NCBI GenBank assembly: GCA_016872605.1
Contig: VGZI01000004.1
Span: 1-64,000 of the forward strand
Direction: 5' to 3'
Source of the DNA: Planctomycetota bacterium
Lineage (GTDB): Bacteria > Planctomycetota > Planctomycetia > Gemmatales > Gemmataceae
DNA: 64,000 nucleotides
Shown here one piece after another: positions 1-64,000 of the stretch; position 1 is the first letter of the stretch; every line of letters starts with the position of its first letter. The translations under genes and the position numbers were made by a program. The notes beneath the pieces were generated by a model that saw nothing but the letters and a program-made list of their open reading frames with translations, was not told where the DNA came from and did no database searches.

Positions 1-38
1 CCAGAGGTCAGATTCGCGGTTCGCTCTGGCCTCTGACC
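1..38. repeat. Inverted repeat after sulfatase gene
   Basis: GAGGTCAG near the left edge pairs with CTGACCTC immediately before the sulfatase stop codon, with about 20 bases between the arms. It could be a terminator for the sulfatase or a small dispersed palindrome. The window edge cuts off the context. Confidence 0.45.
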
Positions 39-1913
39 TCACGACGCCGACTTCAGAACGATGCGTCGCAGGTCCATCACGGCGACGCCCGGTTTGGTCA
101 AGGCGCGAACGGTGAGCGTTTGCCGTCCCGGTGACGCGAATGTCATCGTACCGATCGTTCGAGGCACGAAGCGCTGGAAATGGCCCGTCTCGTCGATTTT
201 TATCGTCAGCCTCTGATCCTTGATGGCAATCTCGATTTCCGATCCCCCACTGCCTTTGCCGCAGGCTTGCAGTACCTCGACGTCGAACTTTCCGGCGTTT
301 GGCACATCGAACGACCACTCGGCCCAGTCGGTTTTCTCGACCCAGAAGCCGAGCGTGTCTTTTTGCGGGGGGTTTTCGTAGCGCAGCTTCGTGCCATGAA
401 CTTTTGCATCGCGTGCGTGCAGAAGAACGGCGCCGGCGCCGGGTTGGCTGGTTTTTTTGGCGTTGACGACTTGGCCCATGACGGCGCGCCATGGCTCGAG
501 GGTCGGCGCCATCTTCGAGGCAGTGGCTTCGAGCTTGAGCCGGGAGGAATCGAAATCGATGTACAAGGCGCGATGAAGCTTGGCGTTGAACTTGGGATTG
601 GCGGTGTTCTCCTGAGCGCCGACGTCGCGTCGCCATTTTTCGAGCTTGCCGCGCAACTCGGCGACGCGGGCCGGAAACTTGGCGGCCAGGTCGCTGGCTT
701 CGCCTAGATCGTTGGCGAGGTCATAGAGTTCGCAGGCGCCGGACTCGTAGTGTTCGATGAGCTTCCACGAGCCGTCGCGAACGGCGCCTGCGGGCCGGCC
801 GCCTTGATTGGTGTAGTGCGGCTGATGCCAATAGAGGGCGCGCGATGGCGGCGCTCTGCCGTGCAGCAACAGGTCGGCGATGTTGACGCCGTCGTAGGTG
901 GCCGTCGCTTTTCCGCCGGCGAGCGCCAGGAAGGTCGGTGTCCAGTCGGTGCTGATAACGGGGACATCCGTCGTGGAATCGCCCTTGATCCTCCCGGTCC
1001 AGCGGACGATGAGCGGAATGCGGACGCCGCCTTCGTAGAGGAATCCCTTGCCGGCGCGGAACGGGCGATTGTACGTCGCCGGCGTGCGCGGCGATTCGAG
1101 AACGTGCAGGCCGCCGTTGTCCGACGTGAAGATGATGATCGTGTCTGCCCCAAGTCCGAGCGCGTCAATCTTGGCGACGACGCGGCCCACGCAATCGTCG
1201 AGTGTCTCGATCATGGCGGCGTAGGTCGGATTGAACGCGCTCTTGTGCTTCTCGACCAACCCTTGTTTGGCGTTGAGCACCACATGCGGATTGTTGTGGC
1301 ACAAGTATAAGAAGAAGGGCTTCGTCTTGTTGTCTTCGATAAACTTCTCGGCTTTCTCGGTGAGATCGTACTCGCCTTTGCCGCCCTCGATCTGGGAAGG
1401 TTCGGTGAGGGCCTTGCCGGCGTGGAAGAAGTCGAAGCCGCGATCGGTAGGGAGGGCGCCCTTGCCGCCGAGATGCCACTTGCCGACGCATCCGGTGCGA
1501 TAGCCGAGCATGCGTAGAAGTTCGGCGACGGTGCGGACATTTGCGGGGAGTTGCTGATTGATGGCAGGGTGCAATAGGAGTTGTGAGACCGCGTCGGGGC
1601 GACCGGGCAGGAACGTCGTGAGCTTGAGCCGAGCCGGCGCGAACCCGGACATGATGGCGGCGCGGGTCGGCGAGCAAATCGACGCCGCCGCGTACGCCGA
1701 CGTGAAACGCATCCCCTGCTTGGCCAGCCGATCGAGATTCGGCGTCGGCTGATCCTTTCGGCCATAGCAACCCAGATCATGCACGCCGAGATCGTCGGCC
1801 ATGATGAACACGATGTTCGGCTTCCGCGCCGCGCCTTGCGATGCGTGCGCGGATGACGGTATGCAGATCGCGAACAAGCAAATGAGCAGGCACCACACCA
1901 TGGAACGAGACAT
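39..1913 (-). CDS. Secreted sulfatase (arylsulfatase A type)
   Basis: Predicted to hydrolyse sulfate esters, probably of sulfated polysaccharide, outside the cytoplasm. The N-terminus is a signal peptide (about residues 1-25, ending SSAHASQ). The metal-binding Asp pair is in FIMADDLG (residues 37-44). The formylglycine motif C-S-P-T-R begins at Cys80, so this is a Cys-type sulfatase needing a formylglycine-generating enzyme. At 624 aa it is longer than a minimal sulfatase: after about residue 470 there is an extra beta-rich region resembling a carbohydrate-binding module. The start is supported by GAGGAG about 7 bases upstream. Substrate cannot be told from sequence. The SUMF1-like gene at 57.8-58.6 kb lacks the usual Cys arrangement and may not be its maturase. 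Confidence 0.93.
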   Translation of the reverse strand: MSRSMVWCLLICLFAICIPSSAHASQGAARKPNIVFIMADDLGVHDLGCYGRKDQPTPNLDRLAKQGMRFTSAYAAASICSPTRAAIMSGFAPARLKLTTFLPGRPDAVSQLLLHPAINQQLPANVRTVAELLRMLGYRTGCVGKWHLGGKGALPTDRGFDFFHAGKALTEPSQIEGGKGEYDLTEKAEKFIEDNKTKPFFLYLCHNNPHVVLNAKQGLVEKHKSAFNPTYAAMIETLDDCVGRVVAKIDALGLGADTIIIFTSDNGGLHVLESPRTPATYNRPFRAGKGFLYEGGVRIPLIVRWTGRIKGDSTTDVPVISTDWTPTFLALAGGKATATYDGVNIADLLLHGRAPPSRALYWHQPHYTNQGGRPAGAVRDGSWKLIEHYESGACELYDLANDLGEASDLAAKFPARVAELRGKLEKWRRDVGAQENTANPKFNAKLHRALYIDFDSSRLKLEATASKMAPTLEPWRAVMGQVVNAKKTSQPGAGAVLLHARDAKVHGTKLRYENPPQKDTLGFWVEKTDWAEWSFDVPNAGKFDVEVLQACGKGSGGSEIEIAIKDQRLTIKIDETGHFQRFVPRTIGTMTFASPGRQTLTVRALTKPGVAVMDLRRIVLKSAS

Positions 1914-1933
1914 GAATGCTCCTCTATTTCTTT

Positions 1934-3211
1934 CTACACCCGGTCGAACTGGCCTGGGCCACCCAAGGCGTCGCTGAGCTGCCGGACTAACTCGGACGGA
2001 GTGATCGGCTGGCGCAGGTTGGCGACCCCTTCCGGAATCAGCGCTTTGCGTCGATCGGGATCATTGAGACCCGCGGCGCTCAAGTCGACGTCGCCGTGCC
2101 GGTCGAAGGGATTGAACTGGATCGCTTCGAGCACCAGCGCGACCAACGGCGACAACATCGATTTCGTATCCGGTTTTTCGCCGGCGACCAGCGAATCCAG
2201 GTCGACGGTTTCCCCTTTTAAGATACCGAGGATGCGGCGGAGCAACTGATCGCTGGCCTTGTTGCCGTAGGTGTCGGCCACATCGGATTGACTCAGAAGC
2301 GGCTGGACAGCTTCGCGATAGTTGTGGCGGACGGCGAACATCGTAGCGACGAGCGCATCGATAGCCGCCCGGTCGGCGACGCCGGAATTTTGCGCCTCTT
2401 TCAAGATGTTCAACGCCCCGTCGCTGGCGGCGCCCACGAGGTCGGCGATGTAGAGCCGGCATTGTTCGGCGGCGAACAGGTCGTCGGCGGTCCGTTGGAC
2501 TTCTTTTCCGCGCCGTCCTTCGATGATCAGACAAGGCAATAGATCGTCGTCGCCGCAGCCGTAGAAGCTTGTCAACGCAACCCGTATTGGCTCCGCCAAT
2601 GCAGAGGCCACCACGCCGGGAACCGGAAAGATTGCTTGCCCGGCAATCTGGTTCAACGCGTCCGGGTCCAAGAGAACTTTGAATGCGGCAAGCGTGCCTT
2701 GCTCGGTCGGCAAGCTAAGGCGGTATTCGGAGTCGAGTTGCTCGATCGTCTGAGCATCGAGAATCTCGGCCCAGGGAAATTGGCCTGAGCGCGGCGGGGC
2801 GATCAGCTTGGCGTCAACGAGAATGCGCGTCATGATCCGGCGCACCGGGGCATCGAGAATCTCCTTGAATGCGTCGTAGTTCACGGTCAGGTCGGCCGGC
2901 GATTGGCCGCTAAGGCACTGTTGCGTCGTGCGTTTGAGCCGGCCGGCCCATTCGGTCAGCCCGTGTCCCCCGCGTCCGTTCAGATAGACGCCGTGCGCGA
3001 TGACCAACCGAGCGACCTGGCCGTACCAGGCGCTGACGTGCGTGTAGCCGAGGTTGCTCTGAACGACGCTGGCGCAACTGCTCAACTCGGCCGTGAGGGC
3101 ATCGTCGGGCAGCCCCTCGGCAGGGTTGCTTTGCAAGACTTCGAGCCGGCCGAGCACGCCCGCAAGTTCCGCAAGGGCCAGTGTGAAGTCGTCGCGAATC
3201 CAGTCTCTCAT
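1934..3211 (-). CDS. Unrecognised soluble protein, third gene of a sigma-factor cluster
   Basis: 425 aa, no signal peptide, no membrane segment and no motif I recognise; mostly helical, with acidic and Leu/Ala-rich stretches. AAAGGA lies about 8 bases before the ATG and supports the start. It follows the frameshifted gene at 3.3-4.75 kb with a gap of about 125 bases and the phosphatase-sigma gene further upstream, all on the same strand. This suggests a short operon in which the two unknown proteins act with the sigma factor, for example as effectors or partners. That role is inferred from position only. Confidence 0.75.
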   Translation of the reverse strand: MRDWIRDDFTLALAELAGVLGRLEVLQSNPAEGLPDDALTAELSSCASVVQSNLGYTHVSAWYGQVARLVIAHGVYLNGRGGHGLTEWAGRLKRTTQQCLSGQSPADLTVNYDAFKEILDAPVRRIMTRILVDAKLIAPPRSGQFPWAEILDAQTIEQLDSEYRLSLPTEQGTLAAFKVLLDPDALNQIAGQAIFPVPGVVASALAEPIRVALTSFYGCGDDDLLPCLIIEGRRGKEVQRTADDLFAAEQCRLYIADLVGAASDGALNILKEAQNSGVADRAAIDALVATMFAVRHNYREAVQPLLSQSDVADTYGNKASDQLLRRILGILKGETVDLDSLVAGEKPDTKSMLSPLVALVLEAIQFNPFDRHGDVDLSAAGLNDPDRRKALIPEGVANLRQPITPSELVRQLSDALGGPGQFDRV

Positions 3212-3337
3212 GGTGTCGTCCTTTGTATTTCGTGCAAAGTGCTGAGTCCTGAACGCTGTGTCGCAGATCGCTGGGCGGATGGGTCAAGCAATCACCAAGA
3301 TTGCTCAGAACTCAGCCCTATGCACTCAGCACTTCCT

Positions 3338-4752
3338 CTACGCACGTCGTCGGCAATGCTGGGCGCCGATCAGTTGATCCAGCAATACTTCCACCTGTTC
3401 GGCTTGGGACAGGCTGGCCACGAGTTGCACGCGCGTCAGGTCCGGCAGGGCATTGGTCAGCAGGGGCCAGTTGCGCATGCCGACGCGCCCGGCTTCCTCG
3501 GCAATGCCGCTCAGACGAACCAGCGAGGCGAGGAGCCAGCGATTCTCTTCCGCTTGCAGGCGCTTGAACGCCGTGCGCAGACGCTTCGGATTGGCCGACG
3601 CCCAAAAGCTCTCGCGCTGCCGATCGCGCAGCTCCGCGCGATACGGGTCTTCGCCCGGATATCGCGCCGGCTCAAACTTCGACGCGCCAGCGATCATTGA
3701 ACATACGTCGGTGAGCTGAATCGACTGCACGGAACTCGCCTGCGGGCTGAGCTGCAGAAACTGGTGCAAAATCGTCGGCTGCCAGCGTTCGGCCAACTCA
3801 ATGCAATCGCGGACCAGATCGCGCAGCTTGAAGTCCGAAAGGCCCGACTGGGGATTCAGAAGTGCGCGGCCGTCATTTTGGATGACGACCCAATCGCGCA
3901 ACAGATCCATCGGGCCAACGCCATCGTGGCCGGAAACGCCCGGCACAGGTCTTGGTCGGGTTCCGCAGCGAAGCTCCATTTCAGCGGCGAAGCGCAGGCA
4001 CAGCCAAGGGATATCGGGCAGACAATTTTGCACATGCATTCGTGTGAACGGGGGCTTGTTTTGCAGGCCAAGTTGGACGGATTCGGCAAGCATGGCCACG
4101 GCGACCGGCATGGCGTTGGCGAACCAGAGATTGAAGGCCCGGACAAAAACGCGGTAGCCGGCGAGAAGTTCGCGATCCTCTTCGAGTTGCATCTTCATGG
4201 TCGCGTCATCGCTTTTTTCGCCGGGCCGCTTCGCTCCAAACAGCGCCGCAAGAGCGCCTTTGGGATCGGCTCGAAAGTCGCTGACGAGCTGATCGGTGAG
4301 ATTCGCCAGCTCGGAATCGCCGGCGCCGTCGATCAAGCAGTCGAAGTCGGTGGTGATGGCGTCGGAGTCGCGTGCCCTGGGCGCCGCCGTCGCCTTGGGC
4401 CGCATCGCCACGTCTTCCAGCCGGCAAACCTTCTGCTTCGCCGGCGCCCACAGCGCCGAGTAGCGCGTGTCCATGAAATAGTACGGCTGCATGAGCATTG
4501 CCGGATAATCGTTGGCGTCGGCGTTGTCGCGCAGAAATACGAACCCGAATGGCGTTCCGCTTCTTGCGCGATGGTCCGACGCGCTAGCGCGACCAGCGTG
4601 GCATCGCCGGATAGCATCGCGTCCAAGAGTTCATCAGGAATCAACGCCAATGCGTCATCAGGTTCGTCCTGCGCGCGCAACTCCCGGTCGAGCCGTGCGA
4701 GTTGGTCGTCGGACGGGCCTGATGCGCCAGGCGTGTCGGGTTGATCAGTCAT
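3338..4752 (-). CDS. Unrecognised protein, apparently frameshifted
   Basis: Two overlapping frames look like one gene. The 5' part starts at 4752 (MTDQPDTPGAS), with GGAGG about 10 bases upstream, and reads well to about 4550. The sense then moves to another frame (...FVFLRDNADANDYPAMLMQ...), which runs to the stop at 3338 and gives about 386 further residues. The second frame has no good start of its own before an internal ATG at 4498 that lacks a ribosome site. The likely event is a one- or two-base indel near 4520-4555, either real or a sequencing error. The acidic, Asp-rich N-terminus and helical body match no family I know. It lies between the sigma-fusion gene and another unknown gene on the same strand. 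Confidence 0.65.
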
Positions 4753-4924
4753 GGCAACCTGGACCTCCGTCACGGTGCCGCGAGTCAATGGCGTCACGAC
4801 GTTTGCGACAGGTCTGCCGGACGCGCAAGCGACGGCTTCTCAACTCAATCGACTGCGCGCTTCGGGTCATTCCGTACTGGCTGAAGTCTACGGACGCCGG
4901 GGACTCACGGGAGTGCAAAAAATA

Positions 4925-6592
4925 TTACGTCGTATCACCGTCCGTCATGTTTTGGCGAAGAAATTCCTTGATTCGCACAAGGCGATACTTGATATTGCGC
5001 ACGCTCCAGCCGCGTTTGCCTGCTTGAGATTGGGCGATTTCCTCGATCGTTTCATCGGCCATATGTCGTTGCAGCAGGGCCTGATCGTCGGCACTCAGCT
5101 TTCCGATCGCTTCCCGCAGCGCGGTCAGTCGGCGTTCATTCGCGTGGGTTGTTTCCGATGCGACGGCTTCCTGTATCGGCGTCGGGCCGGGATCGATCGG
5201 TTCGGCAGCACCACCGCTCGCCTTGGCGCGGTTCGCCTCGCGTTTACCAGCGCGGGCCAAATCGCACAGCTTGTTGTAGACGATGCGTCCGACGAACGCC
5301 TGTATCGTTCCGCCGGCGTATTTCGACAACTGCGCCCAGAGGTGTGCAAACACCTCCTGAAATGCATTCGCTTGAAACTCCAAGGACCAGGCGCCGAAAA
5401 ACTTGCCGACCCATTTCCAGACCAGGTTCCTGAAACGCTCGGCAAACTCGCTTTGCGCCGCGACATTGCCGTCTAACGCTCGAGCGATCAGGTCGTCGTT
5501 CGCCGTCGTGTGGCGGACCGACACGACGCAGACATCGTCATGCTGCCGGCCTGCCGAATCCACGGCCGCGACGAAGCGAACTCGCACGGGATGCAGAAGT
5601 ACGCGGTTGCGCGGATAACGTGGGACCTCATTTTCGAGGATAGCGCTCAAACGGGGGTTCTTCTTGCCCGGCTCGATCGGCTGGTCAAAAAGTCCATCGG
5701 TGCCGAGCAACGCCTCGCCGTTTTCCAGTAGGCCTACGTGAATCGCACTGACGGCAGAGCCCGATTTTTTCCTGATCTCTTCTTGAATGCCAGCTCCAAG
5801 GCAATCCGCGGCAATGGCGACGGTTCAGGTCGGCACGGCCGGCGGCGCATCGACGTGAAACCGAATCGCTTCGCCCGGGACAAACGTCATATCGCTTTTT
5901 ACTTCGTCGCTTAGCTTGACGTGCAACAGCGTCGTCTGCACATTGCAATCGTCGTCAACGGTCGTCCCTGGCATCGGGGACAGGACCGGCGAAAGCCGAC
6001 GCTCCAATTCGGCGTGTACCTGACACAAATCGACGGGATCCCGCTGTGCCTTCATGCATGCTTGAAAGACGTCACCGATCACCAGCGCGACGAGTGAAGC
6101 CAGCAAGCCATGGCTTGTGACATCGCCGATGAGCAGCACCAACGATCCGTCAGGCCGGGCCTGGTAATCCCACACATCGCCCAGCACTTTGTCGACGGGT
6201 TTACTGAACCAACGAATAACGTAGCGCCCGCTAGTCAACAGTCCACGCGGCGAAAAGCGGCTGGCCGTCGCCGACAGCGCGCCGGGATTTTGCTGTTCGT
6301 ACTCGAAAGGCTGCGTCAGGAGGTTGTTGACTTTTTTCAGCACTTTGGCGTTGAACGCCGCCCAGCCGATGCCGCGAAGACTCGCCGGCGTCTGATGCGC
6401 CAGCCAAAGTTCGATTGACTTGAACAGCCGGCTGACCAGAATTCTCGGATCGGAATCGACATCGTACCGCTCCGAGAAATCCTCGACGAGTCGCTCGATA
6501 TCGGCCTGAAAACGTGTATGCAATTCGGTCTTCGCGGCAGGATCAAAGCGGCGCAGGCCGGCGATAAGATCTTGTGGCGACATTGGCGTCAT
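4925..6592 (-). CDS. SpoIIE-type PP2C phosphatase fused to ECF-like sigma-70, interrupted by TGA
   Basis: One frame of 556 codons is broken only by TGA at 5825-5827 (codon 256). Residues 1-90 resemble a degenerate sigma region 2 (DLIAGLRRFDPAAKTEL). Residues about 135-355 form a PP2C domain with its acidic metal ligands: GDVWD (138-142), GDVTSHG (156-162), TDG (about 298-300) and HDDV (about 351-354). The TGA falls inside this domain, and the domain resumes after it (AADCLGAG, LENGEALLGTDG). From codon about 362 there is a sigma-70 region 2, and from about 490 a region 4. Known SpoIIE phosphatases act on anti-anti-sigma factors. A covalent phosphatase-sigma protein suggests a self-contained regulatory switch, which is inference. 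The stop may be a mutation, a sequence error or a real split. Confidence 0.7.
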
Positions 6593-6770
6593 CCCGTTGC
6601 TTCGGAAGGCAACCGCGGCATGGAGATTCTAGGCGGTCGCCGACCGTAATGCCAGCGCGTTATTTGTTGTATCATGAAGGATGATCGAATTGCCGCGTGT
6701 GCGGGCCCTCTCCCTTTAGCGCACCCCAGGCGCCGCGCGAACGCTAAGGCGAGCGGCAGGACTTGATTTA

Positions 6771-6796
6771 CCCCCCTCTCCCGGAGGGAGAGGGGA
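6771..6796. repeat. CCCTCTCCC/GGGAGAGGG palindrome
   Basis: A short GC-rich palindrome (CCCTCTCCC, then GGAG, then GGAGAGGGG) in the leader of the GH57 gene. The same element recurs at 11.9, 50.8, 60.97 and 61.04 kb, partly inside genes. Confidence 0.75.
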
Positions 6797-6839
6797 GGAA
6801 GAGACTTGCCGCTCGCTTAAACGGAAACCGGGACTTGAA

Positions 6840-9083
6840 ATGGCCGAAGTCGCTTTGGCGTTCTATTGGCATCAGCATCAGCCATACTACCCCGACGATC
6901 TCACCGGCGAGAATCCCATGCCCTGGGTTCGCCTGCACGGCGTCAAGGATTACGTCGGCATGGCCCTGCATCTCCTCGAATTTCCGGAGATGCGCTGCAC
7001 GATCAACCTCGTCCCCAGCTTACTGGTGCAACTGACTGCCTACACGGAGAGAGGTGCGAGCGATCACTTCCTCGACATCGCTCGCATTCCAGCCAAGGAA
7101 CTGAGCCAGGCCGACGCGGTGTTCTTGCTTGATCATTTTTTCATGGCCGCTCCGGACCAGATGATTCGTCCCTGGCCGCGCTTCTGGGAGCTTTATCAAC
7201 GCCGCGGCCTGGGCAAGACCTCGGCCCACGATGCGATGCGCCGTTACAACGAGCGCGATTTGCGCGACTTGCAGACGCTCTACAACCTCGCCTGGATTCA
7301 CCCGCTCATCTTCGAATGCGACCCCAACCTGCGTCACCTTCGCGACAAGGGCAAGCACTACACCGAGGATGACAAGAAGCACGTGCTCGATCGGCATCTG
7401 GAAATCCTCAAGCAAATCATTCCACTGCATCGCAAGCTGGCCGAATCGGGGCAGGTCGAACTGACGACGACGCCGTTCTATCACCCGATCTTGCCGCTCT
7501 TATTTGACAAGCGCCTAGCAAAGGAAGCGATGCCCGATGGGAAGCTGCCGCGCTACACCGGCGGCTATCTTGACGATGCGGAAACGCACGTTCGGCGTTC
7601 CGTGCAGTTCCACTCCGAGTTCTTCGGTCTGCCGCCGCGCGGCATGTGGCCGGCGGAGGGCAGCGTCTGCCAACCGATGATCCCCCTCTTGGCCAAGCAC
7701 GGCATCCGCTGGATCGCCACCGACGAAGGCATCCTCAGCCAGTCAACGCAGGGCTTCGTGGGCCGCGATCATCAAGGCCTCGTGCGAAACCCCAGCCACC
7801 TCTATCGTCCCTACAAAGTTCGCGAAGGAGAGCACGAACTCGGCATCGTCTTTCGCGATCACGCCCTCAGCGACATGATCGGCTTCCATTATCAGCGATC
7901 GACCGGCGCCGACGCGGCGCACGACTTCGTCCGCCACCTGCATGGCATTCGCGCCGCCATACCAGCGGACGAACCCGCGCTCGTGAGCGTCATCCTCGAC
8001 GGCGAAAACTGCTGGGAACACTATGCCGACGGTGGCGTGACATTCCTTCGTAGTCTGTATCAACTGTGCACGACCGACAAACAGATTCGCACCGTCAAGA
8101 TCGGCGAGTACTTGGAGAACAACCCGCCGCGCGACACGCTTCCTCACTTGTTTGCCGGCAGTTGGATTCATCACAATTTCGCCATCTGGATCGGCCATGA
8201 GGAAGACAATAGCGCCTGGGACTTGCTCCACAAGACACGCGAGTATCTGAAGGGCAAAGAAGGGGAGAAAGGGAGACAGGGAGATGGGGAGAAATTGCCT
8301 GGTCCGCTCTCCCCCGCTCCCCCTCTCTCCCACTCCCCCTCTCCATTCGCGAGGGCTTTTGAGGAAATCTACATCGCCGAGGGAAGCGACTGGTTCTGGT
8401 GGTATGGCGATGACCACTCGAGCGCTCAGGATGCTCTGTTCGACTATCTCTTTCGCAAGCACCTGCAGAACGTGTACACGCTGTTCGGCGATCAGCCTCC
8501 CGCGGAGCTAGGCCGTCCGATCAAGAAACATGTGCAGCGACTGATGCACACGCTGCCCATGATGTATCTCGACATCAAGGTGGATGGCCGCGAGACGTTC
8601 TTCGAGTGGAGCAACGCCGGGCGCTACCGCTGCGTCAGCGAGCGCGGCACGATGGGCTCGAACACGCCGGGATCCTTCAGCGACATCTACTTCGGATTTG
8701 GTCGCAGCCAGTTCTTTGTGCGCATCGATTTTGACCAGGTGGCCAGGCTTGCCTTGCAGGTTTTCGACGTACTGCGCATCGCGTTCGAGGAGCCAACACC
8801 CTGCGAATTGCGCATCTTTCATCCCGGCAAGGCGATGCAAAACTGCACTTGGTATGCGCGTGGCGAACCGATCGACGCGGCCGGAAGAATCGCGATCGGC
8901 ATCGACCGGATTGCCGAATGTTCGATACCGTTCGACTTGATCGGCGCCGCGGAAAAACAGCACGTGCAGTTTTACGTTGAACTGATGGAGAATCAGCAGA
9001 GCCGTGATCGTGCGCCGCGGGTCGGGAACATTGCGTTCGAGCGGCCCGGCGCGGATTTTGAAAGTCGAATGTGGGATGTGTGA
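6840..9083 (+). CDS. Glycoside hydrolase family 57 (alpha-glucan-acting)
   Basis: 747 aa cytoplasmic enzyme predicted to cleave or transfer alpha-glucan (starch or glycogen). The family start is clear (ALAFYWHQHQPYY, residues 5-17). The GH57 nucleophile region is GMWPAEGSV (about residues 271-279, Glu the likely nucleophile), and ILDGENCWEHY (about 385-395) provides the second acidic residue. Residues about 472-504 are a low-complexity Lys/Gly/Glu then Pro/Ser stretch encoded by a purine-rich/pyrimidine-rich palindrome. This looks like a repeat inserted in frame between conserved blocks. galT follows at once, consistent with a role in hexose and glucan metabolism. Exact specificity (amylase, glucanotransferase or branching) is not resolved. 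Confidence 0.9.
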   Translation: MAEVALAFYWHQHQPYYPDDLTGENPMPWVRLHGVKDYVGMALHLLEFPEMRCTINLVPSLLVQLTAYTERGASDHFLDIARIPAKELSQADAVFLLDHFFMAAPDQMIRPWPRFWELYQRRGLGKTSAHDAMRRYNERDLRDLQTLYNLAWIHPLIFECDPNLRHLRDKGKHYTEDDKKHVLDRHLEILKQIIPLHRKLAESGQVELTTTPFYHPILPLLFDKRLAKEAMPDGKLPRYTGGYLDDAETHVRRSVQFHSEFFGLPPRGMWPAEGSVCQPMIPLLAKHGIRWIATDEGILSQSTQGFVGRDHQGLVRNPSHLYRPYKVREGEHELGIVFRDHALSDMIGFHYQRSTGADAAHDFVRHLHGIRAAIPADEPALVSVILDGENCWEHYADGGVTFLRSLYQLCTTDKQIRTVKIGEYLENNPPRDTLPHLFAGSWIHHNFAIWIGHEEDNSAWDLLHKTREYLKGKEGEKGRQGDGEKLPGPLSPAPPLSHSPSPFARAFEEIYIAEGSDWFWWYGDDHSSAQDALFDYLFRKHLQNVYTLFGDQPPAELGRPIKKHVQRLMHTLPMMYLDIKVDGRETFFEWSNAGRYRCVSERGTMGSNTPGSFSDIYFGFGRSQFFVRIDFDQVARLALQVFDVLRIAFEEPTPCELRIFHPGKAMQNCTWYARGEPIDAAGRIAIGIDRIAECSIPFDLIGAAEKQHVQFYVELMENQQSRDRAPRVGNIAFERPGADFESRMWDV
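8259..8347. repeat. In-frame palindromic insertion in GH57 gene
   Basis: A run of GGGAGA-type repeats is followed by the complementary CTCCC-type repeats. It encodes about 30 low-complexity residues within an otherwise conserved enzyme and keeps the frame. Confidence 0.65.
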
Positions 9084-9087
9084 TTTA

Positions 9088-9134
9088 TTTACGTTTAGCG
9101 ATCGCATCGCGCCTGGCGAGCGCTAAAGGTAAAC
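9088..9134. repeat. GTTTAGCG palindromic repeat
   Basis: Imperfect member of the GTTTAGCGCTCG...CGAGCGCTAAAC family, filling most of the gap between the GH57 gene and galT. Confidence 0.7.
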
Positions 9135-9147
9135 CGGAGAGTACCGA

Positions 9148-10152
9148 ATGCCTGAACTGCGCAAAGATCCGATCGTCGGCCGCTGGGTGATCATCGCCCC
9201 GGAGCGAGCGAAGCGGCCGATCACGCTGAAAAACGAGCCGACGCACTCCGGCGCCGCGTTGTGCCCGTTCTGCGAAGGGGGCGAGCATGCGACGCCACGC
9301 GAGATACTCGCTTACCGTGATCGCGCCAGCAAGCCGAACGAGAAAGGCTGGCGCGTCCGCGTCATCCCAAACCAGTTTCCCGCGCTGCAGATTGAAGGCC
9401 ATCTCAACAAGCGCGGCGAAGGCATCTACGACAAGATGAACGGCATCGGCGCCCATGAAGTCATCGTCGAATGCCCGTTTCACGAAGTCTCGATGGCCAA
9501 CCTTCCCGAAGCGCACATCCGTGAAATCCTCTGGGTCTACCGTGATCGGCTCGTCGATCTCAAGAAGGACCGCCGACTGGTGTACGGCATGATTTTCAAG
9601 AACGTTGGCCTCGCGGCGGGGGCGTCGCTCGAACACGCTCATTCGCAGCTCATCGTCACGCCGATCGTGCCGGTCAACGTGCAGGAGGAGATGAACGGAT
9701 CGCTGGAGTTCTTCAACTTTCGCGGCCGATGCATTTATTGCGACATGATGCATGAGGAGTTGTCGTCGGGAAAGCGGATCGTGCTCGACACGCCGAACTT
9801 CATCTGCTTCGCGCCGTTCGCCAGCCGATTTCCGTTTGAGTTGTGGATTGTGCCGAAGAACCACAATAGCCATTACGAGAACATCCAGCGCAACGAGCTG
9901 GAAGAGATGGGGACGGTGCTGAAGACGATTCTGATGAAGCTGGAGAGCGCGCTGGATCGGCCGTCGTACAATTACATCATCCACACGTCGCCTTTTGATG
10001 TGCAGTTGCTGCCTCATTATCATTGGCACATGGAAATCATCCCGCGCATGACGCGTGTGGCCGGCTTCGAGTGGGGGACGGGGTTTTACATCAACCCGGT
10101 GCCGCCGGAGGAGGCCGCCGCCTATCTGCGCGAGGTGGATGTGGAAAAGTAG
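9148..10152 (+). CDS. galT: Galactose-1-phosphate uridylyltransferase
   Basis: 334 aa HIT-superfamily enzyme that exchanges UMP between UDP-glucose and galactose-1-phosphate in the Leloir pathway. Evidence is the N-terminal [16 protein letters not shown], the zinc-type cysteine pairs CPFC (about residue 40) and CIYC (about 192), the nucleotide-binding HAHSQL, and a second-domain [11 protein letters not shown]. Length is typical. It lies 65 bases after the GH57 gene and 69 bases before nadD, with dispersed palindromes in both gaps, so cotranscription is likely but those hairpins may reduce it. Some planctomycete relatives are annotated more cautiously as DUF4921/GalT-like, and a different sugar-1-phosphate cannot be excluded. 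Confidence 0.9.
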
Positions 10153-10153
10153 T

Positions 10154-10197
10154 CTTCGTATAGCGCACGAGTGGCGCCACTCGTGCGCTATACGAAG
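10154..10197. repeat. Perfect 44-bp palindrome
   Basis: CTTCGTATAGCGCACGAGTG and its exact complement meet at a GGCGCC-type centre with no loop or mismatch. It lies directly after galT and resembles the GTTTAGCG family but with TATAGCGCACG arms. It could act as a transcription terminator. Confidence 0.85.
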
Positions 10198-10221
10198 ATC
10201 GGTGATTTCAGGACCATCGGT

Positions 10222-10827
10222 ATGCGTCTCGGCGTCTTTGGCGGAACGTTCGATCCCGTTCATGTCGGGCACTTGATCTTGGCCGAGCAGTGCCGGGAAC
10301 AGGCGTCGCTCGATCAGGTCCTGTTCGTTCCCGCGCTGCTGCCGCCGCACAAGCAGCAACAGCCGTTGACGCCCTTTGCACAGCGCGTGGAGATGCTTTC
10401 CCTGGCACTTTCGGGCAACCCTGCATTCCGCATCGACGAGCTTGAGAAGGACCGCACCGGGCCGAGCTTCACCGTCGACACGATGACCGAGCTTCAGGCT
10501 CGGCATCGCGATGCCGAGCTTTGCTTCATCATTGGCTCGGACAGTCTGCATGACCTGCCCAAATGGTACGAACCGCGCCGCATATTGCAATTGGCGGAAT
10601 TGCTGGTCGTCGAGCGCGACGGATTTGCAACCTGGTCGGCGGACGAGCTGAGAGGCGCTTTGCAATTGGCCGATGATTTTCCACTTCGCTATCGCCCGAT
10701 CTTCATGCCCTTGATCACGCTGGCAAGTCGCGACATACGCCGGCGCATCGCTGAGGGCAAGACGGTGCGTTACATGATCCCGCGCGCCGTCGAGGCCTAT
10801 ATCGCCGATCGCGGGTTCTACCGTTAG
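10222..10827 (+). CDS. nadD: Nicotinate-nucleotide adenylyltransferase
   Basis: Catalyses adenylation of nicotinate mononucleotide to deamido-NAD in NAD synthesis. The 201 aa protein shows the nucleotidyltransferase motif GGTFDPVHVGHL near the N-terminus, the SxDSLHDLPKWYEP block in the middle, and SRDIRRRIAEG replacing the usual ISSTxIR loop near the C-terminus. The start at 10222 (MRLGVFGGTF) fits the family; an upstream ATG at 10171 lies inside the preceding palindrome and would add an unrelated tail. In many bacteria nadD sits beside obgE or rsfS, but not here. Confidence 0.93.
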   Translation: MRLGVFGGTFDPVHVGHLILAEQCREQASLDQVLFVPALLPPHKQQQPLTPFAQRVEMLSLALSGNPAFRIDELEKDRTGPSFTVDTMTELQARHRDAELCFIIGSDSLHDLPKWYEPRRILQLAELLVVERDGFATWSADELRGALQLADDFPLRYRPIFMPLITLASRDIRRRIAEGKTVRYMIPRAVEAYIADRGFYR

Positions 10828-10885
10828 CCGGACGCGCAAGCGACGGATAAACGCCTCTCCCTATTGGTTTGGGTCCGTAAAATTG

Positions 10886-10922
10886 TTCGGACAACTATTG
10901 TCTGAATCACTATAATGGTTTC
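10886..10922 (+). promoter_or_regulatory. MarR-gene promoter with overlapping operator
   Basis: TTCGGACAA-CTA-TTGTCTGAA (10886-10906) is a 9-bp inverted repeat with one mismatch, of the size bound by MarR dimers. A consensus TATAAT lies at 10911-10916, and the ATG follows 6 bases later. Transcription would therefore start at or next to the start codon, implying a leaderless mRNA and autorepression. Confidence 0.65.
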
Positions 10923-11411
10923 ATGACCACCGCGACCCGGCCGGCACGTAAACAGCGGCGCTTTGATTCCCTCGAACAGGAAGCGTTCCTGTGCCTTTGG
11001 CGCACTTACGACCGCTTACGCGCCTTCGAGGACGAGCTTTTCGCTGAATACGATCTGACGCCGCAACAGTACAACGCTTTGCGCTTGCTGCGCGGGGCCC
11101 ATCCCGAAAAAATCGCCACGCTCGACCTCGCAAAGCGCCTCGTTTCGCGTGCCCCCGACATCACTCGGCTCCTCGATAAGCTGGAGAGTCGCGGCCTGAT
11201 CGAGCGCGACCGTCCCGCCGACAATCGCCGCGTCGTCTGGATCGGCATCACCGGCGCCGGCATGACCTTGCTCGCCCAGTTGCACGAACCGCTTCAGGAA
11301 TGCCATCGTCGGCAACTGGGGCATCTGTCGCGCAAGCAACTCGCCGATTTGGTCGCCCTGTTGAAAACGGCCCGGGCGCCGCACGAAGATGCGGCGAGCA
11401 CATGGCGTTAG
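10923..11411 (+). CDS. MarR-family transcriptional regulator
   Basis: 162 aa winged-helix regulator. The fold is recognisable from DLTPQQYNALRLLRG (helix 2-3), the recognition segment LVSRAPDITRLLDKLESRGL, and the wing with DRPADNRRVVWIGIT. The N-terminus is Arg/Lys-rich. It is probably an autorepressor responding to a small phenolic or oxidative ligand, as is usual for the family, through the palindrome just upstream. It lies 65 bases before a flavin-dependent halogenase-like gene on the same strand, so that gene is the natural second target. Ligand unknown. Confidence 0.9.
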   Translation: MTTATRPARKQRRFDSLEQEAFLCLWRTYDRLRAFEDELFAEYDLTPQQYNALRLLRGAHPEKIATLDLAKRLVSRAPDITRLLDKLESRGLIERDRPADNRRVVWIGITGAGMTLLAQLHEPLQECHRRQLGHLSRKQLADLVALLKTARAPHEDAASTWR

Positions 11412-11475
11412 CCGCTTGACGTTCAGCGTTCGCGTGGCGCCGCGCGAACTTCAAACGTGAACAAGGAGACCTCAC

Positions 11476-12825
11476 GTGATCACCACCGACGTTATCGTCA
11501 TTGGCGGCGGACCGGCGGGCAGCACCACCTCCACGCTCATCGCTCAGCATGGCCACAAGGTTATGCTCTTCGAACGTGAACGTTTTCCGCGTTTCCACAT
11601 CGGCGAATCACTCATTCCCGAAACCTACTGGGTGCTGAGCCGCCTTAAGATGCTCGACAAGATGAAGGCAAGCCATTTCATCAAGAAGTACAGCGTTCAG
11701 TTCGTGAACGCCAACGGCAAGCTCTCCGCGCCGTTCTACTTCCATGACAACAAGCCGCACGAATGCTCGCAGACCTGGCAAGTCGTCCGCAGCGAGTTCG
11801 ACCTGATGATGCTGCGCAACGCCGCCGAGCAGGGCGTCGAAGTGCACGAAGCGACGCGCGTGCTCGACGTGTTATTCGAAGGCGATCCCCTCACCCCCAA
11901 CTCCTCTCCCACAGTGGGGCGAGGGGGGAAGGCGGTCGGCGTGCGCATTCAACGCGAGAACGGCGCGGTCGAGGAGGTGCGGGCGAAGGTCGTCGTCGAT
12001 GCCAGCGGGCAGAGCACCATGTTGCAGAGCCGATTCAAGCTTCGCCTGTGGGATCCGGTGCTCAATAAGGGTGCGGTGTGGACCTATTGGGAAGGCGCCT
12101 ATCGCGACACCGGACGCGACGAAGGCGCGACCCTCGTCATTCAAACGCCGAATAAGCAAGGCTGGTTCTGGTACATCCCGCTGCACAATGACGTCATGTC
12201 GGTCGGCGTTGTCGGGCCGTTCGACTATCTCTTCAAAGGCCGAGGCTCGCACGAGCAAATCTACACCGAGGAAGTCGACGCGTGTCAGGCGGTAAAGGAT
12301 CGGCTCTCGAAGGCACGCCGCGTCACCGGCTACTTCGCGACCAAGGATTATTCGTATCGGTCGAAGCAGGTCGCAGGCGATGGCTGGGTGCTCGTGGGCG
12401 ATGCCTTCGGGTTTCTCGATCCGCTGTATTCTTCGGGCGTTCTCTTGGCGCTGAAGTCCGGCGAACTGGCGGCCGACGCGATTGCCGAGGGATTGAGCCG
12501 AGGCGACACGTCGTCGGCGCAGCTCGGCAAATGGGGCGACATGTTCAATCGCGGCGTCGATCGCATGCGCCGCCTGGTGTGCGAATATTACGATGGTTTC
12601 AGCTTCGGCAAATTCGTCCGCAACTTTCCGCAATTGAAGAACACCGTGACCGACCTGCTCATCGGCGATCTGTTCGAGGAGCGCGTCGACGCCGTCTGGG
12701 GTCCGATGGAGTCGCTGTACGAGGAAGGTAAGCAGCAGATTCCCGCCTGGACCGCGGGCGCGTCGCCTGAGGTGATGCAAACCAAGACGAACGAACTGTA
12801 TCTCCCGGAAGGGCGCAAGCCGTGA
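11476..12825 (+). CDS. Flavin-dependent halogenase / FAD oxidoreductase
   Basis: 449 aa. The N-terminal Rossmann motif GGGPAGSTTS binds FAD. FHIGESLIPETYWVL and the later LVGDAFGFLDPLYSSG are typical of the tryptophan-halogenase/geranylgeranyl-reductase superfamily. The sequence GWFWYIPLHND contains the WxWxIP halogenase signature. Residues about 137-154 (PLTPNSSPTVGRGG) come from a CCCTCTCCC-type palindrome inserted in frame. The gene follows a MarR regulator, and a repeat separates it from the convergent kinase gene. It may halogenate or oxidise an aromatic or polyketide-like substrate; I cannot tell which from the sequence. Confidence 0.85.
   Translation: MITTDVIVIGGGPAGSTTSTLIAQHGHKVMLFERERFPRFHIGESLIPETYWVLSRLKMLDKMKASHFIKKYSVQFVNANGKLSAPFYFHDNKPHECSQTWQVVRSEFDLMMLRNAAEQGVEVHEATRVLDVLFEGDPLTPNSSPTVGRGGKAVGVRIQRENGAVEEVRAKVVVDASGQSTMLQSRFKLRLWDPVLNKGAVWTYWEGAYRDTGRDEGATLVIQTPNKQGWFWYIPLHNDVMSVGVVGPFDYLFKGRGSHEQIYTEEVDACQAVKDRLSKARRVTGYFATKDYSYRSKQVAGDGWVLVGDAFGFLDPLYSSGVLLALKSGELAADAIAEGLSRGDTSSAQLGKWGDMFNRGVDRMRRLVCEYYDGFSFGKFVRNFPQLKNTVTDLLIGDLFEERVDAVWGPMESLYEEGKQQIPAWTAGASPEVMQTKTNELYLPEGRKP
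11887..11932. repeat. In-frame CCCTCTCCC palindrome in halogenase gene
   Basis: CTCACCCCCAACTCCTCTCC is followed by a GGGGCGAGGGGGG arm. It is the same family as the intergenic copies at 6.8 and 61 kb and is translated here as about 15 residues. Confidence 0.75.
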
Positions 12826-12847
12826 CGCTCCTTGTGGATCGTCGCCG

Positions 12848-12898
12848 ACCGAAGCGTAAGCGAGTAAGAAGGCCAATGGCCTCGCGAACGCTTCGGGC
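12848..12898. terminator. Hairpin between convergent genes
   Basis: CCGAAGCGTAAGCGAG pairs with CTCGCGAACGCTTCGG across about 19 bases, between the halogenase-like gene and the convergent kinase gene. A bidirectional terminator is plausible; the sequence is also a dispersed repeat related to 17.31 kb. Confidence 0.5.
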
Positions 12899-12911
12899 GC
12901 CGATGATCGCA

Positions 12912-14219
12912 CTAGAGGTGTTGCCAGAGATAGTACGTTACGGCCCCGAGCACCAGCAATCCCATGATGGCGGCGGCGATCATCCACCGGCGCCAGGCTT
13001 CGCGCTCGCGGCGGTTCTGGTCGACCCAATCGAGAATCGATTCTTCATCGCTGATCTGTGTCGTCGTTTGGGCGCGCGGCTCCGTGTCGATCGGTGAATC
13101 GTCCCCCAGGGCGATCTCGTCCTGGCTGAAGCGTCCCGGCGACGGCGTCGGCGCGATCGGCCAATCGCTCCCTGCGGGCGTCGTGTGCGGAGCGAGCGCT
13201 TCCATCAACTCATCCGGTGTCTGGAAGCGGTCGGCGGGGTCCTTGGCGAGCAACTTGTGCACGATGGCCGCGATGTCGGGGGGCACGCCGGGGCGCTGCT
13301 CGTCAATTGCGACCGGCACTTCAGTGTTGTGGCGAATGACTTTGTCGACCGTAGTGCCGCCCGGAAATGGGACCTGCCCCGCGAGTAGGTAATAAAACGT
13401 GCACCCCAGACTGTACAAGTCGGAACGGATATCGACGTCGTGAAGGTTGCGCGATTGCTCGGGCGACAAGAAATCAGGCGTCCCCATGACGCTGTTTTCT
13501 TTGGCGACGATCGTTTTGGGACCGTAGGCTTCTGATTCAAATCGGGCGACGCCGAAGTCGAGGATTTTGACCTGGATCGTTTTGCTGCCGGCGTCGCGAT
13601 GGATCAGCAGGTTGGCGGGCTTGATGTCGCGATGGACCATGCCGCGGTCGTGGGCATGCTGCAAGCCGTTGGCCGCCTGGAAGATCACCTCGCAAGCCAG
13701 GCCGACCGGCATGGCGCCGTGCTTCTTGACGTAGCGCTGCAGGTTGGGCCCGTCAACGAATTCCATGGCAAGGTAATGCCGGCCTTCGCTCTCATTGGCG
13801 TCGAAGGCCAAGACGATGTTGGGATGGTTGAGTTGTGCGGCGGCCTGTACTTCGCGGTCGAACAGTTCCTTGGCGCGTTCGGCGCCGACCATTTGTGGCG
13901 TCAGCACCTTAAGCGCCACGACGCGATTCATGGTCTGATGAACCGCCTTGTACACGCGCCCCATACCGCCCTGCCCGAGGAGGTCGAGGATGCGGTAGGG
14001 CCCAATGAAGAATCCCGTGTTACGGCCCGTCAGGAGCATTTTCGCCTGGAACTTGGTGAGTAGTTTCCAGGACACCAGGGCCTTGGCGATCTCACGCGTG
14101 TCGTGAACGTGCCCCAACTTATCGATCACGACGCGGAACTGCTTCGTCGATAGCAGTTTGCTGATGCGCAGGTTCTGCAAGAACGTGTCGCGATCGATGA
14201 CGGTGGGGTTCATGGCCAA
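12912..14219 (-). CDS. Membrane-anchored Ser/Thr protein kinase
   Basis: 435 aa Hanks-type kinase. The N-terminal 70 residues form a small helical region often found before planctomycete kinases. The catalytic domain begins about residue 74, with glycine loop GQGGMG (82-87), Lys104 in VALKVL, HRDIKPAN (196-203), DFGVAR (221-226) and GTPDFLSPEQ. A single membrane segment near the C-terminus (WMIAAAIMGLLVLGAVTYYL) leaves almost nothing outside, so there is no extracellular sensor domain. All catalytic residues are present. The target is unknown; it lies between unrelated genes. Confidence 0.93.
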   Translation of the reverse strand: MAMNPTVIDRDTFLQNLRISKLLSTKQFRVVIDKLGHVHDTREIAKALVSWKLLTKFQAKMLLTGRNTGFFIGPYRILDLLGQGGMGRVYKAVHQTMNRVVALKVLTPQMVGAERAKELFDREVQAAAQLNHPNIVLAFDANESEGRHYLAMEFVDGPNLQRYVKKHGAMPVGLACEVIFQAANGLQHAHDRGMVHRDIKPANLLIHRDAGSKTIQVKILDFGVARFESEAYGPKTIVAKENSVMGTPDFLSPEQSRNLHDVDIRSDLYSLGCTFYYLLAGQVPFPGGTTVDKVIRHNTEVPVAIDEQRPGVPPDIAAIVHKLLAKDPADRFQTPDELMEALAPHTTPAGSDWPIAPTPSPGRFSQDEIALGDDSPIDTEPRAQTTTQISDEESILDWVDQNRREREAWRRWMIAAAIMGLLVLGAVTYYLWQHL

Positions 14220-14569
14220 GGCCTCTTCGTTAGCGACGGCGCCGCTGTTCCTATGCGGCGCCGACGGGGAAGGCTATAGATATGACGACAATCGACGGAA
14301 ATTAGTTCATGAAAGTTCGATGAGCGATCTTTGGAGTGCGGCGCCGCGACGCTGAAGGTCGCATGCGGTTTTCGCGCATGTGGCGTGCGAAACCGCATGC
14401 ACTCCAAAAAAAATCGCATTTTCCCGTCGCATTGGCCACGGAAAATCATTACACTTATGATTGGTAGATCCCACCCTGATGGTTGGAGACGGGGGCTCCG
14501 CCATCCATCTAGAATTTCGAATTGTCTCTCCCCTCATTCCGAACCTGCCCGAAACCGGAGGCCGATTCC
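14220..14569. other. Intergenic region between divergent genes
   Basis: About 350 bases separate the kinase start (minus strand) from the DUF1549 start (plus strand), so promoters for both should lie here. I see a strong inverted repeat at 14330-14408 and an A-rich tract just after it. No convincing gene and no clear consensus promoter. Confidence 0.5.
14330..14408. repeat. Nested inverted repeat followed by an A-tract
   Basis: TTTGGAGTGC pairs with GCACTCCAAA, and inside it GCATGCGGTTTTCGC pairs with GCGAAACCGCATGC. The A-run after the right arm means that, read on the minus strand, a U-tract precedes the hairpin rather than following it. A dispersed repeat is more likely than a terminator. 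Confidence 0.7.
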
Positions 14570-17299
14570 ATGATCCGATATGCATGCACGATGGGTTTGC
14601 TGTGCGTCCTGACCGGCGCCGTTTGCGCTGATGTGCCGAGCGATCCCGCAGCTCGTGCAAAGATCATTGGACAGCCGAAGGAGCTGGTGGCACAGCCGGC
14701 CCAGCTGTCGCTTAGCGGACCACGGGCGACCGGGCAACTCGTCATCACCGGAGTATATGCCGACGGCACCGTTCGCGACCTGACGCACTTTGCTGAGTTT
14801 AACATCCAGGGTGATGCGATCATCAGCGTCGATGGCGACCGGTTCATCACGGCTCTGAAGACCGGCGGCGCGTCGCTCGCAATCAGCGCCGGCGGCCAGA
14901 CCGTCAAGGTTCCGGTCACGGTGCAGAACTTCGAGAAGGCACATCCGGTCAGCTTCCGCAACGACGTGATCGCCGCCCTGAACGTCGGCGGGTGCAACTC
15001 CGGCGCCTGTCACGGCACGCCGACCGGCAAGAACGGCTTCAAACTCAGTCTTCGCGGCTACGATCCCGCTTCCGACTTCGTGCAACTGACGCGCGATGTC
15101 TATGGCCGACGCACCGACCGCCAGAACCCGGCTGCGAGCTTGGTCATGCTTAAAGGGCTCGGCCAGGTCGCTCACGAAGGCGGCGCTCGTTTCCCACACA
15201 CCAGCATCCCGGCTAAGACATTGACCACCTGGATGGCGGAAGGCCTGACCGACGATCCACCGACCACCGCCAGCGTCAAGAAGGTTGACGTGCTGCCCGG
15301 CCAGCGCATTCTCAACTCGCCGGCTCGTTACCAACAGCTTTCCGTGCTCGCGCAGTTCTCCGACGGCACGACTCGGGATGTCACGCGCCTCACCGTGTTC
15401 TCTTCCAGCGACCCGGCCATCGCCTCGGTCAACGCCAATGGTCTCGTCGAGTTCGGTCAGTCAGGCGAAGTCGCGATTCTCTGCCGATATCTGGAAGAAC
15501 TCGTTCCGGTTCGCTTGATGTACCTCGAACCGAAGCTTGGCTTCAAATGGTCGAATCCGCCGGAAGTCAACTATGTCGACAAGCACACCTTCGCCAAGCT
15601 CAAGATGCTCAACATCCAGCCGAGCGATATTTGCAGCGATCAAGAATTCGTTCGCCGAGCGTATCTCGACGTGTGCGGCATCCTGCCGACGGCTGCCGAG
15701 GTGACGCGGTTCATGGACAGCAAGGACGGGACCAAGCGAGCCAAGCTGGTCGACGAACTGCTCGATCGTCCCGAGTACGCCGACTTCTGGACGCTGAAGT
15801 GGTCCGACGTGTTCCGCTCGACGCGCAAGACGATCCAGATCAAGGGAACGCACGTTTTTCAAAAGTGGATGCGCAACCATATCGACAAGAACACCGGCTT
15901 CGACCAGGTCGTCCATGAAGTCATCACGTCGGGCGGCAGCACCTTCGCCAACCCGGCGGCTAATTACTATCGCGTTTCCCGCGATCCCACGTCGCTGGCG
16001 GAGACGACCGCGCAGCTCTTCTTCGGCATTCGCATGCAGTGCGCAAAATGCCATAACCATCCTTTCGAGCGCTGGACGCAGGACGACTACTACAGCATGG
16101 CCGCGTTCTTCAATCGCGTCAAGTACCGCACTGATCCGGTCGACGGCGGCGATCCGAAGAAGAAAGACGGCGCCGAATATGTCTACGTCGAACGCTTCGG
16201 CGAACTGACGCAGCCGCGCACCGGAAAGGTCATGGCCCCGAAGTTCATGGGCGGAGCCGTTCCGACCATCGCTCCGGGCAAGGATCGACGTGAAGCTCTC
16301 GCCAAATGGATGGCGTCGCCGGATAATCCGTTTGTGCCGAAGTCGACCGTGAACCGCATCTGGTTCCACTTGATGGGCAAGGGCATCGTCGATCCCGTCG
16401 ACGACTTCCGCGATTCCAACCCGTCCGCCAACGACGAGTTGCTCGACGCGCTGGCCAAGGACTTCGTCAAGAACAAGTTCGACGTCAAGCAGCTAATCCG
16501 CACTATCATGAACTCGCGGACCTATCAGCTCAGCGCCCAGACCAACGAGTTCAACAAGGATGACAACAAGTACTTCTCCCACGCCGTCACGAAACTCCTG
16601 ACAGCCGAGCAACTGTTCGACGCACTATGCCAGGTGACGGAGGTTCCGGAGAAGTTCGCCGGCCATCCACTTGGCACGCGTTCGGTACAGTTGCCGGACG
16701 GCGAGACGAATCATCCATTCCTGAAGACGTTTAACCAGCCCGCTCGTGAACTTGCCTGCGAGTGCGAGCGCGAGAGCGATTCGAACCTCGCGCAGGCGTT
16801 GCAGCTCATCAACGGCCCCGCGGTCAACGATCGGTTGCGCAATGTGAATAACCGCATCAGCAAGCTCATGGCGGCCAAGAAGACCGACAAGGAAATCGTA
16901 TCCGAACTCTTCATGGTCACCCTGTCGCGCGGGCCGAATGCAACCGAAGAATTCGCGATGCTCAGCCACGTCGCCGGCGCCATGCTCGGCGCTCAGGTTC
17001 AGAACATCAAGGGCGGCAAGGGCGTCGTTATCTTGCAGCTCGCCGACGATTCGCCCGCGGCCAAGGCCGGCTTGAAGATCGGCGACACGATCCTCGAAGT
17101 CGACGGGGCGGCGGCCGACAACCTCAACAACTTCTACGGAGTTCTGATCAAGAAAAAGGCCGGCGATGTCCTCAGCATCGCCTCGGTCCGCAACAATCAG
17201 TCCATGCAGGTCAAGGCGACGCTCGTGCCCAGCCGTCGCGCCCTCGAAGACGTGCACTGGGCGCTGATCAACTCGAAGGAGTTCCTGTTCCGGCATTGA
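14570..17299 (+). CDS. DUF1549/DUF1553 secreted protein with C-terminal PDZ
   Basis: 909 aa planctomycete-specific protein, probably extracytoplasmic. It starts at 14570 (signal peptide MIRYACTMGLLCVLTGAVCA), with GGAGG about 9 bases upstream. A bacterial Ig-like region follows, then CNSGACHG, a second Ig-like segment, the DUF1549 domain containing CAKCHNHPFERW (a CxxCH haem-type motif), and DUF1553. Residues about 815-880 form a PDZ domain (GVVILQLADDSPAAKAGLKI), which is inserted before the last DUF1553 piece. These proteins are usually paired with a DUF1501 protein; one occurs at 21.9-23.3 kb, not adjacent. Function in the family is not established. Confidence 0.9.
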   Translation: MIRYACTMGLLCVLTGAVCADVPSDPAARAKIIGQPKELVAQPAQLSLSGPRATGQLVITGVYADGTVRDLTHFAEFNIQGDAIISVDGDRFITALKTGGASLAISAGGQTVKVPVTVQNFEKAHPVSFRNDVIAALNVGGCNSGACHGTPTGKNGFKLSLRGYDPASDFVQLTRDVYGRRTDRQNPAASLVMLKGLGQVAHEGGARFPHTSIPAKTLTTWMAEGLTDDPPTTASVKKVDVLPGQRILNSPARYQQLSVLAQFSDGTTRDVTRLTVFSSSDPAIASVNANGLVEFGQSGEVAILCRYLEELVPVRLMYLEPKLGFKWSNPPEVNYVDKHTFAKLKMLNIQPSDICSDQEFVRRAYLDVCGILPTAAEVTRFMDSKDGTKRAKLVDELLDRPEYADFWTLKWSDVFRSTRKTIQIKGTHVFQKWMRNHIDKNTGFDQVVHEVITSGGSTFANPAANYYRVSRDPTSLAETTAQLFFGIRMQCAKCHNHPFERWTQDDYYSMAAFFNRVKYRTDPVDGGDPKKKDGAEYVYVERFGELTQPRTGKVMAPKFMGGAVPTIAPGKDRREALAKWMASPDNPFVPKSTVNRIWFHLMGKGIVDPVDDFRDSNPSANDELLDALAKDFVKNKFDVKQLIRTIMNSRTYQLSAQTNEFNKDDNKYFSHAVTKLLTAEQLFDALCQVTEVPEKFAGHPLGTRSVQLPDGETNHPFLKTFNQPARELACECERESDSNLAQALQLINGPAVNDRLRNVNNRISKLMAAKKTDKEIVSELFMVTLSRGPNATEEFAMLSHVAGAMLGAQVQNIKGGKGVVILQLADDSPAAKAGLKIGDTILEVDGAAADNLNNFYGVLIKKKAGDVLSIASVRNNQSMQVKATLVPSRRALEDVHWALINSKEFLFRH

Positions 17300-17310
17300 G
17301 ATTGCCTAGT

Positions 17311-17371
17311 CAGAGTCCGAAGCGTAAGCGAGGGAGCGCCGTGAAATCCCTCACTAACGCTTCGGGCTCTG
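17311..17371. terminator. Hairpin after DUF1549 gene
   Basis: CAGAGTCCGAAGCGTAAGCG and the downstream CGCTTCGGGCTCTG form a long stem 12 bases after the stop codon. It is related to the repeat at 12.85 kb. Likely terminator or repeat; no U-tract. Confidence 0.5.
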
Positions 17372-17459
17372 AATCGAAGAAGCAGAACACGAATCCTACC
17401 GCAAATCGGTGGGATTTTTGTTGCGCAGCAGGCACGCCCGTGTTGGTATGATCTCAACA

Positions 17460-18122
17460 ATGAAAACAGACATCGCAGAGCTCGATGCAGCCCCGGAGAA
17501 AAACGCGATCGGCGCCCCCAAGCTGCAGCCACGGTACACCGTCGACGAATACCTCACACTCGAACGCGCTGCCGACGAACGGCACATCTACCTCGACGGC
17601 GAGGTCATCGCCATGGCCGGCGAGAGCGGTGCGCACGCCGACATCTCGGTAAATGTTGTCGCATCTCTGGCAAATCAATTGAAAGGAACGCAATGCCGCG
17701 CTCGCACCAAGGAAACGAAAGTGCGCAGCGGCCCGATCCCGGAAAAAGGGCACTGCAAGAAAGGCATGTTCTCGTACCCGGACATCGTGGTCGTGTGCGG
17801 GGAAATCGAATACCACGACGCCCATCGCGATGTCATTCTCAATCCGAAGGTAATCATCGAGATCCTGTCCGAATCGACGGAAGCGTTGGACCGCGACGAG
17901 AAGTTTCAGCGCTACCAGGCACAAAACCCGACGCTTACCGACTACATCCTCATCTCCCAAACGAAACCTCTGGTCGAGCACTTTCGCCGGAAGCCGAGAG
18001 GTCGTTGGTCCTATGACAGCTACTCGGGCATTGAGGCCAGTCTGCCGATAGCGTCAATCGCATGTGCGCTGAAGCTTGCGGATGTCTACGATCGCGTTTC
18101 GTTCGCGAGTTCCGCGGATTGA
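17460..18122 (+). CDS. Uma2-family (DUF820) putative nuclease
   Basis: About 220 aa. The fold is a PD-(D/E)xK nuclease: YPDIVVV supplies the Asp and VIIEILSEST the Glu strand. The family is identified by RYTVDEYLTLERAADERHIY and YLDGEVIAMAGES near the N-terminus. Alternative ATGs at 17448 and 17409 are possible; 17460 (MKTDIAELDA) fits best with family length. Uma2 proteins are greatly expanded in planctomycetes and cyanobacteria, and their cellular role is not known. No partner gene is obvious. Confidence 0.85.
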   Translation: MKTDIAELDAAPEKNAIGAPKLQPRYTVDEYLTLERAADERHIYLDGEVIAMAGESGAHADISVNVVASLANQLKGTQCRARTKETKVRSGPIPEKGHCKKGMFSYPDIVVVCGEIEYHDAHRDVILNPKVIIEILSESTEALDRDEKFQRYQAQNPTLTDYILISQTKPLVEHFRRKPRGRWSYDSYSGIEASLPIASIACALKLADVYDRVSFASSAD

Positions 18123-18302
18123 ATCTGCAAGGCGTACGCCGGGCGAGCCAAGCCGCGTAAGCGGCCGGGTTATGGGTTCCGGACGCAACATCCTCACGCG
18201 GCTCGGCGGTTCCCGCGATTCCGCATGCGCTCAAACGGAAGCGTCACGAAAAACGTCTATTCGTCAGAGAGATCGCGAACATCTTTTCGGAGGATCGCCA
18301 CC

Positions 18303-19499
18303 ATGCGCACTATGCTTACTGTCCTTCTTGGTCTGCTGCTTGCCTGCGCTTTTGCGCCGATGGCGCATGCGCAGGCCGACGTCGCCAATCTCGTGCAAGA
18401 AAACAGTGAATTCGCCTTCGCGCTCTACGAGAAGCTTGCAGCCAAAGACGGCAACCTCTTCTTCTCGCCGTACAGCATCTCCAACGCCCTGGCCATGACC
18501 TACGCGGGCGCGCGGGGCAACACCGCAGCCGAGATGAAAGCAACGATGCGCTTTCATCTCGACGACGATCGGCTGCACGCCGCCTTCAATCGCGTCATCG
18601 CCGACCTGAATGGTGATCCGAAAAAGCAAGCATTTCAGCTCAGCGTCGCGAATCGGCTGTGGGGGCAAAAGGACTACGGCTTTCAGCCGGCGTTTCTGAA
18701 GATTGGCCAGGACTTCTATCGCGCCGGTCTTCAGGAACTCGAATTCGGTAATCCGGAGGAGTCGCGCAAGATCATCAACGCCTGGGTTGAAAAGCAGACG
18801 AAGGACAAAATCAAAAACCTGATTCCGCAGGGCGAGATCACGCCGCTCACCCGGCTCGTGTTGACCAACGCGATCTACTTCAAGGCCCCCTGGCAGACGC
18901 CGTTCGAGGTCGAAGCGACCAGGCCGGGCAGTTTTCACCTGGCCGACGGCAAGACGGTCGAGGTTCCGATGATGCACGCCAACCCGATGGCTGGCGTTCT
19001 CGTCCGTGATACGTTCTCGCTCTTGCAACTCCTTTACAAGGACCGCCAGCAATCGATGGTGATCTTACTGCCCAAGAAGAAGGACGGGGTGGCCGAACTG
19101 GAGAAGCAAGTCAGCGCCGCGAAGTTGACCGCCTGGCTCAAAGACGTCGGCGCCTATGAAGTCGATCTCAAGATGCCCAAATTCAAACTGACGACCGAGT
19201 TCAAGCTCAATCGCGAGCTGATCGACATGGGCATGAAGGACGCCTTCGTTCAGGGCCGGGCCGACTTTAGCGGCATGGCCACGCGCGAGAACCTGTCGAT
19301 CTCGGCGGTATTGCACAAGGCATTCGTCGATGTTAACGAAGCGGGCACCGAGGCCGCCGCGGCGACGGCTGTCGTCATCCGCGGCGAGTCGCGTCCGCCT
19401 CGCGCCACGTTCCACGCGGACCACGGCTTTTTGTTCCTCATCCGCGACCACGCCACCGGCAGCATCCTCTTCATGGGCCGGGTGGTGAATCCGAAGTGA
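18303..19499 (+). CDS. Secreted serpin (serine protease inhibitor)
   Basis: 398 aa with a signal peptide (MRTMLTVLLGLLLACAFAP...AHA) and a full serpin fold. N-terminal signatures are NLFFSPYSISNALAMTYAGA; the breach/shutter block LVLTNAIYFKAPWQTPF is present, and the C-terminus is the conserved HGFLFLIRD...FMGRVVNP. The hinge EAGTEAAAATAVV has the small residues of an inhibitory serpin. Counting the canonical loop length from the hinge Glu places P1 at Glu in RGE-S, suggesting a Glu-preferring target; this is inference. The start is supported by GGAGG about 9 bases upstream. A serpin remnant lies 1.35 kb downstream. Confidence 0.95.
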   Translation: MRTMLTVLLGLLLACAFAPMAHAQADVANLVQENSEFAFALYEKLAAKDGNLFFSPYSISNALAMTYAGARGNTAAEMKATMRFHLDDDRLHAAFNRVIADLNGDPKKQAFQLSVANRLWGQKDYGFQPAFLKIGQDFYRAGLQELEFGNPEESRKIINAWVEKQTKDKIKNLIPQGEITPLTRLVLTNAIYFKAPWQTPFEVEATRPGSFHLADGKTVEVPMMHANPMAGVLVRDTFSLLQLLYKDRQQSMVILLPKKKDGVAELEKQVSAAKLTAWLKDVGAYEVDLKMPKFKLTTEFKLNRELIDMGMKDAFVQGRADFSGMATRENLSISAVLHKAFVDVNEAGTEAAAATAVVIRGESRPPRATFHADHGFLFLIRDHATGSILFMGRVVNPK

Positions 19500-19535
19500 G
19501 GGGAATCCGCATGAGGCCTCCGATAAGCTCTGGTG

Positions 19536-19584
19536 TGCGTACCCCGAACCCCAGGGTTCGGAGTACCCTCGCCCTGGGGCTTCC
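19536..19584. repeat. CCCAGGGGTGAG-type inverted repeat
   Basis: Copy of a repeat built from GAAGCCCCAGGG and TTCGGAGTACC segments, after the serpin gene. Other copies are at 24.93, 30.24 and 57.72 kb. Confidence 0.65.
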
Positions 19585-19608
19585 CGCACGTGTCATTTAG
19601 CCATCGCG

Positions 19609-20677
19609 TCACTTCGCTTCCTTCAACAGCTGCCAGGAGTGCGACGAGTTGCGGTTGGGGTCAAAGTTGGGGTTGTTGGACAGGATGACGCCGCCGGTCG
19701 AACTGCCCCAGGCATATTGGTGCGTGTTGGGCAGATTCACCGTCGCGTTTTTATGGAACGGGCTGTGATACGGCGTCACGCCTCGGATGTAGTTGCTGAA
19801 GTTTCGGTAGACGCGATCCTGTGATGCCTGGCGTTTCCAGTACGCGTCGATGTACATCTGGAACACCGCCTCGCCGTTCTGGCGGGTGACGTTGCTGATA
19901 TCGACGGCGTCCTGAATCCCCAGCCATGCGATTCTGGAACAGATCCTTGACGTAACAGACATCGGCAAACCAGGCAGGATTGCCGTTCGCCGAGTTGAGG
20001 ACAGCGAGCATCTGCGGCGTGGCGTCGTCGAGCTTGCCCTTGGCGGCGCGCAAGGAGAACGGCGGCCAGGCCGGGCCCCAGAGCGTGGCGATGTTGTTGT
20101 TCCCGAAATTTCTTGAGTTGGTGTAGATCGACAGATAGAGATCCTCGTGGACCATCTGCCCGTCGATGGCGTACTCCAGACGGATCTTGCCGGACTTGAC
20201 GCGGACGCCGCCGTGAAACTCCGACAGCGCCTTGGCGACCTGGGGCATCTCCGTGTAGCTGACGATGCGCGGATTGTACTTGGCCCGCAGGAGCGGAATC
20301 GTGATCTTCCGTACCGCTTCCTGCGGATCGTCGATCGGAGCACCAACGATGTCCCCCATGTAATTATGCCCGGGCCTCATGGGGATCACCGGGTTCGTGA
20401 ACCAGCAGAAGTTGCACCAGGCAAACGTCTCGATCTATTCGAGCCCGTCGGGATTTGCAACCTTCACTTCGACGCAGGCCTGATGGGAAAGATTCGGATA
20501 CCATTGGATGCCGCCGGTGACGGTCCACCCTTTGGGTTTGAGAAAGGTGACGGCCACTTTGTTGTTGACCATCTTGTCGCGGATGACGTGCACGTTCATC
20601 TCAACTTCTTGAGCACAGACGGCAGAACCGGCGCCCCACGCCAAGAGGACAGCCAGCGAGAAGGTCGAGGATTTCAT
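19609..20677 (-). pseudogene. Broken secreted-protein gene (in-frame TAG plus frameshift)
   Basis: A secreted protein of about 355 aa can be read in three pieces. It starts at 20677 with signal peptide MKSSTFSLAVLLAWGAG...AVCA. It meets TAG at 20435-20437 (context PDGLE-stop-IETFAW; CAG for Gln would restore it). It then continues in the same frame to about 19930. There the frame changes between DLFQN and RIAWLGIQD, and the last 100 residues end at 19609. Both defects have good protein sequence on each side, so the gene has decayed or carries sequence errors. I do not recognise the family. Confidence 0.75.
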
Positions 20678-20854
20678 GGCAAAACTCCCGTTGGTTAATG
20701 AAATCGGCCAGGCTCTGCCAATACTGGATGTCGTCCGATTTGTGACAGCATTTTAGACAAAAAGTTGGGCTTGGCACAAGAATAGCCGTTTGCCCGGTAT
20801 TTCGCGATGCTGTCCAGAAACGGCCAGCGACCACATAAGAGCCAATGAGCCGCA

Positions 20855-20902
20855 ATCACCGGCAGCATCCTTTTCATCGGCCGCGTGGCCAATCCGAAGT
20901 GA
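20855..20902 (+). pseudogene. Serpin 3'-end remnant
   Basis: Sixteen codons including the stop read ITGSILFIGRVANPK, almost the same as the last residues of the serpin at 18.3-19.5 kb (ATGSILFMGRVVNPK). Nothing upstream of it extends the match. It appears to be the tail of a deleted tandem serpin copy, with the decayed gene at 19.6-20.7 kb lying between the two. Confidence 0.75.
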
Positions 20903-20956
20903 GATGGATCGGCGAGCCCGAGGCATGGCTCGCCGCATCGAAGCCGAGATCGCGCA

Positions 20957-21772
20957 TCACGTCTCGCACGCCACGCGGAAGATGCCCCACGCAGCCGGCA
21001 ACTTGGCCGGATCGAGGGCTCGCAGCAAACGCTGTTGTTCGGCGACTTGATCGGCGGCCATGACGCCAAGCGAGACGAGGCGATCGCGCACCTCGTCGTA
21101 GAACATCAGCATGTTCTCGATCATCAACGAGTCGGACCGGCATTCAGACCAATCGCCGCAGACGTTTTGATAGCCGGCGGTGCGAAGCGATTGCGTCAGC
21201 GTTGCGCCGACCGCCGGCGAAATTCGATTGGCCAGGTAGAGATTGTTGATCGCGCTGGCCCAGACGCCGAGCGGCGCCAGCTCAGGCCGACCGGATGCTT
21301 GTAAGAATGCCAATTGAGCCAAGGGCGTGCGGAAATCGGGTTCGATGAATCCGACACGCGTGCCGGGTTTGAGCCTGGCTCGCAGTCGGCCGACCAGAAA
21401 CTCCGCCATCGGCACATGATGCAGCACCGCACGACCAACGACGACGTCGGCGCCGTCAAGCCATGGCCCAAGCGTCGCGATGTCCGCGAACGTCGGCTGA
21501 AAGCGGGCATCCGAGAGCATCGTTGCCGCTTGATTCAGCAATTCCTCGCTAGCATCGACTCCGACCAAGGCGCCGCCGCTGCCGAGCCGGCCGAGGATGC
21601 GCCGGCTAAAGCTTCCTGGGCCGCAACCGAACTCGACTATCCGATCGCCAGGCCGAAGCGACAAATCGTCGAGCAGTTTTTCCGAGGTGTCGGCGAAATG
21701 TGCGTCTTGAATGGCGAGCCTACGCGCCGCATCGGCGGAATGGCCGAGGATGTAGCCTTTGACGTGTGTCAT
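20957..21772 (-). CDS. SAM-dependent methyltransferase (class I)
   Basis: 271 aa. Motif I is VEFGCGPGSFSRRIL (about residues 46-60), with VGVDASEELL as the acidic second strand. GADVVVGRAVLHHVP is the post-motif III region, and FIEPDFRTP follows. The pattern is that of small-molecule or ubiquinone/menaquinone-type methyltransferases. GGAGAACG before the ATG supports the start. It lies between the serpin remnant and an inverted repeat and shows no operon partner. Substrate unknown. Confidence 0.88.
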   Translation of the reverse strand: MTHVKGYILGHSADAARRLAIQDAHFADTSEKLLDDLSLRPGDRIVEFGCGPGSFSRRILGRLGSGGALVGVDASEELLNQAATMLSDARFQPTFADIATLGPWLDGADVVVGRAVLHHVPMAEFLVGRLRARLKPGTRVGFIEPDFRTPLAQLAFLQASGRPELAPLGVWASAINNLYLANRISPAVGATLTQSLRTAGYQNVCGDWSECRSDSLMIENMLMFYDEVRDRLVSLGVMAADQVAEQQRLLRALDPAKLPAAWGIFRVACET

Positions 21773-21796
21773 GGATCGTTCTCCGCGAAAATCGTC

Positions 21797-21882
21797 GCAC
21801 GGAGCGCGAAACCGCCGAGCGAGTTCTGACTATGCCCCTCGGTGGGGTTCAGGTGGCTCGCTCGGCGGTTTCGCGCCGTGCA
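21797..21882. repeat. Long inverted repeat between methyltransferase and DUF1501 genes
   Basis: GCACGGAGCGCGAAACCGCC GAGCGAG pairs with the complementary arm ending at 21882, with about 33 bases between. It lies just after the DUF1501 stop (minus strand) and in front of the methyltransferase, so it could terminate the DUF1501 transcript. Confidence 0.7.
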
Positions 21883-21893
21883 CGCGGTTGGCG

Positions 21894-23270
21894 TCAAAAC
21901 AGCCCCGGGATCGGCGGCACTTCGCCTAGGCGGGCGATCGGCGCGAGCGCGGGCTGCAGACGGAGTTGGCCGACGTCGAAGCAGTTGTGCAGGATGGTCG
22001 AAATCAGATTGCGGTTGGATTGAGGCTCGCCGGCCGGCTCCCCGCCGTCGCGCGTCGATTGGCCGATGACGCGACCCCCGCGTGTGCCTCCGCCATAGAT
22101 CATGAGCGGCGCCAGGCGGGCCCAGTGGTCACGGCCGCCATTGCGATTGACGCGGGGCGTGCGGCCCATTTCGCCGGTCGTGATCAGCATGATCTTGTCG
22201 TCGAGCCCGCGCGCTTCTACGTCGGCGATAAACGCGGCGACGGCGTGATCGAACGATCGGCCGACGGCGTTCATGCCGTCGACGACGTTGAGATTGTTTC
22301 CGTCGGCGTGAAAATCCCAGACGCCTTCATAGTCGGCATGGATGGTGACGAACCCGCAGCCGGCCTCGCACAGGCGCCGCGCCATCAGCAGCAGCTTGCC
22401 GATCGACTTGGCGGCACCGGCGTAATAGCCACGCTGGCCGCGATTGGCGACGCGCCATTGGTGCGACGGCACATAGTGGCTCGTGTCGTATTGAGCGACG
22501 ACACGAGCATCCTCGCGCGACAAATCGAGCGCGTTGGCAACGTGGCCGCTCAGCAGAACCTCGACCGCCTGCTCTTGGCAACGCGACAGACCAAAATCGT
22601 CGAACTGCCGATTGAGGCCATCGAACTGAGCGGACAACGCCCGGCGGTCGTTGAAACGCTCGGGCGGCATGTTGAGCCGTAGGTTGCGCAGCAAGTCGCC
22701 GTTGCCACCGGGAACGAATGGTGCGTAATTCCCGCCGACCGATCCCGTGGCGGACAGATTGCCTCGGGCGTCGCCGCGAGTCACGTCGGAGCAGGCGGCC
22801 TGCGGGAACAGGATGGCGTTAGTCGGCATGCCGGTCGTCGGATGCGTGGCGCCCAGGACGCGCGATACCAGACAGCCGATGTTGGCGTTGAGCGAATCCG
22901 GGCTGACCATCGGGATAATGTTGTGCCCCGCGTTCTCGGTATGGAACGAACGAATGATGTTGAGCTTGTGGGCTAGCCGGGCCGTCTGCTGCATCGTGTC
23001 GCCGAAATAGACGCCGGGCAGCGAGGTCTGCGTGATGCCGGTCAAGGTACGAATGCCGTCGGGCGCGTCGGGTTTCGGATCGAACGTTTCGAACTGCGGC
23101 GGTCCACCCTGCTGAAAAATGAAGATCACTGACTTCCCAGTAATCGTGCTCGGCGACGCGGCCGCGCGGGCGGCGAAGAGCGACGATAGCGACAGCCCGC
23201 CCAAGGCGAGTGACCCGACACGCAACAATTCACGACGAGAAAGACTAGCGTTTTCATGAAGCGAGAGCAT
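21894..23270 (-). CDS. DUF1501 protein with Tat signal
   Basis: 458 aa. The N-terminus carries a twin-arginine signal (LSRRELLRVGSLALGGLSLSS, residues about 8-28), so it is exported folded. The body belongs to the DUF1501 family, distantly related to sulfatase/alkaline phosphatase folds. Typical segments are VIFIFQQGGPPQFETFDPKP, HTENAGHNIIPM, GFVTIHADYEGVWDFHADG and MLITTGEMGRTPRVN. It lacks the sulfatase CxPxR motif. Family members are usually encoded next to DUF1549/DUF1553 genes; here the candidate partner is 4.6 kb away on the other strand. Function not established. Confidence 0.92.
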   Translation of the reverse strand: MLSLHENASLSRRELLRVGSLALGGLSLSSLFAARAAASPSTITGKSVIFIFQQGGPPQFETFDPKPDAPDGIRTLTGITQTSLPGVYFGDTMQQTARLAHKLNIIRSFHTENAGHNIIPMVSPDSLNANIGCLVSRVLGATHPTTGMPTNAILFPQAACSDVTRGDARGNLSATGSVGGNYAPFVPGGNGDLLRNLRLNMPPERFNDRRALSAQFDGLNRQFDDFGLSRCQEQAVEVLLSGHVANALDLSREDARVVAQYDTSHYVPSHQWRVANRGQRGYYAGAAKSIGKLLLMARRLCEAGCGFVTIHADYEGVWDFHADGNNLNVVDGMNAVGRSFDHAVAAFIADVEARGLDDKIMLITTGEMGRTPRVNRNGGRDHWARLAPLMIYGGGTRGGRVIGQSTRDGGEPAGEPQSNRNLISTILHNCFDVGQLRLQPALAPIARLGEVPPIPGLF

Positions 23271-23547
23271 GGCGGGATATCCGAACGGCGGGGGGTAGGT
23301 GGGTCTCGGCTTTTATACCATATCGGCAGCCGGGCATCAATTCGCAGAATCGAGATTTGCAAGAACTCGATCGATCGCACCATGGATTACACGGATGGCA
23401 CGGACGGGGGAACTTCGGAGTAGTTACATTTTCAGTGGAAACCGTGCTTGGACCAAGCACAGGAGAATGCGCGCGGTGCGAAAAAAATCCGTGGTTCAAA
23501 GTTGACATGCAACCACGAACCACGGACTACTGACAACGGGTCATCAT

Positions 23548-24018
23548 CTACCACGCGAAGTGCGCGAAGGCCTTGTTCGAATCCGCCATCTTGATGGTGT
23601 TTTCACGCTTGGTCATGGCTTCGCCTTCGCGGCGGTAGGCGGCCATCAGTTCGTCGGCCAAGCGCAGGTACATGGGTCGCCCGCCCTTGCCTCGACATGC
23701 CCCGAGAATCCAGCGAATCGACAGGCTCTGCTGCCGCGTGCGATTGACCTGCATCGGAACCTGGTACGTGGCGCCGCCGACGCGCTTGGAGCGAACCTCG
23801 ATCGGCGGCTTGACGTTCTCGACGGCTTGCGTGAAGACGTCGATCGGGTTGAGGTCGGGGAAGCGCTTCTTGATTTGGTCCATGGCGCCATAGAAGATGC
23901 GCTGGGCCGTGGCCTTTTTGCCTTGCCACATCAGGCAGTTGATGAATTTGGAGGCCAACTTCGATCCGTAAACCGGGTCGGGGGTCAGCGTCACCGCACT
24001 AGCCGTTCGTCGTCCCAT
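23548..24018 (-). CDS. rpsG: 30S ribosomal protein S7
   Basis: 156 aa, full length for S7, the primary 16S rRNA-binding protein that nucleates the 3' domain of the small subunit. Characteristic blocks are [41 protein letters not shown] and [20 protein letters not shown]. It lies downstream of rpsL with a zinc-ribbon gene between them, and a palindromic repeat occupies the gap before its start. The usual next genes, fusA and tuf, are absent; a DUF1501 gene follows instead, so the str operon is split here. Confidence 0.97.
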
Positions 24019-24037
24019 TGTGTTGGTTCCATGTGTC

Positions 24038-24080
24038 GTTTACGTTTAGCGCTCACATGTCGCCATGCGAGCGCTAAACA
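24038..24080. repeat. GTTTAGCG palindromic repeat
   Basis: Member of the GTTTACGTTTAGCGCTC family, in the gap between the zinc-ribbon gene and rpsG. Confidence 0.75.
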
Positions 24081-24089
24081 AAAAACGAT

Positions 24090-24320
24090 TCAATTCAAGC
24101 TCATTTCCGGAATCCGTTCATAAGTCCGCGCCCGCGTCACACCGTGAATCGTTCCATCGGGCGTGAAGATCACTTGATTGCGGGTCCGGCACCCTGGGCA
24201 GGCAATTTTGACCGCGGCCCCTCCGTCCTGGTCCGCGGCGCTCTCGCATTGGAGCGTCGCTTCGATGGGGTCGCCACACCCCGTACATCCAAATCGCAGG
24301 CTTAGCAAAAGACTCAACAT
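24090..24320 (-). CDS. Small zinc-ribbon protein between rpsL and rpsG
   Basis: 76 aa. Two cysteine pairs, CTGC (about residues 11-14) and CPGC (about 44-47), are placed like a four-Cys zinc ribbon; a hydrophobic strand [12 protein letters not shown] follows. The start at 24320 ([11 protein letters not shown]) gives a compact protein; an earlier ATG would add 75 residues overlapping the rpsL stop region. Its position inside the str operon suggests a role in translation or merely a planctomycete insertion. I do not recognise a named family. Confidence 0.65.
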
Positions 24321-24426
24321 GCAGCATTCGTCCTCGAAGGTGAGGGATCTCAACCTGTTCGGCTTCGGCGAAGAAGCTCGAACCCATTCCAACCCAGTTG
24401 CGAGGGGAGAGGTCTCAAACTCCGGC

Positions 24427-24801
24427 TTAGCTGCCTTCCTTCTTGGCTCCATATTTGGATCGGGCCTGCTTGCGATCCGCCACTCCTTGCGAATCGAGCA
24501 CGCCCCGAATGATGTGGTAACGCACGCCAGGCAGGTCGCGGACACGGCCGCCGCGCACCAAAACGATCGAGTGTTCCTGCAGGTTGTGGCCTTCGCCCGG
24601 AATGTAGGCGGTGACTTCGATGCCGTTGGACAAACGGACGCGAGCCACTTTGCGAAGGGCCGAGTTGGGCTTCTTGGGCGTCATGATCTTGACTTGCAGG
24701 CACACCCCGCGTTTCTGCGGGCACCCGGTCATGGCCGGATGCTTCGGTTTGCGGGTCTGCTGGATTCGCTTTTTGCGAACCAGTTGATTGATCGTCGGCA
24801 T
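24427..24801 (-). CDS. rpsL: 30S ribosomal protein S12
   Basis: 124 aa, standard length. S12 sits at the decoding centre and governs accuracy. Diagnostic blocks are [72 protein letters not shown] and [13 protein letters not shown]. The two lysines linked to streptomycin resistance are both present as Lys (TPKKPNS and VRLS context), so no resistance change is apparent. It is the first gene of a short minus-strand str operon. Confidence 0.98.
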
Positions 24802-24929
24802 GCACAACTCCGAAACTACCGTGGCGTCCAAACGCGGACGCCACGCACGGTCAGTGAAGTAGATACGATATTTCCAGCTGAACTTCTGGTCAAGAGCAAG
24901 CCGGCAAAATTCGGTCAAGGTCAACGTGC

Positions 24930-24970
24930 GAAGCCCAGGGGTGAGTGCCGCGAACCCCTGGGTTCTTTGG
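24930..24970. repeat. CCCAGGGGTGAG-type inverted repeat
   Basis: GAAGCCCAGGGGTGAG followed by CGAACCCCTGGGTTC, between rpsL and the divergent TIGR03000-methyltransferase gene. Confidence 0.7.
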
Positions 24971-25022
24971 CATTTCGTCATACCATTCCTGTGAACGACT
25001 TGCTTTTTTGTGGGGTATTTCC

Positions 25023-25832
25023 ATGACGCGGTCCGTTGCTCTCGTCGTTTGTACACTGATTCTGTCGAATCTCGTCAACCCGGCCAACGCCCAGCAACCC
25101 GCGTCGGCTCAACTGCGCGTCACCGTGCCGCACAAGCACGCCAAGCTGCGGGTCGATGAGCACCTCACCAAGCAGACCGGCATCGACCGGCTCTTCGTCA
25201 CGCCGCCGCTCGAACGAGGCGCGACGTTCGCCTACACGCTCACCGTGAGTTGGGAGAAAAACAACTACACCGAGGTTATCCGCACGCGCGTCGTCCATGT
25301 CAAGGCGGGGCAAACGGTTGACATCGATCTGCGCCACGCCGACGACAAGAATCCCGACAAGTTCGTCATCCGCTTCGTGCCGACGCCGGACGAAGTCGTT
25401 GAGGCGATGTGCAAGCTCGCCAAGGTCGGCAAAGACGATGTCGTCTATGACCTCGGCTGCGGCGATGGCCGCATTGTCATCACCGCCGTCACGCAGTTCA
25501 AGGCAAAACGCGGCGTCGGCGTCGACATCGACCCGGAGCTGGTGAAGCTCTCCCAGAACAACGCGAAAGACGCCAAGGTTTCCGGCCGCGTCGTCTTTCG
25601 CGCCCAGGACGTGCTGACGATCAAGGACCTCGGCGATGCCAGCGTGGTCATGCTCTACATGGGCGAGGACGTCAACCTGCGTTTGATGCCGATCCTGAAA
25701 AGCACGCTGAAGCCGGGCTCGCGGATCGTATCGCACGATTTCAAGATGGGCAACTGGATGCCGGAACAGAAGATCGACGTGATCGACGAGTTCGGCGACG
25801 AGCATTACATCTATCTGTGGACGATCAAGTAA
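25023..25832 (+). CDS. Exported TIGR03000-methyltransferase fusion
   Basis: 269 aa. A signal peptide ([23 protein letters not shown]) is followed at residues about 30-100 by a TIGR03000 domain, a planctomycete module ([33 protein letters not shown]). Residues about 115-269 form a class I SAM methyltransferase with motif [14 protein letters not shown] and [13 protein letters not shown]-dependent enzyme outside the cytoplasm would lack cofactor. The signal may therefore be a membrane anchor, or the protein may enter a paryphoplasm compartment. The chosen start is the ATG at 25023; the longer frame lacks a ribosome site. Confidence 0.85.
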
Positions 25833-25839
25833 CGTCGTT

Positions 25840-25887
25840 GTTCACGTTTAGCGCTCGCATGGCGCCATGCGAACGCCTTACGTAAAC
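25840..25887. repeat. GTTTAGCG palindromic repeat between convergent genes
   Basis: Imperfect palindrome around GCATGGCGCCATGC, filling the 57-base gap between the stops of the methyltransferase (plus) and fwdC (minus). Likely acts as a bidirectional terminator. Confidence 0.75.
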
Positions 25888-25889
25888 CA

Positions 25890-26741
25890 TCATGATTGCG
25901 CTTGCCACACCAATATCTCCCCCTTGCCCGGCAACGACGTGTCCCCCGTGAAGCGCTGATACATCCCGCCGTCGATCGGAATCGTCACGCCCAGCGTTCG
26001 CAGGTGCTTCGCGTAAATTCGCAGGAACGAAGGCTCGTATTCGCATGAGTACGAGAACGTCGGCAGCAGTTTGATCGGCTTCAGGCTGACGATGGTGCCG
26101 CGAAACATCCAGGCCCCCGTGCGAATCTCCGCTCCGCCCAGGAGGACCAGTGTGCCGCCCTTCATTTGCAGGCCGGCGAAGTCGCGCACCACGCCGCCGA
26201 CGGCGATGATGCCGCGCTTCATGCGCATGCCGACTTCGAGCCCCGCGTTGCCGCCGATGAGGATGGTCCCGCCCGCCATGCCGGCGAGGCTGCCGCGATA
26301 GGCCGCCCCGACCTGCCCGCCGGCGTTGCCATGAATGCGAATGAGCCCGTCCTTCATCTCGGCCCCGACCCAGTCGGACGCGTTGCCGGTGACTTCGATG
26401 ACGCCGCCGGTCATGCCGGAACCCAGATGCATCCCCGCGTTGCCGACGACTTTGATGCGTCCGCGCGTCATGCCTCGGCCGATCCATTTGACGCGCGAAC
26501 AATCGCCGTGGATTTCGAGTTCTGTTGCCTCGTCCGTACGTAGGTTAGGCTTTCCAGCCTGACCGTCAGGCTGGAAAGCCTGACCTACATCGAAGAACTC
26601 ATCGAGCCGGCATTGCCGTTTGCCGTGATAGACGGGCAAGGCGCGAACGGCGTCATGCGTGAGCCCGGCGACTACGTCGGGGCAGATGTTCTCGGCCTCG
26701 AGCGGAACGGTCGGTTGTTGTTTGAGGGTGAGCGTGATCAT
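25890..26741 (-). CDS. fwdC/fhcC: Formylmethanofuran dehydrogenase subunit C
   Basis: 283 aa. The protein is a right-handed beta-helix of GxGxxxG-type repeats, also found in the glutamate synthase C-terminal domain: RGRIKVVGNAGMHLGSGMTG, GLIRIHGNAGGQVGA, GTILIGGNAGLEVG. It is the structural scaffold of the Fwd/Fhc complex that handles formylmethanofuran. Residues 51-68 (VGQAFQPDGQAGKPNLR) are encoded by a perfect-armed palindrome inserted in frame. It follows fwdA by about 90 bases, with another repeat between. It is the last gene of the cluster; the formyltransferase gene (fhcD/ftr) is not present. Confidence 0.93.
   Translation of the reverse strand: MITLTLKQQPTVPLEAENICPDVVAGLTHDAVRALPVYHGKRQCRLDEFFDVGQAFQPDGQAGKPNLRTDEATELEIHGDCSRVKWIGRGMTRGRIKVVGNAGMHLGSGMTGGVIEVTGNASDWVGAEMKDGLIRIHGNAGGQVGAAYRGSLAGMAGGTILIGGNAGLEVGMRMKRGIIAVGGVVRDFAGLQMKGGTLVLLGGAEIRTGAWMFRGTIVSLKPIKLLPTFSYSCEYEPSFLRIYAKHLRTLGVTIPIDGGMYQRFTGDTSLPGKGEILVWQAQS
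26540..26588. repeat. Palindrome inserted in frame in fwdC
   Basis: GTAGGTTAGGCTTTCCAGCC and its near-exact complement on the other side of TGACCGTCA. Translated as VGQAFQPDGQAGKPNLR within FwdC. Confidence 0.85.
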
Positions 26742-26753
26742 GATTGACGTTCT

Positions 26754-26833
26754 GCCGCTCGCTTTTGGCGAGCGCGGGCGCGGCGTCTTCCGACTCCATC
26801 GTCGCGCCTGCGCTCGCCCGAGGCGAGCGGCTA
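26754..26833. repeat. GCTCGC repeat between fwdA and fwdC
   Basis: CCGCTCGCTTTTGGCGAGCG near one end and CGCTCGCCCGAGGCGAGCGG at the other, each a small hairpin. Its right end, CTAAAC, supplies the TAG stop codon of fwdA on the minus strand. Confidence 0.7.
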
Positions 26834-28453
26834 AACGGGTCTTACCTCCGCATGATGGGCCCGTTCCAACTCCACCGGATAGTTCTCGAAGCTCATCGTG
26901 TACTGTGACTGAAACACCGGCTTCAAATAGTCTTCGATCTTCTCATCGTACGTCGGCTTGACGATGAACTCCCGGCCGTCGTGCGGGTTCTTGATGTCGC
27001 CTTCCTCCACCACGATCTCGCCGGCTTTGATGACATAACGCGGGTAGCGGAACATCATCTCGCCGTCGGGGTTCTCGTTGAAGATAACGACATCGGCATC
27101 GGCGCCGACGCCGAGATGCCCCTTGTTCGGCATGCCGAGAGCCCGCGCCGGGCCGGCGCTTGTGATGATCGCGATTTCGTAGAGCGAGTATTGCCGATCG
27201 AGATCGCCAAGCACGATGCGCGACAAAGCTTTGGCGGGAAGCTTCTTGACGCGTTCCTTACGCACCTCGGCGTTCATCAAGAGATGGATGATCTCCGGAT
27301 AACGCCAGAAGCAAGCGCCGTTGGGATGATCGGTGGTCAGGAAGATGCGCCATGGGTCGTCGATCAAGAGCAAGAGTTCCAGACCGACAGCCCACTGGAC
27401 GGCGTTGACGAGGTTCGAGCCTTTGTAGGTGTAGGGGACGATGCCGCAGCCGGTCTCGTTTTCGACATCGAGGTTGCCCCACTTGCGGCCCGTCAACTGA
27501 TAAAGCAGATGCTGCCAGGGCCCGTCCGCGGTGATGGTGACCGCGTTGCCGAACAGGACGGCGCCGGCGTCGGCAGTGAGGTTTTTGTGCTTGTTGAAAT
27601 AGTCGGCAATCTGCGTCGCCTCGGAGCGCATCGTATGCCAATCGTCGCCGCCGTAGGCGTGGAACTGCAGATGGGCCATATGGGCGCGATTGCCTTCGAG
27701 CACTTTCATGGTTTCAAGAGTGGTGGCGACGTTGCCGGGAGCGCCGAGGTTGTTGCAGTGCAGATGGACCGGGTGAGGCAAGCCGAGCTGATCGACGATG
27801 TTGGCCAGGCCGCCGATAATCTGCGCGGGAGTGATCTTGTTGTAGCCATAGACCGGCTCGTGCAGTTGCTTGGCGTCCTTGCCCCACTTCCAGGCCGTGA
27901 CGCCGCCGGGGTTGACCGCCTTGACACCATAGACCTTGGCCGCCCAGATGAGCCAGGCGACGACCTGCTTGGCCCGTTCGAAATCGCCCGCCTCGAGAAG
28001 GTCCATGACGATCTCGTTGTTGGCCATCAGCAGCATGCATGCCTTGTCGACGATCGGCGTATCGCGCAGTTCTTCATGCGTGTGCTTGGCGGAGAGAATG
28101 GGCACCGCCGCCTCGACGACAGTGGTGTAGCCCATGCCCGCGTAGAGATAGCCGGTCGCGAAGGTGGTCGGCGTCGGTCCGCCGATGCCGGCGCGGGTGT
28201 CGGCCGTGTGCATGAACTTGGCCGCCGTCCGCTGATTCTCTGGCGTCATCGCCCGCGCGAAGTTGAGGGCCGCCCCGGCCACGTGCGTGTGGATATCGAC
28301 GCCGCCGGGGAAGACGATGCGCCCGGTCGCGTCGATGGTGCGGCCGGCGTCAACGTCGGCAACGATCTTGCCGTTGGCGATGCAGATGTCTTTGATGACG
28401 CCGTTGATATTATTGGCGGGGTCATAGACCTTGCCGCCGATGATGCGAAGCAT
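26831..28453 (-). CDS. fwdA/fhcA: Formylmethanofuran dehydrogenase subunit A
   Basis: 540 aa amidohydrolase-fold subunit that interconverts formylmethanofuran with formate and methanofuran in a binuclear zinc site. The metal motif GVDIHTHVAG lies at residues 51-60 (His55, His57). Further family blocks are PTTFATGYLYAGMGYTT, KVYGVKAVNPGG, HLHCNNLGAPGN and DHPNGACFWRYP. Length matches FwdA and FhcA. In archaea this subunit passes formate by a tunnel to the metal site of FwdB; the FwdB here retains that redox site. The stop codon comes from a dispersed repeat. Confidence 0.95.
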   Translation of the reverse strand: MLRIIGGKVYDPANNINGVIKDICIANGKIVADVDAGRTIDATGRIVFPGGVDIHTHVAGAALNFARAMTPENQRTAAKFMHTADTRAGIGGPTPTTFATGYLYAGMGYTTVVEAAVPILSAKHTHEELRDTPIVDKACMLLMANNEIVMDLLEAGDFERAKQVVAWLIWAAKVYGVKAVNPGGVTAWKWGKDAKQLHEPVYGYNKITPAQIIGGLANIVDQLGLPHPVHLHCNNLGAPGNVATTLETMKVLEGNRAHMAHLQFHAYGGDDWHTMRSEATQIADYFNKHKNLTADAGAVLFGNAVTITADGPWQHLLYQLTGRKWGNLDVENETGCGIVPYTYKGSNLVNAVQWAVGLELLLLIDDPWRIFLTTDHPNGACFWRYPEIIHLLMNAEVRKERVKKLPAKALSRIVLGDLDRQYSLYEIAIITSAGPARALGMPNKGHLGVGADADVVIFNENPDGEMMFRYPRYVIKAGEIVVEEGDIKNPHDGREFIVKPTYDEKIEDYLKPVFQSQYTMSFENYPVELERAHHAEVRPV

Positions 28454-28553
28454 GAAGATTTCCTAAAAAGTCTCGTTACGCGATCAAACCATCGGCGACC
28501 TGAAGGTATTGTGGCACCCACCCGCGATCTTCTGACTCAGGAGGCGTCATAAC

Positions 28554-28862
28554 CTAGGTATGAGTATTCCTCCCGTCGTTTCCACGAAACAAAACTACCG
28601 CCGTGACCGCAATAATCAACCCTAGGACGGCCAAAATGATTCCAAGAAGAGGACCACCAAGGATTGCCATCAACAACGGAACACATTCATGATCATTAGG
28701 GTTGGCCTTGCTTCCTGCAACACTGTCTGCAATCGCCTTGGCATTCTGTTTTCCGAAAGCAAAACACCCAAAACATCCGGCAATCGTACCGACGGCGCAC
28801 GAGAATACTGACGCAGATAGGATGAGTGCAATGCTGCCAAATAATTAGACGTTGGTGGCCAT
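28554..28862 (-). CDS. Small two-helix membrane protein in the fwd cluster (start uncertain)
   Basis: A frame between fwdB and fwdA encodes about 96 residues with two strong hydrophobic segments (SIALILSASVFSCAVGTIAG near the start and LAVLGLIIAVTAVVLF near the end), joined by a polar loop with KQNAKAIADSVAGSKANPND. From the best ATG (28862) it reads MATNV and then meets TAA at 28845-28847 before continuing with LFGSIALIL. So either the ATG-proximal codon is mutated, or initiation uses a non-standard codon after the TAA. Base composition is lower in GC than its neighbours. I recognise no family; a role with the Fwd complex is possible only from position. Confidence 0.45.
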
Positions 28863-28895
28863 AACTTCATGAATGGATTGTCAACGGCCCTGCAA

Positions 28896-30224
28896 TTACA
28901 TAACCGCCTTCCCATTCCGCCCCGGCAACCACGCCGGCCTTCGCTTGACCGCCTCGCGAATTCGCCTTACCACTTCCTCGTCCGTCGGATACGGCGACTT
29001 CAGCGCCGGCCGCAGCGGCAGGGGAATTTCGTCCATGCGGTACACTGTTCCCGGTGCGCTGACGCCGGTGGCGGCGGTGGTGATGTGGACGCGGGCCAGC
29101 CGGCTGGTGTGCGTCACTTTCGGGTCGAGAACGATCGTGGGAATCTTGGCGAGGTGGTCGATGCCCGGTTGCGGCATGGTCGCGCCGGGGTCGGCGCCGA
29201 GGACGAGGCACGCGTCGACGTCGCCGCGCACCAGAAGATCGACCGTCGAGAACTCGCCGGGGTTGAAGCGCGGGTAGCCGCGACACAGGTTGACGCCGAA
29301 CGGGTAGCCGGTGGTGTAGCGCATGACGACATCGGCCCCGGTGACGTTGCCGTGCCCGCGCATCGGCATGGCGACGAACTTGGTGAAGGCGTTCATCTCG
29401 GCGGCGAGCATCAGGACAGCGGCGGAGTTCATGTGCTTGCCGCGCGTCATCGACAGGCCCATGCCGAAGAAGATGACGCCGAAGCGGGCGGCTTTCATCT
29501 TGGCGACGAGTTCTTCGAGCTTGCTCAGCGGCAAGCCGGTCTCGTTGACAGCGTCTTCGTTGACGCGCTGGCCTTTGATGAGGGCGCGCAAGGCCGTGAT
29601 CAGCTCGAAATCCTTGCCGGGACGAATTTGCAGAAACAGATTCGCCGCCTTGGCGCTGGGCGTTTCACGAATATCGACGAGGACCATGGTGCGGTCCTTG
29701 CGGCCATTCTGCGTGTACTTCCCTTTCTGCATGATCGTGTACTTGGTGAAGTGCCGGGGATGGCATTCCGCGGGATTGCCTCCCCAGTAGATCATGAAGT
29801 CGGCCCGGTTCTTGACCTCGCCGAGCGTGCAGGTGACTTTACCGCCCAACTGGGCGGCGATTTCGGTTGGCCCGTGTCAGAGGCTGGTGTGGCTATCGAT
29901 GACGCCGCCGACCATCTCGGCCAGCGACACCGCCTCGCGCTGCGTCTCGCAGGTGACGTTGGAAAGGCCGTAGACAAGCGGCATGTCGGCGGCAACGAGA
30001 TAATCGGCCGCCCGTTCGATGGCGTCGTCGACAGTCGCCGGATGGCCGTCGATCAGGGCGTCGGGAAAAAGACGTTCGGCCGTGTGATGCTTGAACCACG
30101 ATTCGCCGAGGCTGCACGCGCGTTTGGTCTCGACGATCTTCTCGCCTTCCGCGTGCAGTTCGATGTCATCGCACACGCAGCCGCAAAAGGTGCAGGTGGC
30201 GTTTTTGACGATATTGAGGGTCAT
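28896..30224 (-). CDS. fwdB: Formylmethanofuran dehydrogenase subunit B, probable selenoprotein
   Basis: 442 residues if TGA at 29877-29879 (codon 116) is read through. It is the molybdopterin-containing catalytic subunit that reduces CO2 to formate or the reverse. Cys11, Cys14, Cys18 (CTFCGCVC) and Cys37 (RACSLG) fit one 4Fe-4S cluster. The TGA lies in VIDSHTSL-TGA-HGPT, exactly where archaeal FwdB/FmdB has Cys or Sec (VIDNTASVCHGPS), the metal ligand. Sequence after it is strongly conserved and in frame: CTLGEVKNRADFMIYWGGNP, CHPRHFTKY, GKDFEL, FFGMGLSMTRGKH, AMPMRGHGNVTG, ADPGATMPQ. Neighbours are fwdD upstream and fwdA downstream. Simple nonsense mutation is the alternative. Confidence 0.85.
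29841..29858 (-). promoter_or_regulatory. Candidate bacterial SECIS hairpin in fwdB
   Basis: On the mRNA, CCGCCC-AGUU-GGGCGG forms a perfect 6-bp stem, extended by one G-U pair. The 4-base loop starts 26 bases after the UGA and has G as its second base. These match the published general pattern for bacterial SECIS elements (loop within about 16-37 bases of UGA, a G in the first two loop bases). Part of the hairpin may simply reflect Ala-Ala-Gln-Leu-Gly-Gly codons. Confidence 0.6.
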
Positions 30225-30240
30225 TTAATTACCATGGTAG

Positions 30241-30312
30241 GAAGCCCCGGGGTGAGGTACTCCGAACCGCAGGGATCCCAGGGGTTCGGGAGTGCCCTCA
30301 CCCCTGGGCTTC
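30241..30312. repeat. CCCAGGGGTGAG-type inverted repeat
   Basis: GAAGCCCCGGGGTGAG pairs with CTCACCCCTGGGCTTC across about 40 bases holding a second inverted pair. It lies between the 51-aa gene and fwdB and could cause partial transcription attenuation. Confidence 0.75.
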
Positions 30313-30357
30313 TGGCGATGATCCGGTCACGCCCACACGGGGCGGCACGAGGAACGT

Positions 30358-30513
30358 TCAGCCCAGCACGCGGCCCTTGCAACTGCCGCGGATGCGGCGC
30401 GGCATGAAGCGGCCGGCGGAGATTTCTTCCCACGCCAGCACCTCGGCCGCGTCCGAGGTTTCGGTCATCGGTGCGATGTCGGGGCCGGCGATTTCGGGGT
30501 CGTTGGGGTTCAT
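30358..30513 (-). CDS. 51-residue protein between fwdD and fwdB
   Basis: Reads MNPNDPEIAGPDIAP..., with an acidic first half and a basic tail (FMPRRIRGSCKGRVLG). AGGA lies about 8 bases before the ATG. The codon choice is typical of this genome and the frame is clean between fwdD and fwdB on the same strand. The Arg/Gly tail with one Cys looks conserved in type, and I believe similar short peptides occur in planctomycete C1 clusters, but I cannot confirm that. It might assist assembly or maturation of the enzyme. Confidence 0.6.
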   Translation of the reverse strand: MNPNDPEIAGPDIAPMTETSDAAEVLAWEEISAGRFMPRRIRGSCKGRVLG

Positions 30514-30561
30514 GAATCAGTCCTGGTTTGCGATTCTCGTACACGGGGCGCGATCCGGGCG

Positions 30562-30906
30562 CTAGACGGGGAGAACGGGTTCCACTTCCACTTCCCAGCC
30601 TTTCGACGTCGGCATGCCGGTGCCGTCGGTGGTTTGGCCCATCAGCTTGCAGGTCGGCGGGCCGTAGGCGACGAAGATGATGCCGGGCGGGACCTTGCCT
30701 TCCTTGCACAGAAACGTCGCCTCGCCATTGTCGCTGCGCACGCGCACCTGGCTATCCGCCTTGATACCGGCCTCCTTCATGTCGTCGGCGTTCATGAAGA
30801 TAGTCGTCGTAATCGCGAGGTATTCGGGGGAGTCCTTGCCGTGATTGATCTGCTGGCCTTGCTTGGTAGTGCGGCCGGCGTTCATCAGGTAGCGCTTCTT
30901 GGCCAT
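30562..30906 (-). CDS. fwdD: Formylmethanofuran dehydrogenase subunit D (molybdopterin-binding)
   Basis: 114 aa. It resembles the FwdD/FmdD subunit, a double-psi barrel homologous to the C-terminal molybdopterin-dinucleotide-binding domain of formate dehydrogenases. Evidence is LMNAGRTTKQGQQINHGKDS, IFMNADDMKEAGIKADSQV, RVRSDNGEATFLC, and the cofactor-contact block VPPGIIFVAYGPPTCKLMG. The start at 30906 fits the family; an upstream ATG would overlap the divergent promoter region. It is first in the cluster. A dedicated pterin-binding subunit argues for a redox-active metal enzyme rather than a purely hydrolytic Fhc complex. Confidence 0.85.
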   Translation of the reverse strand: MAKKRYLMNAGRTTKQGQQINHGKDSPEYLAITTTIFMNADDMKEAGIKADSQVRVRSDNGEATFLCKEGKVPPGIIFVAYGPPTCKLMGQTTDGTGMPTSKGWEVEVEPVLPV

Positions 30907-30986
30907 GCAGCGTCTCGGATATCGTAGTATCGAACAGCGAATTGCGTTCAGTTTAGCGGATGTGATAGGAAACGCAAGCGAGGGGC

Positions 30987-31030
30987 CGTTTAGCGTTCGC
31001 ATGGCGCCGTGCAATCGCTAAACGATAAAC
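30987..31030. repeat. GTTTAGCG palindromic repeat
   Basis: Imperfect family member around GCATGGCGCCGTGC, between the divergent fwdD and reductase genes, where both promoters should lie. Confidence 0.7.
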
Positions 31031-31053
31031 ACGACTGGCCCTATCATACAGAC

Positions 31054-32055
31054 ATGCTGTCGCATCGCTTGCCGCTGTTGATTACAGGGGTCGCCGGCGT
31101 GGCGGGGTACAACGCGTTTCATCACTTTCACCGCAAGTATCCCGGCCAGGTCGTCGGCATCAGGCCGCACCAAACATCTCGCCTCGTCGGTCCGGGCGTC
31201 GTCGCGCAAGACGCCGAGGACGCCGGCGGCATGCGCTCGCTCTTCGATCGCGTCGGCTTCCGCTCGGTGCTCAACTGCGTCGGCAATTGCGCGCTCAAGT
31301 CGTGCGAACTCGATCCTGCCATGGCGCACACGGTCAACGTCGAGAGCGCCCGCGTTCTCGCCGACCTCATTCGCCGACATGACGCTCGGCTCGTGCACCT
31401 CTCCAGCGATCTGGTCTTCTCCGGCACCCGGCAGGGCAACCACGTCGAGTCCGATGCGATCGATCCCGTTACGGTGTACGGCAAGACGATGGCGCAAGCC
31501 GAGCAGACCTTCGCGACACAGACGCCCGACGCCGCGATGTTGCGCATCTCGTTGCCGATGGGGCCGAGCTTCAATGGTCACGCCGGCGCCATCGACTGGA
31601 TTCAGTCGCGGTTTCGGGCGCATCGGCCGGCGACGCTCTACTTCGACGAAGTCCGATCGTGCACCTACTGCGGCGATCTGAATCGCGTGTTCGAGCAGTT
31701 TTTGGCGATCGACGCCGCCGGGATCTTTCATTGTGGCGGGCCGATGCCGATGACGCTCTTTAAGATCGCGCAAGTAATTAACCGCGTGGGCGACTATCGG
31801 CCTGAGTTATTGAAGGGCTGTCCAAGGATCGATGCGGGGCCGATGCCGCCGCGTGCCGGCGACGTGAGCATGTCAAGCGCGAAACTGATTACGGAGTTGG
31901 GGGAGCAACCCTTCCATCCCTGGCCGCTGGGCCATGATCTCGTGCCGGGCGATCACCGTTGGCATTTCGATCGCCCCGCCGGCGAGGCGCGATCGGTCAA
32001 CGAAATCGGCCGACGACTGTACCGGTATCCGGCCAGTGAGTCTCTCTTCGTTTAG
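31054..32055 (+). CDS. RmlD-like sugar-nucleotide reductase
   Basis: 333 aa extended-SDR protein. The NAD(P) motif is TGVAGVAGYNAF near the N-terminus. VHLSSDLVFSG is the Ser strand, and VYGKTMAQAE holds the catalytic Tyr-x3-Lys. These match dTDP-4-dehydrorhamnose reductase (RmlD) and related epimerases, although no other rml gene is near. The start at 31054 is the ATG next to MLSHRLPLLITG; the earlier ATG lies in a repeat. The stop codon TAG is formed by the GTTTAG end of the repeat that follows. Substrate not resolved. Confidence 0.82.
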   Translation: MLSHRLPLLITGVAGVAGYNAFHHFHRKYPGQVVGIRPHQTSRLVGPGVVAQDAEDAGGMRSLFDRVGFRSVLNCVGNCALKSCELDPAMAHTVNVESARVLADLIRRHDARLVHLSSDLVFSGTRQGNHVESDAIDPVTVYGKTMAQAEQTFATQTPDAAMLRISLPMGPSFNGHAGAIDWIQSRFRAHRPATLYFDEVRSCTYCGDLNRVFEQFLAIDAAGIFHCGGPMPMTLFKIAQVINRVGDYRPELLKGCPRIDAGPMPPRAGDVSMSSAKLITELGEQPFHPWPLGHDLVPGDHRWHFDRPAGEARSVNEIGRRLYRYPASESLFV

Positions 32056-32089
32056 CGCTCGGGTGGCGCCACCCGAGCGCTAAACGAAG
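32046..32089. repeat. Perfect 44-bp palindrome overlapping a stop codon
   Basis: CTTCGTTTAGCGCTCGGGTG meets its exact complement at GGCGCC. It overlaps the last three codons and TAG stop of the reductase and ends 6 bases before the convergent cupredoxin-like gene. Likely bidirectional terminator. Confidence 0.9.
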
Positions 32090-32094
32090 AGGGA

Positions 32095-32763
32095 TTACTT
32101 CAGTTTCTTCCACTCCACCGCCGCGTCCGTTGTCATTCCCGCCCGAACCTCGATCGTTATCGTGTCGCGATAATTCGTATCGGGATGCACCAAGAGCAAC
32201 GTGTGTTTGCCGGGCGGAACGCGCTCGATCATGAATTTGCCGTCGGCGCTGGTCACCGCGTGATACGGATGCGGCGCGACGAACACATACGCCCGCATCC
32301 ACCGGTGCAGCGAACAGCCTATCGGAATCGGGTTCTTCTGCGCCTTGAATTTGTGTTCGTACGGCTGTCCGGCGGGCGTCGTCAGGTTGAATGTGTTTTC
32401 TGGATGGATCGACTCGGCACTGACGCCGTGATTGAACGCGTCGTTGTTCTCGAAACGCACTTTGACTCCCTCCTGCACCGTGACGACGCGTGGCAGAAAC
32501 TGCAGGTCGCGCTGATCGATCAGCACCGGCTTGGCATTGGCGTCGGCGGGCACTTTTGTCTTCCAATCGAGCACCACGGCAACGTGCCGCAGCCCTTTGC
32601 TCTTGGGATGGACGACGACGTCGTTGTGCAGGATAACCTGGCCGTCGGTGAGCGTCACGCGTTCGTCGGGCGGAACGACGCCGACGTAACGCACGGTGCC
32701 GGCGATCGTACCGGTGGCCGGCGCTTGCGCCGCGAGCAATGCTGCGATAACAATGTTTAGCAT
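32095..32763 (-). CDS. Cupredoxin-like secreted protein
   Basis: 222 aa with a short hydrophobic N-terminus (MLNIVIAALLAAQAPA). The middle is a cupredoxin-type beta sandwich. VTVQEGVKVRFENNDAFNHG holds a His in the usual first ligand place, and IGCSLHRWMRAYVFV has the Cys-x2-His of a copper loop. The end is a carboxypeptidase-regulatory-like segment (GKFMIERVPPGKHTLLLVHP). Proteins of this shape are often annotated as methylamine-utilisation or plastocyanin-like in planctomycetes. A role in periplasmic electron transfer is possible but not shown by the neighbours. Confidence 0.75.
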   Translation of the reverse strand: MLNIVIAALLAAQAPATGTIAGTVRYVGVVPPDERVTLTDGQVILHNDVVVHPKSKGLRHVAVVLDWKTKVPADANAKPVLIDQRDLQFLPRVVTVQEGVKVRFENNDAFNHGVSAESIHPENTFNLTTPAGQPYEHKFKAQKNPIPIGCSLHRWMRAYVFVAPHPYHAVTSADGKFMIERVPPGKHTLLLVHPDTNYRDTITIEVRAGMTTDAAVEWKKLK

Positions 32764-32930
32764 GAGGTTGCCGCGAAAGAACGCAGAGGGCGCAAAAAAG
32801 GGAGAATGAACAACGGGACGATACGAATCACTCCGGCAAGAATGGCACGCTCACTATATCTCTATCCGTGCCGTCCGTGTTATCCGTGGTTGACTCTTCT
32901 TGTGTTTATGCGTTTTTTCGCGGCCACATC

Positions 32931-34952
32931 TCACTCGTCGGGATTAACGACTTCGTTGCCGGCGCGGGTGATCAGGCCTTGGAGGTTCTGCTGGGTCATG
33001 GTGCGGCGCATGGGGCGAACGGTTCCGTCGCCCATCGCGGCGAGGAACGTTAGGTTGGTCCAGTGGTTGCCGACGCGGTTTCTCAAGCCGATGTCGCCCA
33101 TGACGAAGGGGATGTCGTCGGGCGCCATCCAGTTGACGCTGGTGCTGGCCTCGACGACGAAGATGGTGTTGCTGGTTCCGTCGGTGATGCTCGTCATGCG
33201 CATGTCGCCGGTGAGCGGATTGCCTCCCGGCGCGCGGTTGGTCTTGGGAAAGGCCGAGGCGGGGCCGTGGAAGACCTGATAGTAGGTGCGATCCTGGTCA
33301 AATCTCCCGGGGTGCTTGTAAACGTTGGGCATGCGATTCCAGAACTGGCGATTGTGCGGGCTGTCCCAGCGTTCATTCAGTCTTATCTGCTGGTAAAGGG
33401 CATTCTGTTCAAGGTGCGGCAATAGCGCCACGCGCCAGCTCAGCAACTCCTGCCCGGTCTGCGGATGGCGAATGGCGTGATTGGGCAGCGATTTGTTGTT
33501 GTCGTGGAAGTTGTGCATCGCGAACATGATTTGTTTCAAATTGTTCGTGCTCTGAGCTCGCTGAGCGGCCATGCGAACGTCCATGATCGGGTCACCGGGA
33601 CCGGGACCGACGTTAGGAGGCCCCGCGCCGAAATCCGGGCCGGCGCCGGCGAACATGCCAATGAATCCGCCGATGATACTGCCGATGTCACTGATCTTGC
33701 CCTTCACGATGACTTCCGACCCACTTTGTTCGATGGTCATGGCATTCACAAAATCGATGAGTCCCTTGGGCGGCGCAAAGAAACCCTTCGCCGGTTTGGC
33801 CAATTCATCCTTGGCTTCCTTGTGAAATGCATCGGCTTCGCCTTTGGCTTTCGTGGCCAAGTCCTTGGATGGGAAGGTGAGGACAAACTCTAGCGACAAG
33901 TCCTTGGTGGCCGTCCCGCTCATGATGAAGCCATTCATTTCTTTCATGGTTGGAGCTTTGTTGGCGGCCATGGCGCCGGGACCGTCGTCGATGAGCTTCT
34001 TGGGGGCCTTGAAGGCCATGACGAGGTGTTTGCCGGAGTTCGCCAACTGCAACCCGCGCGTGATTGCCGCGGATGTTGGCGCTTTGCTTGCCCCCTTGAT
34101 TGCGGCTCGGATGTGCGCTTCGTTGTCGGCGAACAATACGATGTTGCTGCTGGCGAAGTGAACCGCCTTGCCGCTTTTCTCGAGGACGTAAATCCCCCCG
34201 TCTTTTTTCTTGGCCGTATCTTTCGCTTCCTTTTCGAAGTCCGCAACGGCTTTCTTCTCGTCGATGGATTTAGATGTCTTCACCACGGCGACGGCGTCGG
34301 GTTGCCTGCCTTTTTCCATTGACGACATGATCACGGTGACGCGCTCGACGTCTTCGATTTTCATGTCGCCTTTTTTCTCAATATCCGCGAGCATCTGATC
34401 GACGCCTAACTTCACTTGAGCCGGCGCTTTGGCCAGGAAATCCTTGACGGCCTCGCTCTTCCAGGTGTCCGCCACGCGAAAGGACACGAAACCGGCCACG
34501 TCGTCATGAACGTACGCAAGGTCGGCGCCGGAATTGAAAGGCCACCAGCCCATCATGAAAAGCAGCCCAGTTCCGAGGCCGCTGAAGCAGCACGTCAGGA
34601 CGAGCAGGGCGCCGCAGCCGCCCAGGACGTACATCTTCATGTTGCTTTTCTTCGGCTCTTCTTGCCGCTTGATCGGCTTGCGCGGTTCGGGATCATCATC
34701 GTCGTCATCGTCGTCCTTGCGTGCGGCCGGCTTCTTCCTGGGCGCTTCCGATTGGACCTTGCTGCCACGGTCGTCATCATCATCGGGAGGCGGCGCGGAT
34801 TTTTTCTTCGGCGCTTCCGGCTCGCTCTTGCTCGCCGATTGGTCCTCAATGAGGACGCTGGCGCCGCAAGCCGGGCACTTCGCCTTCTTGCCCAGGTATT
34901 TTTCATCCGCCTTGAGCGACTTGCCGCAGGTGCACTTGATCGTGATGGCCAT
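32931..34952 (-). CDS. Zinc-ribbon, membrane-anchored DUF1559 protein
   Basis: 673 aa. Residues 1-35 are a zinc ribbon (CTCGKSLKADEKYLGKKA, then CPAC). A long charged linker rich in Asp, Lys and Pro follows to about residue 105. A hydrophobic segment (about 108-137; LGGCGALLVLTCCFSGLG) then anchors it. An uncharacterised middle domain follows, and from about residue 460 a DUF1559 domain with NLKQIMFAMHNFHDN, LLSWRVALLPHLEQ, ITDGTSNTIFVVEA and MGDGTVRPM. There is no prepilin motif, unlike the DUF1559 protein at 59.4 kb. The architecture suggests an inner-membrane protein with a cytoplasmic ribbon. Function unknown. Confidence 0.88.
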   Translation of the reverse strand: MAITIKCTCGKSLKADEKYLGKKAKCPACGASVLIEDQSASKSEPEAPKKKSAPPPDDDDDRGSKVQSEAPRKKPAARKDDDDDDDDPEPRKPIKRQEEPKKSNMKMYVLGGCGALLVLTCCFSGLGTGLLFMMGWWPFNSGADLAYVHDDVAGFVSFRVADTWKSEAVKDFLAKAPAQVKLGVDQMLADIEKKGDMKIEDVERVTVIMSSMEKGRQPDAVAVVKTSKSIDEKKAVADFEKEAKDTAKKKDGGIYVLEKSGKAVHFASSNIVLFADNEAHIRAAIKGASKAPTSAAITRGLQLANSGKHLVMAFKAPKKLIDDGPGAMAANKAPTMKEMNGFIMSGTATKDLSLEFVLTFPSKDLATKAKGEADAFHKEAKDELAKPAKGFFAPPKGLIDFVNAMTIEQSGSEVIVKGKISDIGSIIGGFIGMFAGAGPDFGAGPPNVGPGPGDPIMDVRMAAQRAQSTNNLKQIMFAMHNFHDNNKSLPNHAIRHPQTGQELLSWRVALLPHLEQNALYQQIRLNERWDSPHNRQFWNRMPNVYKHPGRFDQDRTYYQVFHGPASAFPKTNRAPGGNPLTGDMRMTSITDGTSNTIFVVEASTSVNWMAPDDIPFVMGDIGLRNRVGNHWTNLTFLAAMGDGTVRPMRRTMTQQNLQGLITRAGNEVVNPDE

Positions 34953-35177
34953 GAATGAACCTCAACAAAATGCGCCGCAAGAAAGTGCTAGAACCTATAG
35001 TCTTAGGTCTCGCATGCGTGGGAATCAATGGGCGGGCAGCGATCGGGCCTCGTGATAACTCGGACATCATCCTCCGAGATATCACGCGAGGCAATACAAG
35101 GGGAAAACGAACTGGAAGCGTAAGCGACGGACCGTGCGAAGACCGTTGCCTGCGCTTTCGGCTCGTCAGGTGTCGCG

Positions 35178-36443
35178 CTACGCCGATTCCAACAACTTCA
35201 GCCGAACCGCGTTGAGCGCCTGCTTGGCGGTGCGGCTTTGGATTTCGGTGCGGGTGCCAGCCCAGTTGAACGATGTCGAAACCACGCCGCCGTCCCACGC
35301 CAGGCCGACGAAGACCAGGCCGATCGGTTTGTCCGGCGTCGCGCCGCCCGGCCCGGCCAATCCGGTTGTGCTGACGGCGAGGTCGGTCTGCAATCGCGTT
35401 CGGCAGCCGACAGCCATCGCCTCGGCGACCGGCGCGCTCACCGCGCCATGGGCGTCCAAGATGCTCTGCGATACCCCCAAAAGCTCGGCCTTGACGGCGT
35501 CACAATACGCCACCACGCCGCCGCGAAACCAAACGCTGGCCCCAGAGATTTGCCCGAGCCGATGCGCGACCAGACCAGCCGTGATGCTCTCCGCGGTCGC
35601 CAGGGTCTTGCGCTTGCTATTGAGAAGTCCGATCACGGCGTGCTGAAGTTCCTCGTCATCGACGCCGTAGACCAGTTTGCCGAGCCGATCGCGGATGGTC
35701 TGCTCAACCGGAGCGATCTGTGCTTGCGCCTCGGCGATCGTCAGCGCACGCGCGAAGATGCGCAGGGCAATTGTCGCGTCGCTGGCGGTGATGCCCACTT
35801 CCGGAACGTGGCCGCGCCGCGTTAGATCAAAGAGCTTTTCTTCGATGTGCGATTCGCCGGTGCCGAAGGTGTTGATCTTGCGTTGGATCTGCACGCCGCC
35901 GCCCATGCCCAGCGCCAGGAGGCGTGGCGCCACCTGCTCGTGAAACATGGCGACCATCTCGCTGGGCACGCCGGGCATGGCGATGACCAATGCCGCTTGC
36001 GGCGTTGCAGTTCTCTTGACGATCCGGATCGCGAATCCAGGCGCAGTCCCATAGGGATTCGGCACAATCTCGGCCCCGTGCGGAAAGTACGCTTGCACGC
36101 GATTGCGATCGGGCATGGGACGATTGCGCCTGGCGAAGAGTTGCTTGATGTGCTCGAAAGAAACTTCATCGAAGGCGAGGTCCACGCCCGCAACTTTGGC
36201 CACCGCCTCGCGCGTCAGGTCGTCGAGGGTCGGACCCAGGCCGCCTGTCGCCAGTACGAGATCGGCGCGATCGACTGCGATACGGAACGCGTCGATGTTG
36301 TCGTGCAGATCGTCGGCCACGGTGGTGTGCCAGCCAACGGGAATGCCGATCTCCGCCAACCGCAGGCTGAGCCATTGGCTGTTGGTATCGAGGTTTTGAC
36401 CCGTGGTGAGCTCGCTGCCGATGGAGAGGATTTCAGCTTTCAT
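35178..36443 (-). CDS. cinA: CinA-family nicotinamide-nucleotide amidase
   Basis: 421 aa with both CinA parts. The N-terminal MoaB/MogA-like domain begins [20 protein letters not shown] and contains [19 protein letters not shown]. The C-terminal deamidase begins about residue 260 ([19 protein letters not shown]) and has [10 protein letters not shown] and [12 protein letters not shown]. It converts nicotinamide mononucleotide to nicotinate mononucleotide in the pyridine nucleotide cycle; some members also act on ADP-ribose. Together with nadD at 10.2 kb it belongs to NAD metabolism, though not in the same operon. Start 36443 is the internal ATG fitting the family. Confidence 0.94.
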
Positions 36444-36519
36444 GGTCCGTAGTCCTTGGTCCGTAGTCCGTGGCATATTCTAGATGTCGCCATGCACTAC
36501 GGACTACGGACCACGGACG
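36444..36519. repeat. GTCCGTAGTCCGTGG inverted repeat
   Basis: Direct and inverted copies of GGTCCGTAGTCC lie in the gap between cinA and the ATP-cone gene (both on the minus strand). Confidence 0.7.
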
Positions 36520-38106
36520 TTAGATCGCCAATTCGCCTTGCTGCACCACCGTGCGAGCGCGTTGGAGATGAAGCCGCGAGACGGCCGTCTCGTTCAGTGC
36601 GGTCTGCAGGAGATCGACCAACGCGTCCGCATTCAGCGAGCCGTCGGCCAGGAGCAACGTCATCGTGCCGGCGCCGGCGCGCGCGTGCAGTTTGCCGCCG
36701 AGTTCCAGTTGCTTTTTCGGCGCAACCGTGGCGTCGGCGAACGGCAATGCAGAGCTATCGATGCGCAAATCGAAGTTGATCGAACGGCCTGACTCGTGAA
36801 GGGCGCGCTTGATCGCGTCGAGTATGCGCATGGCGAAATCGAACGAGAGCGGACTCTTCAGCAGGCTCTCGCCCGTCAGATGCACGACGGCTTCGTCGAG
36901 CCCGCGAGGCGTGAAGACGGCGGCCGACCGCGCCACGAGAAAGCGGCGTTTCAGCGGCGACGATTCGGGAAGGCGGCGCAAGTATTGCCTCTTCTGCCCG
37001 GCAGCGCTGACGGCGAGTCGCACGAGGCTTGGCAGCTTTTTGAGCAATGTCGCTCCGTCACGCTCGACCTCAGGCCGATACGCCAGTGCGCCAAGGTCGA
37101 GACCAATCTCCATAAGCACGCCCGGACACTTGCGGTCGAGGCCCTCGGCCAGTGTGATCGACCCGCGCGGACGATCGAAGATGAAACGAACCGCCTTGCC
37201 CAAGAGCGCCTCGCGCAGCATATTCTGCAGCTGGCGGCGCTCGGTGTCATCGCGAAAACTGCGCTCATGAACGTGCCAGGCCAACGTCGGCAGCCTTGGC
37301 GCGTGCAGCGATTTCCAGCGTTCGACAAGGCCGTCAAGAAAGTTCGCACGTTCCAGCGATGTTGCCTCGTCCTCGCTCGATGCAAACAGCGGGCGAGCCG
37401 GGTGCGCGCTCGACCAGAATGGCGGCTCGCGCACGTTGAGATGCAGTTCCACATCGCGTTGACCAAGGGTCGGCAATGACAAGAGTCGATCACACAGGTG
37501 CGGCGTCATGGCGGGGTGGGCATGGCCGGCGCAAAGCCATTCCGGACTCTCCACCACCCATCGAGCGCCGGCGCAGGCCCGCCAATCATCCAGCGCCAAC
37601 CACCACGGTATCTCCGCGAGCCGATTCGTCTCCAACACCAAAGCCGACAACGACGCCGGCGCGTCAAGGCCCGCAGGGTGCAGCAGGCCCTCGGCAACGG
37701 CGGCCGCCACGTCGCGCGAGAAAATAGTGCGCACCGCGAACGCCTCCGCGCAATCATGCACAAATCGCTGTGGCGACATGTTGACAGCCATCGGCGACGC
37801 CGATTCCTTCGGCGTGGCGGCGCCATGATCCCTATGCTGTTCGCCGAAACGACGAGCCACGTCCGGATGGCCCAGTTCGCGAACGATCTTTTCCACGTGC
37901 TCGGCAATGTCGTCGGTGGTCGGCACGCCCGAAGCATCGGACCGCGCCAAGAAATGAACTACGGCGTCCGTCAACTCGCGCATCAAGAATGCGCTGGCCG
38001 GCCCAAGCGACTCGGCTGCCGCGTACAACGATTGACAGATTCGATCCGCGTCAAACGGAACCTGGCTTCCATCCCGTCGGCGAACCCAGGCAGGCAGTTG
38101 TCCCAT
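36520..38106 (-). CDS. ATP-cone protein, degenerate class III ribonucleotide reductase-like
   Basis: About 528 aa. Residues 1-90 form an ATP-cone (VRRRDGSQVPFDADRICQSL, IAEHVEKIVRELGHPDVARR), the allosteric nucleotide-binding domain of ribonucleotide reductases and NrdR. The body recalls the anaerobic reductase NrdD (MSPQRFVHDCAEAF, LHLNVREPPFW), but I see no C-terminal glycyl-radical motif, so activity as a reductase is unlikely. It may have been reduced to a regulatory or scaffolding role. The start at 38106 (MGQLPAWVRRRDG) is inferred from the cone; upstream Met residues add a low-complexity Arg/Ser tail. cinA follows after about 75 bases. Confidence 0.65.
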   Translation of the reverse strand: MGQLPAWVRRRDGSQVPFDADRICQSLYAAAESLGPASAFLMRELTDAVVHFLARSDASGVPTTDDIAEHVEKIVRELGHPDVARRFGEQHRDHGAATPKESASPMAVNMSPQRFVHDCAEAFAVRTIFSRDVAAAVAEGLLHPAGLDAPASLSALVLETNRLAEIPWWLALDDWRACAGARWVVESPEWLCAGHAHPAMTPHLCDRLLSLPTLGQRDVELHLNVREPPFWSSAHPARPLFASSEDEATSLERANFLDGLVERWKSLHAPRLPTLAWHVHERSFRDDTERRQLQNMLREALLGKAVRFIFDRPRGSITLAEGLDRKCPGVLMEIGLDLGALAYRPEVERDGATLLKKLPSLVRLAVSAAGQKRQYLRRLPESSPLKRRFLVARSAAVFTPRGLDEAVVHLTGESLLKSPLSFDFAMRILDAIKRALHESGRSINFDLRIDSSALPFADATVAPKKQLELGGKLHARAGAGTMTLLLADGSLNADALVDLLQTALNETAVSRLHLQRARTVVQQGELAI

Positions 38107-38295
38107 TTCGTCCGGCACGCGAGCATCCCTTCGTGGTGTGGAACGGCAAGATCGGCGGGAGTTATTGTATTCCGACGGCTGCCGAGATTCATGGGCGGTA
38201 AGCCTTGACATCCATTCGTGTGCCGGGGAGAATTTGAAATCGAACGAGTTTGGAGCTCTTGTTCAGGTACACCGTCGAGTAAAGAAGTATGCCCC

Positions 38296-38571
38296 ATGAG
38301 CCGACATACACCGCGCAAGGAACGCTGGACGCAGGTAAGTGCGAAGGAATATCGCTCGGCGTTCGGCATGGTGTGTTACAAGGCCGGCGCCTGGGAAGGG
38401 GCGGTCGTTTTCGAACGATGGACCGAAGGAGAGACTCCGCCGTGGCAGCCTGACGAGGAGTTTGCCGGCCGTTTCAAGCGGCCGCGCAACGCCATGATCG
38501 CGGTCGAAGACAAAGCACGATTGATATTGCGCGAACACGGCGACAAGGTGAAAATCGCGATAGACGCCTGA
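38296..38571 (+). CDS. Small unrecognised protein
   Basis: 91 aa (MSRHTPRKERWTQVSAKEYR...). It has a basic N-terminus, then a mixed hydrophobic/charged region with PPWQPDEEFAGRFKRPRNAM. No Cys cluster or membrane segment. It ends 61 bases before the mutase gene on the same strand, so it may be cotranscribed. The codon pattern is typical of the window. No family recognised. Confidence 0.6.
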   Translation: MSRHTPRKERWTQVSAKEYRSAFGMVCYKAGAWEGAVVFERWTEGETPPWQPDEEFAGRFKRPRNAMIAVEDKARLILREHGDKVKIAIDA

Positions 38572-38632
38572 ACGCCCAGCGCGGCGTCGATTGTGTAGAA
38601 TGGCATTAGGTATTGAAGGCGAGGATAAGCAC

Positions 38633-40285
38633 ATGGCTACGGTTGCCGACACTGCCGCGCAGGAACGTTGGGAGAAGGAAAACGCCGCCGCCCCGATGCG
38701 GAAGGAGCCGCCGACCACCGTGTCGAGCGTGCCGATCGAGGCGCTTTACACGCCGGAGGACTTGGGCGACTTCGACCCGGAGGTTGATCTCGGCTATCCG
38801 GGCCAATATCCGTTCACGCGCGGCGTCCATGCGTCGATGTACCGCTCCCGGCTTTGGACGATGCGCCAGTTTGCGGGCTTCGGAACGGCGGCGCAGACCA
38901 ACGAGCGTTTCAAGTTCCTGCTCGACAAGGGCCAAACCGGCCTGTCCACCGCCTTCGATCTGCCGACGCTGATGGGCCTCGATTCCGACGACCCGCGTTC
39001 GCTCGGCGAGGTCGGCAGGCTGGGCGTTGCCGTCGATTCGCTCGACGACATGCTCGTTCTCTTTGACGGCATCAACTTGGCCGACGTTTCGGTCTCGATG
39101 ACGATTAACGCCCCAGCGATCATCGTGATGGCCTATTTCCTGGCCGGAGCGAAACAACGCGGCGTCGATTGGAAGCTCTTGCGCGGCACGATTCAGAACG
39201 ACATCCTTAAGGAATTTCACGCTCAGAATGAAATCGTATTCCCGCCGGTGCCTTCGGTGCGCCTGGTGTGCGACCTGATCGAGTTCTGTGCCAAGGACGT
39301 GCCGCAGTGGAATACGGTGTCGATCAGCGGTTATCACATTCGCGAGGCCGGCTCGACGGCGGTGCAAGAATTGGCGTTCACGCTCGCCGACGGATTGCAT
39401 TATGTCGATCAGTGCCTGGATCGGGGCATGGACGTCGACGACTTCGCGCCAAGGTTGAGTTTCTTTTTCAACGCGCACAACGACCTGTTCGAGGAAATCG
39501 CCAAGTACCGTGCCGCCCGCGTCATTTGGGCCGAGGCGATGCGGAACAAATACGGCGCCAAAAAAGAGGCGTCGTGGAAGTTGCGCTTTCACGCCCAGAC
39601 AGCGGGCTGCTCGCTGCAGGATAAGCAGCCCCAAGTTAATCTCATCCGCGTCGCTTATCAAGCCTTGGCCGCGGTGATGGGCGGCTGTCAGTCGCTCCAC
39701 ACCAACAGCATGGACGAAACGCTGGCGTTGCCCAGCGAGCATGCCGTCACCCTCGCACTGCGCACGCAGCAAGTGCTCGCGTATGAAACCGGCGTCACCA
39801 ATACCGTCGATCCGCTGGGCGGCAGCTACCTTGTCGAAGCCCTCACCCGTCAGATGATGGACGAGGCGCGCAAGTACTTTGAGCACATCGAGCACCAAGG
39901 CGGCATGATCGCGGCACTCGAGGTCGGCTTCTTCCGCCGCGAAATCGCCGACGCCGCCTTCGTCTACCAGCGAGAGATCGACGCCCGGCGCAAGCTGATC
40001 GTCGGCGTCAATGCGTTCGTCGAGAAGGACGAGAAGCCGATCGATATCTTGCAGGTCGATCATTCCGTGGAGACCGAGCAGATCGATCGGCTCAAGAAAC
40101 TAAAGGCGCGCCGAGATTCCGGCACGGTGACGCGGACGCTAAACGAAATCAAGCGCATTGCCGGGACGAAACAGAACTTGATGCCAATCCTTCTGGATGC
40201 CGCCGCGGCCCGTTGCACCGTGGGTGAGATCATGAACGCGCTGGCGGACGTGTTTGGCCGGTACGATGGGGGGATGAGGTGGTAG
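38633..40285 (+). CDS. Adenosylcobalamin-dependent acyl-CoA mutase large subunit, IcmA-type
   Basis: 550 aa substrate-binding TIM-barrel subunit without the C-terminal B12 domain, so it needs a separate small subunit not encoded here. It rearranges a CoA-ester carbon skeleton. Phe80 in MRQFAGFGTA and Gln198 in EFHAQNE coincide with the Phe/Gln pair that distinguishes isobutyryl-CoA mutase from methylmalonyl-CoA mutase (Tyr/Arg). Other blocks: STAFDLPTLMGLDSDDPRSL, VSISGYHIREAGSTAVQEL, RLSFFFNAHNDLFEEIAKY, SLHTNSMDETLALPSE, TNTVDPLGGSYLVEAL. GAGG lies before the start. It probably works in branched-chain or valine-type carbon metabolism. Confidence 0.92.
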   Translation: MATVADTAAQERWEKENAAAPMRKEPPTTVSSVPIEALYTPEDLGDFDPEVDLGYPGQYPFTRGVHASMYRSRLWTMRQFAGFGTAAQTNERFKFLLDKGQTGLSTAFDLPTLMGLDSDDPRSLGEVGRLGVAVDSLDDMLVLFDGINLADVSVSMTINAPAIIVMAYFLAGAKQRGVDWKLLRGTIQNDILKEFHAQNEIVFPPVPSVRLVCDLIEFCAKDVPQWNTVSISGYHIREAGSTAVQELAFTLADGLHYVDQCLDRGMDVDDFAPRLSFFFNAHNDLFEEIAKYRAARVIWAEAMRNKYGAKKEASWKLRFHAQTAGCSLQDKQPQVNLIRVAYQALAAVMGGCQSLHTNSMDETLALPSEHAVTLALRTQQVLAYETGVTNTVDPLGGSYLVEALTRQMMDEARKYFEHIEHQGGMIAALEVGFFRREIADAAFVYQREIDARRKLIVGVNAFVEKDEKPIDILQVDHSVETEQIDRLKKLKARRDSGTVTRTLNEIKRIAGTKQNLMPILLDAAAARCTVGEIMNALADVFGRYDGGMRW

Positions 40286-40335
40286 AGACTTGGCCACGAT
40301 TCAACAAGTTTTAATTTAATTCAAATTGAAATTTG

Positions 40336-40364
40336 TTGACAGAGCCGCCAAAGAGCATTATCTT
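40336..40364 (+). promoter_or_regulatory. Consensus promoter for the Fic gene
   Basis: TTGACA (40336-40341) and TATCTT (40359-40364) are separated by 17 bases in an AT-rich stretch. A near-palindromic TTCAAATTGAA just upstream and TTTGTGACAAA downstream could be operators. The composition is unlike the rest of the window. Confidence 0.65.
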
Positions 40365-40405
40365 TTATTTTGTGACAAATTAAAAGATATGGGTCAAGTC
40401 TAGCA

Positions 40406-41758
40406 ATGCGAAGGCCAAAAAAAGGGCCGTCCGCGGCCGCCGTCATGTATGGGTTCACAACGGATTTGCTCGTCAAGTTCGCGGAAGTACCCGTTCAAGA
40501 GTGGGTGGAGCAGGCAAACAGCGAAATGTGGAATTGGGAGGAGTGTTCCTTCCGGGCACATAAGGTCGGACTAACACCGGATGATGCCTGGCGTTGTGTC
40601 AAGTTCTCCCGCAACACCGGCGTGCGGCAACTGATTCCGCTGCACGATACCAAAGGGAGACCATTTCAGTTTCAGATCCCGCCTTCCGTGCAGCGGTTGC
40701 TTCATTTCATTGACATCCATCTGGGAGGCTCCGTTCAAGCCGCCTGGCCCGAACTGACATCGGAGGACGACCAACGACGCTATCTGATCAGTTCCCTCTG
40801 CGAAGAAGCCATTGCTTCTAGCGAACTCGAGGGGGCCGTCGTGACGCGCAAAGAGGCCAAAGAAATGCTCATGAAGAAAAAAAAACCGCAGAACGCTCAC
40901 GAACGGATGGTGATGAACAACTACCGAACGATTCAGATGTTAAACCAGCGCCGTGACGAGCCCTTGACTGCGGATCTTCTGATGGAGACTCAACGTCAGT
41001 TAACGCAGGGGACGCTCGAAGACGAAGCCTGTGGCCGACTCCGCCGCGAGGACGAGAAAATCACTGTGTGGGACGACGAGGATCACCAGATACTTCACGA
41101 GCCGCCACTCGCAAGCGAACTTCCCGACCGTGTTAAACAATTATGCGCCTTCGCTAACACCGACGGGCAAAAAGACGGCAAGTTTATTCACCCGGTGATT
41201 CGCGCTGTCCTATTGCATTTCTGGCTGGCCTACGATCATCCGTTTGTTGACGGCAACGGACGCACGGCACGGGCCCTGTTTTATTGGTCCATGCTTCGGC
41301 ATCGCTACTGGCTGATCGAATACCTGACCATTTCATCGATTATTCTGAAACAGCCGAAACAGTACCCAACGGCTTTTTTGAACACGGAACAGGATGATAA
41401 CGACCTCACTTATTTCCTACTCTACCATGTTGAGGTCATCGAACGAAGTATCGCGGCATTTCACGAGTATCTGTCAGGGAAAATCGCCGAGAAACGTCGT
41501 CTCACCCGCGTGCTGTTGCCAGCCCTGTTTAATGATCGCCAACGCGCGATTTTGATAGCAGCTCAGAAGGACCCGGACACCTTCTTCACCTACGAGTCTC
41601 ACGCCACGGCCCACCAAGTCACCCTGGCGACCGCGCGGACTGATTTGCTCGGCCTGGAAAAAAAGGGGCTACTGGTCGGCAACCGGGTCGGTCGGCGATT
41701 TCATTTCGTCGCGCCTCCGAATCTCGTAGATCGCCTGCGCAAGATCTCGAAAAAGTGA
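40406..41758 (+). CDS. Fic-domain AMP transferase, class II
   Basis: 450 aa. The catalytic Fic motif HPFVDGNGRTAR is complete (about residues 278-289; His the general base, Asp-Gly-Asn-Gly-Arg the ATP site). The inhibitory helix motif S-x3-E-G, as SSELEG, is about residues 138-143, before the Fic core. This is the class II arrangement in which the Glu blocks ATP until displaced. An N-terminal DUF4172-like region and a C-terminal winged-helix segment (HQVTLATARTDLLGLEKKG) complete it. Likely AMPylates a protein, with autocontrol. Lower GC than neighbours and its own promoter suggest recent acquisition. No adjacent antitoxin. Confidence 0.92.
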   Translation: MRRPKKGPSAAAVMYGFTTDLLVKFAEVPVQEWVEQANSEMWNWEECSFRAHKVGLTPDDAWRCVKFSRNTGVRQLIPLHDTKGRPFQFQIPPSVQRLLHFIDIHLGGSVQAAWPELTSEDDQRRYLISSLCEEAIASSELEGAVVTRKEAKEMLMKKKKPQNAHERMVMNNYRTIQMLNQRRDEPLTADLLMETQRQLTQGTLEDEACGRLRREDEKITVWDDEDHQILHEPPLASELPDRVKQLCAFANTDGQKDGKFIHPVIRAVLLHFWLAYDHPFVDGNGRTARALFYWSMLRHRYWLIEYLTISSIILKQPKQYPTAFLNTEQDDNDLTYFLLYHVEVIERSIAAFHEYLSGKIAEKRRLTRVLLPALFNDRQRAILIAAQKDPDTFFTYESHATAHQVTLATARTDLLGLEKKGLLVGNRVGRRFHFVAPPNLVDRLRKISKK

Positions 41759-41935
41759 TGACTGCCTGCTTGACGGTTCGATTTTGCTTCAGCAATTCAA
41801 CCGAGCGTCCCAATTCCTAAGGATTGGAGCACCCCAGCCATTAGCGTCCAGACCACACGACTAAAGGATTCACGCCGGTTTTGCCGATTCTAACGACAGG
41901 ACCTATTATTCGCGTTTTGACAAGGATGGCAGGCC

Positions 41936-42934
41936 GTGCGCAAACTCTTGACGCCTCTCTTTTTAGGGATTCTCATCGGTTGTGCCGAGCAATCATCTCG
42001 TGATGATGACCGGCCGGACCCGCTCGAACCGATCCTGAACATGATGTCGCCGGACGTGCCGGAAGAACTGCCCAAAGCGGATGACGCCCCCGGCTTGCGG
42101 CAAAAAGGCAACGGGTTCTTCGCCGTCGGTGACTACGACCAAGCCATTGCCTGGTACACCATGTCGCTCCAGGCGAAAGAGGACGCCAAGACCTATTTCA
42201 ATCGCGGCGTCGCCTACATGGCGAACGACGAGATCGACAAGGCATTGGCGGACTACGACAAGGCGATCCAACTCGAGCCGAACGCTCCATCGCCGTGGAT
42301 CAATCGCGGCTTGCTCCTGAAGAGCAAGGGCAAGACGGCGGAAGGCATCAATGACTTGACAAAAGCCATGGCGCTCGACGCCAAGGATCCGGCCATCGCT
42401 TTGAATCGCGGCTTGCTTTACCTCAGCGTCGACATGTTCGATCGCGCCATCGAAGACTTCAGCAAGGCGATCGAACTCGATGGCAAATACGTCGACGCCT
42501 TCATCAATCGCGGCTTCGCTCAGCATCGCAAGAAGCAATACGCCGCCGCCGTCAAAGACTTCGACGAGGCGCTCAAGCTTGATCCGGAAAATGTGCTGGC
42601 GTACAGCAACCGGGGCAATGCCTACACGCAAATGGGACAGGGCGACAAGGCCGTCGCCGACCTGAGCGAAGCGATTCGCCGTGAAGAGCGCGATCCACAA
42701 CTCTTCAACAATCGCGGCACCGCGCACGGCGTGAAGGGAGATCATCAAAGGGCGCTGGCCGATTTTACGCGAGCGATCGAGTTGGCCCCCGACTTCGCCG
42801 CCGCCTATCGCAACCGCGGACTGGCCCAGCATACCTTGAAGCAAGCCGATCGCGCCCGCGAAGACTTCGCGATCGCGCTCAAACTGGAGCCGAACGTTAC
42901 GGAAAACATCCCTGGCGACTACCTGATGAAATAG
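41936..42934 (+). CDS. TPR lipoprotein
   Basis: 332 aa starting at GTG (41936). A lipoprotein signal ends at L-I-G-C (Cys about residue 16), so it is predicted to be lipid-anchored. After an acidic linker, from about residue 50 to 320 there are eight or so tetratricopeptide repeats of the pattern AYSNRGNAYTQMGQGDKAVADL. TPR arrays bind partner proteins. It stands alone, with a gap of 177 bases upstream and 257 downstream. No partner can be named from neighbours. Confidence 0.9.
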   Translation: MRKLLTPLFLGILIGCAEQSSRDDDRPDPLEPILNMMSPDVPEELPKADDAPGLRQKGNGFFAVGDYDQAIAWYTMSLQAKEDAKTYFNRGVAYMANDEIDKALADYDKAIQLEPNAPSPWINRGLLLKSKGKTAEGINDLTKAMALDAKDPAIALNRGLLYLSVDMFDRAIEDFSKAIELDGKYVDAFINRGFAQHRKKQYAAAVKDFDEALKLDPENVLAYSNRGNAYTQMGQGDKAVADLSEAIRREERDPQLFNNRGTAHGVKGDHQRALADFTRAIELAPDFAAAYRNRGLAQHTLKQADRAREDFAIALKLEPNVTENIPGDYLMK

Positions 42935-43191
42935 CATTCGGAACAGAGCCACGCCGTCAGACCAGCCTTGATCACGAAAGTACGAAAAACGGGAGCTCGA
43001 AATCGAGCATTGCGAGCCTTGTCGTGCCTGCCTCATGCTTTCGTGAATCACTTTTTTGTCGTCCTGCGCTTCGCGAATGACCGCCCTTTCGCGGTGCGAG
43101 AGGCGCCAGTCTGGCCCATTCCCCGCCTATTTGCGTTCGAAATTGTCGGCGCGCCGTAAAGTGTAATAGGAGACAACGGGGAAATCCGACC

Positions 43192-44094
43192 ATGCCGGGC
43201 GCCAAATCGCTCTTCGATCCGACCACGCTGGCGAAGTTCGGCCGGCTGAGCCTGATCGCGCGCCAGGTCGTCGAGGGTTTCTTGAGCGGCGTGCACAAGA
43301 GCCCCTTCAAGGGCTTCAGCGTCGAATTCGCCGAGCATCGGCAATATTATCCGGGTGACGAGATTCGCCACATCGATTGGCGCGCCTTCGGCAAAACGGA
43401 TCGCTACTACATCAAGGAACATGAGGAAGAAACGAACCTGCACGCCCATTTGCTCGTCGATGCGTCCGGGAGCATGGCCTACCACGGTGAGAATTCGATA
43501 AGCAAATTTCAGTACGCTCAATTCCTGGCCGCGTCCTTGGCGTATCTGATGCTGCACCAGCGCGACGCCGTCGGCTTGGCGGTTCACGACCATCGGCTGC
43601 GAACGCTCCTACCTCCGCGCTCGACATCGAAGCAACTGATGCACATCCTGCGCACGCTGGAGGGGACGGCGCCCGGTGGCGAGACCAACCTTGCGCCGAT
43701 CTGGGATCGCCTGGCGGGGCAGCTTCGCGGGCGCGGCATGCTCCTCATCTTCTCCGATTGCTTCGATCAGGTGAATCGGCTGATTCACGCCCTGCGCCAT
43801 CTGCGCCATCGCCGGCACGAGATTCTGCTCTTCCACATCCTGGCGCCGGAGGAGATCGAGTTCCCCTTCTCACGGCGAACGCGATTTCAGAGCCTCGAAG
43901 CCGGCGATCAGTTTCGCCAGATGGAACCGGCGATGGCCCGCGACGAGTATTTGAAGAACTTCCAGGCGTTTTGCCATACGCTCAAAGTGCAGGCGGCAAA
44001 TTTGCAGATTGATTATCATCCAATGCGGACGGATGAACCGGTCGATCGGGCATTGGGTTATTACTTGATGAAACGCATGGCACGCCGCCAATAG
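43192..44094 (+). CDS. DUF58 (BatA-associated) protein
   Basis: 300 aa. DUF58 signature FVEFAEHRQYYPGDEIRHID-like (here VEFAEHRQYYPGDEIRHIDW) near residue 45, followed by a von Willebrand A-like fold with LLVDASGSMAYHG as its metal site. These proteins usually act with a MoxR-type ATPase and BatA/BatB proteins in aerotolerance or complex maturation. No moxR or bat gene is adjacent here, so its operon has been broken or the partners are elsewhere. Length is typical. Confidence 0.9.
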   Translation: MPGAKSLFDPTTLAKFGRLSLIARQVVEGFLSGVHKSPFKGFSVEFAEHRQYYPGDEIRHIDWRAFGKTDRYYIKEHEEETNLHAHLLVDASGSMAYHGENSISKFQYAQFLAASLAYLMLHQRDAVGLAVHDHRLRTLLPPRSTSKQLMHILRTLEGTAPGGETNLAPIWDRLAGQLRGRGMLLIFSDCFDQVNRLIHALRHLRHRRHEILLFHILAPEEIEFPFSRRTRFQSLEAGDQFRQMEPAMARDEYLKNFQAFCHTLKVQAANLQIDYHPMRTDEPVDRALGYYLMKRMARRQ

Positions 44095-44212
44095 GTCACC
44101 GGTTTGCGCTTCGTGCTCGCGCGGCGCTGGGAGTTCGCAAAGGTGTAAATGACGGGAATAGAAACTCGCGACGGAAAACCTATACCATCGATGTACATGC
44201 ACCATCCCGTAA

Positions 44213-45514
<1,302 letters not shown>

Positions 45515-45523
45515 GTGTTCGCT

Positions 45524-45571
45524 GTTTACGTTTAGCGCTCGCCAGACGCCGGGCGAGCGCTAAATGTAAAC
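45524..45571. repeat. GTTTAGCG palindromic repeat
   Basis: GTTTACGTTTAGCGCTCGCC and its near complement, 10 bases after the enolase stop and 4 before the next ATG. Likely hairpin in the mRNA. Confidence 0.8.
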
Positions 45572-45574
45572 CGG

Positions 45575-45865
45575 ATGATCCCCATGTTGCAAGGATTGCG
45601 TGATGTCTGGTTGCCCTGGCTATTGTTCCTCGGCACAATCTCGGTCGGCGTCGTGCTGTTGGCGCTGGTGATCGCCGTTCCATTTGCGATCGAACACATC
45701 CCCGCGACGGTGCCCCTTGTGCCAATGTACGCAGACGATGGCGCCGTTCGTCGGACATCCATCGCCGCCGGTCTTGGGCTCATCGTGACGGCGTGCGTGT
45801 TTTTTCGCCCTGGTCGCCGAATGCCGACGTCCAAGAAACCGCCGCCCGACATGGCCGGTGCGTGA
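45575..45865 (+). CDS. Small membrane protein
   Basis: 96 aa with two hydrophobic segments (WLLFLGTISVGVVLLALVIA near the start and IAAGLGLIVTACVFF toward the end). The C-terminus is basic and Pro-rich and probably cytoplasmic. It begins four bases after a palindromic repeat. No family recognised; it precedes another membrane protein on the same strand. Confidence 0.6.
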   Translation: MIPMLQGLRDVWLPWLLFLGTISVGVVLLALVIAVPFAIEHIPATVPLVPMYADDGAVRRTSIAAGLGLIVTACVFFRPGRRMPTSKKPPPDMAGA

Positions 45866-45912
45866 TCAGAGCGTGAAGCGTCAGCGAAGATGAGCGACTC
45901 TCAAGGATCGCC

Positions 45913-46470
45913 ATGGCTTGGTTCGTCGACAACGCGACCGTTCTCTACATCCTCCTCGGCGTCATCGCGGCGGCGCTGGCCTGGGTCTGGTGGACGAATC
46001 GCCAGAGCCAATATCTCTGGTACACCGGCATTCCGATCGCTCTGATCGCTGTTCTGTTTCTGGTCAGCCGATTCTACATCACGGACGCCCAGCAGCTTGA
46101 AAACAACATCAACGCCATGACTGACGCTGTGATGGCGGGCAAGACCGACGATCTCTTCAAGCACATTTCCAGGGACTTTCGCTATCACGCGCTGTCGCGC
46201 GACGATCTCTACGCCGCCGCCCGCAAGCAGATCGAGGCGAGGCGCGTGACCGACTTGACCGTCAAGAAGTTCAAGGCGGAGGAAATCTCGCGCGAAAAGA
46301 AGCGTGCAACGACGAGCTTCCATATCTCTGGAACAGGCGGCGGGTACAACTTCTGGTACCGCGTCGAAACCGATTTCGTACTCGAGCCGGACGGTTGGAA
46401 GCTGAAGACAATGCGTTTCTACAATCCGGTCGTCGACCAAGATAAGGAAATCCGCTTGCCTGGGATATAG
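45913..46470 (+). CDS. Membrane protein with NTF2-like extracytoplasmic domain
   Basis: 185 aa. Two hydrophobic N-terminal segments (about residues 9-25 and 38-54) are followed by a soluble domain of about 125 residues (QLENNINAMTDAVMAGKTDD..., DFVLEPDGWKLKTMRFYNP). The alpha+beta pattern ending in a strand with Trp-Lys-Leu is like SnoaL/NTF2 folds. No catalytic residues stand out. It may be the second gene of a small pair with the membrane protein upstream. Function unknown. Confidence 0.72.
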   Translation: MAWFVDNATVLYILLGVIAAALAWVWWTNRQSQYLWYTGIPIALIAVLFLVSRFYITDAQQLENNINAMTDAVMAGKTDDLFKHISRDFRYHALSRDDLYAAARKQIEARRVTDLTVKKFKAEEISREKKRATTSFHISGTGGGYNFWYRVETDFVLEPDGWKLKTMRFYNPVVDQDKEIRLPGI

Positions 46471-46573
46471 TCGTGTGCGTTGACCGTTGTGTGCATTACT
46501 GGTATCGTGATTTTTACGACTGATTGCAACAAATCCTCGCTACTTCCAACGGAGAACCCGATAGGGGATTTTC

Positions 46574-46945
46574 ATGGCCAAACACACGCCGCGATTTTTG
46601 CAGATCGTCAACGAGGCCAAGAGCCGCGTGAAAGAATGCACGGTCGATGACGTCAAGGCCAAGCTCGATAAAGGCGAGAAGTTCCTGCTGATCGACGTGC
46701 GCGAAGAGAGCGAGTACGCAAGCGGGCATGTTCCCGGCGCTATCCACATCGGCAAAGGCGTCATCGAGCGCGACATCGAGACCAAGGTCCCGGACACCGC
46801 CACGCCGATCGTGCTCTACTGCGGGGGCGGCTTTCGCTCGGCCCTCGCGGCCGATGCTTTGCAAAAAATGGGGTACACCAACATTATCAGCATGGACGGT
46901 GGCATCCGCGACTGGCGTGCCAAGCAATATCCACTGACGCAATAA
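46574..46945 (+). CDS. Rhodanese-like protein
   Basis: 123 aa single rhodanese domain. The active-site Cys lies in VLYCGGGFRSALAA (loop C-G-G-G-F-R), and FLLIDVREESEYASGHVPGA is the conserved Asp-x-Arg/His region. It may carry sulfane sulfur or act as a thiosulfate or persulfide transferase. The active loop is complete, so activity is likely. It is a single gene, followed by a perfect-armed repeat. Confidence 0.92.
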   Translation: MAKHTPRFLQIVNEAKSRVKECTVDDVKAKLDKGEKFLLIDVREESEYASGHVPGAIHIGKGVIERDIETKVPDTATPIVLYCGGGFRSALAADALQKMGYTNIISMDGGIRDWRAKQYPLTQ

Positions 46946-46965
46946 TCCAATTCTTGCACGTGTTT

Positions 46966-47022
46966 CGTAGGGTGCGTGAAACGCACCGTCCAGGGCACCC
47001 GGTGCGTTTCACGCACCCTACG
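46966..47022. repeat. TAGGGTGCGTGAAACGCACC inverted repeat
   Basis: 22-base arms (CGTAGGGTGCGTGAAACGCA and complement) around a 13-base centre, after the rhodanese gene and in the leader of the HAD gene. Could end transcription or be a mobile palindrome. Confidence 0.85.
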
Positions 47023-47047
47023 AGGAGAGAAAACCACGGAGGGGCTC

Positions 47048-47623
47048 ATGTCGGCACTTCGGCCTGCAGTGTTTCTCGACCGCGACGGCACCATCAATGT
47101 CGATCGCTCGTACATCACCGAGCCGGAACACATGCAGATTCTACCGGGCGCCGCGGAGGCCCTTCAACTGCTGGGCGAGGCTGGCTTCGCTTGCGTCGTC
47201 GTCACGAATCAGTCGGCAGTCGGGCAAGGCATGATGACCGACGACGACCTGGACCGCATCCACGCGGAGATGCAGCGGCAACTTGCACTGGCCGGCGTTG
47301 TCTTGGATGGCATCTACTCCTGCACGGTGGCGCCGTTAACGAAGGACAAGCTGGCGATCGAGCATCCCGATCGCAAACCGGCGCCGGGGCTTTTGCTGCG
47401 CGCAGCTGATGAACTGCGCCTCGACCTCGCCGAATCGTGGATGATCGGCGACAGCTTGCGCGACATCCTCGCCGGCCAGAACGCCGGCTGCCGAGGCTGC
47501 ATTCTGGTCCGCACCGGCCATCCGATCGACGAAAGCCAGTTCCACCTGGCCAAACCATTTGTCGTGCTTGACGATTTGATGGCAGCGGCATGGCATGTCG
47601 TGGGAATAGCCAAATGCAAGTAG
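47048..47623 (+). CDS. HAD-IIIA phosphatase (heptose-bisphosphate phosphatase-like)
   Basis: 191 aa. The HAD nucleophile motif is VFLDRDGTIN (Asp-x-Asp). VVVTNQSAVGQG is motif II, KPAPG holds the Lys, and WMIGDSLRDILAGQNAG is motif IV. This matches histidinol-phosphate/GmhB-type phosphatases that dephosphorylate heptose bisphosphate in ADP-heptose synthesis. The CxHx(n)C zinc loop of E. coli GmhB is absent, so a different sugar phosphate is possible. GGAGG about 6 bases upstream supports the start. Confidence 0.87.
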   Translation: MSALRPAVFLDRDGTINVDRSYITEPEHMQILPGAAEALQLLGEAGFACVVVTNQSAVGQGMMTDDDLDRIHAEMQRQLALAGVVLDGIYSCTVAPLTKDKLAIEHPDRKPAPGLLLRAADELRLDLAESWMIGDSLRDILAGQNAGCRGCILVRTGHPIDESQFHLAKPFVVLDDLMAAAWHVVGIAKCK

Positions 47624-47902
47624 CCGCGAAAAAACGCAAGCGAGACAAAAAGTCCATGGACCACGGATCGCACGGATGGCACGGATGAGAAGTAAGGAGA
47701 ACGCTTCGCTCCGTGGTTTTATCCCGGCTAAATCCCTTGTGCGATCTTTGTGTTTTTTCGCGGCGAATTCTGAAATCCATCAAGCAGACTCTTGACGTAG
47801 CCCGCGCTTGTGGTTACTGTTCAACCGTTAGCGTGGGCTATCTTGCAAGCGTGCGATTGGAATCCGTCGCTTGCGCGTCCGGCTAACGCAAGGAGTTGCC
47901 GC

Positions 47903-50206
47903 GTGATCTGGGATTTGCTCGTCGAATTCTGGTGGATGCTTCTGATTGCGTGCTTTCTCTTGTTCATGCTGGTGGGCACGTTTCGGAATTTCTTTCTTGT
48001 GCGTGTGCCGCTCTGGATATTGACGCACACGATCTACCGCGTTCGGTTGCAGGGGCTGGAAAACATCCCGGAAACCGGGCCGGTGCTGATCGTCTCCAAC
48101 CACGTGAGCTTCATCGACTGGTTCTTGATCATGGCGACGACGGGGCGCAGCGTGCGCTTTCTGATCTGGGCGCCGTTCATGAACATCCCGGTGGTGCGCT
48201 GGATTCTCGAACTCAGCAACGTGATCCCGATCCAGGGCAACGGCGGGCCGCGTGCCATTATCCAGGCCCTGCGCGCCGCGAGCGAAGCACTTGCCGAAGG
48301 CGAAGTCGTCTGCATCTTCGCCGAAGGGGGCATCACGCGGACCGGCTTTCTACTCCCGTTCCAGCGCGGTTTCGAGCAGATACTCAAACGCAGCCCCGCG
48401 CCGATTGTGCCGATCTGTATCGACCACGTCTGGGGCAGCATATTCAGCTTTCAAGGCGGCAAGTTCCTCTGGAAGTTGCCGCAACGCATTCCGTTCACAG
48501 TACACGTCAACATCGGCAAGCCCCTGCCCGCGACGTCCGATGCGTTCACGGTTCGACAAGCGATCCAGAAGCTCTCGGCCGAATCGGCAGTGCGGCGAAC
48601 GAGCGAGCGCAAGCCGGTGCATCGGCAGTTCGTCCGGCAAGCGGTGGCGCACCCGTTTCGCTCGTGCATTCTCGACGAGAACGCCGCACAACCGGAACTC
48701 AGTTACGGCGAGGTGCTAGTCGGCGTCAAGCTGCTCTTGCCGCGACTTGCTCCGCTCCTGGGCGATGATGCGATGGTCGGCGTTTGGCTTCCACCCGGCG
48801 CCGGCGCGGCCATGGCCAACATCTGCCTCGCCTGCATGGGCAAGACTTCCGTCAATCTCAATTACACCTCGGCGCCGAATATCGTGCAATCGTCGATTCA
48901 GCAATGCAAGATCACCAAGATCCTCACGTCGAAGCTCTTCACGCACAAACTCCCGATCGATCCTGGCCCCGGCGTCGAGCTGATCTATCTCGAAGATTTC
49001 CGCAAGGACATCGGAACGATGGAACGCTGGATGACCTTCCTCGGCGTCCTGCTTCTGCCCGGATGGTTCCACGAATATGTCCTGATGGGCCTCGGCGGGC
49101 ACACGGCCGACGACGTCTGCACCATCATTTTTTCGAGCGGTTCCACCGGTGATCCCAAGGGCATCATGCTCACGCATGGCAACGTCGTCTCCAACGCCGA
49201 GTCGGTCATTCAGGCGATCGATCCCGAGTCCGACGACCGGCTGCTCGGCATCTTGCCGTTCTTCCACAGTTTCGGCTACACGGTGACACTGTGGGTTCCG
49301 CTGCAAGTCGGCGCCTCGACGGTGTATCACGCCAATCCGCTCCAGCAGCGCGAGATCGGCGAGTTGTGCAAAAAGCACGCGTGCACCATCTTTCTTTCGA
49401 CGCCAACCTTCCTGCGAGGCTACTTGCGTCGTTGCGAGCCGGACGATTTCAAGACGTTACGCATCATAGTCTGCGGCGCCGAGAAGATGCCGCCGACGTT
49501 GGCCGCCGAGTTCAAGCAGAAGTTCGGCGTCGAGCCTTTGGAAGGGTATGGCTGCACCGAGTTGTCGCCGGTCGCGTCGGTCAACGTGCCCGACTGGACG
49601 GACGGCAGCACGACGCAGAAGGGCAACAAGTCCGGCACGATTGGCCAGCCGATCCCCGGCGTCGCCGCCCGAATCGTCCATCGTGAGACGCTACAAGACC
49701 TCCCGCAAGGCCAGGAGGGCTTGCTCCTCATGTACGGCGCCAACGTCATGAAGGGGTACCTTGGCCGCGACGAGCTGACGCAAAAAAAGATCGTCGATGG
49801 CGGCTGGTACATCACCGGCGACTTGGCGTTCATCGACGAGGACGGCTTTATCACCATCACCGGCCGCGAAGAGCGATTCGCCAAAGTCGGCGGCGAGATG
49901 GTTCCGCTCGAGAAAGTGGAGGACGAACTGCATCAGATTCTGAACACCAACGAAAAAGTGTGCGCGGTGACTGCGGTGCCTGATGCCAAGAAAGGAGAGC
50001 GCATCATCGTCCTGCACCTGGCGTTGACGGAGACAACGCCGAAGGAGGTATGGCAGAAGCTGAACGAGCGCGGGTTGCCGAACATCTACGTGCCGAGCCA
50101 ACGCGATTTTTATCAGGTGGGCGAGTTGCCGATCCTGGGCAGCGGCAAGCTAGACTTGAAGAAGTGCAAGCAGATGGCGGTTGAGTTGGCGGGGGGCGGG
50201 GAGTAA
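47903..50206 (+). CDS. Acyltransferase-acyl-CoA/ACP ligase fusion (Aas-like)
   Basis: 767 aa starting at GTG (47903), with AAGGAG about 7 bases upstream. One membrane segment (LLIACFLLFMLVG) precedes an acyltransferase with NHVSFIDW (His-x4-Asp) and FAEGGITRTG. From about residue 230 there is an AMP-forming ligase with P-loop IFSSGSTGDPKGIMLTHG and the motifs LEGYGCTELSP, YITGDLAFIDEDGFI and GRxERFAK-like GREERFAKVGGEM. The pairing matches Aas, which reacylates lysophospholipid. It would act at the membrane in phospholipid repair. Confidence 0.92.
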   Translation: MIWDLLVEFWWMLLIACFLLFMLVGTFRNFFLVRVPLWILTHTIYRVRLQGLENIPETGPVLIVSNHVSFIDWFLIMATTGRSVRFLIWAPFMNIPVVRWILELSNVIPIQGNGGPRAIIQALRAASEALAEGEVVCIFAEGGITRTGFLLPFQRGFEQILKRSPAPIVPICIDHVWGSIFSFQGGKFLWKLPQRIPFTVHVNIGKPLPATSDAFTVRQAIQKLSAESAVRRTSERKPVHRQFVRQAVAHPFRSCILDENAAQPELSYGEVLVGVKLLLPRLAPLLGDDAMVGVWLPPGAGAAMANICLACMGKTSVNLNYTSAPNIVQSSIQQCKITKILTSKLFTHKLPIDPGPGVELIYLEDFRKDIGTMERWMTFLGVLLLPGWFHEYVLMGLGGHTADDVCTIIFSSGSTGDPKGIMLTHGNVVSNAESVIQAIDPESDDRLLGILPFFHSFGYTVTLWVPLQVGASTVYHANPLQQREIGELCKKHACTIFLSTPTFLRGYLRRCEPDDFKTLRIIVCGAEKMPPTLAAEFKQKFGVEPLEGYGCTELSPVASVNVPDWTDGSTTQKGNKSGTIGQPIPGVAARIVHRETLQDLPQGQEGLLLMYGANVMKGYLGRDELTQKKIVDGGWYITGDLAFIDEDGFITITGREERFAKVGGEMVPLEKVEDELHQILNTNEKVCAVTAVPDAKKGERIIVLHLALTETTPKEVWQKLNERGLPNIYVPSQRDFYQVGELPILGSGKLDLKKCKQMAVELAGGGE

Positions 50207-50212
50207 ATCAGC

Positions 50213-50256
50213 TTACGTTTAGCGCTCGCGCGGCGCCTTGCGAGCGCTAAACGTAA
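50213..50256. repeat. GTTTAGCG palindromic repeat
   Basis: TTACGTTTAGCGCTCGCG and complement, filling most of the gap to the TrmJ-like gene. Confidence 0.8.
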
Positions 50257-50269
50257 ACTGCAAACGACT

Positions 50270-51106
50270 ATGTCCCTCGAACATGCTCGCGTTGTCCTGG
50301 TCGAAACCCATTACCCCGGCAACCTCGGGGCGACGGCGCGCGTCATGGCCAACTTTGGGCTGGCCGATCTCGTCCTCGTCAATCCCATCGCCGACCGCCA
50401 TGAACGCAACGCGAAGCAGATGGCAACCCACGGCGAGGACATCCTCAATAACGCTCGCATCGTCGCCAATCTCGACGACGCCATCCGCGATTGCGTCCTG
50501 GTCGTCGGCACCTCGGCGCGGACCGGCGGCCTATTTCGCCAGCAGAACGTCGACACGCCGGACCATATCGTGCCGCACATCGTCGAAGCCCTGCGTGCCG
50601 ATCGGCCCGCGGCGATTCTGTTTGGCCCGGAACCGAACGGGCTCGTCAACGATATCATCGTGCGCTGCCATTACGTCATCGAGATTCCGACTGCGGATCG
50701 GTATCGATCCCTCAATCTGAGTCAGGCTGTGGCGGTGTGCCTGTATGAGTTGTACAAGTGTGCAGAAACAGCTCTCCCGATCGTGGGAAACGGGTTGGGA
50801 ATGCGCGGGGTGAGTTCGCCGCCACTCCCGCTCCCTCACCCCCAACCCCTCTCCCCCGGAGCGGAGAGGGGAGAGGAAACGCTTGCCAACTTCGAATCGC
50901 AAGAGCACATGTTTCGCCAACTGCAAACTGCCCTTGCGGAAATCCACTTCCTCTACGGCGACAAGGCCGATGCCCTCATGCACGCGATTCGGCATCTGCT
51001 CGGCAAGGCGCGGCTGAGCGAGATGGAGGTCAAAGTCCTTTTGGGCCTGGCAAGGCAAATTCGTTGGTATGTCTCCAATCATCCGAGTAAGATCGACGAA
51101 ACGTAG
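50270..51106 (+). CDS. TrmJ/SpoU-family tRNA 2'-O-methyltransferase
   Basis: 278 aa SPOUT enzyme. Motif 1 is NLGATARVMANFG (Asn, Arg), motif 2 is AILFGPEPNGLVND, and motif 3 is LNLSQAVAVCLYELY. This order and the C-terminal helical extension are those of TrmJ, which methylates ribose at tRNA position 32. Residues about 183-205 (Pro/Leu-rich PLPLPHPQPLSPGAERGE) come from an in-frame repeat and sit between the SPOUT core and the helical domain. The stop is the TAG next to the following repeat. Confidence 0.9.
   Translation: MSLEHARVVLVETHYPGNLGATARVMANFGLADLVLVNPIADRHERNAKQMATHGEDILNNARIVANLDDAIRDCVLVVGTSARTGGLFRQQNVDTPDHIVPHIVEALRADRPAAILFGPEPNGLVNDIIVRCHYVIEIPTADRYRSLNLSQAVAVCLYELYKCAETALPIVGNGLGMRGVSSPPLPLPHPQPLSPGAERGEETLANFESQEHMFRQLQTALAEIHFLYGDKADALMHAIRHLLGKARLSEMEVKVLLGLARQIRWYVSNHPSKIDET
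50829..50877. repeat. In-frame CCCTCTCCC palindrome in TrmJ-like gene
   Basis: CTCACCCCCAACCCCTCTCC is followed by the GGAGAGGGGAGAGG arm. Same family as the intergenic copies at 6.8 and 61 kb; it inserts residues between two domains. Confidence 0.8.
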
Positions 51107-51168
51107 TTTAGCCGCTCGCCTCTGGCGAGCGCGTGCGTTCGTACTTGCCAAAGGCGAGCGACTAAACA
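51107..51168. repeat. GTTTAGCCGCTCGCC repeat
   Basis: GTTTAGCCGCTCGCC and GGCGAGCGACTAAAC as outer arms, starting directly after the TAG of the TrmJ-like gene. Similar to the fwdA/fwdC repeat at 26.75 kb. Confidence 0.75.
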
Positions 51169-51182
51169 CGGGGGGAACCACC

Positions 51183-53480
51183 ATGCGCAACCTTTTTGCC
51201 ATCGTCATTGCGCTGATCGTCGGCGCAATCGCCGGCGCGCAGGACGCCGACATTATCGCCACATTGCAGAAGATGAACCCGCGCGTCTTCGACGCCGAGT
51301 CGTCTGACGCCAAGTTGCGCTGGGAATCAATCAAGAAACTGCGCGAGGACGTCAACAAAAAGGATGTCGAAGCCTGGCGCTCGATCAAGACGAAGGCCGA
51401 CTGGGAGCGACTCCGCGATGAAAAGGTTGCGCTACTGCGTAAATCACTCGGGCAGTTCCCCGACGCGCCCAAGAGCGTCAAAGTCGTCGTCACCAAGAAG
51501 ATCGAAGGCGAAGGCTACACGATCGAGAACATCATCTACGAAAGCCGACCTGGCTTCTATGTGACGGCGAATCTGTATGTCCCCGCCGGCGACGCCAAGA
51601 ATGACAAGCAGCACCCCGGCTTTATCGTCGTTCACAGCCATCACAATCCAAAGACGCAGGGCGAGCTTCAAGACATGGGTATCCTCTGGGCCAAGCAGGG
51701 CTGCATGGTGCTGGTCCCCGACATGCTGGGCCACGGCGAACGCCGGCAGCATCCGTTCGTCGACGCCAAGTCGTATCCGGAGAAGTACGAAGTAGGCCGG
51801 CAGGATTACCGCTTCCGTTACAATAATGCGCTGCAACTGCACCTCGTCGGCGAAAGCCTGGTCGGCTGGATGGTGTGGGACCTGATGCGCGGTGTCGATG
51901 TGCTCTACCTACGGCCCAACATCGACAAATCGAAGATCATGGTGTTCGGCTCAGTGGCGGGAGGCGGTGACCCGTGCGCCGTCTTCGCCGCACTCGATCC
52001 GCGCGTGACGGCGTCGGCGCCGTTCAACTTCGGCGGCCCGCAGCCGGAAACGGGCAAGCTCGGTGAAGATGCCGAGCTCGCCTTCAACTATATGGGCGGC
52101 GGGTCGTGGGAATCGACGCGCAACCTCAAGGTCTCCGCAAAGGACGGCTTTCTCCCCTGGCTCATCGTCGGCTCGATCGCGCCGCGCGGCCTGGTCTATG
52201 GCCACGAGTTTGCCTGGGACAAAGATCGCGATCCGGTCTGGAAACGCTTCAACACCATCTGGGGCTTCTACGACGCCAAGGACAAGCTCGCTTCCTCGCA
52301 TGGCCGAGGCTCGGTGCGCGGCATGGCTCCCGATTCGACCCACTGCAACAACATCGGCTTCGAGCATCGCAAGCCGATCTACCCGACGCTGACCACGTGG
52401 TTCGGCCTGCCCATCCCGGAAGAGAACAAGAAACGCTACCTGTCCAGCGAGCTGCAATGCTGGACCGACCAAGCACGCACGGAGTTGAAGCCGAAGACGA
52501 TGCTGGAAGTGATTCGCGGGCGCGAGGGTGGCGGATCAAAAAGCGAGGCGCAGGAGAATTGGCTGCGGCTGCTCGGCGTCTCCGCGTTGCCGACGGGGAA
52601 CTGCAAGGTCGAGGAAGTCGCGACCTGGGACCCGAAGATGGACGTTGGCTTCTCGCTGACGAAGTGCGTCTATCGCCACGACAGCAACGTTGCCATCCCC
52701 GTCGTCATCATGAAGCCCAATGGCGTCAAGAACCCGCCGGTGGTCATCGGCCTGGCCCAGGAAGGCAAAGCGGGGTTCTTCAAGCATCGGGCCGAGACGA
52801 TCTATGAGTTGCTCAAGAGCGGCGTCGCGGTCGCTCTACCTGATCTACGTGGCACGGGCGAGACCGCGGCCGACGGACGCGGGCGACAGAGCGGCGGCAC
52901 GTCGTATTCGGCCTCGCTGCTCATGCATGGCCAGACGGTCCCCGGCGTGCAGTTGCAGGAACTTGTCCTCTTGATGCGCGAACTGCCCAAGCAAGGCTTC
53001 AGCAACATCTCGCTGTGGGGCGATTCGTTTGCCGAGCCGAACAATGAGGACTCGGTGTTCGCCAAGCCGTACGACGTCAGCAATATGCCGAGGCAATCGG
53101 AGCCGATGGGGGGCACGCTGGCGCTGTTGGGCGGCCTGTTCGGCGGCGAAAATGTCAAGGCGATCTACGTCCGCGGCGGCATGGTCAGCTTCCGGTCGAT
53201 GCTCGACAGCACGTTCTGCTATTTCCCGCACGACGCCGTCATCCCCGGCGTTCTGCCGTCGAACGACCTGCCGACTCTGGCCGACGCGAACGCCAAGCGC
53301 GGCTTGCGGATGGAGGGGCTCGTGGACGGGCTGAATCGCCGGGTAGACGACAAGACGCTGAAGGCGGCGTACAAGGCGGCGATGTTCAGCCGGCCGGCGC
53401 ACGACTTGATGACGCTGCGTTCCGAGCCGGCGACGCCCGCCGAGGTCGCCGCCTGGCTGGCGGGGCGCCTGAGAAAGTAA
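51183..53480 (+). CDS. Secreted tandem alpha/beta-hydrolase, acetyl-xylan esterase-like
   Basis: 765 aa starting at 51183 with a signal peptide (MRNLFAIVIALIVGAIAGA). The first half (to about residue 440) is an acetyl-xylan-esterase-like hydrolase (HPGFIVVHSHHNPKTQ, PDMLGHGERRQHPF), but its nucleophile elbow reads VFGSVAGGGDP, placing Val-Ala where Ser is expected. The second half is another hydrolase-like domain (VVIGLAQEGKAGFFKH, PDLRGTGETAADG) with elbow LWGDSFAEPN, giving Ser in G-D-S-F-A. I infer that the second half may be the active one. Such proteins deacetylate polysaccharides. Confidence 0.8.
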   Translation: MRNLFAIVIALIVGAIAGAQDADIIATLQKMNPRVFDAESSDAKLRWESIKKLREDVNKKDVEAWRSIKTKADWERLRDEKVALLRKSLGQFPDAPKSVKVVVTKKIEGEGYTIENIIYESRPGFYVTANLYVPAGDAKNDKQHPGFIVVHSHHNPKTQGELQDMGILWAKQGCMVLVPDMLGHGERRQHPFVDAKSYPEKYEVGRQDYRFRYNNALQLHLVGESLVGWMVWDLMRGVDVLYLRPNIDKSKIMVFGSVAGGGDPCAVFAALDPRVTASAPFNFGGPQPETGKLGEDAELAFNYMGGGSWESTRNLKVSAKDGFLPWLIVGSIAPRGLVYGHEFAWDKDRDPVWKRFNTIWGFYDAKDKLASSHGRGSVRGMAPDSTHCNNIGFEHRKPIYPTLTTWFGLPIPEENKKRYLSSELQCWTDQARTELKPKTMLEVIRGREGGGSKSEAQENWLRLLGVSALPTGNCKVEEVATWDPKMDVGFSLTKCVYRHDSNVAIPVVIMKPNGVKNPPVVIGLAQEGKAGFFKHRAETIYELLKSGVAVALPDLRGTGETAADGRGRQSGGTSYSASLLMHGQTVPGVQLQELVLLMRELPKQGFSNISLWGDSFAEPNNEDSVFAKPYDVSNMPRQSEPMGGTLALLGGLFGGENVKAIYVRGGMVSFRSMLDSTFCYFPHDAVIPGVLPSNDLPTLADANAKRGLRMEGLVDGLNRRVDDKTLKAAYKAAMFSRPAHDLMTLRSEPATPAEVAAWLAGRLRK

Positions 53481-53485
53481 TGGCC

Positions 53486-53532
53486 GTTTACGTTTAGCGC
53501 TCGCACGGCGCCACGCGAGCGCTAAACGTAAA
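53486..53532. repeat. GTTTAGCG palindromic repeat
   Basis: Almost perfect palindrome around GCACGGCGCCACGC, just after the hydrolase stop and before the small zinc-motif gene. Confidence 0.85.
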
Positions 53533-53546
53533 TGCAAGGAACGAAA

Positions 53547-53711
53547 ATGCTCTGCCCGCTCTGTCATGGCCGGCGGTTGTTCTACGTCAACGGGCAACTC
53601 GTGCCGTGCCCCGAATGCGAAGGGCACGGCGAAATCCATTGCTGCGACGGCTTACAGGAACAGGCGGAGGATACGCCATCCGACGAGAACCCGTCGGAGC
53701 CTGAAGCGTAA
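53547..53711 (+). CDS. 54-residue DnaJ-type zinc-finger protein
   Basis: MLCPLCHGRRLFYVNGQLVP, then CPECEGHGEIHCCDG and an acidic tail. The CxxCxG pair CPLCHG/CPECEG matches the zinc knuckles of DnaJ and related small chaperone-type proteins. AAGGA about 6 bases before the ATG supports it. It is followed by exbB after about 200 bases. It is a plausible real small gene because Cys spacing, composition and ribosome site agree. Confidence 0.65.
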   Translation: MLCPLCHGRRLFYVNGQLVPCPECEGHGEIHCCDGLQEQAEDTPSDENPSEPEA

Positions 53712-53911
53712 GCGAAGTTTGCGGGACACTGGATTCGGGAACTCATATTTTATTCCAGGCGACCAAAGGCAATAGCTTGACCGGTGCAAGCGGCGCCGTT
53801 CATGATATGATTACCTGCGGTAGTGGAAACCAGCGGTCCCGCCCAGCAAATCCGCGAATGCGAGCTTCATGCCAGGGGCGTAGCGCCTCGTTTTTGCCAG
53901 GAACGACATCC

Positions 53912-54748
53912 ATGCTTTTGAGTGCCGTCAGCCACCTTCGCTCTGCCACGCTCACCAGCCTGGTGAGCTTGTTCCTGTTTGGATTGGTTGTGCCCGCCGG
54001 CGTGTTGCTCGCGCCGACTACGGTGCAAGCACAAGAAAAGAAGGATGAGGAAAAAAAAGATGATGAGGATCGTTCGCCGGAAAACCCGGTCGTGCACTTT
54101 TTCAAATCGATCGGCATTCCGTTCGGCCTGATTTTCGCGGCGATCTCGGTCGGCATGGTGGCCCTGATTATCATCCTGATATTGGAGTTGCGGCTGGGCG
54201 ATGCGATGCCGAAGTCTTTCGTCGAAGACTTCTTGGACCTTGTGAACAAGCAGACGAAAGAAGGATATAAGCAGGCGTTCGCGCTATGCCAGGACGAGGG
54301 GACCTACATCGCACGCGTGCTGACGGCGGGGATGCGCCGGCTGAAGTTCGGCATCGATGATGCCCGCGAGGCAATGGCGGCCGCCAACGATTCCGAAAAG
54401 GCCAAGAAGGACGCCTGGATCAGTTACCTCGGTATCATCGGCACGCTCGGGCCGTTGCTCGGGCTGGTCGGCACCGTGTCCGGAATGATCGGCGCGTTCA
54501 AAAAGCTCGGTGAGCAGGGCGGTGCTCCGAAGGCGGCTGACCTGGCGGGCGAAATCTCCCACGCCCTCGTCGTCACGCTCGTCGGCGTCGCCATCGCTTG
54601 CCCAGCCATCTTCTTCTTCACGTTCTTCAAGAACCGCCTGACCAATATCTCCGTTACGGTCTCGTCGACAGCCGATGACCTGTTGACGCAAGTGCACTAT
54701 TCCTCAAAGAAGACAGAGGGTTCGACGAGCGTTCAGGCCAAGGGATGA
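53912..54748 (+). CDS. exbB: ExbB/TolQ-type proton channel protein
   Basis: 278 aa starting at 53912 with a signal-like N-terminus (MLLSAVSHLRSATL...). A charged linker with EKKDEEKKDDEDRS follows, then the MotA/TolQ/ExbB domain from about residue 75. There are three hydrophobic segments (IGIPFGLIFAAISVGM, IGTLGPLLGLVGTVSGMI, ISHALVVTLVGVAIACPAIF). GTLGPLLGLVGTVSGMIGAF is the family hallmark. With the next gene it forms the proton-driven motor that energises TonB-type transport or cell-envelope work. The charged leader is longer than in E. coli ExbB. Confidence 0.93.
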   Translation: MLLSAVSHLRSATLTSLVSLFLFGLVVPAGVLLAPTTVQAQEKKDEEKKDDEDRSPENPVVHFFKSIGIPFGLIFAAISVGMVALIIILILELRLGDAMPKSFVEDFLDLVNKQTKEGYKQAFALCQDEGTYIARVLTAGMRRLKFGIDDAREAMAAANDSEKAKKDAWISYLGIIGTLGPLLGLVGTVSGMIGAFKKLGEQGGAPKAADLAGEISHALVVTLVGVAIACPAIFFFTFFKNRLTNISVTVSSTADDLLTQVHYSSKKTEGSTSVQAKG

Positions 54749-54808
54749 TGGGGTGAGTGGTGAGTGGTATCGATCACCACGCACCACTCGCCAAAAAAGG
54801 AGTGTGCC

Positions 54809-55270
54809 GTGGCTGCTTCTGTTGGTGATGAAGGGTTGGACGTCAATCTGACGCCGCTCTTGGACTTGGTGCTGCAGTTGATCATGTTCTTCATGATCAC
54901 CGTGAATTTCGTGCGCGTCGATCAGTTCGACACCAAGATCACGCTGCCAATGTCGAGCGAGGCAAGGCCATTGGACAACTCGGCCGAGGACTACATCTTT
55001 CTGAATATCAACCGCGACGGCGACCTCGTCGGAGCGCTCAAGAGTGAGAAGCTCGATACGCCGGAACTCTTGAAAGTCTACCTGGAGCGAGCCAAGGAAA
55101 GCCTGGAACGATCCGCCATGGACCGCGGCAAAAAGAAGGACGCCAAGATCGTCGTGATTCTGCGGGCCGACCAGGATTGCAAATGGTCCGAGATCAACGA
55201 GCGCATCTATTCGTGTCAACGAGCGGGATTCTTGCACTGGCAGTTGCGAGCTATGACGGAGAAACGTTGA
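54809..55270 (+). CDS. exbD: ExbD/TolR-type protein
   Basis: 153 aa starting at GTG (54809), with AAGGAG about 9 bases upstream. It has one membrane segment (LLDLVLQLIMFFMITVNFV, about residues 18-36) with the conserved Asp in the TPLLDLVLQ context that carries protons. A periplasmic domain ends KIVVILRADQDCKWSEINE. It lies 60 bases after exbB, so the two form one operon. No tonB gene is present in the window. Confidence 0.93.
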   Translation: MAASVGDEGLDVNLTPLLDLVLQLIMFFMITVNFVRVDQFDTKITLPMSSEARPLDNSAEDYIFLNINRDGDLVGALKSEKLDTPELLKVYLERAKESLERSAMDRGKKKDAKIVVILRADQDCKWSEINERIYSCQRAGFLHWQLRAMTEKR

Positions 55271-55321
55271 AAAAATCGCTTACTTCGTGCACGGCTCTTT
55301 GACGCCACTGGGAGCGAGAAG

Positions 55322-56437
55322 ATGAATCGGGTTCTGTTCGGGCTTTTCACATTTCTGGTCGTCCTCAACGTCGCGTCGCAGGCGGATGAAGTCTACATTC
55401 GTGGCCGCGACAAGGTGGTCGCGGGAACGATCGTGTCGGAAGACGCCAAGTCGGTCGTGGTCAACGTCGTCGAGGACAAGAAGAAGAAGGGGACGCAGAC
55501 ATTCCCGGCTATCGACGTGATCGAAGTGATTTCGGACGCTCCGAGTGCGTTCGGCCTGACGCTTGCGAACGGGCCGTATAAGGCCGGCGTGGCTGCCGAG
55601 AAAGAAGCCGACACCGAGGATCAGGCGATGCGGCGGAAGTATCTGACGCTGGCGATTGGCAAGTACGACGAGACGCTCAAAGGCATGAAAGGCAAGGATA
55701 CCGCGAAACTGGCAGTACGCAATCTCGAGTACAAGATCGCCATGCTGTATGTCAAACGCGTCACGGACGAAGTCTCGAGCGACCTGGCCGTCAAGAAACT
55801 TCAAGAGTTCGTCAAGGCGCATCGCAATAGTTGGCAAGTGCATCAAGCGATGCCGCTCATCGCCAAATTGCAGATGGACAACAAGGACTTCGATCAGGCT
55901 GCCAAGACGTTTGAGATGATGGCGGAGATGGAAGTCCTGGCGCCTGCGGTGCGCCAAGAAGCCGAGTTGCGCGTGGTCGAGGTCAATGTGCGCGCGGGCA
56001 ACTTCAAGGAAGCCAATTCCAAGCTTGACGCACTGCAGGCCAAGACGCCGAAGAACTCGCCGTTCGCGTCACGGCTCAAACTCGAGCGAGCCGAAGTGTT
56101 GATCGGATTCAAGAAGGAAGCCGAAGCGATCCCGGTATTACTCGAGATCATCAGGGATCCCGGCGATCGGAACGTGAAGGCCCGAGCGCACAATGCCCTG
56201 GGAGACCACTATTTCAAGGCGCAGAAATTCAGTGAGGCGATGTGGGAATACCTCTGGGTCGACGCCGTTTACAATCAGGACAAATCGCAACATGCCCGGG
56301 CGCTTTATCAACTCTGGAAGACTTTCGACCAACTCAATGACGGCGACCGGGCGCAACAGTGCCGGGAGTCGCTCATCAGCGATCGCCAGTTCGCGGGAAC
56401 AGAACATCAGATCAAAGCAGTGAAAGAAGTGAAGTAG
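55322..56437 (+). CDS. Secreted repeat protein after exbBD
   Basis: 371 aa with a signal peptide (MNRVLFGLFTFLVVLNVASQ). The N-terminal region (VYIRGRDKVVAGTIVSED) is a beta-rich module. The rest is helical, with TPR-like repeats (LVIAKLQMDNKDFDQAAKTF-type, ARAHNALGDHYFKAQKFSEA). Its place 51 bases after exbD suggests a periplasmic partner of the ExbB/ExbD motor or its cargo; this is inferred from position. The gene ends at a hairpin shared with the convergent lectin gene. Confidence 0.82.
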   Translation: MNRVLFGLFTFLVVLNVASQADEVYIRGRDKVVAGTIVSEDAKSVVVNVVEDKKKKGTQTFPAIDVIEVISDAPSAFGLTLANGPYKAGVAAEKEADTEDQAMRRKYLTLAIGKYDETLKGMKGKDTAKLAVRNLEYKIAMLYVKRVTDEVSSDLAVKKLQEFVKAHRNSWQVHQAMPLIAKLQMDNKDFDQAAKTFEMMAEMEVLAPAVRQEAELRVVEVNVRAGNFKEANSKLDALQAKTPKNSPFASRLKLERAEVLIGFKKEAEAIPVLLEIIRDPGDRNVKARAHNALGDHYFKAQKFSEAMWEYLWVDAVYNQDKSQHARALYQLWKTFDQLNDGDRAQQCRESLISDRQFAGTEHQIKAVKEVK

Positions 56438-56442
56438 ACTTT

Positions 56443-56499
56443 CCGCTTGTGGCTTCGCGCTCGCAGGCCAACGACCGGCGAGCGCGAAGCCGTAAGCGG
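56443..56499. terminator. Hairpin between convergent genes
   Basis: CCGCTTGTGGCTTCGCGCTC pairs with GAGCGCGAAGCC..AAGCGG, 5 bases after the repeat-protein stop and 9 bases before the lectin-type stop. Likely bidirectional terminator. Confidence 0.75.
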
Positions 56500-56507
56500 G
56501 TGGATCG

Positions 56508-57503
56508 TCATTTCTGCGCCGAGCCGACGGCAGCGACATCCGTGTGGATGCGTACGCGATAGCTACCTGTGGACGCATTGTTCCATGGGCTCGGGACGAT
56601 CAGAACATACAGCCGGCCTTCCTCGGCGATGGGGCCTTCGAAGCGGTCGCCAATGAAGAACGCTTTGCCGTTCTCGCCGACACGGCCAATGAGGGCTCCG
56701 GCCATGAATTGGCCTCCCTTGCCGGCGGTGTTGTATCCCTTCGGCTGGGCCAGATACTGTCCGGGACCTTGCGGCCAGAGATCGACCTGGCCCTCGGCGG
56801 TGACGATCATGCGTTGGCCGGCATCGACGATGACGCCGGTGTCGCACCACTGATCGAGCGTGCTTCCGTTTTTGGCGGCGTCGACGGTCAGCTCCGATTT
56901 GCCGCCGTGTTGGCGCACGTACATGTTGCGCAGTTCGCTGAGTTTCAGGGACACTTCGCCGAAATGAGGCGAGTGGGCCTTCAGCGACGGCGACATGATT
57001 TTGCCGATGACCGTGAATTCGGTCGTGTGGATCACGTCCTCCTCGCGCAGCTTGAGCAGTTCCGGCGACGTCCGTTCGGAGATCTGCTTGATCAAGCCGG
57101 CGGCGCGGTAGGACACCTCTTGATCGCTTGAGCGTGAGGCACGCTGAAGAAGCGGGAACGCGAAGTGCCCGACCTGGATCAGGTCCTTCGAGGCTACGTC
57201 GCGTTCTTTGTAGACGTCGCTGGCGAGCCGCTTGATCGACTGGGTGATCTGCTGGCTCATTTCCGGGGTGACGTGCAAGCCGAATTCCACGCGGCGGATT
57301 TCATGGACCGGGATGGCGAGCTTGCCGTACCTGGTTTTTACGTCGAGGGTATCTTGCAAGAGCGTCATGCGCACGATGCTGCCGTCGGAGAAGCGAACCT
57401 CGGCGATGCTGGGACGTGACGGCGACGTTGATTCTTGGGCCAGGCTTCGAGGTGAAACGGCCGAAAGCAGGACCAGAGCCAAAGCCAGGGATATCCTACC
57501 CAT
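56508..57503 (-). CDS. Secreted protein with PA-IL-like lectin domain
   Basis: 331 aa. A signal peptide (MGRISLALALVLLSAVSPRS) is followed by an unclassified domain with a VRFSDGSIVRMTLLQDTLDV strand and helical repeats to about residue 200. The last 100 residues (TGVIVDAGQRMIVTAEGQVD, AGALIGRVGENGKAFFIGD, GRLYVLIVPSPW) match the PA-IL/LecA-type lectin fold, which binds galactosides through calcium. The residues that hold the calcium cannot be confirmed by eye. It probably binds envelope sugars or external glycans. Confidence 0.82.
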   Translation of the reverse strand: MGRISLALALVLLSAVSPRSLAQESTSPSRPSIAEVRFSDGSIVRMTLLQDTLDVKTRYGKLAIPVHEIRRVEFGLHVTPEMSQQITQSIKRLASDVYKERDVASKDLIQVGHFAFPLLQRASRSSDQEVSYRAAGLIKQISERTSPELLKLREEDVIHTTEFTVIGKIMSPSLKAHSPHFGEVSLKLSELRNMYVRQHGGKSELTVDAAKNGSTLDQWCDTGVIVDAGQRMIVTAEGQVDLWPQGPGQYLAQPKGYNTAGKGGQFMAGALIGRVGENGKAFFIGDRFEGPIAEEGRLYVLIVPSPWNNASTGSYRVRIHTDVAAVGSAQK

Positions 57504-57715
57504 GCTGGCCTCCTTGAGATGGAAAGATAAGTGCGACCTTGAAAGCTAGCGAATCCTCCTGAGCTAGGCTGGGGCGGCGCTTTGGCAGCCCCAGGCAATC
57601 GCACCGTGCCTAATCTAGTATTCAACACGATTTGGCAAAAAAAAAATAGCTCAGTTGAATTTTTTTCTTGACGACTTGAGGTTAACTTAATAGCGCGGAT
57701 TGTGAAAAAAGCCAC

Positions 57716-57797
57716 GAAGCCCAGGGGTGAGCGCAACGAACTCCTGGGATGCCACCGTCCTATCCTAGAGGTTCGGAGTACCTCACCCCTGGGCTTC
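57716..57797. repeat. CCCAGGGGTGAG-type inverted repeat
   Basis: GAAGCCCAGGGGTGAG pairs with CTCACCCCTGGGCTTC across about 50 bases, ending just before the SUMF1 gene's stop. Best-conserved copy of this family. Confidence 0.85.
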
Positions 57798-57798
57798 C

Positions 57799-58641
57799 TT
57801 ACTTTGGTGTGAAGGCGACGCGGAAGCCGTAGTACTCGGTGCGTTCGTCGGGATCGGCGAAGTTGCGATTGGCGGATCGGCAGAAAACAGGATGGCTTCC
57901 CCACGAGCCGCCGCGCAGGATGCGGTTCTTACCTGCCTTGGGACCTTGCGGATCGACGGTGGCCTGGCCCGGCAGTCCGCCGTGCCAATCGTGGCACCAC
58001 TGCCAGACGTTTCCGTGCATGTCGTGGAGGCCCCAGGTGTTTGCGAGAAAGCTGCCGACCGGTGTCGTCTTCTCGCGGTAGACTCCCTTCTTGCCGGGAC
58101 CATAGACGAAACCGCCGTTGTAGTTCGCCAGCTCCGTGGAAAGCGTGCTGCCGAAGTGGAACGGCGTCGTCGTGCCGGCGCGAGCGGCGTATTCCCATTC
58201 CGCTTCGGTCGGCAAGCGGTACTCGCTATTGTCCTTTTCGCGCAGCTTTTTGCAGAACGCCTGGCAGTCGTGCCACGACACGCTCTCAACGGGCAGTTTG
58301 TCGCCCTTGAAATGACTCGGGTTGGTCCCCATCACCGTCTGCCATTGTGCTTGCGTAACGGGATGAACGCTGAGGTAGAAACCCTTCGTGAACGTGACCT
58401 GGTGGTGAATCTCGTCGTCGCCACGGCCTTTTTCCTTGCCCGTGCTTCCCATCTGGAATGAGCCGGCGGAAATCCAGACGAACTTCATGCCTGCGCTGTT
58501 GGTGACGTACTTGGCGGGCTTCTTCGTCGCGAGGGTCGGCGACGTCAGCAACATAGCAACCAGAACGAGAAAGCAAGCAGTGATGTTCACGAACCTTCCC
58601 TCGTCAATCGCGTCTATCCCAATTGAGGATAGTCTATTCAT
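57799..58641 (-). CDS. SUMF1/FGE-fold secreted protein
   Basis: 280 aa starting at 58641 with a hydrophobic signal (NITACFLVLVAMLLTSPTLA). The formylglycine-generating-enzyme fold is clear: FVWISAGSFQMGS, EVTxxQW-like HPVTQAQWQTVMG, PVESVSWHDCQAFC, YRLPTEAEWEYAARAG, GNVWQWCHDWHGG and RGGSWGSHPVFCRSANR. The copper-binding Cys pair of true FGE is not intact: RGGSWGSHPVFC has only the second Cys. So it is not a clear sulfatase maturase despite the sulfatase at the left of the window. Such exported SUMF1 proteins in planctomycetes often have unknown roles. Confidence 0.88.
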   Translation of the reverse strand: MNRLSSIGIDAIDEGRFVNITACFLVLVAMLLTSPTLATKKPAKYVTNSAGMKFVWISAGSFQMGSTGKEKGRGDDEIHHQVTFTKGFYLSVHPVTQAQWQTVMGTNPSHFKGDKLPVESVSWHDCQAFCKKLREKDNSEYRLPTEAEWEYAARAGTTTPFHFGSTLSTELANYNGGFVYGPGKKGVYREKTTPVGSFLANTWGLHDMHGNVWQWCHDWHGGLPGQATVDPQGPKAGKNRILRGGSWGSHPVFCRSANRNFADPDERTEYYGFRVAFTPK

Positions 58642-58766
58642 GAAAGAGCCGCGCACGACGCAAGCGGCTCGGCCGCTTACTTCGTGCGCGGCTCCTTGAC
58701 GCATTAACGATGCAAGAAGCGCCGGTTGCCCTTGTGCGCTTTTTGCGTTTTGTTGCGGCTACATCG

Positions 58767-59096
58767 TCATCGATTGGGGACAACTTCGACCGATTTCACA
58801 CGCGTCCACGGGATCGAGTAGGGAGCGTTGCGGAAACGAATGGTGATGAACCTGTCGTCCTGTGACAGCACGAGGCTGCGCACGTAGATTTCACCGTCAT
58901 AGGTCGTGAGGTTGATCAGCCTGCCGACGTACGTGCCGCCTTTCAGATCGCTATCGATGGTTGCGGCATGGCTTGGGGCGAGCACGCTTGTCTGTGAGGC
59001 CGCGGCGGCATCGCCGCTGTGTGCTTGTTGGTTGGCGAAGAACATTCCGACACATGCCAACGCCATCAAAAACGACTTTCCGAATAGACTTCCCAT
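58767..59096 (-). CDS. Small secreted protein
   Basis: 109 aa from 59096 (MGSLFGKSFLMALACVGMFF), a signal peptide followed by about 80 residues. The mature part (YVGRLINLTTYDGEIYVRSL, DRFITIRFRNAPYSIPWTRV) is beta-rich. It may be a small periplasmic domain. An upstream ATG at 59117 adds seven residues. It sits next to the SUMF1 gene on the same strand. No family recognised. Confidence 0.6.
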   Translation of the reverse strand: MGSLFGKSFLMALACVGMFFANQQAHSGDAAAASQTSVLAPSHAATIDSDLKGGTYVGRLINLTTYDGEIYVRSLVLSQDDRFITIRFRNAPYSIPWTRVKSVEVVPNR

Positions 59097-59379
59097 GACA
59101 CAAAATTCTTTGCCCATTTCGAGCTTTCGTGGATTGGAACCAAGACCGCCGGCGGCGAATGGCGAGCGTGAGCCGAGGCATCAAGAACGTCCCGTGGTCA
59201 TTTCGATGACCTACCCGGCGAATCGATCCCCGGTGCCGGCGTCGCCGGACATGCGGAAAGGACTTTTTTCGCCCGAAGTTGGCGGTGGGGGAATCTGCAA
59301 CACTTTTATTCTTGACGAGCCTGTAGGGGGAAACGCAAAATAGAGGTGTTCGCAATGGGGTAATTACAGGGAGCGGCGT

Positions 59380-60399
59380 ATGCGTAGTTCGTCTTGCCGG
59401 CGTGGGTTCACGCTAATCGAGTTGCTCGTCGTCATCGCCATCATCGCCATTTTGATCGGCCTACTATTGCCGGCCGTGCAGAAGGTGCGTGAGGCGGCGG
59501 CGCGATCGCAGTGCCGAAACAACATGAAGCAGATCGCGCTGGCGGTCCTCAACTACGAGAACACCAAGAAGACGTTGCCGCCGGCCGGGCGCGGCTACGG
59601 TTGGTGTCGCGTGCTTCCGGGCTATCCAGCCGATGCCAAGATCACAAATCAGAACGGCATGGTCTATCTGCTGCCGTACCTCGAGCAGGCGCCGCTTTAC
59701 AGCAAGTTTGTGATCGACCAGGCGTTCGCCAATACGGTTTCCAACACCTGGAGCAGCACCTATTGGCCCGTCGGTCAGAATCCCCAGGACAAGGGCGGCG
59801 TGCTGGCAGGCAACGCCGTTACGAACGGCAACGCGGCGCTCGCTTCGACGCAGCTCCCCGTCTTCCGCTGCCCCTCCGATGGCGGCGACCCCGTTATGCC
59901 CGCGGGCACCGCCTACGGCCCCGGCGCCGCCTTCACCGGCGTCAAAACCAACTACGACTTCATCGTCCGCGAATGGGAATACGCTTATTGCAATAGCTGG
60001 AACACCGACGGCGCGCGCCGCTACATGTTCGGCCAAAACAGCGATTGCCGAATCGCGCAGGTCAGCGACGGCATGAGCAACACCTTCATGCTCGGCGAAA
60101 CCCTCTACAGCGTATACAACGGGACATGCCCCACCTGGAGCTACCGCGCCTGGGTCATGATCGGCATCGACCCGGCCGGGTGGAACGTGTCGATCAATGA
60201 CTGGAGCTGGGGCGGGTACATCCCCAATCCCATTGTCGGTCGGCTTGGCAGCTGGTCATTCCCTGGAAGCATGCATACCAACGGCTGCCAGTTTGCCATG
60301 GGCGACGGTTCGGTGCGCTTCGTAAGTCAATCGACCTCTTACAACATTCTCATGCAGATGTCGACGATCTCCGGCGGCGAAACGGTCAACACGGACTAA
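59380..60399 (+). CDS. DUF1559 protein with prepilin-type N-terminus
   Basis: 339 aa. [19 protein letters not shown] (residues 7-26) is a type IV prepilin signal cleaved before Phe and methylated there. [20 protein letters not shown] follows, typical of this planctomycete family. The DUF1559 body has [45 protein letters not shown] and a closing [16 protein letters not shown] lies about 9 bases before the ATG. It is a pseudopilin-like protein, possibly exported by a type II secretion system, whose family is greatly expanded in planctomycetes. A lipoprotein gene follows. Confidence 0.92.
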
Positions 60400-60489
60400 T
60401 CACTCACGCCGAAAGTGTTCAGCGTTCGCCGGTCGCGGCGTGGGCCGTCACTGGCATCGGCGAAGGCATCATGGCGAAGGGATCAAGGA

Positions 60490-60927
60490 ATGCCTCGGAT
60501 CATCGTCGGCGCCGGCATGTTGCTGGTTCTCCTTGGTTGCGACAGCGGTCCGCCTTTGCACACCGTTTCCGGCACCGTCATCCTCAAGGGCAAAGCTATC
60601 GAAGGCGCCGTCGTGCGCTTCATGCCGGAGGGAGCCACCGAGGGCTTCGGCGGCCAGGGAGTCACGGATGCCACTGGCAAGTATGAGGTCATTGCCGGTA
60701 ACATGAATCAGCGCAAGGGTCTTCCCGCCGGCAAGTACAAGGTCGTCATCACGTGCCTACGGCGTCCGGATGGCTCGGCGCCCGATCCGAATGTTCCGCC
60801 GATCGAATCGGACGCGAAAGAGCATATCCCCGAGCCTTACTCGAATCGCCGCGACACACCGTTGACCGCAACGATTGGGTCCGAGCCCGCAACCGTCGAT
60901 TTCACATTGCCGTTGAAAATGAAGTGA
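60490..60927 (+). CDS. Lipoprotein with carboxypeptidase-regulatory-like domain
   Basis: 145 aa. The lipoprotein signal ends LVLLGCDSG (Cys about residue 17). The rest is a beta-sandwich (VSGTVILKGKAIEGAVVRFM, GVTDATGKYEVIAG, LPAGKYKVVITCLRRP) of the carboxypeptidase-regulatory-like type seen after DUF1559 genes in many planctomycetes. It lies 91 bases after the DUF1559 gene, in keeping with that usual pair. Possibly a surface assembly partner. Confidence 0.85.
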   Translation: MPRIIVGAGMLLVLLGCDSGPPLHTVSGTVILKGKAIEGAVVRFMPEGATEGFGGQGVTDATGKYEVIAGNMNQRKGLPAGKYKVVITCLRRPDGSAPDPNVPPIESDAKEHIPEPYSNRRDTPLTATIGSEPATVDFTLPLKMK

Positions 60928-60964
60928 TGACGCGCTTGCTGGTTCGCGCTCGCCAAAGGCGATC

Positions 60965-61015
60965 GGCTTCAAAACCCCTCTCCCTACCGGGAGAGGGGAA
61001 GGGGTGAGGGTGGAT
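60965..61015. repeat. CCCTCTCCC/GGGAGAGGGG palindrome
   Basis: AACCCCTCTCCCTACCGGG plus AGAGGGGAAGGGGTGAGGG. Intergenic copy of the family that has inserted into genes elsewhere in the window. Confidence 0.8.
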
Positions 61016-61037
61016 TTATGTAGCGTTCTACGGGCTC

Positions 61038-61072
61038 TACCCCCAACCCCTCTCCCGGAGGGAGAGGGGAGT
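61038..61072. repeat. CCCTCTCCC/GGGAGAGGGG palindrome
   Basis: CCCCCAACCCCTCTCCC and GGAGGGAGAGGGGAG, in the leader of the dehydratase gene, close to the copy at 60.97 kb. Confidence 0.85.
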
Positions 61073-61105
61073 ATTCAAACAGCTTCTAGACGATGGAACG
61101 AATCG

Positions 61106-62083
61106 ATGAAACTCTCCCTCGACGATATTTGCCGCGCTCAGCATCGTCTGCGTGGCTTGGTGCATCGCACCCCGCTGGCTCATTCGGCAACTCTTTCGGC
61201 GCATCTCGGCGCTCCGACCTACCTGAAGCTCGAATGCCTGCAGAAGACCGGATCCTTCAAGCCACGCGGCGCCTTCAACCGCATGCTCGCGATGACGGCG
61301 GAGGAACGGCAGCGCGGCGTCGTTGCCGTAAGCGGAGGCAATCACGCGCAGGGCGTCGCCTATGCGGCCAGGCAGCTCGGCATCGCCGCGACCATCTGCA
61401 TGCCGGCCAGCACGCCGCGCAACTACATTGATGCCACGCGAGGGTACGGCGCCGAGATCGTTTTGTGCCCCGATATCAAAGGCGCTTTCGCCGAGGTTGC
61501 GCGACGTCAGGAAATGGGCCGAGTGCTCGTGCATCCCTTCGATGATCCACTTGTCGCCGCCGGGCAAGGAACCGTTGGACTGGAGATCCTCGAAGACGTA
61601 CCCGATGCGACGCGAGTCTACGTGAGCATCGGAGGAGGCGGATTCATCGGAGGCATCGCAACCGCGATTCGCACGATCAAGCCGGAGACGAAGCTCATCG
61701 GGGTGGAGACCCGCGGCGCCGACGCGATGGCCAAGGCCCTGGCCGCAGGCGAGCCGGTGGAGTTGCCCGCCATTACCTCCATCGCCCGCACGCTCGGCGC
61801 CCCGAAGGTCTCGGACTTCACGTATCGCCTTGTGCGAGAACTGGTCGAAGAAGTCCTTGTCGTGGAGGACGCGGAAGCCGTTCAGGCCCTGTTCTTCCTG
61901 CTGGAGCGAACGAAGCTGTTGACCGAGCCCGCCTCCGCCTGCTGCCTCGCGGCCGCGCAGAAGCAAAAGTCGACATTTACCGCCAACGATCGCATCGTGA
62001 TCGTCTTGTGCGGCGGCAACGTGTCGGCCGAGGATCTCACGCAGTTCCACGCCCGGTTCATGGCGCGTGCCACGTCGGGCTGA
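61106..62083 (+). CDS. PLP-dependent threonine/serine dehydratase-like enzyme
   Basis: 325 aa fold-type II PLP enzyme. TGSFKPRGAFNRM holds the Schiff-base Lys, SGGNHAQGVAYAAR the substrate loop, and SIGGGGFIGGIATA the phosphate loop. The length and the lack of a C-terminal ACT domain fit catabolic threonine dehydratase, serine racemase or threo-3-hydroxyaspartate ammonia-lyase. It would deaminate an amino acid to an oxo acid and ammonia. The start at 61106 (MKLSLDDICRAQHRL) fits; earlier ATGs run through repeats. It stands between repeats and a secreted amidohydrolase. Confidence 0.92.
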   Translation: MKLSLDDICRAQHRLRGLVHRTPLAHSATLSAHLGAPTYLKLECLQKTGSFKPRGAFNRMLAMTAEERQRGVVAVSGGNHAQGVAYAARQLGIAATICMPASTPRNYIDATRGYGAEIVLCPDIKGAFAEVARRQEMGRVLVHPFDDPLVAAGQGTVGLEILEDVPDATRVYVSIGGGGFIGGIATAIRTIKPETKLIGVETRGADAMAKALAAGEPVELPAITSIARTLGAPKVSDFTYRLVRELVEEVLVVEDAEAVQALFFLLERTKLLTEPASACCLAAAQKQKSTFTANDRIVIVLCGGNVSAEDLTQFHARFMARATSG

Positions 62084-62116
62084 CGCCTCGACGCTCGCCT
62101 CCTTGGAGAGAACATC

Positions 62117-63034
62117 GTGTCTACGTTTTTTCTCGTAATTGCCTCGCTGTTGACCGTGGCGGCGTTCGCGGCCAACGCCCAGGAGTCAAAAGGCTACATC
62201 GACGCCCATGTTCACGTATGGTCTTCCGATACCCAGCGCTATCCGCTCGCGCCCGGCTTCGCCAAGGATTCGATGAAACCTGCGTCGTTCACGCCGGAGG
62301 AACTCTTCAAGCACTGCAAACCCGCCGGCGTGCGGCGCATCGCACTTATTCAGATCAGTTTCTACGGCTTCGACAATTCCTACATGCTCGACATGATTGC
62401 GAAACACCCGGACGTGTTCGTCGGCACCGCGGTTATCGATCCGCATGGCAAAGACGCAGCGCACGTGATGAGCGATCTAGCCAAGAAAGGGATACGGGCC
62501 TTTCGCATCCATCCGAAACTGAGCGGCGAGCCGCCTGCACGATGGCTTCGGCCTGACGGGTTCAAGAAGATGTTTGCCGCCGGCGCCGCGAACAACCAGG
62601 CAATGGCATGCCTGATCGATCCAGACGGCTTGCCGGAGGTCGATCGGATGTGCACGGAGTATCCCAATACGCCGGTGATCATCGATCACCTGGCTCGCAC
62701 CGGCGCGGACGGCGTGATTCGCGACGCCGACGTCGATCGCCTGTGCGCGTTGGCGAAGCACAAGAAGGTCATGGTGAAGGTCGGCGCGTTCTATGCCCTG
62801 GGCAAAAAGAAAACGCCCTACGACGACCTGGCCCCACTTATCAAACGCGTGGTCACCGCCTTCGGCGCGGACCGCTGCATGTGGGAAAGCGATTGTCCCT
62901 TTCAAGTTCAAGGCGACAATACTTATCAAGCAAGCGTTGACTTGATTCTACGTCGGCTCGACTTTCTCAGTGACGCGGACAAGCAAAATCTGATGCGAAT
63001 GACCGCTGAGAAGTTCTTTTTCGAGAAGCGTTAA
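62117..63034 (+). CDS. Secreted amidohydrolase (amidohydrolase_2 family)
   Basis: 305 aa starting at GTG (62117), with GGAGAG about 10 bases upstream. A signal peptide (MSTFFLVIASLLTVAAFAAN) precedes a TIM-barrel metal hydrolase. YIDAHVHVW has the His-x-His metal pair; VIIDHLAR and WESDCPF hold the later His and Asp ligands. Related enzymes include lactonases, decarboxylases and 2-pyrone hydrolases. Its export and its place after a dehydratase gene suggest catabolism of an external substrate, but the compound is unknown. Confidence 0.87.
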   Translation: MSTFFLVIASLLTVAAFAANAQESKGYIDAHVHVWSSDTQRYPLAPGFAKDSMKPASFTPEELFKHCKPAGVRRIALIQISFYGFDNSYMLDMIAKHPDVFVGTAVIDPHGKDAAHVMSDLAKKGIRAFRIHPKLSGEPPARWLRPDGFKKMFAAGAANNQAMACLIDPDGLPEVDRMCTEYPNTPVIIDHLARTGADGVIRDADVDRLCALAKHKKVMVKVGAFYALGKKKTPYDDLAPLIKRVVTAFGADRCMWESDCPFQVQGDNTYQASVDLILRRLDFLSDADKQNLMRMTAEKFFFEKR

Positions 63035-63043
63035 TGCGGATGT

Positions 63044-63163
63044 TCACCACAGAGGCATAGAGAACACAGAGAAAGTCATGGAAATAATGCCTTGAGTGAA
63101 CGGGCATAGTTTTTTTCCTATCAGCGTGTTCTCTGTGATCTCTGTGACTCTGTGGTTAGAAAA
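63044..63163. repeat. CCACAGAGGCATAGAGAACACAGAG inverted repeat
   Basis: CACAGAG-rich left arm pairs with CTCTGTG-rich right arm (GTGTTCTCTGTGATCTCTGT), about 60 bases apart. It lies between the convergent amidohydrolase and pyrophosphatase genes. Confidence 0.8.
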
Positions 63164-63174
63164 ATTGCTCCGGG

Positions 63175-63777
63175 CTACGGCAGGATCTGTCGCAGTATCG
63201 GGCGCAGGTGGAGCAGGGCTCGGCCGCGGTGGCTGAGTGCGTGCTTGACGCGAGCGCTGAGTTCGCCGAAGGTCTGATGGTATTCGGGGACGAGAAAGTA
63301 GGGATCGTAGCCGAAGCCTCCGGCGCCGCGCGGTTCGAGGATCATTCGCCCACCGCAACGGCCATCGACGATGGCGTGGACGCGCCCAGTTGCGTCGGCC
63401 AGCGCGGCGGTGCAGACGTAATAGGCGTCGCGTTTTTCTTCTGGAAGTGCAGTGAGTTCGGCGACGAGCTTTCGATTGTTGGCGGCATCGTCGCCTTGCG
63501 TGCCGGCGTAGCGCGCCGAATAGACGCCGGGCCGGCCGCCGAGGGCGGGAACCACGAGCCCGCTGTCCTCGCCAAGCACCCATTGCCCGATCGCTTTGGC
63601 CGTCTCGCTGGCCTTCTTGCGCGCGTTGGCTTCGAACGTGTCGCCATCTTCGACTACTTCGCCGGCTTGCGGATACATGGACAAATCGTGCAGCACAATT
63701 CCCAGGTCGCCGAGAATCTCTTCGATCTCTTTGCGTTTCTTGAGATTGCGCGTGCCGAGAACAAGTGTTGCGGGCAT
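63175..63777 (-). CDS. rdgB: XTP/dITP pyrophosphatase (RdgB/HAM1)
   Basis: 200 aa, full length. Removes non-canonical purine nucleotides (dITP, XTP) from the pool by hydrolysis to the monophosphate. Conserved blocks: LGTRNLKKRKEIEEIL, EDGDTFEANARKKA, GEDSGLVVPALGGRPGVYSA, and GFGYDPYFLVPEYHQTFGEL. All catalytic residues look intact. The start at 63777 (MPATLVLGTRN) is the family start; the open frame extends upstream without similarity. Nothing recognisable lies between it and the window edge. Confidence 0.95.
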   Translation of the reverse strand: MPATLVLGTRNLKKRKEIEEILGDLGIVLHDLSMYPQAGEVVEDGDTFEANARKKASETAKAIGQWVLGEDSGLVVPALGGRPGVYSARYAGTQGDDAANNRKLVAELTALPEEKRDAYYVCTAALADATGRVHAIVDGRCGGRMILEPRGAGGFGYDPYFLVPEYHQTFGELSARVKHALSHRGRALLHLRPILRQILP

Positions 63778-64000
63778 GTTGAAATTCCGATGGGGCGGCA
63801 AATGGTTGCACACGTTCACGTCGCGAAACCGCAAGCGAGCTACGCGCAACGGATTCCTGACCCTTGACTCCTGATTCCTGACTCCTGGTTCGAAAATCGA
63901 CGATTCCGCCTTGTTGAGCGTTGCCGATCATTTTAGAGTAAAGGTTGGGAATTGACGTGAGCCTGCATCGAGACGATCATGGGCGTCGGGCTATTGCTAA

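Follow-up and report, generated by a model that had tools for sequence, protein, structure and literature searches.

A TGA-interrupted frame joining a SpoIIE-type phosphatase to an ECF sigma factor in the Gemmataceae, and its two-gene counterpart in relatives

Phosphatases of the SpoIIE class normally reach sigma factors by way of separate anti-anti-sigma and anti-sigma proteins. In the window (the whole stretch of DNA analysed, 64,000 nucleotides) the original prediction placed such a phosphatase and a sigma-70 factor together in one frame, with a possible degenerate sigma region 2 at the N terminus and a single TGA breaking the phosphatase, and held that a fused version would be a compact switch, to be sought in other planctomycetes. 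The question raised by the locus is whether the frame is a working fused regulator or has some other origin.

The frame lies on the minus strand, running from an ATG at 6592 to a stop at 4925. In minus-strand translation 255 codons are followed by the TGA, then by 299 codons and the stop, making 555 codons plus stop with one interruption. A plus-strand reading of the same interval is ruled out by several stops. The domain order is a sigma2-like helical domain, a SpoIIE-type PP2C and then regions 2 and 4 of an ECF sigma factor, located as follows.

4925 to 6592, minus strand: the fused frame (sigma2-like domain, SpoIIE-type PP2C, ECF sigma), 555 codons plus stop, one TGA
6293 to 6592, minus strand: putative sigma2-like four-helix domain, residues 1-100, without a DAED-type acidic motif
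5510 to 6238, minus strand: SpoIIE/RsbU-type PP2C domain, residues 119-361, with Asp139, 157, 299, 352 and 353 kept
5825 to 5827, minus strand: in-frame TGA, codon 256, between the conserved Asp157 and Asp299
5495 to 5533, minus strand: phosphatase-sigma junction, residues 354-366, where the relatives' phosphatase tail and sigma start (CDCPPDxC) are both absent
5240 to 5440, minus strand: region 2 of the fused ECF sigma, residues 385-451
5366 to 5377, minus strand: FQAN, residues 406-409, in place of the acidic DAED core-binding motif
4958 to 5122, minus strand: sigma region 4, residues 491-545; its helix-turn-helix contains an insert of 4 residues
3338 to 4752, minus strand: gene X, the downstream neighbour, outside the module, with a switch of coding phase near 4563

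The frame is confirmed as a real coding signal, a chance origin being excluded by the profile matches, the codon bias along the frame and the retention of the catalytic-site Asp residues. At the three codon positions the GC fraction of the whole frame is about 0.64/0.43/0.68, matching other genes of the window, and the pattern holds before the TGA, after it and over the phosphatase-sigma junction. Read through the TGA, the protein matches the SpoIIE model PF07228 with 34.9 bits (1.9e-8; cut-off 25), while the piece before the TGA alone scores 24.3 bits. The ECF model TIGR02937 is matched by the whole protein with 43.2 bits (3.1e-11; cut-off 42.9) and by the sigma domain alone with 46.5 bits. 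The Pfam models of sigma regions 2 and 4 both fall under their cut-offs in the fused protein; its layout is that of an ECF (group 4) sigma factor, with sigma2 and sigma4, no sigma3 and a profile score above cut-off. The predicted presence of a SpoIIE-type PP2C and an ECF sigma in one frame is thus borne out by PF07228, TIGR02937 and codon bias. The break in the phosphatase half also stands in the assembly: the product ends at residue 255, short of the conserved Asp299, Asp352 and Asp353, and a product lacking these three residues should not be an active phosphatase, as judged from the sequence.

All five catalytic-site residues (Asp139, 157, 299, 352 and 353), which we take to be metal-binding by analogy with SpoIIE, are kept in the window phosphatase when it is read through. 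They are among 45 kept out of 100 columns that are invariant in the relatives, and the chance of keeping all five at that rate is small (hypergeometric p 0.016). Invariant columns are kept at 13 of 26 positions after the TGA versus 32 of 74 before it, and the TGA itself sits in a variable stretch of the phosphatase. The AlphaFold model of residues 1-365, which leaves the sigma half outside, has a moderate pLDDT of 71.5 and is weak at 99-118 and at 250-280, the region of the TGA. It has a PP2C fold, its best matches in the PDB including SpoIIE (5ucg), SiaA (6k4e) and Pseudomonas aeruginosa RssB (3f79); a search of the PDB by sequence gave nothing useful.

On the family alignment the N-terminal domain is modelled as four main helices with a pLDDT of 88.9. 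The best 14 of its 41 Foldseek matches in the PDB are all sigma factors, headed by the isolated region 2 of Escherichia coli sigma-E (4lup, probability 0.98, E 0.26); the E value is modest taken alone, and the list of top matches is uniform. RsbU-type N-terminal domains are absent from these PDB matches. A profile comparison of the domain with ECF sigmas by sequence alone is not significant (E 0.07), and there is no conserved acidic motif at the place equivalent to the core-binding motif. The modelled fold (AlphaFold and Foldseek), and not the sequence profile, supports the suggestion that this domain is a degenerate sigma region 2.

In whole-genome searches of 95 genomes of the family, five besides that of the window (G022, G087, G033, G017 and G028) proved to carry the same phosphatase, its first 100 residues included. 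None of the other six genomes of the genus has it, and neither the rest of the order (102 genomes) nor evenly drawn samples of the class (398 genomes) and the phylum (392 genomes) yielded a further orthologue; other SpoIIE proteins there match through the phosphatase domain only. The five orthologues have an unbroken frame, which the window copy has not, and score 76-95 bits against PF07228. The window copy is 25-30% identical to them, compared with 46-49% among the relatives themselves across genera.

Directly behind the phosphatase in all five relatives is a separate ECF sigma gene. Counted from the conserved sigma start MF[QE]CDCPPD, the overlap of the two genes is 14 bases long in G022, G087 and G017 and 8 bases long in G033, and in G028 a gap of 43 bases lies between them. 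The remaining neighbours of the pair are not common across genera, and the phosphatase and sigma genes are therefore the conserved unit. Inspection by eye recognised no anti-sigma gene in the neighbourhoods of the pairs, and a plasmid comparison gave no match. Gene pairs that overlap or lie close together often code for subunits of the same complex (PMC10666635). The overlap here suggests that phosphatase and sigma work together, so the link between them is real even where they are not fused. The sigma genes of the relatives are placed as follows.

L006 2501-3034, L007 930-1460, L008 2564-3097, L009 331-867, L073 8338-8871: partner ECF sigmas

The partner sigmas also have invariant cysteines, as CDCPPDxC at the start and CPFC in region 2. 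The pattern of these residues suggests that they may form a metal (zinc) or redox sensor inside the sigma factor itself.

No second PP2C-sigma fusion is present among 161 SpoIIE-matching frames in 209 loci, many of them overlapping. The fusion occurs in the window only, among the 95 genomes of the family, 102 of the order and about 790 sampled from the class and phylum. A same-genus match (G002:C196, L011) that seemed to join a phosphatase end to a sigma with two TAG codons proved to be a normal ECF gene preceded by non-coding DNA. Homologues in two separate genes were named in the original prediction as the result that would refute it, and by that measure the two-gene state of all five relatives refutes the fusion as a conserved switch. 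The window frame does not belong to a conserved fusion family; there is so far one member, and it is broken.

At the place of the DAED motif, which contacts the beta-prime clamp of RNA polymerase (PMC8103513, PMC8999054), the fused sigma has FQAN, and it is the sole one of 21 aligned ECF sigmas without Asp before xxQ; the partner sigmas of the relatives keep an acidic EWDD. ECF43 compensates for the loss of DAED through a phosphorylated Thr (PMC8103513, PMC8999054), and FQAN offers no Ser or Thr for such a modification. None of the cysteines of the partner sigmas is found in the fused one. Neither the phosphatase tail nor the sigma start of the relatives is present in the fused protein, which is what a deletion across the overlap, putting the two genes into one frame, would leave behind.

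Gene X, next to the fused frame, has an apparent one-base frame break where its coding phase switches. It has no homologue in the 95 family genomes, which rules it out as a conserved effector of the module, and no Pfam match. The gene after it (1934-3211, minus strand) has no convincing Pfam match. Further along, a secreted-looking gene (19609-20677, minus strand) is interrupted by a stop near 20437 and changes frame near 19924; in two relatives (loci L231 and L232) the matching region reads as a single frame. A serpin gene at 18225-19499 on the plus strand is intact and begins with a signal-peptide-like sequence (Pfam 8.5e-123). Automatic scanning of the window for gene breaks returned mostly ordinary gene ends, and three cases were retained. 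Base errors or a mixture of strains in the assembly, which consists of 372 contigs, could be the source of such breaks.

The best explanation, to which we give a probability of about one half, is that the frame descends from a two-gene regulatory module of the Gemmataceae, its two genes having fused, diverged fast and recently been broken. The first gene of the module encodes a soluble SpoIIE-type phosphatase that carries a sigma2-like domain at its N terminus; the second, mostly overlapping it, encodes a Cys-rich ECF sigma. The two proteins would be made together by translational coupling and would form a complex, in which the phosphatase would control how active the sigma is by taking a phosphate off the sigma or off a partner. 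Docking may fall to the sigma2-like domain, which can in principle be compared with the sigma-like domain of PhyR. In the lineage of the window the overlap would have been lost, leaving both genes to run in one frame. As assembled, translation would halt at codon 256 and the sigma would go unmade unless ribosomes restart inside. The frame with its one TGA, the five two-gene orthologues, the likeness of the fused sigma to the partner sigmas in profile and indels, the modelled sigma2 and PP2C folds, the divergence and the loss of DAED all favour such a broken descendant. We infer that the TGA is real and not an error; that the break is real and recent is favoured by the frame break carried by neighbouring gene X and by the divergence of both halves of the fusion. 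Against the broken descendant stands the single disabling change in 555 codons. Since conserved columns are kept as well after the TGA as before it, and all five Asp residues remain, the decay must be very young at most, or else the TGA is an error. It also counts against a descent of both halves from the module that the sigma part may not derive from the partner.

The strongest competing account is that the fusion is intact and functional, the TGA being a consensus error of a metagenome assembly or the state of a minority strain. The phosphatase would then be carried by its own sigma factor. We consider this doubtful. The codon bias is continuous across the TGA, the catalytic Asp residues are retained beyond the rate of the other invariant columns, no added loss of conserved columns follows the TGA, and in this assembly of many contigs breaks are seen in two further genes of the window. 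Yet no relative has the fusion, the sigma is without DAED, and the rest of the window's genes are for the most part intact.

Rather unlikely, and able to hold together with a recent break in a descendant of the module, is a different origin of the sigma half, in which the deletion joined the phosphatase gene to another ECF sigma gene and not to the old partner. Other ECF sigmas outscore the partner sigmas against the fused sigma (about 1e-10 versus 0.025), the partner-sigma profile misses the fused sigma in its own genome at E<=1, and all the partner cysteines are absent. However, a profile comparison of the fused sigma with the partner sigmas gives E 2e-6, and the two have in common a 2-residue insert in region 2, a 1-residue gap in region 4 and an SVRxIxY-like motif in region 4. 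The gene order is also the same as in the relatives, and in a sigma tree with long branches the placing of fused and partner sigmas in one clade is not rejected (AU p 0.39).

It is improbable that the locus yields two products, a 255-residue phosphatase fragment and a sigma started inside the frame, for example at GTG 5524 or TTG 5710. In-frame start codons do lie between the TGA and the sigma domain, and the relatives make their sigma as a protein of its own. However, no convincing ribosome-binding site is seen by eye before the internal starts, and the fragment would be without three of the five conserved Asp residues.

The window holds a positive control for recoding of TGA. Formylmethanofuran dehydrogenase subunit B (TIGR03129; 28899-30224, minus strand) has an in-frame TGA at 29877-29879 within the HTSL-x-HGP motif (HTSL-U-HGP), with a hairpin about 20 bases behind. 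TGA and hairpin are both present in all 20 copies inspected. Within the family, the close orthologues listed (about 46, at least 76% identity) have one TGA each, and most of the more distant copies have none. From these features the window gene is a predicted selenoprotein, and a Sec form of this subunit has been reported in planctomycete P2, a Rhodopirellula (PMC4807772). For codon 256 of the fused frame selenocysteine is set aside as extremely improbable on the hairpin and homologue evidence: the genome has a tRNA-Sec (72.9 bits, cut-off 47) and the conserved TGA selenocysteine gene lies 24 kb away, but no SECIS-like hairpin follows codon 256 (z 0.11; 106 of 200 shuffles fold equally well) while the control has one (z -2.26; 3 of 200 shuffles), the relatives have no Cys at this position, and TGA is the ordinary stop in 14 of 39 long frames.

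The fused copy taken alone matters little, being single and, as assembled, broken. Its use is as a pointer that the phosphatase and the sigma touch, and its single-frame form would fit a direct 1:1 complex between them. Most of the interest is held by the two-gene module of the relatives, the more promising object of study. Planctomycetes are rich in ECF sigmas and Ser/Thr kinases, the wiring of which has been little studied. We suggest, tentatively, that the module represents an undescribed form of ECF control in the Gemmataceae, without an adjacent anti-sigma gene and with a sigma-overlapping PP2C bearing a docking mimic of sigma region 2; the same tentative proposal extends to its docking target, which could be core polymerase, an unlinked anti-sigma factor or the sigma itself. 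If true, a phosphatase with a sigma2-like domain, encoded just ahead of an ECF sigma in five genomes and fused to one in a sixth, would link Ser/Thr dephosphorylation to the choice of promoter by a shorter path than usual.

The open-access papers searched describe neither a pair nor a fusion of PP2C and ECF sigma. Several known systems resemble the module in part. Like RsbU and SpoIIE of Bacillus partner switching, it has a PF07228 PP2C behind an all-helical N-terminal regulatory domain. Here, however, that domain is predicted to have the fold of sigma region 2, and the pairing is with an ECF sigma, fused on in the window, and not with STAS and anti-sigma genes. The STPK-regulated ECFs (ECF43 EcfP/PknT, ECF59, ECF61 and ECF62), which include planctomycete examples (PMC8999054, PMC8103513), likewise have an enzyme of protein phosphorylation beside an ECF sigma, and the window sigma is, as ECF43 is, without the DAED charges. 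They differ in having a kinase in place of the phosphatase, and in that FQAN of the window lacks Ser and Thr while the partner sigmas of the relatives keep the acidic EWDD. ECF41, SigJ with its SnoaL_2 domain and the N-terminal extensions of planctomycete ECF87-89 (PMC8103513) offer a likeness of another kind, an extra domain in the sigma2-sigma4 chain. PhyR of the Alphaproteobacteria is a signalling protein that is associated with an ECF sigma and has a degenerate sigma-like domain (PMC8999054). There the domain is joined to a receiver domain and here to a PP2C, and the mimicry here is putative; the modelled N-terminal domain nevertheless combines, as a PhyR-like mimic would, a sigma-like fold with the lack of a core-binding motif.
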